Source of the DNA: Methanobacteriota archaeon | GTDB taxonomy: Archaea > Thermoplasmatota > Poseidoniia > Poseidoniales > Poseidoniaceae | Direction of reading: 5' to 3' | Assembly: GCA_002722695.1 (NCBI GenBank) | Contig: PBMS01000030.1 | Location: forward strand, 1 to 41,519 | DNA length: 41,519 nt | Shown: piece by piece, positions 1 to 41,519 of the stretch | How the letters are laid out: each line of letters begins with the position of its first letter | Position numbering within the stretch: position 1 is the first letter of the stretch | Position numbers and translations under genes: made by a program | The notes under the pieces: generated by a model | What the model saw: the letters and a program-made list of their open reading frames with translations, nothing else | What the model was told of the DNA's origin: nothing | The model's database searches: none

Positions 1-464
1 CAACCGTTTTCGCTGTGAAGTTGGTATTCGATCGTTTCGGCTCCGTACATCTGCGGATAGGCCATGTATGGGGGGTAGTGAGGCCCCGGCGCTAGGACCT
101 TAGTGCCTTCTTCAAGCACGGCTGCAAACAGAAGTTGCAGTGCTTCTGTGACGCCGTGACACACGTAGACATCGTCTTCAGTGGCGTTCCAACCTTTGCG
201 TTGTTCATCCCGGGCGATGGCTCGCCGAAGTTCAGGCAATCCGTAGGAAGGTGAGTACCCGTTCTTACCGGTTTTCAACGCCTGAACGTACGCTTCGACC
301 ATGTGACTGGGCGTTGGTAAACCGGGGTAGGCAATCGGGTCGCCAATGTTCAGTTTTATGATTTCATGACCTTGAGCTTCCAATTCAGCGGCCGGAACAA
401 CCACATCTCGAATCGCGTACTCAATGCTGGCGGCCCGTGGGGATACAGGAATTGGTGCTGACAT
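1..464 (-). CDS. Class I aminotransferase (AlaT/AspC-like), 3' part outside window
   Basis: The first 154 residues of a PLP-dependent fold-type I aminotransferase are present; the C-terminal part, including the PLP lysine, lies beyond base 1. The N-terminus reads MSAPIPVSPRAASIEYAIRD and is followed by LNIGDP and YSPSYGLPELRRAIA, the pattern of archaeal alanine/aspartate aminotransferases, which use 2-oxoglutarate as amino acceptor. The exact substrate cannot be told from this fragment. The ATG at 464 has a good Shine-Dalgarno (GAGGTGA) that overlaps the stop of the EVE gene just upstream, so the two are probably co-transcribed and translationally linked. Confidence 0.88.
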   Translation of the reverse strand, partial: MSAPIPVSPRAASIEYAIRDVVVPAAELEAQGHEIIKLNIGDPIAYPGLPTPSHMVEAYVQALKTGKNGYSPSYGLPELRRAIARDEQRKGWNATEDDVYVCHGVTEALQLLFAAVLEEGTKVLAPGPHYPPYMAYPQMYGAETIEYQLHSENG

Positions 465-473
465 GTGCTCACC

Positions 474-947
474 TCAATTCAGTTGGTCTCGGCGTACACC
501 GGCCATGGCCAACACTTCGTCAAAATGCTCTGGCGATACACTCTGAACCGAGAGGCGCTGTCCGCGCTGGAGCAGAGGCATCCCCTCGAGGTTGGGGTTT
601 TCTTTCATGTCGTGAAGCGAAACCATGGTTACCTCCATCACGGGCTCGATGTCAACCATGAACCAGCGTGGTTGCTCGGGCGTGGATTTTTCGTCGTGGT
701 ACTTGCCCGTTGAGTCCCACGATGTAAAATCAGGGTAGCCTTCTCGCACAACTCGAGCGACACCGGCCACGTGTGGCGGCTTTGTGTTGGAATGATAGTA
801 GAGAATCAAGTCGCCCTCCTTCATCAGGTCGCGCATCGTGTTTCGGGCCTGATAGTTTCGCACCCCGTCCCAGTGCGTCTGGCCGTCTGCGACCAACTGA
901 GCGTAGGGGTAAACGTCCAACTCCGACTTCATCAACCAGTGGTTCAT
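474..947 (-). CDS. EVE domain protein (DUF55/THYN1-like)
   Basis: The 157-residue protein is a single EVE domain, a PUA/ASCH-like fold. It opens with NHWLMKSELDVY, the near-invariant family start (usually YWLxKSEP), and continues with the THWDGVRNYQARN and GDLILYYHSN motifs that line the ligand pocket. EVE proteins are thought to bind modified bases in DNA or RNA; no enzymatic activity is assured. It sits between the RND exporter and the aminotransferase, all on the minus strand. Length matches the family (about 140-160 aa). The final Pro of the KSEP motif is replaced by Leu. Function in this cell is unknown. Confidence 0.9.
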   Translation of the reverse strand: MNHWLMKSELDVYPYAQLVADGQTHWDGVRNYQARNTMRDLMKEGDLILYYHSNTKPPHVAGVARVVREGYPDFTSWDSTGKYHDEKSTPEQPRWFMVDIEPVMEVTMVSLHDMKENPNLEGMPLLQRGQRLSVQSVSPEHFDEVLAMAGVRRDQLN

Positions 948-985
948 GGTACACCGGAGGCGTTGGGGGTCTATGGACTCCTCGC

Positions 986-3900
986 TTACCAGGCATCCTC
1001 GACGTCGTCAACCAGCGCAGCCTCCATGACGTCTTCGGTGACGGTTGCTGTCCGAATGAGACCGAGTTTCTTCGCCATGTTGTTCCCGCCACTGACGGCA
1101 CCAATGCCCATTTTCTCAAGGGTGATGAAGATTGCAGGCAGCAGAATGAGGGCACTGGCGGCCGCCACCCACAACAGAATCAGAATGACCGTGATAAACG
1201 GCGTAATTTCAGGAATCGGAATGTCGTAAGCCGTGTACATACCCAGCGATGTGACCACGGCGGCCTCAAACAACGACATGCCTGTTCCGACCGCTGCGGT
1301 TCGAATCGCTTGAATGCCGCCACCAAGCTCACGAATACGGTTTGCAATGTGAATGGAAAAGTCAACGCCAACCCCAACCAAAATGGAGCCGATCATCACC
1401 GTGACCAACGACAACGGCACGTCCATCCGCCACATGACGAGCCATTGAAGCGCGACGGTTGCAATGACGGGCGATGTCGTCCAAATGGAATATCGAATGT
1501 CTCTAAACACAACAGCGAGCGTAATCAGGGTCAGGATGATGGCGAAACCCAGCGAGGTCCATTGCGAACCAACGATGAGTTCGTTCACCTCAATGGCTGT
1601 CGCCGCGACGCCCGTCAATTCTTCTGCGGATTCGCCGTAGCGCCCCTGGAACGTTGCGGCTTTTTCGTTGACAGAATCGACGCTCTTTGCAGTGTCAGCC
1701 ACCGGTATGAAGGGCATGTCAACGTAGATCAATGAGCGGCTAAAGTCTTCGCTGACGAAGATTTCTCGGGTCTCCTTGGTCAACGAGGCGTAAAAGACGT
1801 CCAGAAGGAAAATTTGACTCTGCTGAGAGCCCGGCAAACCGAACTGCTCGGGTTCGGTCAGAAGGTCCCAAAACGATGTGTCGAGGGATTGACTCTGGTT
1901 GAGCAGAACCTCAGCCGTTATTTTCACGTCCTCGCACTGTTCATTGGAGAAGCAGGGTATGAGCTGAAAGAGCTCATTGACGCCTTCGCCGGATACCGTG
2001 ACTTGGACACCCGATGACTTCATCAAGAACACCACAGAAACAGCCGTGGTGTTTTGGACGGTGTTGAGTTGGGACTCAAGATTGTTTATTTTCTGCAGTA
2101 TCTCAACCGGATCATCGTTTGAATCGTCAGCGTCGTTAAAATCTCCACTGACGTTTGCGTTCACGAGAATCATCCCAACCTGACCGGCTTCGAATTCCGT
2201 GCTGTACTGCTTCATCTTGACGACGGGCGATTCGGTCTCCGGTGCCATGCCGAGAAGGTCGATGTTCTCCTCCACGTTGGCTTGCCCGATGGTAGCGGAC
2301 ATCAGAATAAGTGTCATGAAGAAAATAAGCACGCCCTTGTTGCGTTTAACGGGGACATCAACCAAGACATCGAACGCCTTCAGCGGCGCATGCTTTGGTT
2401 TTCTGAGGTCAAGAATCAAGGTGAGGTTGGGCACCATGAACATGGTCAGGATGTACACGATCACGATGCCTGCTGACAAGGCGATGCCCACAGTTTGAAT
2501 CGGAGCCATCGGCGTGAACACCAGGGAGATGAAACCAATGACGGTCGTCACTGCGGAAAGGAACACCGCCTTTCCAGTCGATGTGAGCGATGCTCTCATT
2601 TTCTCATCCTTCGTGCCCTCTTCTTCGGCGTATCTGTTCGTGATGTGAAGCCCGTAGGACACACCCAAGGCCAACAGAATGGGTCCGACGATGATGACCG
2701 TCATCGTCACCTCATAATTGGTCCAACCGATGAGACCGAGGGTCCAAAACACAGCGCACAGGGTCGGCAGTCCAGCGATCGCCACCACCTTGATTCCCTG
2801 AAGGGGTCGTATGCCCGTGATGCCTGCTTGAAGCAGGTCGGAGTGGAAAATAAACAACCCGATGGCCACCAGAATCACAGCGTTGGGGAAAATGTCCCAG
2901 AACAATTTGAAAGAAAATTCGGTCACAGCGTTGGTGATTGGAACCGGGCCTGTGAGCACCATGGACAGGCCAAGGTCTTCCCAGGTGCACATGCCTTTGG
3001 TGGCGTCTGGGTCACCGTTGTCTTGGAATTCGCACGCACGCTCCATTTTGGAGATGATGTCGAGGACCTCTTGGGTTTCGGCGATGATGTCCTTGGCCGG
3101 GCGGTCCTCGGTTACAGCGATGGCCATGATGGCACGGTCGAGCACACCGTCGGGTCCGCCGTCCTCTCCACCTTCGATGTCGCGAGCAAGTTTGTTGAGA
3201 CCTGCCGAGGGTTCGTTTTCATCGGTGTACATCTCGCCGATGATCAGGTCGATGGTGGTTTGACTTGGGATTTCGTACGAACCACCGAGTTGTTCATCGG
3301 TCAAAGCGACCGCATCGTTGACTTCTTTTGCAAACTCCCTGGAGGGGCAATCGGCCGTTGGGTCGTTTGAGCAACCGAGTTCGCCCACCTCTGTGATGAC
3401 GGCTTCGCGGATGCGAGGCGCACTCGAGTTGACTTCTTTCAGCACCGTTGAAAGCGACAGGATGTAGATCACGTTGTCCGAATCGTCCGATAGGTACGGG
3501 TTGAGCATGTTTTCAACGTAGCTTATCTCCTGCAGAATGCGCTGGTTGGTGATGTTGTTGTCCGTCGATTCAATGTAGACAACCATGACGTTGGTGGACC
3601 AGTCCTCTTCCACTTTTCCAATGAGCTCCGCGACTTTGCTTCCATCTGGGAGATACACCTCGAGGTCCCCGTTGACGTTTAGAGCTGGGTTGTTGGGATC
3701 GCCGTCAAAACGCGTGTTGTCCAAAAAGCCCGATTGAGCGACGAAAAACGCCGTGAGCATGAGAAACACAAGAACGGTGGGAATGGGGTAGCGCGTGATG
3801 GCACCGGTCGCCCCCGTCTTCTGCCATTCGCGCTTGAAGCGTTGGGGTGCATCAAGAACGGCGTCAAGGGTTCGTTTGGAATCGATGGTCTTCATTTGAC

Positions 3901-4024
3901 CGACGAGTTGATTCCTTACTGCCTTGCTCTTTTCAGCGAGGGCTCCGAGTCGGCCGGCGACGAGTGTGTTCGGCGATTCTTCGGCCCAAAAACGAGCTTT
4001 TGATTCACCCTCGTCCGAAGTCAA
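986..4024 (-). CDS. RND superfamily exporter of the MMPL/HAE3 type
   Basis: A 1012-residue polytopic membrane protein with the two-fold RND architecture: a first TM helix after a soluble N-terminus (near residues 78-98), a large extracytoplasmic loop, a block of about five TM helices, then a repeat of the same plan. The paired signature segments GVSYGLHITNRYAEE and GVGVDFSIHIANRIRE occupy equivalent helices in each half, as in MmpL/HAE3 proteins of archaea and bacteria. These use the proton gradient to move lipids or hydrophobic compounds; the substrate here is unknown. The start is a TTG at 4024 preceded by GGGGTGG; an ATG at 3895 (MKTIDSKR) would remove 43 soluble residues and is a real alternative. 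Acidic residues are frequent in the loops. Confidence 0.88.
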   Translation of the reverse strand: MTSDEGESKARFWAEESPNTLVAGRLGALAEKSKAVRNQLVGQMKTIDSKRTLDAVLDAPQRFKREWQKTGATGAITRYPIPTVLVFLMLTAFFVAQSGFLDNTRFDGDPNNPALNVNGDLEVYLPDGSKVAELIGKVEEDWSTNVMVVYIESTDNNITNQRILQEISYVENMLNPYLSDDSDNVIYILSLSTVLKEVNSSAPRIREAVITEVGELGCSNDPTADCPSREFAKEVNDAVALTDEQLGGSYEIPSQTTIDLIIGEMYTDENEPSAGLNKLARDIEGGEDGGPDGVLDRAIMAIAVTEDRPAKDIIAETQEVLDIISKMERACEFQDNGDPDATKGMCTWEDLGLSMVLTGPVPITNAVTEFSFKLFWDIFPNAVILVAIGLFIFHSDLLQAGITGIRPLQGIKVVAIAGLPTLCAVFWTLGLIGWTNYEVTMTVIIVGPILLALGVSYGLHITNRYAEEEGTKDEKMRASLTSTGKAVFLSAVTTVIGFISLVFTPMAPIQTVGIALSAGIVIVYILTMFMVPNLTLILDLRKPKHAPLKAFDVLVDVPVKRNKGVLIFFMTLILMSATIGQANVEENIDLLGMAPETESPVVKMKQYSTEFEAGQVGMILVNANVSGDFNDADDSNDDPVEILQKINNLESQLNTVQNTTAVSVVFLMKSSGVQVTVSGEGVNELFQLIPCFSNEQCEDVKITAEVLLNQSQSLDTSFWDLLTEPEQFGLPGSQQSQIFLLDVFYASLTKETREIFVSEDFSRSLIYVDMPFIPVADTAKSVDSVNEKAATFQGRYGESAEELTGVAATAIEVNELIVGSQWTSLGFAIILTLITLAVVFRDIRYSIWTTSPVIATVALQWLVMWRMDVPLSLVTVMIGSILVGVGVDFSIHIANRIRELGGGIQAIRTAAVGTGMSLFEAAVVTSLGMYTAYDIPIPEITPFITVILILLWVAAASALILLPAIFITLEKMGIGAVSGGNNMAKKLGLIRTATVTEDVMEAALVDDVEDAW

Positions 4025-4187
4025 TCAACCACCCCAACACAACCCAAGCATGGACCCTTCAAAGGCTTACCTTTGTCTCGTGCCGGGTAAGCCGTGGATT
4101 CTGTCCACAGCCGACGGGTTGAAATGATGTCCCACATCCGCAAGATTGGACCCACCTCATTGACCGAGGCGGGGCCAGGTGAGGCAC

Positions 4188-6680
4188 ATGCCAGCCCCAA
4201 AACTTCCCGAAAAACGTTGGTCCATCGACCTCGAGAAATCCATCCAAGAAGCCCACTACGCCGACGCGGACGCCTACACAGGTCGCTACGGATTCAATGC
4301 GGACAGCGGCAAAGAATTGTTTGTCATCGATACACCACCTCCCTATCCATCGGGCACCTGGCACATCGGTGCCGTCGCCCAGTACTCCATGATCGACGTG
4401 CTCGCAAGGAGTCAACGACTGCTCGGAAAGGAAGTCTACTTTCCATGGGGCGTGGACAGGAACGGCATCAACATTGAGTTCACCGTTGAGAAAAACACGA
4501 AGCGGAAGATGAAAACCTACGACCGCGAAGAGTTCCTCAACCTCTGCGCATCAACCATTGAAACCTTCACTCAAGCAATGCGCAACACCGCCAAGCGCGT
4601 CGGCCTCTCGTGCGACTACGCACGTGAGTACCTGACCGACGCCCCCGACTATCGGAGCGTGACCCAATCCATCTTCGTTGAGTTGTTCAAAAAAGGCGAC
4701 ATCGTTGAAGACCTTCGACCCAACATCTACGATCCCGTGGAAGGCACCACCATCGCCGATGCGGAGGTTGAACGACTGCCTCGCAAAACCAAACTTGTCG
4801 ATGTTCGATGGACGTGCGAAGACGGAACCGAACTGGTGATTTCCACAACCCGTCCCGAGTTGATTTGTGCTTGCGGCGTTGTGGTCGTCCACCCCGACGA
4901 CGACCGATACCAGCACCTCATCGGCCAGCGAATATCGCTCCCCTTGGACACCATGGGTCGAACGACCACGGTGGAGGTCCAGCAGCATCCGTCCGTAAAA
5001 TCCGAGTTTGGAACGGGTGTCCTCATGGTGTGTTCCTTCGGTGACCAGAACGATGTGGCTGTGTTCCGAGAACTCGGACTTACCCCTTTCCAAGCCATCG
5101 ATTTGGAGGGAAAGATGACCGAAGTTTCAGGGCCTCTGCAGGGCTTATCCGTCATGGATGCTCGGGCGCGGGCCATCGAACTGTTGGAAACAGAGGGTCG
5201 ACTGGTGCAAGCCGTGGAGCGGGACCAAGACGTGCCCGTCTCTGAACGGGGGAAAAACCCGGTTGAAATCATTCTGCTGAAGGAATGGTACGTTCGTCAA
5301 ACCCACATTCAAGATCGCATGCGAAGCCACATTGAATCCATCGAATTTCATCCCGTTCGGAACCGACAATTTCTGCTGGATTGGATGGACAACATCAGCA
5401 TTGACTGGCCCATCAGCCGCCGTCGGTGGTACCACACGGAAATTCCAATTTGGTACAGCGAAGATGAGTCAAAGGTCGTGGTCCCGCCCGCAGGAACATA
5501 CGTCCAACCATGGAAGGACGAACCGCCTCAAGGCAGCCGAGTCCTTGACCGAGAAACACGGAAAGACCTCGGCGCTTTTGATGAACTGAAATCCACGCTG
5601 GGCAGCATCAAGGGCGAGGAGAAGGTGTTTGACACATGGATGGATTCATCGAACTCAAATCTGTTCGTCAGTGGTTATCTGAACCACCCTGAGGTGTTCG
5701 AGCGTGCGTTTCCGACCGCTTTGCGTCCGCAGGGCAAAGAGATTGTTCGAACGTGGCTTTACTACACGCTGCTCAAGTCAACGCTGGTCCTCGACCAACC
5801 CGGTTTCCAGCACGTGTGGATCGACGGTCTTGGAATGGACCCGTGGGGCCGAAAGATGAGCAAGTCACTGGGCAACGGAATCGACGCTGATTCGGTGCTC
5901 GAGTGCGGAGCAGGCGGTCGAACCGGTTCATGGCAGGTCAAAGGACCCGACGGGTCCGTAAAACTACGAGCCAACAAGATCGGTAGCGAATGCTTCCGAT
6001 TGTGGAAAGCATGTGACGCTCAGGTGGGAGACGATTTCCACATCAACCCCGAAGAAATTGAGAAGAAGTACTTCGGCGTGCTCACCAAACTCTTCAACGT
6101 CGCACGTTTCGCTTCTCAATTCGATGTACCCGAAGACCTTCGAACGTGCCCGAATGAACTCGCCCCGGAGGACCGATGGATTCTCGCCGAATTCCAACAG
6201 ACCATGCACACCGTTGAGCAAGCATGGGCCAACCTCGACATCTACACGGCGACCCAAGCGCTCAAAACCTTTGGTACGGGGTTGCTGCCAAGTCACTATC
6301 TCGAGATGGTCAAATCACGTCTCTACGACGGCGATGCAGCCGCAGCGTGGACGTTACACCGCATGGTACGAGATTTTATGGCAGCTTTTTCCCCCGTTTG
6401 TCCCTTTTTCACGCATCACATTTCCGACACGGTGTACGGGTCCTCGGCTGTTGACGTGGACGCCTTCCCAAGACCAGCTCTTAACGATGTGGCACATGGC
6501 ACCAACGAAGGCGTCCGTCTCTGCGGGCTCTCGCATGCGCTGCAGGAATTCAACGGCCAGACTTGGGCGGCGAAGAAGGAAGCAGGTGTTTCTCTGAACC
6601 AGCCGATCAGCGGAATAAGCGTGCCGAATGAACTCGCTGAGTTCGGTGCGACCCTCACGCGCATGCATCAACTCGAGTGA
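4188..6680 (+). CDS. valS: Valyl-tRNA synthetase, archaeal type
   Basis: Class Ia aminoacyl-tRNA synthetase of about 830 residues that charges tRNA-Val. The HIGH motif appears as PSGTWHIGAV in the N-terminal Rossmann half, the KMSKS loop as GRKMSKSLGNG, and the CP1 editing domain lies between them (STTRPEL and GTGVLMVCSFGDQND). The text around HIGH, VEKNTKRKM and GLSCDYAREY fits the ValRS group of Thermoplasmatales and Sulfolobales rather than IleRS or LeuRS. ATG at 4188 is preferred because AGGTGAG ends five bases upstream; an in-frame GTG at 4179 adds three residues. The segment RPNIYDPVEGTTIADAE lacks the cysteines I recall at this place in relatives, so a zinc knuckle seems lost. It is convergent with the Y-family polymerase, two bases apart. 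Confidence 0.92.
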   Translation: MPAPKLPEKRWSIDLEKSIQEAHYADADAYTGRYGFNADSGKELFVIDTPPPYPSGTWHIGAVAQYSMIDVLARSQRLLGKEVYFPWGVDRNGINIEFTVEKNTKRKMKTYDREEFLNLCASTIETFTQAMRNTAKRVGLSCDYAREYLTDAPDYRSVTQSIFVELFKKGDIVEDLRPNIYDPVEGTTIADAEVERLPRKTKLVDVRWTCEDGTELVISTTRPELICACGVVVVHPDDDRYQHLIGQRISLPLDTMGRTTTVEVQQHPSVKSEFGTGVLMVCSFGDQNDVAVFRELGLTPFQAIDLEGKMTEVSGPLQGLSVMDARARAIELLETEGRLVQAVERDQDVPVSERGKNPVEIILLKEWYVRQTHIQDRMRSHIESIEFHPVRNRQFLLDWMDNISIDWPISRRRWYHTEIPIWYSEDESKVVVPPAGTYVQPWKDEPPQGSRVLDRETRKDLGAFDELKSTLGSIKGEEKVFDTWMDSSNSNLFVSGYLNHPEVFERAFPTALRPQGKEIVRTWLYYTLLKSTLVLDQPGFQHVWIDGLGMDPWGRKMSKSLGNGIDADSVLECGAGGRTGSWQVKGPDGSVKLRANKIGSECFRLWKACDAQVGDDFHINPEEIEKKYFGVLTKLFNVARFASQFDVPEDLRTCPNELAPEDRWILAEFQQTMHTVEQAWANLDIYTATQALKTFGTGLLPSHYLEMVKSRLYDGDAAAAWTLHRMVRDFMAAFSPVCPFFTHHISDTVYGSSAVDVDAFPRPALNDVAHGTNEGVRLCGLSHALQEFNGQTWAAKKEAGVSLNQPISGISVPNELAEFGATLTRMHQLE

Positions 6681-6682
6681 GC

Positions 6683-7813
6683 TCACTCTTCCTCAAACAG
6701 CGTTGTCTGCCTCGATGGTGGAATCTCCAAATGACCCAATCGAAAGCCGATGAGGCGAACGGTGCTGTCCGCACGGATGTTGGTCGCAAAGAGCCAGTTC
6801 GCCAGGCGTTTGAACACGCCTTCATCGTCCATGGCCACGGTGATGCTCCTACCTGAGGTGTGGGTCTCAAACCCTGTGTACCGTATCTTCACTTCGGCCA
6901 GTCGCCCCGATACACCCAAACTTCGTGCACGCTCCATCACCAATTCAACCAGTTCCTCCAAGCGTTTCAACACCGTTTCATGGTCCGCCACATCTCGTTC
7001 AAAGGTGTGCTCCTTACCGATCGACTTCCGGCTGCGCAGCGGGCTCACCACGTTGCTGCTCTCACCCTCGATGACCGTCATGAACCAGGTTGCGAACCGC
7101 TCTCCGGTCAATCGCGACAACGACAGTGCACCCAACTCGTGGAGTTCGTCAGCGGTCGTGTAGCCCCATTCAGCGAGTTGGGTGGCGCGTTTTGGCCCAA
7201 TGCCTGGAATGTCTCGAAGGGAACGACCCTCGAAAAACGACTCCACCTCATCGGGCATTACCCTGAATATCCCGTTGGGTTTGTTGACCTCGCTGGACAT
7301 TTTGGCGACGATTCGGGTCGGTCCGATGCCAAAGGAAGCCGTGAGGTTCACCCGGTCTTTGATCTGCTGCTGCAGATGGCTCGTCAGCGCGAGCGCAGCA
7401 TCCCAATCTCCGCCAACGGTCTCCGTGATGTCGAGGTACGCTTCGTCAATGCTCGCTTTCTCAAACAAAACCGCTCGCTCTCGCAAGCATTCCATGACTT
7501 TCCGACTCGCACGACTGTAGAGGCCACGCGTGCCCCGAATGTACATCGCTGGACCAAACGGTGCGGCAGGGCAACGGCGCCAGGCTTCGGAAACCGGCAT
7601 CGCCGAACGAATGCCAAAGACGCGCGCCGCGTAATTGCAGGTGGAGACAATGCCACGGCCGCGGCCCTGTTTTGGGTCCGACCCAATGATCAGTGGAACG
7701 GAAGGATCAAACCCGTGGTGGATGGTCTCCACCGCAGCAAAAAAAGCATCCAAATCACAGTGCACGAGGATGCGTGGGCCCTCGTTCGCAGCGTTGTGCT
7801 CCGCCTCAACCAC
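6683..7813 (-). CDS. dinB: Y-family DNA polymerase IV (Dpo4/DinB), translesion synthesis
   Basis: 376 residues with all Y-family catalytic motifs: HCDLDAFFAAVE near the N-terminus (D20, D22) and SIDEAYLD (D123, E124) carry the metal-binding acidic residues. The palm and fingers are followed by the helix-hairpin-helix thumb (RDIPGIGPKRATQLAEWG) and the little-finger domain. The C-terminus ends in RQTTLFEEE, a short PCNA-interacting (PIP) motif candidate. The enzyme copies across damaged bases and should be active. Translation starts at GTG 7813 (MVEAEHNA); no better start precedes the conserved core. It is divergent from the RecA-like gene over about 100 bp and convergent with valS. Its neighbourhood suggests a damage-tolerance cluster. 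Confidence 0.95.
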   Translation of the reverse strand: MVEAEHNAANEGPRILVHCDLDAFFAAVETIHHGFDPSVPLIIGSDPKQGRGRGIVSTCNYAARVFGIRSAMPVSEAWRRCPAAPFGPAMYIRGTRGLYSRASRKVMECLRERAVLFEKASIDEAYLDITETVGGDWDAALALTSHLQQQIKDRVNLTASFGIGPTRIVAKMSSEVNKPNGIFRVMPDEVESFFEGRSLRDIPGIGPKRATQLAEWGYTTADELHELGALSLSRLTGERFATWFMTVIEGESSNVVSPLRSRKSIGKEHTFERDVADHETVLKRLEELVELVMERARSLGVSGRLAEVKIRYTGFETHTSGRSITVAMDDEGVFKRLANWLFATNIRADSTVRLIGFRLGHLEIPPSRQTTLFEEE

Positions 7814-7913
7814 GCCCCCTCATCAAAGCCAGCGGTGTTTGAACTTGATGCGTGCATTCAGTTCAAGTTGAGGGGTGTTCGTAAGGATTGATGACCCCCG
7901 AAAGCGACCTTCG

Positions 7914-8699
7914 ATGATTCACATGGAACCCTCGCCAACCCCACTGAAACGAAACGCTTCGCTGACACGACGCTTGCAGGGCATTGACCCCATGCACGTC
8001 CAGCCTCAGCCTGGACAACTCTACCACCTCAGTGGACCGGGGCGAGCGGGAAAGACCATGCGAAGCGTCGCCGAGCACTGGGTCTGCCACGCGCTGGCCG
8101 GGGGGGAACTGGTGCATTGGGTGGACGGTGCATGCCGAATCGATCCTGCCCGCTTCATTCCTGTGCTTGAGGCCCTTGGAACCGACGTCGAATCTGGCCT
8201 TGCTCGATTGTACCTGAGCAGAGGCTTCACGCTTCACCAACTCGATCGGCAGCTTGAGCGGTTGACCGATGAAATCGCCATCACGCGTTCGTCCATGGTC
8301 GTGGTGGACGGTGTGTTGGCCATGCACGGTGACGATGCAATTTCACCTTTGGAGTCCCGCCTTCTCTTGCGAAGGCACATCGGCTTCCTGCGCCAACTTG
8401 CCCACCGGTGGAACGTCGCCGTCGTGGTCATCACCGGAACCGCTCGATCTCCTCACACCGACTCCCGATGTTTTGCATACATCCAACGCCATGCACAAAA
8501 CCACCTTGAAGGGGCATGGCGCGGGCAACGACGGAACAAGCGACTCCACCTCCACCACCAACGAAGCGGCCTGCACGGCCAGTGGCTGCCGTTTTTCAGC
8601 GACCCACAGATGCGCTTCCTGTTGCCGACCCAACGGCTCAGCCCTCAGGAACACGGGTCGACGGTGGGTGTTTTGGCCCTGCATCATCCGGAACGATGA
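7914..8699 (+). CDS. RecA/RadA-like ATPase, probable recombination or damage-tolerance accessory factor
   Basis: About 261 residues with a P-loop core of the RecA superfamily: Walker A GPGRAGKT near residue 41-48, a hydrophobic Walker B strand MVVVDG near 128-133, and later VAVVVITGTA matching the sensor strand of RecA-fold ATPases. The N-terminal helix-hairpin-helix domain of RadA is absent, so this is a stripped-down paralog rather than the main recombinase. The last 90 residues are rich in Arg and His and unassigned. The start is uncertain: ATG at 7914 or 7923, or GTG at 7875; none has a clear Shine-Dalgarno. It is divergent from dinB, and its 3' end overlaps the convergent PolB2 gene by 62 bp. 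A RecA-like partner beside two specialised polymerases recalls bacterial ImuA, which is inference only. Confidence 0.75.
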   Translation: MIHMEPSPTPLKRNASLTRRLQGIDPMHVQPQPGQLYHLSGPGRAGKTMRSVAEHWVCHALAGGELVHWVDGACRIDPARFIPVLEALGTDVESGLARLYLSRGFTLHQLDRQLERLTDEIAITRSSMVVVDGVLAMHGDDAISPLESRLLLRRHIGFLRQLAHRWNVAVVVITGTARSPHTDSRCFAYIQRHAQNHLEGAWRGQRRNKRLHLHHQRSGLHGQWLPFFSDPQMRFLLPTQRLSPQEHGSTVGVLALHHPER

Positions 8700-11130
8700 A
8701 ATCCAGAAGGCTTGGTTGAAGTCCATCGCTTTGCAACCGTTCGGACGTCCATCCGAACGGAGCCAGAAGCGCCCATATTGCACGCTCTGCTAGTTCCGAG
8801 TAGTGTTCCAAGCAACCAAACCCTGAGGAAAAAGCACCACTGAGTTCCTCTGCGAGACGAACACGCTCCAATGGGTCGTCGGCTGAGCGATTCAACACCG
8901 TGTAGCGGACCTTTCCGCCGGGAGGAACCTCATGACCCTGCGCATGCGCACGCAAGAGTGCAGCGTAGGTCAGATTCTTCACGCGATGGTCCGCTAAACT
9001 GCGAGTTGTTCGTCGCGAGACCACCAACTCTCTCAGAGGAATTTCACCACGCTGCAAGCGTTGGAGTTCACGTCGGTAATGCGCAAGAACCGAGCGCTGC
9101 GTTGCAAGGGAAGGAATTCCAGCCTCTCGCTCACCTTCAGCAAGCAATTGCAGACCTCGCTGTTGCAAGCGCTGAATCCACTGCGGGGTTGAATGTTGTC
9201 GCAGTTCGATGCCTCGAACTTTGTAGGTCGTACCGTCGTACGCCCAGTACTTTGTGAGCGAGCCCGAACCGTGCATCCGACTTGGGAGAAATGCGATGAA
9301 TTCGTAGTGCGCCTCGTACTCGAGTGGAATGCCAACCTCTTCGGAAATACGACGGGCAAACGCCTCTGCGTCTGCACGCTGTTGCTCAACATTCCGCCCC
9401 CGAAGGTCGGAAAGCCACACGCAATCAACGATCGCATGCAGCACGTCCCATCCATCGTCCTGAGCGGCCTCAATCGTTTGCAGAAGTAGATCTCGGGACC
9501 AAGCACAAATGGCCTCATGAGCTTCGATTCGTCCAAACCGAGCGTTTCGATAACCCGTGTAGCCAAAGCAGGTCACCAGCAACCATTTCAGAGCGTTTTG
9601 CCGTAAATCGTAAGCGTCACCTTTGCGTTGACGGCGGCGTTTGAGTTCGCGACGACGTTCGATGATGGGTGCAACGACTCGTCCAAGAAACCCATGGGTT
9701 CGTCCGCAGGTGTGCATGTTGAGTCCGGGGACCGCCAAGGCTTTTTCATTGGAAAGAGGAAACAGTCCGTGGCCAAAGCGCGACCGCACGGCCCGGTTTC
9801 GAAATTCCTGAGAAGCCGCATCCGGATGCAGGGGGACGACCCCCGCCGATGCCTTGGAAGCAGGTGGTTGACAGCATGAACAATTCAAGGTCTCTGGGGA
9901 GATGTTTCGAGTGGCGATGATGCTTGGGAACAGGCTTGCAAAGTCAAGTTCAATCACCGAGGCATGAACGCCCGGACGGCTGTCAAGGTACAGCCCCCCG
10001 CGGTCCGCTTGGAGCAGGTCAAGGGCTGATTTCGTGTCCTCTGGACGATTTTTCTTCCACGGCACCAAGACCCCATCGTCCATGGCCACGCGCATCTGGA
10101 TGGCGCTGATGACCGAACCGGGCGAAAGGCGAGAGATGACTTGGGCGGATTGACGAGAGTGCTGAGCCAGTTCAAACAACCCAGCGAGACCACCCTCGTT
10201 CACGATGAAGCTGTTCTTGGTGTCCAGGTGCAAACGACCGTTGAGGAAGAACGAGCCGTGTCGATGACGCGTCTGTCCGTACGAGTGAATCGTGCGCTGG
10301 TGCGTGGATTGCTCAAGGGGTTCGGTGGTCCGTCCCAACGCAAGGTCAAGACCGTGCACCTCACGTTGTTGAACCAGCCATGGAAACCAGCGTTGGTCAC
10401 CACCCGCAGAAAGAAGAACGTCGGGGTCCATGCGCTGAAGAGCGGATTGAAAGGCAGAAAGCATGGCTGGGACCGATGCGTAGGCGGTTCGCTCGAGCAC
10501 GATCGAGTGCGTTGATGACGGAGGCGAAAAACCCGGCTCCTGAACCGTTTCAAGCCGAATGGTTTCCACGACATCACCCAACGATGGTAGGCCTTGCGTT
10601 CTCGAAAATTCAATCTCCAACCTCGCAACATGGAACGGCGGGAACATGTCCGACGCGGAAGGAGCGGTCAAAGGCTCAAGACGACCGGGATCGTCGCTCG
10701 ACCAGCGAACGCGCTGGAACGGAACGCACGCCTGTTCGTTCAGGAAGCGCTGCGCAAGATGGGCGTCCACCGAATAGAGTTTGTATCGGTGGAAATCACC
10801 TCGAGCCTCGATGTGCTCTGCCAGTGCCCGGACGTGTGGATGTCGTCCAACTTCAATTTCCAGAACGTTGACCGGGTGGTCCGCCTCAAGGTCAAGTCGA
10901 GCACGCCGAGAACCAACGACCTTGATTCCAAATCGTTGACGCAGTTCCGGTTGCATCAACCAGTGTTCCAAGCGGTCCAATTCACGAAGCGTTGCGTGAA
11001 CGTGAATCACGGGGTTCCATGGAACCGAACAGGCATGAGGCGTTCCCTGTACGTCAATAATCCATGCAATCATGCCCGTTCTGGACGTGTTCCCGTGAAC
11101 ATCGAGAAGCCACCCCTCAATCATGACCAT
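8638..11130 (-). CDS. PolB2/Dpo2-type B-family DNA polymerase with altered motif C
   Basis: An 830-residue B-family polymerase. Motif A is intact (ELDFASLFPS, about residues 394-403) and motif B is recognisable (RQNALKWLLVTCFGYTGY, about 510-527), but motif C reads HAIVDCVWLS (about 565-574) instead of YGDTD, keeping one Asp and losing the second. The exonuclease region is also worn: Exo I reads LEIEF and Exo II SAGGDQRWF. This is the pattern of the archaeal PolB2 (Dpo2) family, described as inactivated or highly specialised and linked to damage tolerance in Sulfolobus. The segment after motif A carries a cysteine cluster (NCSCCQ, then MHTC). The C-terminus has QPSLLDFIV, a plausible PIP motif. 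ATG 11130 has GAGG six bases upstream and overlaps the preceding gene by 14 bp, so the two are coupled. An upstream start at 11187 is less likely. Confidence 0.9.
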   Translation of the reverse strand: MVMIEGWLLDVHGNTSRTGMIAWIIDVQGTPHACSVPWNPVIHVHATLRELDRLEHWLMQPELRQRFGIKVVGSRRARLDLEADHPVNVLEIEVGRHPHVRALAEHIEARGDFHRYKLYSVDAHLAQRFLNEQACVPFQRVRWSSDDPGRLEPLTAPSASDMFPPFHVARLEIEFSRTQGLPSLGDVVETIRLETVQEPGFSPPSSTHSIVLERTAYASVPAMLSAFQSALQRMDPDVLLSAGGDQRWFPWLVQQREVHGLDLALGRTTEPLEQSTHQRTIHSYGQTRHRHGSFFLNGRLHLDTKNSFIVNEGGLAGLFELAQHSRQSAQVISRLSPGSVISAIQMRVAMDDGVLVPWKKNRPEDTKSALDLLQADRGGLYLDSRPGVHASVIELDFASLFPSIIATRNISPETLNCSCCQPPASKASAGVVPLHPDAASQEFRNRAVRSRFGHGLFPLSNEKALAVPGLNMHTCGRTHGFLGRVVAPIIERRRELKRRRQRKGDAYDLRQNALKWLLVTCFGYTGYRNARFGRIEAHEAICAWSRDLLLQTIEAAQDDGWDVLHAIVDCVWLSDLRGRNVEQQRADAEAFARRISEEVGIPLEYEAHYEFIAFLPSRMHGSGSLTKYWAYDGTTYKVRGIELRQHSTPQWIQRLQQRGLQLLAEGEREAGIPSLATQRSVLAHYRRELQRLQRGEIPLRELVVSRRTTRSLADHRVKNLTYAALLRAHAQGHEVPPGGKVRYTVLNRSADDPLERVRLAEELSGAFSSGFGCLEHYSELAERAIWALLAPFGWTSERLQSDGLQPSLLDFIVPDDAGPKHPPSTRVPEG

Positions 11131-11386
11131 GCCGTTCCTCGAGAGTTTTGATTCGCTCGGACAGCGCGGCAAGTTCCGCCATGACACCGACCAGCATGCT
11201 CAGGACGGCGGGTTGCCACGTGTTCATCGTCGGCAGCATTCCTCCGGCCGTTCGCCGCTGACGAACCTCGTCCAGAAGCGCGTCAAAGGCAGCCCGATCG
11301 TCCGGTGCGAGGGCGCGTCTGTACGGCACCAAGTTCTGCAACTCTGCTTCAACACGCATTCGCCACGACGGTACACTTCGACCCAT
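11117..11386 (-). CDS. Small helical protein coupled to PolB2, family unknown
   Basis: 89 residues, predicted almost wholly helical, starting MGRSVPSWRMRVEAELQN and ending in a charged helix (MAELAALSERIKTLEERHG) with heptad-like spacing. I do not recognise the family. Its stop lies inside the PolB2 reading frame: the PolB2 ATG at 11130 precedes this gene's TGA at 11117, giving a 14-bp overlap that implies translational coupling and probably equal dosage. An upstream start at 11437 would add 17 residues but runs almost up to the serA stop. A role as a PolB2 accessory subunit is inference from position. The gene is 64 bp downstream of serA on the same strand, so read-through from serA is possible. 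Confidence 0.7.
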   Translation of the reverse strand: MGRSVPSWRMRVEAELQNLVPYRRALAPDDRAAFDALLDEVRQRRTAGGMLPTMNTWQPAVLSMLVGVMAELAALSERIKTLEERHGHD

Positions 11387-11450
11387 GGCACTGTGGGGCT
11401 CCAGAAGGAAGGCATGGTTTGGCAAGACCCGACACAAAAAAGTGAAAGTG

Positions 11451-12434
11451 CTAGAGGTGCGCTTCGTTCACGACAAAATTGCATGAGCGCCCCGCCAAGA
11501 CGTCCAAGACGTTGGTGGCGATGTCCATGCCAACACGACCTTGGGCTTCAACGGTGGATGCACCGATGTGCGGTGTCCCGTGAAAGTGTTCCATCTGGAG
11601 AAGTGGGTGCTTGGGGTCAACCGGTTCATCTTCGAAGACGTCCAGAGCAGCGGAGGTCAACACACCCGAAGAGAGGGCGTCCATGACCGCCTCCTCGTCA
11701 ACGATGCCGCCCCGTGCGCAATTGATGATGTGGCTGCCACACCGTGCCCCGTCCTTGCCGATGTGCGGCATGGCGGCCAAGCGTTCAGCGTTCACAAGGT
11801 GGTGCGTTTCCTCCGTCAGGTTGCAGTGAACAGAAATGTGAGTGCAATTGGAAAACAGTGCATCCAGTGTTTTGTGCAATCGAGTGCCTTGGGCTTTGGC
11901 AATTTTCGGAGGAAGGTAGGGGTCGTATGTGTGAACTTCCATCCCGATGGCCTGGGCGATACGGCCCACCGATTGAGCAATACGCCCGAAGCCGATGAGA
12001 CCGAGGGCCTTGCCGGACAATTCCGACCCCTTCATGGCTTTCTTGGCCCACTGGCCGTTTCGCAACGACCGGTCGGCTCGCGGCAGATGGCGTATGGAAG
12101 CCAGAAGATGACCCAACGTGAGTTCAACCACCGATTGGGTGCTGGCACGAGGTGCGTTGACCACCTGAATGCCTTGGGCCCCCGCAGCTTTGAGGTCGAT
12201 GTTGTCGACGCCCACACCCGCTCGGCCGATCACCTTCAATCGGTCTCCGGACACCTTGAGGACGTCGGCCGTTAATTTGGTGGCGCTGCGAACGATGATG
12301 GCGTCGAAACTTGAGAGAGCACCCGCCAGAAGGTCCGCCTTTCCAATGTGGCCCAAGACCACTTGATGCCCGGCCTTCTCCAACCGCAGGACGGCCTTTT
12401 CGTCCATGCCATCGGTCACCGCTATTTTGGCCAT
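11451..12434 (-). CDS. serA: D-3-phosphoglycerate dehydrogenase, short form without ACT domain
   Basis: 327-residue D-isomer-specific 2-hydroxyacid dehydrogenase. The NAD-binding Rossmann motif is GLIGFGRIAQSVGR (about residues 145-158). The catalytic triad is visible as Arg in NCARGGIVDEEA, Glu in DVFEDEPVD and His in TPHIGAST. RAGVGVDNID and the overall order match SerA, which oxidises 3-phosphoglycerate to 3-phosphohydroxypyruvate in serine synthesis. The C-terminal ACT or ASB regulatory domains of longer SerA proteins are missing, so serine feedback through ACT is not expected. Other 2-hydroxyacid dehydrogenases share this core, so the substrate is probable rather than proven. It lies upstream of the small gene and PolB2 on the same strand. 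Confidence 0.85.
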   Translation of the reverse strand: MAKIAVTDGMDEKAVLRLEKAGHQVVLGHIGKADLLAGALSSFDAIIVRSATKLTADVLKVSGDRLKVIGRAGVGVDNIDLKAAGAQGIQVVNAPRASTQSVVELTLGHLLASIRHLPRADRSLRNGQWAKKAMKGSELSGKALGLIGFGRIAQSVGRIAQAIGMEVHTYDPYLPPKIAKAQGTRLHKTLDALFSNCTHISVHCNLTEETHHLVNAERLAAMPHIGKDGARCGSHIINCARGGIVDEEAVMDALSSGVLTSAALDVFEDEPVDPKHPLLQMEHFHGTPHIGASTVEAQGRVGMDIATNVLDVLAGRSCNFVVNEAHL

Positions 12435-12534
12435 GCCACGATGAATGGCCGGAAGCGTTAGAACATTGGGATTGAGCCTCAGAGGACCGTTCTTTTGAAC
12501 AACCCCTTAGGCGTCCCGTGGATGAGGTTGAGAC

Positions 12535-13689
12535 ATGGAAGCCGAGGTGCAGGAACTGCTGTGGGGTGCTGGCATCCTCGCTCTGCCCGTTCTGCTTGCG
12601 CTGCCGATGCGCCTGGCCTGGCAGTTTTGGGTCGGTGTGGGCCACGAAGTTTCCGAGTACCGCACCGTTGTGCGTCAAATCGTGGATTCGGGGCATCAAG
12701 TTTCATCGTTCTCCCAAACCCTTGACGACATCGCCCGCAATCTTCGCATCCCTCCCGCCAAACAGCGGTTGATCGAAGCAGAATTGCTGCATCCGCTCAC
12801 CTTGTCTCACTTTTTGCTTCTCCCCGCCCTCCTGATTCTACCGCTTTCAGCCATCATGGCCCTTCCGTTGATTCTCATCGGTTTTCCGTTCATGCTGTTC
12901 ATGGAATATCTGCTCATTCGGCGTCGGCTCCTGATTTGGGCCCTCAAAAGCATCGAGCGGCTGATGCACTGGCAAGTCATCCACATTCCAAAGCCGCATC
13001 GGGGAACCAGAGAAAAGCATCGTTCGCTTACGGAGTTTTCCCAGCACATTGAGCACTTCAATTACGTCCCTCAAGCGGCTTTTCTTGGGTTGTTCGCTTG
13101 GCTCATCGTCCACTGGGTGCTCGATTTGGATTCGTGGACGGTCGAACTCATCGTGTCGTCCATTCTGTACATGATTTTGCTCTCGATTCTCTCGGTCCTG
13201 AACACGGCGTTTGAGGCCGACCTCGTTTTTGTTGACCCCGCCAAAGGGCGCCTTGTACCGGTCAATCAGTGGCTCGAAGGTGTGCTCAACCCGGTGGTGG
13301 GCATCGGGTTGGTGTTTCTCTTGGGCCGAAACCTGCTTGAGGAAGCCCGGGACGTTGACGGAAACCCCATTTTGTTTGCCACCGTGGTGCTGACCCTGCT
13401 CTACGGGGCGGCCATCGTGGGCATCTCCTATCGATGGGGGTATTCCTCGTGGCGCGGCGAGCGGGTTCGCCAAGACTTCGAAGTGCATGTCATCGACCAT
13501 CTCAGCCCACTTTCGTACGACTTAACTCGAACCAAGGGACGGATTGATTTCAACGTGCGAATGGGTATGGACGAGCGATTGACGGCGTTTGACATCCCCA
13601 ACCCTCACCAGATGAGCTTCGAGGATTTGCAGAACTTGCCGAGCATCCCTCTCGACACCAAGGCGCCGAAGAATCCACTTCGGAAGTAG
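12535..13689 (+). CDS. Polytopic membrane protein, family unknown
   Basis: 384 residues. A first hydrophobic helix (GILALPVLLALPMRLAWQFW) is followed by a soluble helical stretch (residues about 35-85), a strongly hydrophobic hairpin (HFLLLPALLILPLSAIMALP onward), and at least four more TM segments between residues 170 and 300. The last 85 residues are hydrophilic and probably cytoplasmic, ending with proline- and lysine-rich sequence. No family motif is recognised. The ATG at 12535 follows GATGAGGTTG. It is divergent from serA and convergent with the ETHE1-like gene, with two bases between the two stops. No function is assigned. Confidence 0.8.
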   Translation: MEAEVQELLWGAGILALPVLLALPMRLAWQFWVGVGHEVSEYRTVVRQIVDSGHQVSSFSQTLDDIARNLRIPPAKQRLIEAELLHPLTLSHFLLLPALLILPLSAIMALPLILIGFPFMLFMEYLLIRRRLLIWALKSIERLMHWQVIHIPKPHRGTREKHRSLTEFSQHIEHFNYVPQAAFLGLFAWLIVHWVLDLDSWTVELIVSSILYMILLSILSVLNTAFEADLVFVDPAKGRLVPVNQWLEGVLNPVVGIGLVFLLGRNLLEEARDVDGNPILFATVVLTLLYGAAIVGISYRWGYSSWRGERVRQDFEVHVIDHLSPLSYDLTRTKGRIDFNVRMGMDERLTAFDIPNPHQMSFEDLQNLPSIPLDTKAPKNPLRK

Positions 13690-13691
13690 AC

Positions 13692-14456
13692 TCACTCAAG
13701 CCAAGGAATGCGCTCGGGCACTTCCCCGAACAGATTGGCGGGTATGGCGGTTTTTATTTTTGAAACCCCGCCAAGTTGAGCGGCCGTTGCATCTTGCCAT
13801 GCTTTGAACGATTCAAACGAGGTCATGGCGAGCACGGGGTTGTGCTCACGATTCCAATCAAGCGACATCATTTCGGTTCCGGGGGGGTCGTGTCCAGAAC
13901 ACACCACGGTGTGGCCTTCAAAGCGGTTGAGAACCTGCAGCGCATCCCAATGAATGCGCACCCGGCCGCTGGGTAAATCGTCTCGACCGACTCCACCTTC
14001 TCCGTTGAACAAAAAGTCCCCGGTCATCATGTAGCCCGGAACGTGGACGATCATCGAATCGTTGGTGTGACCCGGTGCGGCGTGGAATTGGATGGGGATT
14101 GAGCCCAGCATAATTTTCTCCTCGTCGTCGACGTGCATCGACACGCCCAAACTTGCTGTTTCATGCGACATGACGTATTCGCAACCCAGTCGTTCTCGCA
14201 GCGAAAAGCAGGCGGTGATGTGGTCAGCGTGGGTGTGGGTTGCGATGGCGTACACCAACGTCAGGCCGTCGTTTTCGAGGCGTTCGAGATACGCCTCCAT
14301 GTAATCGTAAACCGGGTCCACCAAAGCGGCCTGTTGGGTGGATGGATCGACGATGAGGTAGGTCATGGCCCAAACGCCTTCGTTGAGTTGTTCAAAGTGC
14401 ATGGTGGAGCCCAAGCGGCGGAGAGATTTGAACATTGGCGGTGGCGTATTCATCAT
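13692..14456 (-). CDS. Metallo-beta-lactamase-fold hydrolase, ETHE1/persulfide dioxygenase-like
   Basis: About 254 residues with a complete MBL metal set: THTHADH (H74, H76, D78, H79), PGHTNDS, TGDFLF and SGHDPPG. GRDDLPSGR and the late SLDWNREHNP segment correspond to positions conserved in ETHE1, which oxidises glutathione persulfide to sulfite with a single iron; glyoxalase II is the other close relative. The TGDFLF / GRxD combination favours ETHE1-like over glyoxalase II. Whether the thiol is glutathione is doubtful in an archaeon. Start options are ATG 14456, 14453, 14435 or 14402; the conserved core begins at MHFEQLNEG (14402). It is divergent from rmuC with about 25 bp between starts. 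Confidence 0.82.
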   Translation of the reverse strand: MMNTPPPMFKSLRRLGSTMHFEQLNEGVWAMTYLIVDPSTQQAALVDPVYDYMEAYLERLENDGLTLVYAIATHTHADHITACFSLRERLGCEYVMSHETASLGVSMHVDDEEKIMLGSIPIQFHAAPGHTNDSMIVHVPGYMMTGDFLFNGEGGVGRDDLPSGRVRIHWDALQVLNRFEGHTVVCSGHDPPGTEMMSLDWNREHNPVLAMTSFESFKAWQDATAAQLGGVSKIKTAIPANLFGEVPERIPWLE

Positions 14457-14481
14457 ATACCGTCGTCGGTGTTGTTCTGAC

Positions 14482-15690
14482 ATGACAGGTCTGCTGGAAT
14501 ACGGTCTCCTCGTGCTGGGCGTCGCCATCGGTTGCGGCGTGGGTTGGTTGATGGCAAAACAATCAATGTCGGGGCGCATCATACGAGCTGAAGAACGATT
14601 GAAAGCCAACGAGGAGACCGCAGAATCCAACGAGCAGCGCATCCGTGCTGAGGTTGAAAACATCGCCATCAAGGTGGGTAAGGAGAACTCTGCCCACTTT
14701 CTTGAACTCGCCCAGGCCAAGCTCGTGGCCCAGCAAAAAGACGCTCAACATGAACTCGAATCGCGGAAGGTCGAGGTTGCAAACCTCATCAAACCGCTTC
14801 AGGAGGAGATGGCCAAGATGCTGGACATCAACACCGAGATGGAAAAGGAACGGGTGGGGGCTTACGAAGGCATCAAACGCCATCTGAAAATGTTGGGAGA
14901 GCAAACCGAATCGCTGTCCAGCCGAACCACGGCGCTCTCAACGGCCTTGACCACATCAAGTCAGGCGAGAGGAAACTGGGGCGAAGTGAAACTTCGTCGT
15001 CTCTTTGAGATGGCCGGCATGAGCGAACACATCGATTTCACCGAACAAGTCACCCTCGAGGACGGTCGACGACCTGATTTTGTGGTCCAACTTCCCGACC
15101 AAGGGGTTCTTCCCATCGATTCGAAAGCATCGGGTGCACACTACCTTGAAGCGGCTGAGTTGGAAGCGGGACCCGAACAAGACGAACTGCTCAAGAAACA
15201 CGCCAAAGCCATGCGACAAACCATCACCGACCTGAGCAAGAAAGGGTACCAAGAAACGATTGAAGGTGAATTTGACCACGTGGTCATGTTTGTGCCCAGC
15301 GAGGCCATGGCCGCCGCTGCTTTTTCCGTGGATCCGGACTTGATGGATTACGCACTGAGTAGGTCGGTTCTCATCGCTACACCGGTGACGATGCTTGGTT
15401 TGCTTCGCACGGTGGCGTTGTATTGGCAGCAGCACACGCTCGCAGAAGGGGCCAGAGAAATTTACGATGGTTCGCGCGAACTCTACAAGCGTGTCAACAC
15501 AACCATGGAACACTTCATCAAAGTCGGTTCCCACCTTTCCAGTGCCGCCAAAGCCTACAACTCCACCATGAGTTCCTACGAATCAAGAGTCGTCCCACAA
15601 GGCCGACGATTGGAGGAACTGAAGGTCACCGAAACCCTGCAAAAGACCCTGCCCGAGCCCAAGGGAATTGAGGAACCAAACCAAGGGTGA
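14482..15690 (+). CDS. rmuC: RmuC family DNA recombination protein
   Basis: 402 residues: an N-terminal TM helix (LLEYGLLVLGVAIGCGVGWL), a long coiled coil (about residues 30-150, rich in Glu, Lys and Ala), then the RmuC domain with GNWGEVKLRRLFEMAGM, RRPDFVVQLPDQ, LPIDSKASG and HVVMFVPSEAMAAAA. The IDSK segment is the PD-(D/E)XK nuclease-like active site of the family. In E. coli RmuC limits recombination-associated inversions; biochemical activity is not well defined. The N-terminal helix suggests membrane tethering. ATG 14482 is chosen because it begins directly at the TM helix; the longer frame overlaps the divergent MBL gene. The family is mainly bacterial, so ancient transfer is likely. 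Confidence 0.93.
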   Translation: MTGLLEYGLLVLGVAIGCGVGWLMAKQSMSGRIIRAEERLKANEETAESNEQRIRAEVENIAIKVGKENSAHFLELAQAKLVAQQKDAQHELESRKVEVANLIKPLQEEMAKMLDINTEMEKERVGAYEGIKRHLKMLGEQTESLSSRTTALSTALTTSSQARGNWGEVKLRRLFEMAGMSEHIDFTEQVTLEDGRRPDFVVQLPDQGVLPIDSKASGAHYLEAAELEAGPEQDELLKKHAKAMRQTITDLSKKGYQETIEGEFDHVVMFVPSEAMAAAAFSVDPDLMDYALSRSVLIATPVTMLGLLRTVALYWQQHTLAEGAREIYDGSRELYKRVNTTMEHFIKVGSHLSSAAKAYNSTMSSYESRVVPQGRRLEELKVTETLQKTLPEPKGIEEPNQG

Positions 15691-15735
15691 GCCCAAAGCG
15701 AGGGTTGATGACCAAGCGATTCGTGGCCAATTCGT

Positions 15736-16455
15736 ATGCATCCTCCGCTCGTTGTGTATCTTGAACACGACGGCAAGGTGTTTCTCGTCAATTCCGCCGG
15801 AGTGGGGCCCCAACAGCCCGTGAAAGGACGAATTCAGACCGATGATGAACTGCGATTTCCTACCCGTTCCGAACTGACATCGATCGGTCTACAGTTTGAG
15901 GAAAAAGGCCGAACGTGCTTGCGCTACGGTGATTCAGAGTACACCGTCATCAAAGGCTACCCCAAGGTGGACTGGCCAAAGGACTGGGCTTGGAAAGACG
16001 CATGCGCATCGGACAACAGCGTGCATCCGGTGGTGCGAGATGCTGTTTACCGTTCCATCCACCGATTGGTGTCAAAAGTCATGGTCTGCAACGATCGAGG
16101 AGAGCTGTTGATGGCCAAAGTGGAGCGAGGCCATTTCAGCGGGTTTTGGACCCTACCAGGTGGATACATGGACCACGACGAACACCCAACCAACGGGGCC
16201 GTCCGGGAGACGCTTGAGGAACTCGGCCTTACAATCGTGCTCGACGACGTCGAACCCGTCATCACCCAGCGCATCTTCAACGACGAAGGGGTGTCGTTTG
16301 TCTCGTTGACCTACCGATCCACGTGGAACGGAAACCTCGCAGAACTCACGCTGCAAACCGAAGAAATCTCAGAGGCAGCGTGGTTCGCGCCCGAGGACGC
16401 ATTCCAGCAAGCCGTGTCGTACTTTGACCGAGAAGCGATCCGGAGTCTATTGTGA
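15736..16455 (+). CDS. Nudix hydrolase with an N-terminal extension
   Basis: 239 residues. A canonical Nudix box GxxxxxExxxxxxxREUxEExGU is present: GGYMDHDE followed by VRETLEELGL (about residues 142-165), with E158, E161 and E162 as the metal-binding glutamates. The first 110 residues form an extra domain of unknown role with no zinc cysteines, so it is not a NudC-type zinc ribbon. The second half, from LVSKVMVCNDRGELLMAK, is a standard Nudix fold that hydrolyses nucleoside diphosphates linked to another moiety; the substrate cannot be predicted. The gene follows rmuC after 45 bp on the same strand and is likely co-transcribed. Its TGA abuts the alaS stop codon. Confidence 0.9.
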   Translation: MHPPLVVYLEHDGKVFLVNSAGVGPQQPVKGRIQTDDELRFPTRSELTSIGLQFEEKGRTCLRYGDSEYTVIKGYPKVDWPKDWAWKDACASDNSVHPVVRDAVYRSIHRLVSKVMVCNDRGELLMAKVERGHFSGFWTLPGGYMDHDEHPTNGAVRETLEELGLTIVLDDVEPVITQRIFNDEGVSFVSLTYRSTWNGNLAELTLQTEEISEAAWFAPEDAFQQAVSYFDREAIRSLL

Positions 16456-19302
16456 TCAGACGCCCAACTGCTCACGCGCTGCATCCAAAGCATCGGGGAG
16501 ACCATCGGGTTTGGAACCGCCACCTTGGGCAAACGTTGGGCGACCACCGCCTCCTCCACGAATGTGCGAGGAAATGGATCTTAGGAGGTCAACAGCGTTG
16601 TATCGTTCGCTTGCAACGGTGTTTTCCGTGGCTGCGATCATCAATTTCCCACCCCCATCTCTTGAGCCGAGCACGGCCAAGGTGGGTGTGGTCTCGTCCA
16701 GCGTCAGTTCTTTGAGCATGGTGGTCATGGATTTCAAATCCCCAGCGATTTCCATCACCACGATGCGGACGCCGTCAACTTCAGTGGCGTCGTCCCCTCC
16801 TCCGGACGTGCGCAGCCGTACGATTTCTGATTCCAGGTTTTCGATGAGTTTTCGCTGCTCCTTCCATTCGTTGAAAAAGCGTGCGGCGGCTTTGGGAAGG
16901 TCGTCCCCGTGAACACCGAACACCTCGCTTGCCTCACGAACGAGGGCGTCTTGGGAACGTGCGTGGTTCAACGCGGCGTTACCCGCCACGATGTGCAATC
17001 GTTCAACACCATCTTGCACAGCGGTGGAGCGAACGATGCGAATCGAACCGATTTGACCCGGCTCGTCGTGGTGCGTCCCGCCGCAAGCTTGTATGTCATG
17101 GTCTGCGATTTTTAGAATTCGAATGGAATCGCCTTTCGGAGCGCCACCCTGGTAGAGGTCGAAACCGTGAATAAGGTCTGCATCCTTTCGATTCAACTCT
17201 GATTTCTCGGTCGTTCGCACTTCGCTCAGAACCGCATTGGCCATGGCTTCCATGACGTCCAATTCCTGACGGGTCAAGCGATGAAAGTGCGTGATATCAA
17301 GGCGCCCGCTTTCCTCAGAAAGATGTGATCCTGCCTGGAAGATGTGTGGACCCAACAAGCGTCGAGCTGCTCCGCCAACAATGTGAACCGCAGTGTGGTG
17401 GTCCATCAGTTGTTTTCGACGGTTCCAATCCAACGAACCCTCCACCGGTTCATTCGCGCTGACCGCTGCATCGGTGTAGTGAACAACCACATTGCCCACT
17501 TTCTGAGTGTCCAGCACGGTTGCACGTATGTCGCCCTGCAGCAGCGTTCCTCGGTCGCCTTCTTGGCCACCACCTTCCGGATAGAAGAGGGTGGTGTCGA
17601 GGACCACAGCGTGGGTTGAACCGCTCGGCCCGTTGTCGCCGCTGGGCAAACACCCCAGGACCTGGGCATCAAATTGCGGCTCATAGACGGCATCGTAGTA
17701 GTTTAGTTGGGTGGGTTCAAATTTGCTGACGTCGATGCTGGCGTGGGTGGATTCTGAGGTTTTCGCAGCCTCCTTGGCCAGCCGTGCATGGCGCTCGGCC
17801 ATCTCTGCAGAGAACCCGGTGCGCAACGCAACGTTGCTCCAGCCAGCAGCCCGTGCGAGCGTGATGACCATGTCGGGCGCAAGGCCGTGTGAGTCGTTCA
17901 TGGTGAAGAGCTGTTCATCGGGGACAGAGTGACTGTCTTTGGGAAGAGCCTTCAACTGAGTTTGTATCACGTTGGTGCCTTTACGGAGCATTTCAGCGTA
18001 GCGTTCCTCCTCGAGGGAAAGAATCGTGAGAAGCCCGTCTCGAGTTTGCTTGCTCAGATGGCCACCAAGGTTGACGTCGAGGTGATGGGAGGCCAATTCC
18101 GAGAGCGATACCTGAACACCAAGCTCGTCTCGCATTCGAAGCACTCGGCGTGCTAGCATTCGTGCAAGGTACCCGGCCTTGGCGTTGGAAGGAACCAAAC
18201 CGTCGCCAAGCATGTTGCACAGTGCGTGCAAGTGGTCAGGAATGGCGTAAATGTTGGCGAGTGGTTCGGTGACGGATGAGAATTGCTGAGCGGTGAGTTT
18301 GACGCCGCGCTCGTCGAGTTTGGTCAAGAAAAGGTCCACCAACGCATCTCCGTCCACGCCCGCTTCAATGTTCATGATGCCGTTGAGTCGAGACATTTCG
18401 CTGAGCAATCTGTTGAGGTCAAGGTCGGGCCACTGGTCGGTCACCGTCTCAAATCCGGAAAGTTCCTTGAGCCAAGCCACGGTTTCTGGATAGATGGCCT
18501 CGTAGATGGTGGGTGTTCCTGCGGCCGCCCAACAAAATCGCTCCAGGCCGTAGCCCGTATCGATGATTTGCAGCGGCATTGTCCTGTATCGGTCCCCCTT
18601 GAGCTCAATGTTGCCGTCCGGGTGTTCCTCCATGTCCATGAACACCAGCGTGGCAAGTTCCAGACCCCCGACGATGACTTCGACGGCGGCCCCGGCGTTG
18701 CCGCCTCCGCACCACGGATTCTCAACGTACGTTATCTGCTCCGCAGGGACGCTGAAGGTCTCCGTGAGCATGCGATGGCAGTGTTCAACGCACGTCTCCA
18801 TCCAGTAGATTTCAAGGCCCTCATCTGGACGATTGAACACGTGATGGGCCATCATTTCAAAGGTGGTGAGGTGCCGACCAGAACGACCCACAGCGTCCAC
18901 ATCCGTCAAGCGAATACAGGGTTGGGAAACGGCCAGAGGGTTGGCGGGTGGTTCAACAGCACCGGAGGTTACGTGGGGCTGAAAATCAGCGATCGAGGCG
19001 ATGGTGAGGTGAATATCGTCTCGCCATCGCGCCAGGACAGGGTAAGGGTCAATTCGGCTGTGATTGTGCGTTTCGAAAAACCCCAAGAAAGCCTCTCGCA
19101 TGGCGTCTTTCAATTCCTTCCCCCGCTGTTCAAAACCGGGAATGAGCGGCGCTCCGATGAAGGTGTATTCGTCTTCTGACGTGTCTCCGCACGTCTCGCG
19201 CTCGCTGTCTGAGGTCCAGAACCACAGGTCGGAGACTCTGCACTGTTTCCGCGTGAACCCGTTGTCTTTGAACACAGCCAAATCGATCGGGGGCAACGAC
19301 AT
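16456..19302 (-). CDS. alaS: Alanyl-tRNA synthetase, archaeal type
   Basis: 948-residue class II synthetase. The N-terminus shows the archaeal-only segment NGFTRKQCRVSDLWFW ... RETCGD, followed by the catalytic core (QPCIRLTDVDAVGRSGRHLT and GTPTIYEAI) and the tRNA-recognition region. The editing domain has the metal-binding HxxxH as DHHTAVHIVGG and CxxxH as ACGGTH; it clears mischarged Ser- and Gly-tRNA-Ala. A Gly-rich C-terminal domain ends with GGGGRPTFAQGGGSKPDG. ATG 19302 is chosen because GGAGGT lies eight bases upstream; longer frames run into the divergent rtcB start. The length suits archaeal AlaRS. It converges on the Nudix gene with no gap. Confidence 0.96.
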   Translation of the reverse strand: MSLPPIDLAVFKDNGFTRKQCRVSDLWFWTSDSERETCGDTSEDEYTFIGAPLIPGFEQRGKELKDAMREAFLGFFETHNHSRIDPYPVLARWRDDIHLTIASIADFQPHVTSGAVEPPANPLAVSQPCIRLTDVDAVGRSGRHLTTFEMMAHHVFNRPDEGLEIYWMETCVEHCHRMLTETFSVPAEQITYVENPWCGGGNAGAAVEVIVGGLELATLVFMDMEEHPDGNIELKGDRYRTMPLQIIDTGYGLERFCWAAAGTPTIYEAIYPETVAWLKELSGFETVTDQWPDLDLNRLLSEMSRLNGIMNIEAGVDGDALVDLFLTKLDERGVKLTAQQFSSVTEPLANIYAIPDHLHALCNMLGDGLVPSNAKAGYLARMLARRVLRMRDELGVQVSLSELASHHLDVNLGGHLSKQTRDGLLTILSLEEERYAEMLRKGTNVIQTQLKALPKDSHSVPDEQLFTMNDSHGLAPDMVITLARAAGWSNVALRTGFSAEMAERHARLAKEAAKTSESTHASIDVSKFEPTQLNYYDAVYEPQFDAQVLGCLPSGDNGPSGSTHAVVLDTTLFYPEGGGQEGDRGTLLQGDIRATVLDTQKVGNVVVHYTDAAVSANEPVEGSLDWNRRKQLMDHHTAVHIVGGAARRLLGPHIFQAGSHLSEESGRLDITHFHRLTRQELDVMEAMANAVLSEVRTTEKSELNRKDADLIHGFDLYQGGAPKGDSIRILKIADHDIQACGGTHHDEPGQIGSIRIVRSTAVQDGVERLHIVAGNAALNHARSQDALVREASEVFGVHGDDLPKAAARFFNEWKEQRKLIENLESEIVRLRTSGGGDDATEVDGVRIVVMEIAGDLKSMTTMLKELTLDETTPTLAVLGSRDGGGKLMIAATENTVASERYNAVDLLRSISSHIRGGGGGRPTFAQGGGSKPDGLPDALDAAREQLGV

Positions 19303-19328
19303 GAAACATACCTCCGCAGGTGGGCATT

Positions 19329-19342
19329 CCGTCCTAGGACGG
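19329..19342. promoter_or_regulatory. Perfect 14-bp palindrome in the alaS/rtcB divergent spacer
   Basis: CCGTCCTAGGACGG reads the same on both strands. It is centred about 34 bp upstream of the alaS start and about 90 bp upstream of the rtcB start, in a 124-bp region that must hold both promoters. Its placement fits an operator for a dimeric regulator, probably acting on alaS; it could also form a small hairpin. No regulator is visible in the window. Confidence 0.4.
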
Positions 19343-19426
19343 GCCCTCCTTGAAGGCTGTTGTGTCCAAACATGTTCCACTGAAGAGCAAAAAGGCTCAA
19401 ATCCGAGGGTTCCGGCATTGAGAACC

Positions 19427-20902
19427 ATGGACCGGGGGTGGCGAGAGCATCTTGTTGCCGAAAGCGACGGCACGATGCGGATCCGTGCCCACGGCGCAAT
19501 GAAAGCGGATGCTCGTATGATCACGGATGCGGCCCACATGAAGCGCCACGCCGACGATCGGGGTCCAGAACAACTTGTCAACACGGCTGCGATGCCAGGT
19601 ATTGTTGGGGAAGCATGGGCCATGGCCGACTGGCACTACGGCTACGGTTTTCCAATCGGCGGTGTGGTGGCCACAGACACGGAGCACGGCGAGCAGGGCG
19701 GTGCCATCTCCCCCGGTGGAGTAGGGTTTGACATCAACTGCGGCGTCCGATTTCTAGCACTTGATGCCACGGTTGACGATGTTCCAAACTTGAAAAAACT
19801 TGCAGGTCGCCTTGCCGGTCGAATCCCTGCAGGTGGTTCGGGCAAAGGCGGCGTGGACATCTCTTCGCAAAATCTTCAGGACATTCTTCAGCGAGGCGCG
19901 CACGCTGCTGTTGACCTCGGACATGGATTGCACGAGGACCTGGCATCGTTGGAATCCAAAGGACTCATGGAAACCACAGAAGCATCCATTTCACAACGGG
20001 CCCTTGAACGCGGTCTGCGCTCACTTGGAACGCTTGGTAGCGGAAACCATTTCCTGGAATTGCAAACGGTTGGGCAGGTGGTGGACGAACCGACCGCCGC
20101 TGCTTGGGGACTCTACGAAGATCAAATCGTCGCCATGATTCACTCCGGTAGCAGAGGACTGGGCCATCAGGTGTGCACCGACCACGTGCGTCAGCTGGAA
20201 GCATCCTACAAATTGCAAGGGGGCATGTGGCACAACGACACGTGGGACTATCATCTTCCCGACCGACAGCTCGCCGCAGCTCCAGTCCACTCCAAGCAAG
20301 GCCAAGCGTATCTGGACGCCATGAACGCTGCGGCCAATTTTGCCTTTGCGAACCGGGCGGTGCTGGCCGACCGCCTTCGCACCGTGCTGCGTCTCGAAAT
20401 GGGTGTCGACGGTGAGGCGCGCACTCTTTACGATGTGGCGCACAACATCGCGAAAATGGAAACGCACGTCGTTCACGGAAAGTCATGTTCGTGCTGTGTG
20501 CATCGCAAAGGGGCGACTCGAGCCTTTGGAGGCGATCACCCCGACGTGGCGGCTCAATTTTCAGCAACCGGCCAACCCGTCATCGTACCCGGCGACATGG
20601 GTAATGGTTCGTGGATCATGGCCGGTTCAACAAAGGGGAGCAACCAAGCGTTTGGCTCCTCATGCCACGGCGCAGGCAGAGCGCTGTCCAGGAGTCAAGC
20701 AAAAAAACTCCTGGACGGGAAGGCTCTGAAGCGTGAGCTCGAATCAAGGGGTGTTCGAGTCCACGCCTCAACCCCGAACGTTCTCTCCGAGGAGGCACCT
20801 GATGCTTACAAAGACGTTGATGAAGTGATTCGATTGACGGCCAATGCAGGCCTTGCACGGCCCGTTGCGCGGATGAATCCCTTGGCGGTTATCAAGGGGT
20901 GA
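19427..20902 (+). CDS. rtcB: RNA-splicing ligase RtcB
   Basis: 491 residues covering the whole RtcB fold. Manganese-binding and catalytic segments are visible: GGVGFDINCGVR (about residues 98-108), GSGNHFLELQ, IHSGSRGLGHQ, YDVAHNIAKMETH, HRKGATRAFGG, VPGDMGNGSWIM and the guanylylated-histidine segment GSSCHGAGRALSR (about 411-423). RtcB joins 2',3'-cyclic phosphate and 5'-hydroxyl RNA ends with GTP, in tRNA splicing and RNA repair. No archease gene is seen beside it. The start is ATG 19427 (MDRGWREHL), matching the family N-terminus; the longer open frame overlaps alaS and is not coding. It is divergent from alaS, and its stop abuts that of the coiled-coil gene on the other strand. Confidence 0.96.
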   Translation: MDRGWREHLVAESDGTMRIRAHGAMKADARMITDAAHMKRHADDRGPEQLVNTAAMPGIVGEAWAMADWHYGYGFPIGGVVATDTEHGEQGGAISPGGVGFDINCGVRFLALDATVDDVPNLKKLAGRLAGRIPAGGSGKGGVDISSQNLQDILQRGAHAAVDLGHGLHEDLASLESKGLMETTEASISQRALERGLRSLGTLGSGNHFLELQTVGQVVDEPTAAAWGLYEDQIVAMIHSGSRGLGHQVCTDHVRQLEASYKLQGGMWHNDTWDYHLPDRQLAAAPVHSKQGQAYLDAMNAAANFAFANRAVLADRLRTVLRLEMGVDGEARTLYDVAHNIAKMETHVVHGKSCSCCVHRKGATRAFGGDHPDVAAQFSATGQPVIVPGDMGNGSWIMAGSTKGSNQAFGSSCHGAGRALSRSQAKKLLDGKALKRELESRGVRVHASTPNVLSEEAPDAYKDVDEVIRLTANAGLARPVARMNPLAVIKG

Positions 20903-21094
20903 TCACATGCAGACCCGCATCATGGCCTGACCGGGTATGGTGGGTGCTGCGCCACTGTGAACGCCATCGGGTTCCTCCACGATGACGCTCAGAAGCGTGT
21001 TGACCAGTTCTTTCAGCTCATCGACTTGGTGTTGAAGTTCCTTCACCCGTCGTTGCATTTCTTCCGCTTGTTGTTGCTTTCGCTCCACGTGCAT
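20903..21094 (-). CDS. Small coiled-coil protein, family unknown
   Basis: 63 residues. Residues 5-40 form a Gln/Glu/Leu-rich heptad pattern (MQRRVKELQHQVDELKELVN) typical of a dimeric coiled coil, followed by a flexible tail with PTIPGQAMM. I do not recognise the family. Support for coding comes from the heptad spacing, the tight packing against the rtcB stop (no gap) and a TATA-like TATAAAG on the minus strand at about 21141-21147, some 50 bp upstream of the ATG. It could be a short regulatory or scaffold protein. A non-coding reading is possible because the gene is short. Confidence 0.5.
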   Translation of the reverse strand: MHVERKQQQAEEMQRRVKELQHQVDELKELVNTLLSVIVEEPDGVHSGAAPTIPGQAMMRVCM

Positions 21095-21206
21095 CCCATC
21101 TGAGAAGTTGCCTTCTCGCTTTGAATTAAGTAAAATCGCCCTTTATACATTGAGGTAAAACGGAGGGGAAAACAGAGATTGTGCCCCCATGTCGGCGAGC
21201 GGATGC

Positions 21207-21281
21207 TGGAGCCACCGGCGAGATTTGAACTCGCGACCTCCTCATTACCAATGAGGTGCTATACCCCTAAGCCACGGTGGC
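21207..21281 (-). tRNA. tRNA-Thr (anticodon GGT), CCA encoded
   Basis: The minus strand folds into a full cloverleaf. Acceptor GCCACCG pairs with CGGTGGC, discriminator U is followed by an encoded CCA, and the T-loop is GTTCAAATC. The anticodon stem is CCTCA/TGAGG around loop TTGGTAA, giving GGT. Discriminator U is usual for archaeal tRNA-Thr. No intron is present. Confidence 0.97.
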
Positions 21282-21307
21282 AGTGATTCGGCGGACCGGC
21301 CAAACGG

Positions 21308-21315
21308 ATATAATC
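21308..21315 (-). promoter_or_regulatory. TATA box of tRNA-Thr
   Basis: ATTATATC on the minus strand lies about 27-34 bp upstream of the mature tRNA 5' end, the normal spacing for an archaeal TATA box when transcription starts at or just before the tRNA. Confidence 0.65.
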
Positions 21316-21328
21316 GCTTCGCGAAGCG
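21315..21328. repeat. 14-bp palindrome between membrane-protein stop and tRNA-Thr promoter
   Basis: CGCTTCGCGAAGCG is a perfect palindrome five bases downstream of the stop at 21334 and directly next to the tRNA-Thr TATA box. It may act as a short stem that ends the membrane-protein transcript, or as an upstream promoter element. No long T-run follows, so a strong intrinsic terminator is unlikely. Confidence 0.4.
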
Positions 21329-21333
21329 AAGTT

Positions 21334-22854
21334 TCATGCGGCGGCGCTGTACAACGACCACACCCCACTTTGTATTCCACCCGGGATGTTCACTGGCACC
21401 TGTGATGAATCCACCAGCACCCAATCCTCATCGGAAACGCTGAACTCAGCGTTTGGTCCCACGATGAGATAGTCAACCTCAAGCTCCGCGTCCAAGCGAT
21501 CCGATGCGCTTTCTGGTGCGACCCAATGGCCCACGACGCCCTTCGATCCGTCAAGGTCCACGTGGGTTTTCATGGCGTAGAGATGATGCATAGCCAAGGA
21601 TTCAGGCGCCACCAGAAGGAAGGTGCGATCCTCCTCCTGCCAGACTTCAGCAAGCCGTTCACCGACATCTTCCGACCAGACTTGATGCCCGACAAACGTC
21701 GTGAAGACCAAAAACGGGAGAACCATGGCGACGGCGGTGAGTGGCGCGATCCATCTCATTGGTTCTGTAGGTTTCGCAGGCTCAACGGACTTGAGCAGGA
21801 CGACCAGGGGGATGAGAACCAGAGTAGCGTAGCGACCGTTGTTCCCAAGAACGATCATGGTTTCTGGAAGACCGACCCCCCACAACGATGACTCGAACGT
21901 CCACAAAGCTGCGATGTAAAGAACAACGCCCGTCAGGACAGTGAAGATGTACACCACCAACATCGTGTGAACAGGTCCACGCACTTCGGAAAGGGAGCGC
22001 CAACGACGAATCACCATCGGCCAGAGCAAACACCCCAGGAGGAGGTAGAGAACCACCGTGTCGATCAGCGCAAACACGGTGGCCACGAGAAAATGTACGG
22101 GACGCTCCCCGATGGCGGAAAACGTACCGCTTGAAGAAAACAACCCGACAATAAAAACACCGAAGAAAAGGCAAGCCGACGCAAAGGCACCCATCTTCCA
22201 CGGGTGAACGAGCCACGACGATGACGGGCTGCTCTGACGATGAATCATGGCCATCCAGCCCTCTGCGAGAGCCAGTGCGGCGAACCAAACCGAAAAACAC
22301 GTGAGGATGTTGAACCCCTTCCACCCCAATACGAACAATAGACTCGTGGCCATCAGCACGCTGTGCATGCGAAGTTGAGCCCGTTCATCGCTGACCTTGC
22401 GTCCAAAGCCGGCCACCCCCAACCCCATCAACAACGCCAGCGATGCCTCATCGTACCCACGACTGGTCGAAAACATCAGCACTGGACTCAAAAGCAAGAG
22501 CGCACCCCAAGTGAGATCGAGACGATATGTGGTCGATTGGGACGAGTTGATTGACACCAACAGCGCGACCACCACAAGCGCAAGAACAGCGGTGGTCTTC
22601 ATCAAAAACTCCGAGGTGTTCCAGGGGGGAATGTAGCCGTCAAACGCCGACGCACCAGGTTGTGAGGCGTCGCCGGAAATCCGTGGCGAGCCCCACGGTG
22701 CATCGGCGCCATCGGCAGAATTGTCGTTGATCACGTTGAGACGGACGTGGGCGTCCAAGCCCAGATCGCTGTTGTAGGCGGCATAGGCGTGCAAGGCAAG
22801 ACCCAGAAGGAAAAGCGCAAGCCATGGACGACGTCGTCCACCGTCGTCCTCCAT
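21334..22854 (-). CDS. Polytopic membrane protein, possible GT-C type glycosyltransferase
   Basis: 506 residues: a first TM helix (LALFLLGLALHAYAAY), a 60-residue extracytoplasmic loop beginning SDLGLDAHVRLN, then about ten TM helices to residue 410 and a soluble C-terminal domain of about 100 residues ending with VWSLYSAAA. The acidic first loop (LDAH, similar to the DExxH-like motif of dolichyl-phosphate mannosyltransferase relatives), the many helices and a C-terminal soluble domain are the layout of GT-C glycosyltransferases that add sugars to lipids or surface proteins. That reading is inference from architecture; no diagnostic motif is certain. It is flanked by two tRNA genes on the same strand. 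Confidence 0.75.
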   Translation of the reverse strand: MEDDGGRRRPWLALFLLGLALHAYAAYNSDLGLDAHVRLNVINDNSADGADAPWGSPRISGDASQPGASAFDGYIPPWNTSEFLMKTTAVLALVVVALLVSINSSQSTTYRLDLTWGALLLLSPVLMFSTSRGYDEASLALLMGLGVAGFGRKVSDERAQLRMHSVLMATSLLFVLGWKGFNILTCFSVWFAALALAEGWMAMIHRQSSPSSSWLVHPWKMGAFASACLFFGVFIVGLFSSSGTFSAIGERPVHFLVATVFALIDTVVLYLLLGCLLWPMVIRRWRSLSEVRGPVHTMLVVYIFTVLTGVVLYIAALWTFESSLWGVGLPETMIVLGNNGRYATLVLIPLVVLLKSVEPAKPTEPMRWIAPLTAVAMVLPFLVFTTFVGHQVWSEDVGERLAEVWQEEDRTFLLVAPESLAMHHLYAMKTHVDLDGSKGVVGHWVAPESASDRLDAELEVDYLIVGPNAEFSVSDEDWVLVDSSQVPVNIPGGIQSGVWSLYSAAA

Positions 22855-22930
22855 ATGCTGCCGTTATGAATCGCTGACATGGAGATTCCGGTTCCCGCAA
22901 CGACCGACACCCACGCCGAAAATGGGGAGT

Positions 22931-23017
22931 TGGCGCCGAGAGAGAGATTTGAACTCCCGAGGGAACGGGCCCACGCGATTTCCAGTCGCGCGCACTACCA
23001 GGCTATGCGATCTCGGC
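22931..23017 (-). tRNA. tRNA-Ser (anticodon GGA), CCA encoded
   Basis: 87 nt including CCA. Acceptor GCCGAGA pairs with TCTCGGC, the discriminator is G, and CCA is encoded. The anticodon stem CGCGA/TCGCG holds loop CTGGAAA, giving GGA. A long variable arm (GGGCCCGTTCCCTC region) identifies a class II tRNA, as required for Ser. The T-loop is GTTCAAATC. A weak TATA-like GTTAAAC lies about 30 bp upstream on the minus strand. No intron. Confidence 0.96.
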
Positions 23018-23259
23018 TCTATCGGTGCCGAGCCCCACTTCTCGTTTAACCATCACCCTCTTGGAGGAACGCGGCTGGTTGGGAAAGCGAAAGGACTCAA
23101 AGGGGCGACCTCCAGCACAGCAACATGGCCGAGGGCGCCGAGGTTGAGGCGGATGTCATCGCCGGTAGATCGCCTTCTCCCTTCTGGGCGGGCGAGGGTG
23201 CTGAAACCAGCGCCGAGAGGACCGCTGGAAAATCTTCCCTTCCGTTCCGCCTGGCCGAC

Positions 23260-24321
23260 ATGAACCTGAACAGGCCCGTTCCCCCAAACGTGCCCTTGTC
23301 CGACGGTCTCAACACCGTTCTGAAAGAATGGACGTTTCACTACAGGCTCCTCCGTTTGGAATGGAAACGAACCCACTACGCCACCATTGCTTTTGGTTTC
23401 GCAGCCTTGATCCTCGGTTCGGTCTCCGTTGAGTTGTGGAACGGAGGTGATGCAAAACTCACTGGACTTGATGGCATCACGGCCATCAACGGTTTCCAGT
23501 TTTTCCAAATGCTCATTTCGATGATCTGCTGGGGCTGGTTTGCCTATCAAGCATGGATGCTGTTCCCGGTGATGAGGGTTCACGCACTGTCGTTGCTCGT
23601 CATGTGGAACGGCATGGTGGGTGCGCAAATTTTCTTTCACAGAACAAACCCTTCGTTTCCGGTCGGATTCAAACTGTCCGAAATGATGGAGGGCACCCTG
23701 ATCACTCTAACCGTGCTGTTTTTCTTGTTCTTCTTCTGGAAGGCCGTGGTTGAAACTCGAGACCTCCACGTGGAGATCAACCACTTGCATCAAGACGTGC
23801 GTGTGATGGAAGAAGCGTTGGCAGAACACTCTCTGAAAGGATGGTCAACGCTGTTTGGTGTTTGGATTCTTCTGATCGTCGTCTCGTCGTGGGCGGGTCT
23901 CCATCACGTCTCCTCCTACGGCGAGAGCAACCTGGGCTTCCTTGCTGTCCACCTGCTCACAGGGCTTCCGTCCATTCCGCTGTTGTTGTTCATCTTGTGG
24001 TACCCGCAACGCATGCTCGGAACCCAAACCAGCGTTCAAACACGCGCAGCGTTGGATGCTTCGTTGGAAATGTCCGGACAAGAACTCACGATTCGTCAGG
24101 TCGGTGCCTCGTGCCCCGAATGCGGGGCAGACTCACCCTTGCGAATGAGCGATGCTGGTGAACCCATGCACCCGTGCTTAGCAGCGGGTTGTTCCACGAT
24201 GGTGACGGTCGGCACAAACTGCACCGCGTGCAATGAACCAATGCCAACCCGTATAGCCTGCCCAGTCTGCGGGGTGAATGCACCTGCGCTCGACTACATG
24301 CCCGACCAGGAGGCTTGGTAA
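23260..24321 (+). CDS. Membrane protein with C-terminal zinc ribbons, family unknown
   Basis: About 353 residues: a short N-terminus, then TM helices grouped as TIAFGFAALILGSVSVELW, FFQMLISMICWGWFAYQ, a further pair, and two more after a short charged helical loop (HLHQDVRVMEEALAEH). The last 75 residues are soluble with CPECGA, HPCLAAGC, NCTACNE and ACPVCGV, enough for two zinc ribbons on the cytoplasmic side. The combination is not one I can name. The frame is open upstream to ATG 23125, which would add 45 residues of low-complexity Ala/Glu/Gly sequence; ATG 23260 is preferred but not certain. The stop is one base before the cysteine desulfurase ATG, so the genes form an operon. Confidence 0.78.
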   Translation: MNLNRPVPPNVPLSDGLNTVLKEWTFHYRLLRLEWKRTHYATIAFGFAALILGSVSVELWNGGDAKLTGLDGITAINGFQFFQMLISMICWGWFAYQAWMLFPVMRVHALSLLVMWNGMVGAQIFFHRTNPSFPVGFKLSEMMEGTLITLTVLFFLFFFWKAVVETRDLHVEINHLHQDVRVMEEALAEHSLKGWSTLFGVWILLIVVSSWAGLHHVSSYGESNLGFLAVHLLTGLPSIPLLLFILWYPQRMLGTQTSVQTRAALDASLEMSGQELTIRQVGASCPECGADSPLRMSDAGEPMHPCLAAGCSTMVTVGTNCTACNEPMPTRIACPVCGVNAPALDYMPDQEAW

Positions 24322-24322
24322 G

Positions 24323-25537
24323 ATGTTCAACAACCACCGTGATGACTTTCCTACCCTGCGAGGCGACCATCCTCCCGCCTACCTCGACAACGCCTGCGTG
24401 ACGCTCAAACCGCAATCCGTCGTGGATGCCATCCACCGATACTACACCGAAACCCCGGGCTGTGGCGGTCGGTCCGTCCATCGATACGGAACCGCAGTTT
24501 CCAAGTCCGTTTCGGATGCTCGGAAAAAACTCGCCTCCTTCCTCAACGCTGAAAACCCCAATGAAATCGTCTTCACACGAAACGCCACTCACTCGATCAA
24601 TCAAATTGCGCACGGTATGTCGTGGGAGAAAGGTGATGTGATCTTGAGTTCGGATCGTGAGCACAACTCCAACCTCGTTCCGTGGCTTCAGCTTGAGCAA
24701 GAGCAAGGCGTCGATCATCGTGTCGTTCCAAGTCACGAGGACAACACGTTCGATATGGAAGCGTTTGAGGCAGCCTGCGCCGATGCAGGTGAACAACTCA
24801 AGATGGTGGCCGTCAGCCACGTTGGAAATTTGGACGGGGTGGCGATTCCCATCGCAGAGGTCACCAAGGTTGCCCACGACCACGGCGCACTCATCGCCGT
24901 CGACGGTGCACAATCCACCCCGCACATGGACGTGGACGTGCAAGCTCTTGACATCGACTTTCTCTCGTTCTCCATCCACAAGATGTGCGGGCCTTCAGGA
25001 ATGGGTGGCCTTTGGGGTCGCTACGAACTGCTCGATGGACTGAGGTCGATTCAATCGGGCGGACAAACGGTCAAGTCCTCCACCTACACCGATGCAGCGT
25101 GGGCTCCACCGCCGGCCCGATTTGAAGGAGGCTTAGGCAACTTTTCTGGCATGGTGGCCACTGGAGCCGCTATCGACTATCTGTCGAGCCTCGACATGAA
25201 CGCCGTCCACGAGCACGAAGTCAAACTCAACCAAATCATGACCGACGGGGTCAAGGATTTGCCGGGTGTTTCAATCATCGGACCCGAGGACGCCTCCAAG
25301 CGGGGTGGTATCTGCTCGCTGTTGATGGATGAACTGCCCGCCCACGATGTTGCGTTGTTGCTGGACGAAGCAGCAGGCGTCATGGTCCGGAGCGGACAGC
25401 ATTGCGTTCACTCCTGGTTTGCCGACCGGGGGCACCCACAAGGATCCCTAAGGGCGTCGGCCTACCTGTACAACAACGAAGAAGACGTCCGTCGATTCGT
25501 TGACACGTTGAATGAAATCGTTCACACCTTGGGTTGA
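24323..25537 (+). CDS. Cysteine desulfurase, SufS/class V aminotransferase family
   Basis: 404 residues. The PLP lysine is in SFSIHKMCGPSGMG (about residue 219), the PLP-contacting aspartate in VDGAQSTPHMDVD, and the catalytic cysteine in RSGQHCVHSWF (about residue 361). NPNEIVFTRNATHSINQIA and SDREHNSNLVPW are standard for SufS/CsdA proteins, which release sulfur from cysteine as a persulfide for Fe-S clusters or tRNA thiolation. No SufBCD or IscU gene lies nearby. ATG 24323 overlaps nothing but follows the upstream stop by one base, and the stop TGA shares its A with the ATG of the subtilase gene. A selenocysteine lyase or other class V role cannot be excluded. Confidence 0.92.
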   Translation: MFNNHRDDFPTLRGDHPPAYLDNACVTLKPQSVVDAIHRYYTETPGCGGRSVHRYGTAVSKSVSDARKKLASFLNAENPNEIVFTRNATHSINQIAHGMSWEKGDVILSSDREHNSNLVPWLQLEQEQGVDHRVVPSHEDNTFDMEAFEAACADAGEQLKMVAVSHVGNLDGVAIPIAEVTKVAHDHGALIAVDGAQSTPHMDVDVQALDIDFLSFSIHKMCGPSGMGGLWGRYELLDGLRSIQSGGQTVKSSTYTDAAWAPPPARFEGGLGNFSGMVATGAAIDYLSSLDMNAVHEHEVKLNQIMTDGVKDLPGVSIIGPEDASKRGGICSLLMDELPAHDVALLLDEAAGVMVRSGQHCVHSWFADRGHPQGSLRASAYLYNNEEDVRRFVDTLNEIVHTLG

Positions 25538-26712
25538 TGAGCATGGCAACCGGGGATACGCCTTCTGCCGGCATTGTTCCACCGGGGCTCGTCCCAAGCC
25601 CACACACCGAGACGCCCATCGCAGAGAAGGCGTCCGACATGCGCGCCATCAAAATCATCGTCAGCATCACGATGGGCATCACGCTTGTGCTCGCAGCTGG
25701 CTACCTCGCAGCCGTGGTACTCAGCGATGGCGCCATTCTATTGCGCCCCAGCGAAGTTGCGCTTGAACGGCACACCGGGTACAACGACCTCGTGAACCCT
25801 GCCTCCGGCGGGCTCACGGGTGAGGGCGTGACCGCCTGCATCGTGGACTCGGGCATAGCACTGGACCACAGCGACCTTGAAGACGTCAATCTGGCGGGAT
25901 GGAAAGACTTTGTCAACGGAAACGGCCAACCGTACGACGACCACGGGCACGGCACTTCGATGGCCGGTTTACTCGTTGCCAACGGTTGGCTCAAAGGAAC
26001 GGCCAAAAACGTCGACCTCCTGGTGGCGAAAGCCCTGAGTTCGGACGGCAGCGGAAGCGACAACATCGTGGCCGATGCCGTGGACTGGTGCGTTGCCAAC
26101 GGTGCCCACGTGATTTCATTGTCGTTGGGTGGAGCCCCCGATGTTCTGCCATTTTCAATCGGCGACGGACGAAGTTCCGGCGATGCCGCAAACGATGCGG
26201 TGGATGCCGGCGTGTACGTCGTGGCCGCCGCAGGCAACGACGGCGAAGACGATGACGGTGATGTTGCTCACCCATCGAGCGAAGCCGGTGTCATCTCGGT
26301 GGGTGGCGTGAACCTCAAAGGCAGCATTTGGCCCGGGTCATCGAAGGGCGACAACAACGGACGCTTGTTGCCACTTCCCATACTGATGCCGCGAGGCGAC
26401 CCGAACAAAAAACCCGAAATTGTCGCTCCTGCCGAGGGCGTGCCGGTTCTCACCATGGACGGCGGTTGGGGCATCGCCGACGGAACGAGTGCAGCCACAG
26501 TGTACGTGACCGGAGCGTTGTGTCTGCTCCTCGAGGAAAAGCCGAGTCTTATGGCGGACCAGTCAACGGGCGGGGCCGACAATGTTGATGCCGTAAAGCA
26601 ATGGCTCAAGGACAGCGCTGTGATGGAAAGCGGTCAAACCACGCACGACGATTATTACGGCTACGGACTGCTGAACGTTTCAGGGCTCATTCAACAGGCC
26701 ACTCAAGCCTAA
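25537..26712 (+). CDS. Subtilisin-like serine protease (S8), membrane-anchored
   Basis: About 391 residues. A hydrophobic segment (IVSITMGITLVLAAGYLAAV, about residues 40-60) after a 35-residue cytoplasmic start should anchor or export the enzyme. The catalytic triad is complete: Asp in CIVDSGIALDH, His in DDHGHGTSMAG and Ser in DGTSAATVYVTGAL; the oxyanion Asn is in VVAAAGNDG. The acidic stretch EDDDGD after it is consistent with calcium binding or a marine habitat. There is no obvious I9 propeptide. It begins inside the desulfurase stop (TGATG), so it is the third gene of the operon, and its stop overlaps the convergent methyltransferase by four bases. Confidence 0.9.
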   Translation: MSMATGDTPSAGIVPPGLVPSPHTETPIAEKASDMRAIKIIVSITMGITLVLAAGYLAAVVLSDGAILLRPSEVALERHTGYNDLVNPASGGLTGEGVTACIVDSGIALDHSDLEDVNLAGWKDFVNGNGQPYDDHGHGTSMAGLLVANGWLKGTAKNVDLLVAKALSSDGSGSDNIVADAVDWCVANGAHVISLSLGGAPDVLPFSIGDGRSSGDAANDAVDAGVYVVAAAGNDGEDDDGDVAHPSSEAGVISVGGVNLKGSIWPGSSKGDNNGRLLPLPILMPRGDPNKKPEIVAPAEGVPVLTMDGGWGIADGTSAATVYVTGALCLLLEEKPSLMADQSTGGADNVDAVKQWLKDSAVMESGQTTHDDYYGYGLLNVSGLIQQATQA

Positions 26713-27443
26713 ACCGGTAGCCACGCCACCAGCGTGCCCCCGAACAAGGGCATGAAGGCGACGTGGTGCGATGACTGTGTATCACTGATGAGTTGAATCC
26801 AACGATTGAACCCGTTCACAAGCGCCATACCGACCTCGTCGTCGTCAGCCACCTCACCGGTGGGCATATCGGGCTCAACCGTGAAGAGCACACCGTTTGG
26901 ATGGAGGAGAGGAAGGTAGGTTGAAACCAATTCTGCCCGAGCTGGCGAAGGGCCGTCCACGATGATCGCATCGTAGGTCGGCTCAAACGGCGTTTGGGAA
27001 AGTTCCGCTCCTGTCGCCGCAGCAAGGCTCCAAGCCTGATGCTCAGCAGCGAGTCGTTCCGGGTCGCCCACCACCACGTTGGACCAATCAAGCGCATCGT
27101 ACCGTTGAAGGAGACGCTTGAGAATGACGCCGAACTTTCCACCCTGCTCCACAAGGGTCAACGCCTGAAGCGTTCGTTCCTCCCGCTCGAAAAGATCCAG
27201 CATCCAAGCCGTTCTGTGGCCAACGCTGGCCCCGACCTCGAGCAATGTCTTCGGTTGCAAACGCCCCAATGCGTCTCGAACACGGCGTTGAAGCGAAATG
27301 GACCACGTTGACAAGCCCATGTGTTGGAGTTGTTCGTTGATGTTGGAAGCGATGAGGGGCTCGTCTTGCGGTTGTTGGGGGTCTTTTGCCAACACATGGA
27401 CGAGGAGTTCACTCCGCTCAATCCCGTCCGAGGACTCGCCCAT
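26709..27443 (-). CDS. SAM-dependent methyltransferase, O-methyltransferase-like
   Basis: 244 residues with a Rossmann methyltransferase core: motif I TLLEVGASVGHRTAWML, a following acidic strand (LTLVEQGGKFG), and YDAIIVDGPSPARAELVSTYLPLL equivalent to motif IV onward, then a strand GVLFTVEPD. The arrangement resembles class I O-methyltransferases of the COMT type, but the substrate is unknown. ATG 27443 has GGAGGTGA upstream; GTG/TTG alternatives would lengthen the protein by up to 15 residues. It is convergent with the subtilase and divergent from the zinc finger gene. Confidence 0.75.
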   Translation of the reverse strand: MGESSDGIERSELLVHVLAKDPQQPQDEPLIASNINEQLQHMGLSTWSISLQRRVRDALGRLQPKTLLEVGASVGHRTAWMLDLFEREERTLQALTLVEQGGKFGVILKRLLQRYDALDWSNVVVGDPERLAAEHQAWSLAAATGAELSQTPFEPTYDAIIVDGPSPARAELVSTYLPLLHPNGVLFTVEPDMPTGEVADDDEVGMALVNGFNRWIQLISDTQSSHHVAFMPLFGGTLVAWLPV

Positions 27444-27539
27444 GGTGTCCGCTTCCTCACCTCCAACATCAAGCCTTGCACACCTCACAAGTCGGAGGGT
27501 TCAAACCAAGTGGGTTCAGGCAAGACACGGGGAAGCACC

Positions 27540-28313
27540 GTGGAAGAGGAGGAAGCGTTGGCCGATGAGGACGACGTCCTCGAAAACGCCACCTACTGCC
27601 CGTCGTGCGACGATATGACTGCTCACGACATCTTGAGGGAGAAGAAAGTCGGAGACGGCGCCGATTTCATGGTACGCTGCCATGTGTGCCAGCACGTTCA
27701 CACCGTCGAGTTCCGACCCCCTCCACCGACCAACATTCCCTTCATCCTCACCGATGGACCTCGGTCCGAGCGGGTGGTTCTCGTGGTTGATGCCGACGAA
27801 GAATTCGTTATCGGTGACGTCTTTGAAGAAAACGACATGCTGTGGAGAATACACCAAATCGAGACGCGGGATGAGCGGATGAGCTCCGCTGAAACCGCTG
27901 CGAACATCGCACGAATCACCGCTCTTCGGACCGACATGGTTCGCGTAAAGTTGACGTTGACGCGTGGGGAGGACTCCACAGCAGACGTTCTCGTCGTCCC
28001 CCAGGAAACCACCTTCACAGGCGGCCACCTGATGGATCACAACGGCGAGACTTGGAGAATTCGAGCCATCCACACGGGCTCCGGGCGCACCATGCGTGGC
28101 ACCGTCCGTGCTCCGGACATCAAACGGATGTACTTGCATGAACCGCCTAAATCCGAACATTTTGCACCGCGAACGCCGCGCGAGCGTCGTCAAGCATGGA
28201 AAGAAGGGCGTTTGGGACACAATCCAAACCCTGAGCGACCCAAAGAGCACATCAAGAAAGGGGTCAACCCGAACGCAACTCGAAACCGCCCGAGAAAAAA
28301 GAAACGAAAGTGA
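27540..28313 (+). CDS. HVO_0476-like zinc finger protein
   Basis: About 257 residues. The N-terminal zinc ribbon is CPSCDD ... VRCHVCQHVH, followed by two repeated beta-rich modules (VIGDVFEENDMLWRIHQIE and TGGHLMDHNGETWRIRAIH) and a very basic C-terminal tail ending NRPRKKKRK. The layout matches the archaeal HVO_0476 family of zinc finger proteins; no biochemical role is established. The repeat and the basic tail suggest RNA or ribosome binding, which is inference. The start is uncertain: GTG 27540 is used; TTG 27558 has the best Shine-Dalgarno (GAGGAGG, five bases upstream). Its TGA abuts the proline dehydrogenase stop. Confidence 0.75.
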   Translation: MEEEEALADEDDVLENATYCPSCDDMTAHDILREKKVGDGADFMVRCHVCQHVHTVEFRPPPPTNIPFILTDGPRSERVVLVVDADEEFVIGDVFEENDMLWRIHQIETRDERMSSAETAANIARITALRTDMVRVKLTLTRGEDSTADVLVVPQETTFTGGHLMDHNGETWRIRAIHTGSGRTMRGTVRAPDIKRMYLHEPPKSEHFAPRTPRERRQAWKEGRLGHNPNPERPKEHIKKGVNPNATRNRPRKKKRK

Positions 28314-29291
28314 TCATGGACGATTGGTCCACGGCATCAGGAAGGCCTTGGCAACGTGCGAGCCGATGGTCGGGTTTTCCTGCAAGCGACGGATGCTGTA
28401 TTCGTACCATTTTTCTCCGTACGGAATGTAGACGCGGGTCCGGTGGCCCTCTGCCAGAAGACGGCGGCGCATAGGACCCCGAACGCCCAGCAAGAGCTGA
28501 AATTCGTAGCCCGGTCCCTTGTGATGTCGGTGATCCCCAGCGTTTGGTCGAGGGTCATCAACGCCCGGGCCCATGCCGTGGGCTTCCAACGCTGAGAGGG
28601 TGTGGTTGATGACGGGAAGGTCGTGACTTGCAACGCCCACGTAAGCACCTGCAGCGAACATACGGTCGATGGCTGCGTTGGTTGCGTCAACGATGTCTCT
28701 GTAGCCCGTGAAGGAGATGTCTTCCGGTTCAAGATAGATGCCCTTGCAAATCCGATAGTCAGCAGCCGGACCCAGTGATGTTTCGAGCGAATCAATGTCC
28801 GAAAGGGTTCGGAAGAGGCGCCCTTGAAGCACCGTACCGACATTGGTTAGACCCTCGCTGTGCAGGGCAACGACAACCTCAATGGTGCTGGTGGTCACAC
28901 GATGGTCCTCCATGTCCAGACGTACGAACATGTTCTCCTCGGCGGCCATTGACACCATTTTTCGGATGTTATCCATGCCTTTTTCCGGGTCGATCAGCAA
29001 TCCGAAGGCGGTTGGTTTGATGCTAATGTTGGCATCAAATCCATGTTCTTTGATGGCGTGCATGACGCGTATGTATTCCTCCAAAAAGAAGGCAGCTTCG
29101 TCCATGCTGGAAATTTCTTCACCGAGGACGTCCACGGTGAAACAAGCGCCCTCGCTGGACAACCGTTTCATAACAGCCACGGCATCGACCAACGAATCCC
29201 CAGCGACGTATCGTCGACTGACCCAGCGGACGAACCACTTTGGCATGCGGACGGTGGTGGCAACGATCAACTTGGAGAACCACCCCACCAT
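28314..29291 (-). CDS. Proline dehydrogenase (FAD-dependent)
   Basis: 325 residues forming the PutA-type beta/alpha barrel. Visible segments are FTVDVLGEEI, ANISIKPTAFG, VRLDMEDHRVT, YRICKGIYLEPEDI, VASHDLPVI and, near the end, FQLLLGVRGPMRR and VYIPYGEKWYEYSIRRLQENP with the arginine pair that binds the proline carboxylate. The enzyme oxidises proline to pyrroline-5-carboxylate and passes electrons to the membrane quinone pool. The P5C dehydrogenase partner is not in the window. It is 45 bp downstream of dtdA on the same strand. ATG 29291 opens with a hydrophobic amphipathic helix that could help membrane association. Confidence 0.9.
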   Translation of the reverse strand: MVGWFSKLIVATTVRMPKWFVRWVSRRYVAGDSLVDAVAVMKRLSSEGACFTVDVLGEEISSMDEAAFFLEEYIRVMHAIKEHGFDANISIKPTAFGLLIDPEKGMDNIRKMVSMAAEENMFVRLDMEDHRVTTSTIEVVVALHSEGLTNVGTVLQGRLFRTLSDIDSLETSLGPAADYRICKGIYLEPEDISFTGYRDIVDATNAAIDRMFAAGAYVGVASHDLPVINHTLSALEAHGMGPGVDDPRPNAGDHRHHKGPGYEFQLLLGVRGPMRRRLLAEGHRTRVYIPYGEKWYEYSIRRLQENPTIGSHVAKAFLMPWTNRP

Positions 29292-29336
29292 GGCCGTGCC
29301 ACTGCTAAGGCGCTCTTTGACCCTTTGTGCTGTTGC

Positions 29337-30290
29337 TCACACGTGGCCGATGCGTTCCTTGATCTGATGCGTGGTCAACAAGGGGACACGCTCGGATTCC
29401 AAAAGGTCCCGGACAGCCTGACGTTGCCATCCCTTGAACGCTTTTTTGTCCATAGAACACACGAGGTCACCACCTGGAAAAGCCTGACGAGTTGCGCTCA
29501 GTGCTGCGAGAATGGATTGCTTCCAGCGCCCCCCGACGTCTCCATCAGGGGTCTGCTCAAAGGGCAATGCATAGGTGGCGAGCATGTGGCCGAGCCACAC
29601 GCCCTCGAGAGCGGCAAGTGTATTCGCACGAGGGGCGTAGTGACCGCCACCGAGCGTGACCAGGACCAATTGACCGGCGTGAACCGTTGGGTCCCAAACG
29701 TTCTCGTCTTCATTCAGCAGCCCGTCTTTCATGATGCCCGCCAGAACGGCAGCAGCGCCTTGATGACCCCACGTTGCCTCGGTGGATCCCACCTCGATGA
29801 AGAGGCAAGGAACGTCCAAGGTCGGACCGTGATGAGTGACCTCAAGCGAAACATCAAAACCCTCGACATCCTTGTTGTCCCGGGTGCGTTCCAGGAGCAT
29901 TTTCCACCACGTCGCCAAACGTGTTGAAGGGGGTGGAGCTGAACCTCCATGCCCCCCGTATCGACCTTGTTCAAGCATTGGAAGATGAGGGACCCCGATG
30001 GGATGGAGGGTCAACGAGGCTTGTCCACTCGCTGCGACATGTCGCGATGGAAACACCACTTCGCTCACGATTTCACCGGTGGCGGCTTGCCAGCGGCGGT
30101 CGAGGTGGTCCTCGAACAACAACCCATCGGGCAGATACATCATGCGCAGGTGCTCAAAAGCATAACACGAACAGCCTTCGACGGCGTCCAGCGGTGTCCA
30201 ATCGTCCAACGTCCGAAGCAAATCGGCTTGATTGGTGCTGGCGATGTCTCGTTGATTGACGGCGATCAAGATCACCGTAACATCGCTCAT
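29337..30290 (-). CDS. dtdA: D-aminoacyl-tRNA deacylase, archaeal type (DTD2)
   Basis: 317 residues. The N-terminus MSDVTVILIAVNQRDIAS and the blocks VTHHGPTLDVPCLFIEVGST and LVTLGGGHYAPR are the conserved core of archaeal and plant DtdA. The enzyme hydrolyses D-aminoacyl-tRNAs and also repairs aldehyde-modified aminoacyl-tRNA ends, protecting translation. ATG 30290 is chosen because the upstream 44 codons have no similarity and would overlap the divergent gene at 30321. It is probably co-transcribed with proline dehydrogenase. Confidence 0.93.
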   Translation of the reverse strand: MSDVTVILIAVNQRDIASTNQADLLRTLDDWTPLDAVEGCSCYAFEHLRMMYLPDGLLFEDHLDRRWQAATGEIVSEVVFPSRHVAASGQASLTLHPIGVPHLPMLEQGRYGGHGGSAPPPSTRLATWWKMLLERTRDNKDVEGFDVSLEVTHHGPTLDVPCLFIEVGSTEATWGHQGAAAVLAGIMKDGLLNEDENVWDPTVHAGQLVLVTLGGGHYAPRANTLAALEGVWLGHMLATYALPFEQTPDGDVGGRWKQSILAALSATRQAFPGGDLVCSMDKKAFKGWQRQAVRDLLESERVPLLTTHQIKERIGHV

Positions 30291-30320
30291 GTCCGTGGCT
30301 TCCCGCCCATCTATTTTGAG

Positions 30321-31313
30321 ATGACTCAGACGAGAGTTGACATAGATGCGACTCCAGCCACCTCCATGAACGAGGGCCTGCCCCCCAGCATCCCGTTCCT
30401 CCCCGATGTCGTCGTTCATCACGAAGAGGGTGCGTTGGTTTCAGGCATGGACGGAGAATTTCTGTGGTTGGATACCGACATGCAACCCGTTACCCAGGTT
30501 TCGCGACCCCACCCTATGCGCCTCCGCCAGGGCGTCATCGCAAACGGTCATCTCATCGGAACGTGGTTGGACAGAGAACTCATGCTCGCGTGCATGGGAG
30601 CAATGCCTGTGGGTTCAGACGAAAACGGCCAACCACGTTCGGAACTTCGCACGTCCATTGGGACTCGAACGACGCATCATCCTGCAGGAACCAGTTGGGC
30701 GCACGCACTGGACGCCGAGCCAATGGCACTTGCAACAAACGGTGAGGTCGTGGTGTTTAATTTGTATCGCAGAGGGTTGTACGGCATCGGTTTGAATGCC
30801 GATGAACAATGGAGAATGCCACCACCTGAGTGGTCCTACCCAAAACGGCGTCCTCGAAACCAAGAGACGATCAGCTTGCACGTCCACAACGATGAGTGCT
30901 GGGTGACCTCCAGAGGAGGGCGCGTACAGCGACGCTCTCTGGCGACCGGACAACTTGTCGAAGAACACCTCTTCGACAGCGTCGAAGCACCGCTCGAGCA
31001 CCATTTCAAGCACGGTGAACACGATTTGTTGTGCACGACGGACGGTGTCTTGACGTGGTTGCACAACATGGTGATGATCAAGCAGGCGCATCTCAGTGGA
31101 CCCGTCCAAGATGCTTCATGGGATTCGGAACTGAACGGCTGGCGTGTTGCAGGCTGGCGAGAGGAGGTGGTCGTTTCAGAGGCGATGGTGGACCGCAGAG
31201 AGACATCGGAATTGCCTGTCCACATCGTGCCCATCAAGGGCGGCGCCCTCGTGCTTTACAACGATGGTTCGTGGGATAAGAGCCCGTTTACAGCGTCCAA
31301 CGTGGACGTCTGA
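30321..31313 (+). CDS. Unknown soluble protein, beta-rich
   Basis: 330 residues, no signal peptide or TM segment. The composition suggests alternating beta strands with repeating units that each hold a Gly-Asp/Asn turn and aromatic residues (GEFLWLDTDMQPVTQVSR; GEVVVFNLYRRGLYGIGL; GRVQRRSLATGQLVEEHLF; DGVLTWLHNMVMIKQAHL), which fits a WD40- or PQQ-like propeller of weak sequence identity. This is inference from pattern. Start ATG 30321 or 30366. It is divergent from dtdA over 30 bp, so the two share a promoter region, and it ends one base before rps27ae on the other strand. Confidence 0.7.
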   Translation: MTQTRVDIDATPATSMNEGLPPSIPFLPDVVVHHEEGALVSGMDGEFLWLDTDMQPVTQVSRPHPMRLRQGVIANGHLIGTWLDRELMLACMGAMPVGSDENGQPRSELRTSIGTRTTHHPAGTSWAHALDAEPMALATNGEVVVFNLYRRGLYGIGLNADEQWRMPPPEWSYPKRRPRNQETISLHVHNDECWVTSRGGRVQRRSLATGQLVEEHLFDSVEAPLEHHFKHGEHDLLCTTDGVLTWLHNMVMIKQAHLSGPVQDASWDSELNGWRVAGWREEVVVSEAMVDRRETSELPVHIVPIKGGALVLYNDGSWDKSPFTASNVDV

Positions 31314-31314
31314 A

Positions 31315-31482
31315 TCACTCAACGGAAGCTGTGTAGCCGCAACGACCGCAGGACTTGCGGTTGTTGTGGATGGCGAGGAAGACACCGGGCCCGCAGTTTG
31401 GACAGTGTTCACCGCGCACCAGTTTTCCGTCCTCAACTTTGTACTTGGACCACTTTCCTTTGGGGTTTGGACCGTCGCCCAT
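31315..31482 (-). CDS. rps27ae: Ribosomal protein eS31 (S27ae)
   Basis: 55-residue small-subunit zinc protein. [20 protein letters not shown] continues to GRCGY, giving C27, C30, C45 and C48 as zinc ligands and the family hallmark GPGVF. Sequence and length match archaeal S27ae, which lacks the ubiquitin fusion seen in eukaryotes. The ATG at 31482 overlaps the rps24e stop by one base (TGATG). It is the last gene of the rpoE-spt4-rps24e-rps27ae operon. Confidence 0.96.
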
Positions 31483-31808
31483 CATTCATCGCCTCCTTCA
31501 CTTGATTCCTCGCCGGCGGGTGAGGAAGAACTGCGGAGCGATTCATGACGCTTGTGGATGTAGCCGGGCTCCACGGCCATGGCCTCCTTGGAGCCGTAAA
31601 TGAAGGCCAATCCGGTCGTCAGTGGTTGCCCAAAGCGGGTGGAACAGTTCTTCACGACGATGAGGTCGCGATCAGACCCCGGTTCAAGGGTCTGGACCAG
31701 GTCCATGACCTCGGTACGGGACGGCGTGGATTTCTTGTCGTGTTTCCAACTGAATGAGATTTCAACTCGGTTCAAGATTTTGTTTTCTTTTCGTTCTTTA
31801 ATCTGCAT
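31482..31808 (-). CDS. rps24e: Ribosomal protein eS24
   Basis: 108 residues beginning [19 protein letters not shown] and containing [18 protein letters not shown] and [20 protein letters not shown], all typical of eS24 of the small subunit. The C-terminal 20 residues are Ser/Glu rich ([17 protein letters not shown]), an acidic tail beyond the usual lysine-rich end. GGTGAT precedes ATG 31808. It follows spt4 after 10 bp and overlaps rps27ae. Confidence 0.95.
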
Positions 31809-31818
31809 GGTATCACCT

Positions 31819-32022
31819 TCAACGGATGTTGACCTTAAGGGCGTAGCGGCCGGGTTTTTCAACCTGAAGTCGCTTGGCAATTTCTGAGCGCCCAGGGTTG
31901 ACGATGATGACGTAGCCCGTCCAATCGGATGAGACAGGGGCGGAAGGATGGTGAGGACACTGGTCCACTCCATCGCTTAGAATCATGTGGCACTCACCAC
32001 AGGCAAAGGGCATTTTGGCCAT
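31819..32022 (-). CDS. spt4: Transcription elongation factor Spt4 (RpoE'')
   Basis: 67 residues. The zinc knuckle reads CGECH near the start and then CPHH, so the fourth ligand is His (H25) in place of the usual Cys. DWTGYVIIVNPGRSEIAKRL and PGRYALKVNIR match the NusG/Spt5-binding face. Spt4 joins Spt5 to keep RNA polymerase processive. ATG 32022 lies two bases past the rpoE stop; a GTG at 32028 overlapping that stop is possible. Its place between rpoE and rps24e is the conserved archaeal order. Confidence 0.95.
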   Translation of the reverse strand: MAKMPFACGECHMILSDGVDQCPHHPSAPVSSDWTGYVIIVNPGRSEIAKRLQVEKPGRYALKVNIR

Positions 32023-32024
32023 GT

Positions 32025-32576
32025 TCACTCACTTCCCTTCTTGCTCCATTGCGGCGAGCCGAGGCCGTCTTGCTTGGAGGTCAGACCGATCTTGGAGCGT
32101 CGTGGGTCGGAGGTGTCGGGTGAGAGAGAAACGATACGAGCCCGAACGAACGAACCAATCGAAAGTTCTCGACCGGTTTGGCGACCCGTGATCTTGTTGG
32201 CACCGATGTTGATGTCGACCGGTTCGTCCATGATTTGGGACTTGTGGAGCAGAGCTTCCATGGGACCGATGCGAACAAAGGCTCCGAACTCGTTGACTTC
32301 GGAAACGGCTCCTTCTACGACTTCTTGATCGTCCATGCAAAAGAGAACGGCGTCAAATTGAACACGCTGGTAGATGGCGCCGTCCCCGTGAATGATTCGG
32401 CCTCGACCGAGGGTTTTGTGATTGTTCGTCACCAAGACAAATCGATTTTCAGCGTCGAATTTCCCCTCGAAGGCGTCCATTGACAAACGGTCAATATGTT
32501 GGTCGAGCGATTGACCCTTGCGCATGTATTCCGCAGGAATGCGGATGGTGTCTTCTTTGGTTACGACCTTGTACAT
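32025..32576 (-). CDS. rpoE: DNA-directed RNA polymerase subunit E' (Rpo7)
   Basis: 183 residues. The N-terminal RNP-like domain begins MYKVVTKEDTIRIPAEYM and the C-terminal S1 domain holds VEGAVSEVNEFGAFVRIGP. Rpo7 forms the stalk of archaeal RNA polymerase with Rpo4 and binds nascent RNA. GAGGTGA precedes ATG 32576 by about five bases; the open frame upstream to 32819 is leader, not coding. It is the first gene of the four-gene operon. Confidence 0.96.
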   Translation of the reverse strand: MYKVVTKEDTIRIPAEYMRKGQSLDQHIDRLSMDAFEGKFDAENRFVLVTNNHKTLGRGRIIHGDGAIYQRVQFDAVLFCMDDQEVVEGAVSEVNEFGAFVRIGPMEALLHKSQIMDEPVDINIGANKITGRQTGRELSIGSFVRARIVSLSPDTSDPRRSKIGLTSKQDGLGSPQWSKKGSE

Positions 32577-32714
32577 CTTTTCACCTCTTTGCACCCTCAG
32601 GAGGCACGGAAAAGACGGTGCAGTCAAGCGACTGTTCCGTCCTTCACCGGGTAACCTCAGGAGAGAAAGCGACCGAAGTCGTTCCTTCCACCGACGACCC
32701 CTATTTAATTCAAG
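32577..32714 (-). promoter_or_regulatory. rpoE operon leader and TATA-like promoter
   Basis: On the minus strand a TATA-like AATTAAATAG lies at about 32701-32710, which would give a 5' leader of roughly 100 nt, long for an archaeon. The leader holds two copies of CTCCTGAGG (32595-32603 and 32655-32663, 60 bp apart). It also holds a possible stem TGCACC/GGTGCA ending just before the Shine-Dalgarno. The rest of the gap to 32842 is AT-poor; GGTGA at about 32831-32835 serves the surface-protein gene on the plus strand. Confidence 0.45.
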
Positions 32715-32842
32715 CGGCAAACCCGCCCCACTGGTTCCTTTCCGTTGCCCTGTTTCGGCCGCCATGATGCAACCGAGAAAAGGGGTTTTAGGTCTTGAAG
32801 GAGCCATAATCAATAACAACCCCCCGGAGCAGGTGAATCATC

Positions 32843-35800
32843 ATGCCAACATCATCATCCCGCAGCACCGTCCACCGTGCTGTGGCGTTTGGCATGATAT
32901 GGCTCATGTTGAGCGTCGTGCTCACGCCCCTCATGGAACGGGATACGCTGGCCGACACAACGGTGATTCGCACCACCGGCGATGCGTGGAACGAGACCCA
33001 GCAGCCTTGGGCTCAATACGCTCGTACCCCAACCCACAATCAAACGGTTCCGGACCACGGTCCAGACGGTGGGCCGGGTGACGGGAACGTGGCAGATGTA
33101 GCCGAACTTGCCACCCTTCACACGCCCGTTGTGAACTGGCAGGTGTTCAGCGACCAGACCGAAAGCGATGCTTACGGCTCGGTCATCGGGGATTTCTCGC
33201 AAAGCGTTTCTGCCAGTGAATCGGCCGTTGAGCGATGCGGTGCCGGGACGTTGTTTCCCGTGGTGATCTCCAGCGAGTTCATCGATGGCAACCGTCAAAG
33301 TCACCTCAACATCATCACGGGCAACGATGCTAAGATAGCATGGAAAGCCAGTCTCGGCGCAACCGAGGCCGTTCGATCCACGCCGATGATCCACGATCTA
33401 GACCACGACGGTTTTCTGGAAATCATCGTGGTCTACGACACCGACGGAGCGTTCAACATCGATGTGTGGTCCCCCCGGTTGACCTGCACGGAATCCAACT
33501 GGCAAACCTCGGGCCACAGCAATGAACTGGTGTGGTCGTACACCGACGCAGATGTGCGCATCGGTTCACCCTCTCCGCATTTCGCAACCGCCAACAGCGA
33601 CCACAAGGCCGTCACTCAACCCCTGCTGGCCGACCTTGAACTGGACGGCACCCCCGAACTGGTGGTGGCTCTCGTGGACGACCCCACCAACAATCCGCTG
33701 GTGAAAGTGAACGCTTACGAATTGACCAACACCCAACCAACCGAAGCAACGTGGAGCGTCTCACTTGACCGAGGAACGCACCCCTCTGACCCGGTTTGGG
33801 CTCAACTCGACAGCAGCACCACATCGGTGGTGCTGACCACCATTGACGGCGATTCGGGCAACATGTGGATTTGGAAAATCGACGGCTCCAGCGGCTCGCT
33901 GGATTGGGAGCGTGTCGCCGTGCAAGGAACGGACACCGACTCGGACTCTCCGCGATTGAGGCTCCCCGGCCCGGTCATTGTCCAACTGGACCAAGACAGC
34001 GCACCCGAAATGATTGTGACGGTCCCCACCGACGCCAACGGACGGACACCAGGAAACGGCGCGCGCTTCATCGGGATGGAGTTGACGGCAACGACCGAGG
34101 TCTTCAATTTCCGAGCTCAAAACGGTTATGCAGACGCCCATCCCATCGCCCTCGACACCGATGATGACGGGATCGATGACCGCCTGTGTTGGGTGACGTG
34201 GTATTCCGAATCTGCCCTCAATTTCAATCGCAAAGGGATGCTGGGTTGCACCGACATCTCCGACGAAACCCCCGTGACCGAATGGACAAGGGACCTTCAG
34301 CGCGGGGCGGGCAACGACAACGACGAAATCGCCGCTTCACCACCCTTTTGGTTGGACATCGATGGCGAAGGTGCACCAGAGGTCTTGGTTGGATTCGGCC
34401 GAAGGTTCTGGGCGTTTGACGGAGACACTGGAGCCTCTGCGGACATCAACAGCGCCTGGTCAACCCCGCTGAGCATGCCCCATCGTGTGTGGACGGCGCC
34501 CGCAGTGGCCGATGTTGACGGTGATGGAAACGTGGACGTGTTGTTTGGTGATACACTCGTGTCGAATCAAGGACCGGATTTGACGCCGGCGCTGGACAAC
34601 CGTGGCCTTTCGTTCAATCCCGCCCAAGCCGATCCTGGGACCACCGTCACCGTCACCGGCCAATTTGCCAACGTCGGCACCGGTGAGGCCGATGAAGACA
34701 TCGACGCCTCCATCCTGATGAACGGGGTCGAGTTGACCCGCCAACGCTTCGTGATCAGCGAACCCGTGGCACCCTCAGGTGAAGGAGGGCCAATGACGTT
34801 CTCAGCAGAGTTCGTGGCACAGCTCGGTGTTCATCAATTTCAGTTGGTCTTGGACGTGAACGACAACATCACCGAACAGCGCGAAGACAACAACCGTGCT
34901 GAAACCACCCTCACAGTGGTGGAACCTTACCTCGCTGACCTCACGGGGCCGCTTGAAACTCCGCGTATATCCCCCGGCACGTCGCAGCAGGTGGAGGTCG
35001 ATCTCGTGGCCACGGGTTCCAGAACAGCCTCATGGACCCTCAACTACACCACCGACCAACTCCCCGATGGATGGACGTTTTCTCCCGCCAACGGCGAGTC
35101 GTTGGCCCGAGAATTGGTGCCTGATGCGATGCAGAGCATCACGTTTGATGCCAGCATCCCATCCACTGCCCTTGGGGATGAGTCCGGCATCGTCTCGCTC
35201 ATCCTTGCGCTTGACGACGATCCGAGCGTGAACACCACGCTGGATCTTCAAATCGATGTCTTTCGCACACGCGGGCTCGATCTGGCCGGTTCAACGGGCA
35301 TGAACGAATCCAACGGACATGGACGTCCCGGCAACACAGCCAAGGCATGGTTCATGGTGGAGAATCTCGGTAACGCACCCGAAACCACCACATCCATCAC
35401 GTGGACAGCTCCGTCGTGGGGCGGCTCACCGTCCATCCACGATGCATCGGGGCAACAATTGTTCAGCATCTCGTTGCAGCCGGGCGAAACCAAAATTTTG
35501 TTTGCGCACTTACCTACGCCACCCTCGGTGAGTTACGGCTCCTCAACACACTCCACTCTCACCCTATGCATGGGGAGCGGTGAGGATGCCCTGTGTGAAT
35601 CAATGCCGTTCAGTTTCACCGCCGAAAAGGTCGTCGCGACACCCAACCATCACCGAACGTTGCCGGACACCACACTGACATGGACGTTGGAAGGAACGTT
35701 GCCCGCTTCGGGCGTGCTCCAATGGAGCATGGCATCGATGAACATGCATCAACCCAATTGGGCATGGAGCACCACCGGAGACCTGATTCAAAACGGAAGT

Positions 35801-38605
35801 CTGCTGGAAGCGCAAGGGACACCAAGCGATGTCTTTTCGGGGAACGTCGTTCTTCAATTGCCCACCGACGCCGTCCCAAAACGTCATTTGTTCGTTGCCA
35901 ACGATGCAAACGACCTTGATTCCACGTTCAACATCAGCCTGCAAGTTCTCCAAGTCTATCGAGCGAATCTGTCCTTGATTGAGCCAACACCTGAAGACCC
36001 CGGCGCACCCATTTCCCTCAACGTCAGTCAGCCCCATCGGTTCCTTTTGTTCCTCTCCAATCCGGGAAACGGTGAAGACACGTTCGAACTCAGTGCGGAG
36101 GTCACCTCCACCCTATCTGGAACAACACCCGAGGTGGATTTCACGTATTTTGACCCGCAAAAAACACTCGGGGCGCTCGCCACCAGCATCGGGACGGTGG
36201 ACCTCTTCCTCTCCTCCGAAATACCGGCCTTGGAACCGTTTGACATCACGTTCACGTGGACATCGTTGAACGGCGACGGTGTCGCAAGCAGCATCGTCGT
36301 TCCCGTACAGGCCGCACAAAGCCATGAATGGTCGGTTGTGCCTATTGGTTCGTTCCAACAAACGGCTGGACCCGGCGAGATTGTGAGCTATTTGTTCAAC
36401 GTTACCAACGACGGCAACGCACCCGACGATCTTGAATTATCACCGATGCTCTCAGTGAACGCAGTTGGGGAGGACACCACGATGTGGACGGCGGTCGCCG
36501 TTGCAACCGATGAAGTCGGCGTCAACCAAACAGCCCTTCTGAACGTTTCCATTTCGGTGCCCGAACACGCTTGGGCCGGCTCGTCGGTGAACATTCAGCT
36601 CGATCATGTAGCAAACAGCTACACCATCGGGGCAACCGCACTTGAGTTGACGGTTCAGGCCGTCTCTGGGTGGAGATTGAACCTCACCAACGCCGACCTT
36701 GAAGTTGAACCTGGCGGAGAGAATCTCACCTTCCAGTTGATTCACACCGGCAACGCCTACGAACGCCCTTACTTCGCTAAGGCCGGGGCGGGCTGGAACA
36801 TCACGCTGCCCGATGATGCATCCGATGTGGCACCCTATGCAACCACAACCTTCGACGTGCACGTCCAGCCACCTGACGATGCGTTAGCAGGTGAGGTTGG
36901 GGTACTGAGAATACGAATTACGGGCAACGATACGAGCGGCATGATCGTAGAAGAAATCCCTGTCCGAGTCGGTGCTGCACCGCAAATCGATGTTGACCAT
37001 CGAGGATCCTGGGCCGTCAATGAAAACGGTGGTTTCCCGACCGTGTGGGTTGAGAACCAAGGCAACGACGTTGCGTTTCTTACCTTGGACATCGACGGAC
37101 TGCCGGAAGGGTGGTCGGTCGCTCAAGGCACGCAACTCATCCTCGCGCCAGGTGAATTCGCCGGGTTGCCGTTGAATCTCACACCGTCCAGCGACTGGAA
37201 CGAGCAGCGGTTCCTCGTCACCATCAACGTTCACCACCCGCTGCTTGGAACACTGCCGCACACCGTGGAGGTTGAGCACGGTCTGGTCACCTTCACACAA
37301 ACACCCGTCATCGATGCGTTTATTGGAACCAACCAAGCACTCGGGTACGTTGTTTCAACCGTCGATTCGGTTGAGTTCAACGGACCGCTTGACGTCGTCA
37401 AACGACCGACGGAGGTTCAGTTTGTTCAGCCCGGAACAACCGGGGAGTACGTCCTGGGCTTTTCACTTGCCAACCAATCGGGCAACCTCTCAACCTACAT
37501 CATCGCCCGAAACTACCCGGATGCAAGCATTGAGTGCGATCTGATCAACAGCGCGTTTGACGACCTCGGGCGCTCGACACTGCCTCCCACCGTAGCCACC
37601 TGCCTTCTCACCGCCTCAGAAGACGAGGACCTCCGAGCGGTGTTGACCATGGTCACCACTTCCGGGGAGCGTATTGACCTTGACGAGGATGTCACAGTGG
37701 TTCGTGCCGGGGGCCAAACCACACTCAACATCAGCGTGAAAGACTGGACACCGGGGCCGGGTATGTTCGATGTTCAGTTGAAGGGGCACGACCAATACGG
37801 CCGTGAGCTTGAATTCCAATCCAAATCCGTCGTGGCCAGGGCGACCGGCTGGAACGTCGGCATCCATTCCATTGACGCCAGCGGGGACATCGAGGTTGGT
37901 ATCAAGCGCAGCGGCTACGACATCCTTGCGGACGCTGTGTGCGAATTGACCGTGGAGGCCGAAAGCGGTTGGAAAACCACGCTCATTGTCGACATCACCT
38001 ATCCCGAACTGTTGGCGAGACCGATCGGTATTGACAATCCTGGCGACCTTACGAAAGATGAGAGAATCACCGCTACGATTGCATGCAGCGTTCCGTTTGA
38101 CATTGACGACACACCGGAGGACGACCAGATGAGTGACTATTACGAAACCGAGAGTCTACTGGCCGTGTCCTCCAACGAGGTTGGGTGGATTGTTGGGGTA
38201 GCAGCCCTGGTGCTGACCATTGCATGGCTCGTCGGCTTCGTCAAAGCACCTCAGAAAACATCCTCAACCGTTGCTCGAGGAGTTCACAAAGAGAAAGAAC
38301 AGGCGACGGCAACGGAGGAAAAGGAAGACGATGGAGTCGCTGTTGAGGAAGACGATTTCAATCTTCACATTGAGCATGTTGAAGAGCCGTCTGTGGTGGA
38401 GGAACCCTCGGAAGACACCACCGAAGTTGCGGTTGAGGAAACCACCATCGAAGTGATCGAACACATCGAAGCGGATGATCAAACCGAACCCACGGCCAGT
38501 GGACGTCTCGCAAGTCTGCGAGAAGAGATGGGTACCGACGACGCTGTGCAACCTGAAGGCACCATTGAGGACCGCATGAGCAAGTTCTTTGACAACGACC
38601 GCTGA
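32843..38605 (+). CDS. Giant surface protein: FG-GAP-like propeller, CARDB/NEW3-like repeats, C-terminal anchor
   Basis: 1920 residues. A signal-like helix (VAFGMIWLMLSVVLTPL) opens the protein. Residues about 160-570 hold at least six FG-GAP-type repeats with DxDxDG-like calcium loops (LDHDGFLEI, LELDGTPEL, LDQDSAPEM, LDTDDDGID, LDIDGEGAP, VDGDGNVD), suggesting a beta-propeller. A CARDB domain follows (about 582-690), then a string of Ig-like modules each marked by an N-x-GN turn (VENLGNAPET, LSNPGNGEDT, VTNDGNAPDD, LIHTGNAYER, VENQGNDVAF). One TM helix (GWIVGVAALVLTIAWLVGFV, about 1780-1800) leads to a 120-residue acidic cytoplasmic tail. It probably works in adhesion, surface layer or polymer capture. 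The cytoplasmic tail is longer than a plain anchor needs. GGTGA precedes ATG 32843. Confidence 0.88.
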   Translation: MPTSSSRSTVHRAVAFGMIWLMLSVVLTPLMERDTLADTTVIRTTGDAWNETQQPWAQYARTPTHNQTVPDHGPDGGPGDGNVADVAELATLHTPVVNWQVFSDQTESDAYGSVIGDFSQSVSASESAVERCGAGTLFPVVISSEFIDGNRQSHLNIITGNDAKIAWKASLGATEAVRSTPMIHDLDHDGFLEIIVVYDTDGAFNIDVWSPRLTCTESNWQTSGHSNELVWSYTDADVRIGSPSPHFATANSDHKAVTQPLLADLELDGTPELVVALVDDPTNNPLVKVNAYELTNTQPTEATWSVSLDRGTHPSDPVWAQLDSSTTSVVLTTIDGDSGNMWIWKIDGSSGSLDWERVAVQGTDTDSDSPRLRLPGPVIVQLDQDSAPEMIVTVPTDANGRTPGNGARFIGMELTATTEVFNFRAQNGYADAHPIALDTDDDGIDDRLCWVTWYSESALNFNRKGMLGCTDISDETPVTEWTRDLQRGAGNDNDEIAASPPFWLDIDGEGAPEVLVGFGRRFWAFDGDTGASADINSAWSTPLSMPHRVWTAPAVADVDGDGNVDVLFGDTLVSNQGPDLTPALDNRGLSFNPAQADPGTTVTVTGQFANVGTGEADEDIDASILMNGVELTRQRFVISEPVAPSGEGGPMTFSAEFVAQLGVHQFQLVLDVNDNITEQREDNNRAETTLTVVEPYLADLTGPLETPRISPGTSQQVEVDLVATGSRTASWTLNYTTDQLPDGWTFSPANGESLARELVPDAMQSITFDASIPSTALGDESGIVSLILALDDDPSVNTTLDLQIDVFRTRGLDLAGSTGMNESNGHGRPGNTAKAWFMVENLGNAPETTTSITWTAPSWGGSPSIHDASGQQLFSISLQPGETKILFAHLPTPPSVSYGSSTHSTLTLCMGSGEDALCESMPFSFTAEKVVATPNHHRTLPDTTLTWTLEGTLPASGVLQWSMASMNMHQPNWAWSTTGDLIQNGSLLEAQGTPSDVFSGNVVLQLPTDAVPKRHLFVANDANDLDSTFNISLQVLQVYRANLSLIEPTPEDPGAPISLNVSQPHRFLLFLSNPGNGEDTFELSAEVTSTLSGTTPEVDFTYFDPQKTLGALATSIGTVDLFLSSEIPALEPFDITFTWTSLNGDGVASSIVVPVQAAQSHEWSVVPIGSFQQTAGPGEIVSYLFNVTNDGNAPDDLELSPMLSVNAVGEDTTMWTAVAVATDEVGVNQTALLNVSISVPEHAWAGSSVNIQLDHVANSYTIGATALELTVQAVSGWRLNLTNADLEVEPGGENLTFQLIHTGNAYERPYFAKAGAGWNITLPDDASDVAPYATTTFDVHVQPPDDALAGEVGVLRIRITGNDTSGMIVEEIPVRVGAAPQIDVDHRGSWAVNENGGFPTVWVENQGNDVAFLTLDIDGLPEGWSVAQGTQLILAPGEFAGLPLNLTPSSDWNEQRFLVTINVHHPLLGTLPHTVEVEHGLVTFTQTPVIDAFIGTNQALGYVVSTVDSVEFNGPLDVVKRPTEVQFVQPGTTGEYVLGFSLANQSGNLSTYIIARNYPDASIECDLINSAFDDLGRSTLPPTVATCLLTASEDEDLRAVLTMVTTSGERIDLDEDVTVVRAGGQTTLNISVKDWTPGPGMFDVQLKGHDQYGRELEFQSKSVVARATGWNVGIHSIDASGDIEVGIKRSGYDILADAVCELTVEAESGWKTTLIVDITYPELLARPIGIDNPGDLTKDERITATIACSVPFDIDDTPEDDQMSDYYETESLLAVSSNEVGWIVGVAALVLTIAWLVGFVKAPQKTSSTVARGVHKEKEQATATEEKEDDGVAVEEDDFNLHIEHVEEPSVVEEPSEDTTEVAVEETTIEVIEHIEADDQTEPTASGRLASLREEMGTDDAVQPEGTIEDRMSKFFDNDR

Positions 38606-38643
38606 ATGCAAGTCCTTATTTTGCCTCAAGGGTGGCCGGTCCC

Positions 38644-39330
38644 ATGGACGACCTCACGGTGGCCTCCACAACGGCGTTCCACACGCTCGACGCATTCAAC
38701 GGCGATCGTGCTGCGAGCATCGTCCGAGCCGTTGAAGCAGCGATGGAAGGCGACCATGAACCGTGGGCGCTGCTCGTGAATGAACAAACGGAGCTCGAAG
38801 CCCGGCTGAAGAGTCAGGGCATTGACAACCCCAGCGCCTACAGCACCATCCAGTGGGACCCGGCCATGCTGTTGTTCACCGCATGCGTCGAATTGACCAA
38901 CGACGGGCGACCTTTGCAACTCGGTGAAACGCTCACTCGAGAACGCTTTGGCCGATTTCCACACGGCGACGGGTCGGCTCTCAACTATCTCCTTGAATAC
39001 ATTCGACCAAATCGTAGCATCACGGACAACGACGGTCAAGACGTTTACGACACCATCGTTGACTCCTTGGAGCATCTCGCACGTGGCTGCGAAGAGCAAC
39101 ATCGAGGACACCGTCGTTTTGAGGACGGATTTGGTGGCATGCAGATTCACGGATTCTTGAGCGCTGGTGCGGTCAAAGAACTACGAAAAAACCTCGCCAG
39201 TCGAGCATGGACAGCGGCGTACGACGAACCCCTTGACGGTGGTGTAGCGGACGTCGCCAAGCACTTCACGACGCTGCTGAAGGCAGCGGAGCGTCGCCGC
39301 GTCGGCATCGCCCTGAGAACGCATCGCTGA
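38644..39330 (+). CDS. Unknown soluble protein
   Basis: 228 residues beginning MDDLTVASTTAFHTLDAF. Predicted mostly helical, with regions ALLVNEQTELEARLKS, YDTIVDSLEHLARGCEEQH and AVKELRKNLASRAW. No TM segment, signal or known motif is seen. It follows the giant surface protein after 38 bp on the same strand, so it may be co-transcribed with it. ATG 38644 is chosen over the GTG at 38632, since AAGGGTGG sits 6-13 bases upstream. Its stop lies one base before the purC stop. Not recognised. Confidence 0.72.
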   Translation: MDDLTVASTTAFHTLDAFNGDRAASIVRAVEAAMEGDHEPWALLVNEQTELEARLKSQGIDNPSAYSTIQWDPAMLLFTACVELTNDGRPLQLGETLTRERFGRFPHGDGSALNYLLEYIRPNRSITDNDGQDVYDTIVDSLEHLARGCEEQHRGHRRFEDGFGGMQIHGFLSAGAVKELRKNLASRAWTAAYDEPLDGGVADVAKHFTTLLKAAERRRVGIALRTHR

Positions 39331-39331
39331 T

Positions 39332-40237
39332 TCAGAATTCTTGAGACGTTAAGCGCTCGTACATCGATGCGTAGAGTGCCGCTGTTTCGTCGATCACGGA
39401 CTGGGGGAGTGCAGGTATGGGTGGCTCATCGGTGCCGCCGTCCCGAGCCGTTTGGAGAGCCGCTTGATGGCCGGTGTCAATGTAGTGCGACCGAACAAAC
39501 TCCTTTGACAGCTCGATGCATTCTCCGTTGGCGTAGGCTTCTGCGTCCCACCAGCGATCCTCATCAAGTGTTCCAAACGTGTCCACAAGCACCACCTCTC
39601 GGTTGGCGCCCAAGGCAAACTCTTTCTTTCCGTCGACGTGAATCAACCCGTTTTTCGAAGCTTCTCGTTCGATGATTTCATCCACCGCAAGAGCGGCGGT
39701 CACGATGCTGTCCAACTCCTCCTCCGTGATGTTTGATATTTCAAGCGCCTCTGCTCGTCCGATGTTGCGATCAAAGGTCTCAAACTTCGTTGTCACTTCA
39801 ACGAAGGGCTTGGGAAGTTTGACACCGTATTCGCAGTCGCTTGCGACACCGAGTTCCTCTGCCGTCAATTCACCACGCTGGAATCGTCGCCAGGCAGAGC
39901 CTGACAGATAGTGGCGAACGATGACCTCCAGAGGCACGAACACCCACTCCATGTCTCGAGGAATGGCTCCGGGTTCCTTGATGACTTTCACCTTCCGAAC
40001 GAGGCACCGGTCTGCTGCGTTCACTTCGATAAGATGTGTTTTGCAAATCCCAGCCTCCTCGATGAGTTTGAACCAATGAGCGGTCGTTCGGTTCAGTGAT
40101 TCACCTTTTCGGGGAATCAGAGACGGAATGATTTGATCGAACACAGAAATTTGATTGGTGAATCGGAATTCATAGACTTCATCGTCATCGGTCGACCAAA
40201 CTTGCTTCACTTTGCCTTGATAGAGCATTTCTCCCAT
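39332..40237 (-). CDS. purC: SAICAR synthetase (phosphoribosylaminoimidazole-succinocarboxamide synthase)
   Basis: 301 residues. The start MGEMLYQGKVKQVWSTDD corresponds to the nucleotide-binding loop, followed by FDQIIPSLIPRKGESLNRTT, PLEVIVRHYLSGSAWRR and VLVDTFGTLDEDRWW, the last replacing the more usual D-E-x-x-T-P-D-S-S-R. The enzyme joins aspartate to CAIR with ATP in purine synthesis. ATG 40237 is chosen; a TTG at 40246 would add three residues. It is 56 bp downstream of aIF6 on the same strand and likely co-transcribed. No other pur gene is near. Confidence 0.95.
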   Translation of the reverse strand: MGEMLYQGKVKQVWSTDDDEVYEFRFTNQISVFDQIIPSLIPRKGESLNRTTAHWFKLIEEAGICKTHLIEVNAADRCLVRKVKVIKEPGAIPRDMEWVFVPLEVIVRHYLSGSAWRRFQRGELTAEELGVASDCEYGVKLPKPFVEVTTKFETFDRNIGRAEALEISNITEEELDSIVTAALAVDEIIEREASKNGLIHVDGKKEFALGANREVVLVDTFGTLDEDRWWDAEAYANGECIELSKEFVRSHYIDTGHQAALQTARDGGTDEPPIPALPQSVIDETAALYASMYERLTSQEF

Positions 40238-40293
40238 GCCATCCAACCGCTGAAATCAGCCTTTGAACATTTCATACGACCGCGATGAAGCCG

Positions 40294-40956
40294 TCACAGG
40301 AAACCCAACGCATCTTCGATGCGATTGAGCTCGGGCCCCGTGGTCTGCGTACCGCTGATGGCGCCCGTGTTGGAAGCACAAACACCTGCGCCGACGTACG
40401 GAGAACCAAAGGACACGGTCCCCACCATTGGTTTGACTCCGAGGACTTCCTCAATCAACAAGGCCTCGTCCGGCGTGACGTCAGGATGCAACAGGACACC
40501 GTTGTCGTTGGCAACGGCTAAACTGCCCACCACATCGTGGCCGGCCACCGTCGTTGCTGCGACGTCCACACCGAGCACTTCTGCCAGAATTTCCAACCCT
40601 TCTTGAGGAATGCTTGGGGACGCAATGGCGCCTTGTTCATTGACCACCAGAAGGTTTCCAGCCGTGTTGACACCGCCTTCCATGACCACCACGTCGCCGT
40701 ACGCAGTAAGTTGGTCGATGTCACCCTCCGTTGCGATGTCGGCGACGGCGATGCCTCGACGGTTACCGCAAACCAGGGCACCAACCAAACTTGAACCACC
40801 CACCGTCATTGGATGGAGTTCGAGGTCGAGGCAGGTTTCGAAGGCCTCCACGGTTGGTGCAGGCAGTTCTGGAGGATGGAAGAGCACGTTGCCGACGCTG
40901 GCCAGATGTATGCCCACTTGGTCGCTGCCAAAAATGTCAACGGTGTCAATCGGCAT
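40294..40956 (-). CDS. eif6: Translation initiation factor aIF6
   Basis: 220 residues built from the five-fold repeated alpha/beta subunits of the IF6 propeller; repeats are seen as VGGSSLVGALVCGNRRGIAV, NLLVVNEQGAIASP, VVGSLAVANDNGVLLHP and VGAGVCASNTGAISG. aIF6 binds the large subunit and blocks premature joining to the small subunit. ATG 40956 opens MPIDTVDIFGSDQVGIH. The gene is the first downstream of the rRNA terminator on the same strand, placing a ribosome-assembly factor right behind 23S-5S rRNA. Confidence 0.95.
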   Translation of the reverse strand: MPIDTVDIFGSDQVGIHLASVGNVLFHPPELPAPTVEAFETCLDLELHPMTVGGSSLVGALVCGNRRGIAVADIATEGDIDQLTAYGDVVVMEGGVNTAGNLLVVNEQGAIASPSIPQEGLEILAEVLGVDVAATTVAGHDVVGSLAVANDNGVLLHPDVTPDEALLIEEVLGVKPMVGTVSFGSPYVGAGVCASNTGAISGTQTTGPELNRIEDALGFL

Positions 40957-40983
40957 GTGCTCATCACAACCTCGGCTCTGGAG

Positions 40984-41018
40984 TTCTAAAACGTGGTGCT
41001 GGGGGTTCTTCTAAAACG
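40984..41018 (-). repeat. Direct repeat of CGTTTTAGAA upstream of aIF6
   Basis: On the minus strand CGTTTTAGAA occurs at 41018-41009 and again at 40993-40984, 25 bp apart. The nearer copy is 28-37 bp upstream of the aIF6 ATG, the right place for a TATA-like element of a leaderless or short-leader transcript. The farther copy merges with the T-rich tail of the rRNA terminator. Confidence 0.4.
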
Positions 41019-41019
41019 C

Positions 41020-41053
41020 AAAAAAGGCCGGCCTCCGTTGGAGGTCCGGCCTT
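41020..41053 (-). terminator. Intrinsic-type terminator of the 23S-5S rRNA unit
   Basis: On the minus strand a strong hairpin forms: AAGGCCGG pairs with CCGGCCTT and CCTCC with GGAGG around a short loop with one bulged base. It is followed at once by TTTTTT and then GCGTTTTAG. It lies about 40 bp after the 5S 3' end and 64 bp before aIF6. Confidence 0.8.
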
Positions 41054-41092
41054 AAGCGCCCTTGCGGGTCGAGGATCCGAGGTGAAAAGAGA

Positions 41093-41214
41093 GGGGCACA
41101 GTGACTTCCTTTCCCGTGGACTCTCGTACCACAGTAATGGGAGAGACGCAGAAGGGCTTGACTTCTGGGTTCGGAATGGGACCAGGTAAACACCTTCGCT
41201 GTGACCGTGCACCC
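41093..41214 (-). rRNA. rrf: 5S ribosomal RNA
   Basis: About 122 nt. The minus strand contains the conserved loop segment TCCCATTCCGAACCC followed by AGAAGTCAAGCCC, and the later GTGGTACGAGAGTCCACGGGA. The 5' GCACGG pairs with the 3' CTGTGC to form helix I, with further G-C pairs outside one mismatch. Ends are set by helix I and may shift by one or two bases. Confidence 0.92.
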
Positions 41215-41321
41215 ATCTCTTCTCGAATCGGATAGGTTGCGACGGAGCGTCGCAAATGAATTGGCATGAACTTTTAGACGAAGGGCACTCATGGTGCGGA
41301 TACGATACTACACGAAAAAAG
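41215..41321 (-). other. 23S-5S intergenic spacer with processing-type hairpin
   Basis: About 107 bp with no coding sequence or tRNA. TTGCGACG ... CGTCGCAA (41237-41255) makes an eight-pair stem with a three-base loop, a candidate processing signal. A T-run (TTTTTT) follows the 23S end on the minus strand. No promoter is evident, so 5S is probably co-transcribed with 23S. Confidence 0.6.
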
Positions 41322-41519
41322 ATGCTCGAACATTAGTGCAGCTGGACTGAATACGTCGCCGAAGCTTCGTACTTACATCCGCTGTCTATCATCTCGTCTT
41401 TTACGAGCGTTCTGAGGTGTCTCGTCTTTGGGGTGGCTTCGAGCTTAGATGCTTTCAGCTCTTATCCTTCAGGGCGTGGCTACCCAGCATTGCCTTGCCA
41501 GACAACTGGTAAACTAGTG
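41322..41519 (-). rRNA. rrl: 23S ribosomal RNA, 3' end only
   Basis: The last about 200 nt of 23S rRNA. The minus strand carries CTGAAAGCATCTAAGCTCGA, continuing GAAGCC, the near-universal segment about 130-150 nt before the 3' end. GCACTAATGTTCGAGCATC sits at the terminus. The rest of the gene lies beyond the window. The 3' end position is estimated. Confidence 0.93.

Follow-up and report, generated by a model that had tools for sequence, protein, structure and literature searches.

A probable PolB2 mutasome cassette with a convergent iRadA gene and a tandem candidate promoter element in Poseidoniales

We analyzed a DNA stretch of 41,519 nt from Poseidoniales (hereafter the window) and find it very likely that three of its genes, iRadA, polB2 and ppb2, encode a Poseidoniales PolB2 mutasome, an error-prone translesion polymerase produced from two convergent transcripts which a shared element keeps in step, with dinB standing apart as a separate gene. 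The combination itself is known: PolB2–iRadA–PPB2 was predicted as an operon in 2014 (Makarova, PMC4104785), and structural models of what was then called the ‘PolB2 mutasome’ followed in 2025 (Timinskas, PMC11791011), described in the available text as a heteropentamer of PolB2, iRadA and three PPB2 (PMC11791011). An earlier note on this DNA had proposed a mutasome of four adjacent genes; its core of three genes stands and is already published, while dinB drops out. All four genes were found at 6683–11386, in the directions given there (dinB and the RecA-like gene divergent, polB2 converging on the latter), as listed below.

6683..7813, minus strand: dinB (Pol IV, Y-family), called by Pfam and NCBIfam-type Pol IV models; a neighbour, not a cassette member
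7857..7867, plus strand: weak, degenerate copy of the element (TTCAGTTCAAG) lying 57 bp before the iRadA ATG; alone inseparable from chance
7914..8699, plus strand: iRadA, a RadA/Rad51-like subunit with no N-terminal domain and a probably inactive ATPase, called by Pfam Rad51, fold and profile match
8638..8699, no strand assigned: tail-to-tail overlap of iRadA and polB2, 62 bp, from the gene coordinates
8638..11130, minus strand: PolB2 (B-family translesion polymerase), called by domain matches, motif C and a C-terminal PIP-like QPSLLDFI
11117..11386, minus strand: PPB2 (arCOG07300 family), an 89-aa helical protein beginning MGRS, called by its MGR[ST] arm and predicted structure
11439..11450, minus strand: tandem element CACTTTCACTTT, lying 64 bp before the ppb2 ATG

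Gene order and the convergent iRadA gene

PolB2 matches at E 0.001 were obtained in 135 genomes, from which we kept 81 with E ≤1.6e-35; the excluded matches start at 4.7e-8 and appear to be another B-family polymerase. For the PolB2 tree, pieces of at least 700 aa were taken in and shorter pieces were left out. We observed iRadA in 78 of the 81 polB2 loci, the three misses lying at contig edges, and in all 78 of these Poseidoniales loci it was convergent with polB2. Elsewhere in the phylum 40 loci were examined, and iRadA was co-directional in each of the 33 in which it was found. The usual single co-directional three-gene operon is not seen in Poseidoniales, where ppb2 and polB2 alone are co-directional. 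Adjacency in this genome only, which the earlier note had named as a refutation, is not what we find: iRadA, polB2 and ppb2 are generally linked. A dinB gene next to iRadA was seen in only one family of the order (f1).

Compared with the published mutasome (PMC4104785, PMC11791011, as far as their available text goes), the Poseidoniales cassette has the same three families, the motif C change, the MGR[T/S] arm and PIP-like C-termini in PolB2 or iRadA. It differs in that iRadA is convergent, usually with a 3′ to 3′ overlap, whereas the published genes are mostly co-directional, and in that 14 of 28 loci of a second family, f2, carry PIP-like motifs on PolB2 as well as on iRadA (1 of 50 in f1; a loose pattern with no chance control), a situation which the paper calls infrequent. 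The words ‘Poseidon’, ‘Thermoplasmat’ and ‘opposite’ do not appear in the main text of PMC11791011 in its available form, and ‘dinB’ appears in the introduction only. The lineage-wide flip of iRadA to face polB2 looks like a new feature.

We also considered whether the antisense overlap of iRadA and polB2 is itself selected and rejected this. When the polB2 tail was recoded synonymously in 51 loci (overlaps of at least 40 bp, no N), the iRadA frame remained open in a fraction of 0.106 to 1.0 of the recodings, from which we conclude that selection on the overlap is not needed, and the phase of the overlap varies between lineages.

The tandem ACTTTC element

A tandem direct repeat of ACTTTC with a 6-bp period was observed about 65 bp upstream of ppb2 in 55 of 72 loci and upstream of iRadA in 22 of 78, the latter being closer copies than the degenerate one of the window (at most 2 mismatches; genes that lack their 5′ end or have less than 180 bp of upstream DNA are omitted, which reduces ppb2 from 74 to 72). 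The remaining 17 ppb2 and 56 iRadA upstream regions carry no close element. Six other neighbour families together gave 1 of 324, and for 200 shuffled consensus strings the mean was 0.3 and the maximum 8, compared to 56 of 74 for ppb2. Outside Poseidoniales the tandem element was found in none of 32 regions upstream of iRadA; single ANTTTC hexamers do occur there, with three in one locus (L300). In the 1.63 Mb of genome searched there is one exact copy of the 12-mer, namely at the site upstream of ppb2. Across the order it is also located inside genes, and by a mechanical test 18 of 42 non-cassette sites are free of long ORFs; a reversed-pattern control, which amounts to this repeat shifted out of phase, gave similar counts. 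No paper on a Poseidoniales damage response or on this element was found in the open-access literature searched, and the element beside ppb2 and iRadA looks like a new feature as well.

The element also precedes conserved small genes, which suggests a small damage regulon. Upstream of a 58-aa gene it was found in 29 of 29 loci after a homology search (30 loci with L396 left out; some of the genomes were first picked by the element), and a further comparison took in 26 of 30 loci, the other four being repeats of the same site. Genes for a 91-aa and a beta-propeller-like protein were found via the element, so that counting the element at them adds no independent evidence. Although RadA would be expected in a damage regulon, neither RadA nor Orc1 was supported as a regular member: the full element was present in 1 of 30 radA loci, and with at most 2 mismatches in none of 28 regions upstream of the first Orc1/Cdc6 paralog (two short orc1 loci left out). 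Two Orc1/Cdc6 proteins lie above the cut-off in 39 of 40 genomes and one in the remaining genome (G030).

A known parallel is the damage response element (DDRE) of Saccharolobus, ANTTTC, which according to the available text is bound by Orc1-2 (PMC9738581). ACTTTC fits this hexamer and lies upstream of damage-tolerance genes, but at least two ANTTTC copies were found in only 23 of 74 ppb2 regions. Unlike the DDRE, the Poseidoniales element is a tandem repeat with a 6-bp period whose distance to the gene hardly varies, and the 28 orc1 genes are without it. We tentatively propose, at a little short of even confidence, that the element serves Marine Group II as its ‘SOS box’. Its small regulon would have the PolB2 mutasome as core, with twin copies keeping the opposed transcripts in step. 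Further members would be the 58-aa protein in Poseidoniaceae, the 91-aa protein in the sister family and the beta-propeller-like protein, joined in single genomes by RadA or an OB-fold-like protein. The two small proteins would then be effectors of the response, inhibiting division or acting at the fork, for example. A less likely but still quite plausible reading is that the element is no damage operator and instead binds some unrelated regulator or an alternative general transcription factor. The distance to the ATG, nearly fixed at about 57–73 bp in several unrelated genes, would suit a core-promoter factor, and radA is mostly without the element; against this, the element is as rare as a single exact 12-mer in the genome searched, sits on a damage-tolerance cassette and agrees with the DDRE hexamer (PMC9738581).

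dinB and the three cassette proteins

The earlier note's intact translesion polymerase was borne out for DinB, which matches Pfam IMS (1.6e-34) and IMS_C (2.8e-20) as well as Pol IV models, and whose translation contains HCDLDAFFAAVE and SIDEAYLD, which we take to be its catalytic motifs. Its inclusion in the mutasome was not: the adjacency is genuine in the window but is no property of the cassette. DinB as a working part of a four-component mutasome, regulated jointly with iRadA from the intergenic region between them (about 100 bp in the window) and passing lesions to PolB2 on the clamp, would be favored by the PIP-like QTTLF at the C-terminal end of DinB and by the position of dinB, divergent from and adjoining iRadA in 36 of 81 polB2 loci and, split over contigs, in two more genomes. 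This neighbourhood was only seen in f1, where it held over four genera. We regard the four-component reading as improbable, since 36 of 40 dinB loci examined are without the cassette and have serA next among the genes scanned, dinB thus retaining its neighbours there, 31 of 81 polB2 genomes (28 in f2, 3 in f1) have no dinB match, dinB was found in none of 40 stretches from outside Poseidoniales, and the tandem element (at most 2 mismatches) lies upstream of none of 75 dinB genes. Within f2, polB2 occurs in 28 genomes and dinB in 7, with both in none. In Sulfolobus, according to the available text, Dpo2 is damage-inducible and the Y-family Dpo4 is housekeeping (PMC7390963). Taken together, dinB looks like a separate Y-family polymerase gene beside which the cassette came to lie in f1, and DinB was rejected as a cassette member.

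The polB2 gene starts with an ATG at 11130 or 11124 and ends at 8638 on the minus strand. Its product matches Pfam DNA_pol_B (1.4e-18), with no exonuclease-domain match in the Pfam search; the best NCBIfam match is PRK05761.1-4 (type B polymerase), at 1.4e-118 but under the cut-off of the model. Motif C is broken, as had been noted before: it reads HAIVDC with Ile for the first Asp of DxD, and this Ile is shared by the window and all 16 rows of the alignment. On sequence grounds we assign the window polymerase to the PolB2 group with the first DxD Asp substituted. This replacement, the lack of a recognizable exonuclease domain and the decayed Walker A of iRadA relatives would agree with the 2014 view of a catalytically inactive PolB2, the three proteins serving repair or replication control without DNA synthesis, but we consider it highly improbable, because Asp415 of motif A, Lys534 and Asp588 of motif C do not vary among 16 diverse PolB2 rows and Sulfolobus Dpo2, with a like change, is reported in the available text as active and mutagenic in vivo (PMC7390963, PMC11791011). 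As side observations, the 26 hits of a pattern search in viral contigs included a single weak PolB2 match, at 30%, and PADLOC labels the PolB2 match ‘homing endonuclease’.

For iRadA the ORF opens at GTG 7875, and we place the start at the in-frame ATG at 7914. The product matches Pfam Rad51 at 3.8e-7, better than the curated cut-off, over the Rad51 core only; its predicted fold resembles the RAD51/RadA core (Foldseek E 1.3e-12), and the family profile matches an iRadA from outside Poseidoniales (E 6e-15) and also RadA. The RecA fold of the earlier note is borne out, with no N-terminal domain, but the term ATPase is doubtful. The Glu position of RadA is Ala in iRadA, and although Walker A still reads GPGRAGKT in the window, it is degenerate or absent in relatives, so that the iRadA of the window is probably inactive as an ATPase. 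ATP switching by iRadA, suggested by GPGRAGKT, was set aside, since even relatives of the same genus do not keep this P-loop.

The small protein runs from an ATG at 11386 to a stop at 11117–11119 on the minus strand (89 aa), and is predicted, modelled as a monomer, to be all-helical with a mean pLDDT of 90. The 3′ end of ppb2 overlaps the start of the co-directional polB2, which makes ‘coupled’ a fair description of this 89-residue helical protein. MGR[ST] forms the N-terminus in 74 of 74 rows, and M1, G2, R3 and R9 are invariant in 52 rows. Foldseek returned no significant PDB match for the PPB2 fold, so that the published sigma-factor likeness was not reproduced.

Proposed mechanism and meaning

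The bacterial ImuA–ImuB–DnaE2 cassette combines the C-family DnaE2 with the inactive Y-family ImuB. The resemblance drawn to it earlier extends to a RecA-like protein in a damage-tolerance cassette; the polymerase families differ, as here we found a B-family PolB2 and an intact DinB matching Pol IV models. The published parallel is instead the E. coli Pol V mutasome (UmuD′2–UmuC–RecA), which according to that comparison, in its available text, likewise joins a polymerase, a RecA/Rad51 relative and a small subunit whose arm lies close to the active site. Pol V differs in its Y-family polymerase, its active RecA and in having UmuD′ where PPB2 stands here.

Applying the published model to the window, PolB2 would extend past lesions, iRadA would dock on it by the Rad51-type oligomerization contact, one MGRS/MGRT arm of a PPB2 trimer would reach the PolB2 active site, and the clamp would be held by a PIP motif on PolB2 or iRadA. 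As iRadA faces the other way, the complex would be made from two convergent transcripts, ppb2–polB2 and iRadA. Both are most likely kept in step by the tandem ACTTTC element, a candidate promoter element whose copy at ppb2 is close and whose copy at iRadA is often weaker, and a damage-responsive regulator probably acts on it.

Poseidoniales (Marine Group II) are abundant archaea of the sunlight-exposed surface ocean. With a rare element marking the mutasome and few other genes, an inducible mutagenic response of these archaea would become checkable in existing metatranscriptomes. The flip of iRadA is moreover a natural experiment: subunits that usually come from a single operon are encoded here by two transcripts running towards each other.

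Composition of the cassette

The window lies in a genome of 1.63 Mb that is 70.7% complete, and its genes around the cassette follow one another in this order:

MMPL transporter, minus strand
class I tRNA synthetase, plus strand
6683..7813, minus strand, dinB
7914..8699, plus strand, RecA-like gene (iRadA)
8638..11130, minus strand, polB2
11117..11386, minus strand, small gene (ppb2)
2-hydroxyacid dehydrogenase (serA-like), minus strand

The strands confirm that dinB and the RecA-like gene are divergent and that polB2 converges on the latter, as the earlier note had described. That note had proposed a four-gene mutasome including dinB. We found that polB2, the RecA-like gene and the small gene match the families of the published PolB2 mutasome, while dinB is not kept with them. 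For this trio a single operon and possibly a complex were predicted in 2014 (PMC4104785), and a model under the name PolB2 mutasome followed in 2025 (PMC11791011), so the system is already known and the window cassette is a new member of it.

The RecA-like protein scores above the Pfam Rad51 cut-off and its predicted fold is the RAD51/RadA core (mean pLDDT 84; Foldseek E 1.3e-12). The profile of its family matches an iRadA from outside Poseidoniales (E 6e-15) as well as true RadA (E 1.2e-10). As the RadA segment YIDTEDTFRPER stands opposite WVDGACRIDPAR of the RecA-like family in the alignment, the Glu position is occupied by Ala; the P-loop reads GPGRAGKT in the window genome, is degenerate in relatives and is absent in f2, one of the two families of the order in the genome set. 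PolB2 retains motif A Asp415, Lys534 and motif C Asp588, and motif C is indeed broken by Ile586 in place of the first Asp of DxD, a residue likewise replaced in Sulfolobus islandicus PolB2 according to the published description (PMC11791011). The 89-residue protein begins with MGRSVPSWR; an MGR[ST] start, corresponding to the arm described for PPB2 (PMC11791011), occurs in all 74 relatives, and 52 aligned rows show no variation at Arg3 or Arg9.

Position and orientation of the cassette

Relatives identified by sequence are named Poseidonia, Candidatus Poseidoniaceae and Candidatus Thalassarchaeaceae, which bears out the Poseidoniales of the earlier note. We searched 193 genomes sampling the order Poseidoniales, whose two sampled families f1 and f2 appear to be Poseidoniaceae and Thalassarchaeaceae; since most of these genomes are incomplete and fragmented, absences of genes are soft. 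Clear-grade PolB2 was found in 81 and dinB in 94 genomes (both in 50, polB2 alone in 31, dinB alone in 44). The adjacency of dinB to the cassette, which was to be followed across Poseidoniales and other archaea, holds, with dinB beside iRadA, in 36 of the 81 polB2 loci, every one from f1, and across contigs in two further genomes (G192 and G029); dinB was found in none of 40 stretches holding polB2 from elsewhere in the phylum. In f2 polB2 occurs in 28 genomes and dinB in 7, with no genome carrying both: among the sampled genomes the two are mutually exclusive, dinB being restricted to genus g14 and polB2 to other genera. A scan for ten gene families then covered 40 dinB loci, most of them in genomes lacking a cassette at that site. 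In 36 of the 40, from f1 and f2, serA is the next of these families and on the same strand, and the stretch holds no cassette gene (gap up to about 0.6–0.8 kb in genera g4, g7 and g10); the other four comprise the two split-cassette genomes G192 and G029, one contig edge and G059 with a different context. From this we conclude that the usual order is synthetase–dinB–serA, with the cassette between dinB and serA where it is present there, and dinB as a kept partner has to be given up.

A PolB2 tree made by a quick method (72 Poseidoniales rows and 6 others, several long branches) places cassettes at the dinB site in four f1 genera, and 12 of 13 f1 cassettes at other sites form one clade nested among these, with G066 separate. 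The simplest story would be a single early insertion beside dinB in f1, followed by many losses and at least one relocation.

Cassette genes mostly share one orientation according to the published text (PMC11791011). In Poseidoniales we observed that iRadA and polB2 converge at every one of the 78 loci where both were found. PolB2 matched in 98 genomes from other parts of the phylum; among 40 polB2 loci sampled there, iRadA was located in 33, co-directional each time. The tail-to-tail form is therefore a lineage-wide variant in Poseidoniales. The ORF ends overlap in 72 of the 78 loci, and no sign of selection on the overlap was seen in 51 loci. In G012 2.25 kb separates the two genes, so something lies between them. 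One Poseidoniales polB2 contig (L197) is filed under the title uncultured Rhodobiaceae bacterium; the metagenome assembly was probably mis-binned or mislabelled.

A tandem element in cassette promoters

When the ppb2 upstream regions were placed side by side, a repeated CACTTTCACTTTC stood out, its median distance to the ATG being 66 bp (start codons were inferred). It is present with at most 2 mismatches in 56 of 74 regions; 200 shuffled versions of the consensus matched 0.3 regions on average and 8 at maximum. We scanned the 220 bp before every gene in the same way, family by family, and found the element before ppb2 in 55 of 72 cases, which span 16 genera in two families and, the genomes being related, are not 72 independent trials. 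For iRadA the count was 22 of 78 (35 of 78 at 3 mismatches), for dinB 0 of 75, also at 3 mismatches, for serA 0 of 67, for the tRNA synthetase 1 of 64, for MMPL 0 of 61 and for three more neighbour families 0 of 66, 0 of 47 and 0 of 19. Some genomes thus carry the element on both mutasome transcripts, and none of the dinB genes scanned has it. The window genome contains a single CACTTTCACTTT, which precedes ppb2, and its iRadA promoter holds a degenerate copy only; the looser CANTTTCANTTT occurs four times, and of these copies only those of ppb2 and of a 58-aa gene are similarly spaced from a gene start. Outside Poseidoniales, 32 regions upstream of iRadA showed no tandem copy.

Of the 193 genomes, 151 contain exact ACTTTCACTTTC sites; a reversed-pattern control, which amounts to this repeat in another phase, matched about as often. 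Among the matches listed, we retrieved 40 stretches that hold 42 sites outside the cassette; as a mechanical test showed just 18 of these sites to be clear of long ORFs, many presumably arose by chance. Two kinds of gene recurrently have a site 62–65 bp before the ATG, those of the 58-aa protein and of a beta-propeller-like protein (165–197 aa). The former was found by homology in 85 of 193 genomes, has a conserved LCWT..AP..R signature without a Pfam family match, and is preceded by the element in 29 of 29 loci examined, including the window genome (L402, G000:C8:21327-21497). The beta-propeller-like proteins, grouped by eye, follow the element in several genera (L305, L307, L310, L317, L328, L336, L340, L420), two of them with sub-threshold propeller matches (E about 5e-6). 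In 18 chosen f2 genomes a conserved protein of ~91 aa with a YRKR motif has the element at 57–69 bp (87 in one) in 13 of 26 examined loci (L407, L412, L421 and ten more); a Pfam scan of one member, L407, gave no match. A 126-aa protein of G067 gave a sub-threshold OB-fold match (E 0.007). The true radA of G045 (genus g7; L314:2110-3126) is preceded, at 74 bp from its start, by a full tandem element, which radA mostly lacks (present in 1 of 30 loci; half site in three f1g4 genomes). Several CACTTTCACTT copies stand in a row with cgg between them in L335 (G027:C66:26000-30500), unlike the single promoter elements.

Proposed damage response

Orc1-2 of Saccharolobus islandicus binds the damage response element ANTTTC (PMC9738581), and the Poseidoniales ACTTTC satisfies it, though the hexamer is loose. 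Upstream of orc1 the tandem element was found within 2 mismatches in 0 of 28 regions examined, and we found no description of the element or of a Poseidoniales damage response in the open-access literature. We propose that damage would raise ppb2–polB2 and iRadA together through the element, and that the proteins may then come together as the published model describes and carry out extension past lesions on the clamp. Sulfolobus Dpo2 is described as damage-inducible and Dpo4 as housekeeping (PMC7390963); if Poseidoniales likewise combined an inducible PolB2 set with a constitutive dinB, the two arrangements would be parallel.
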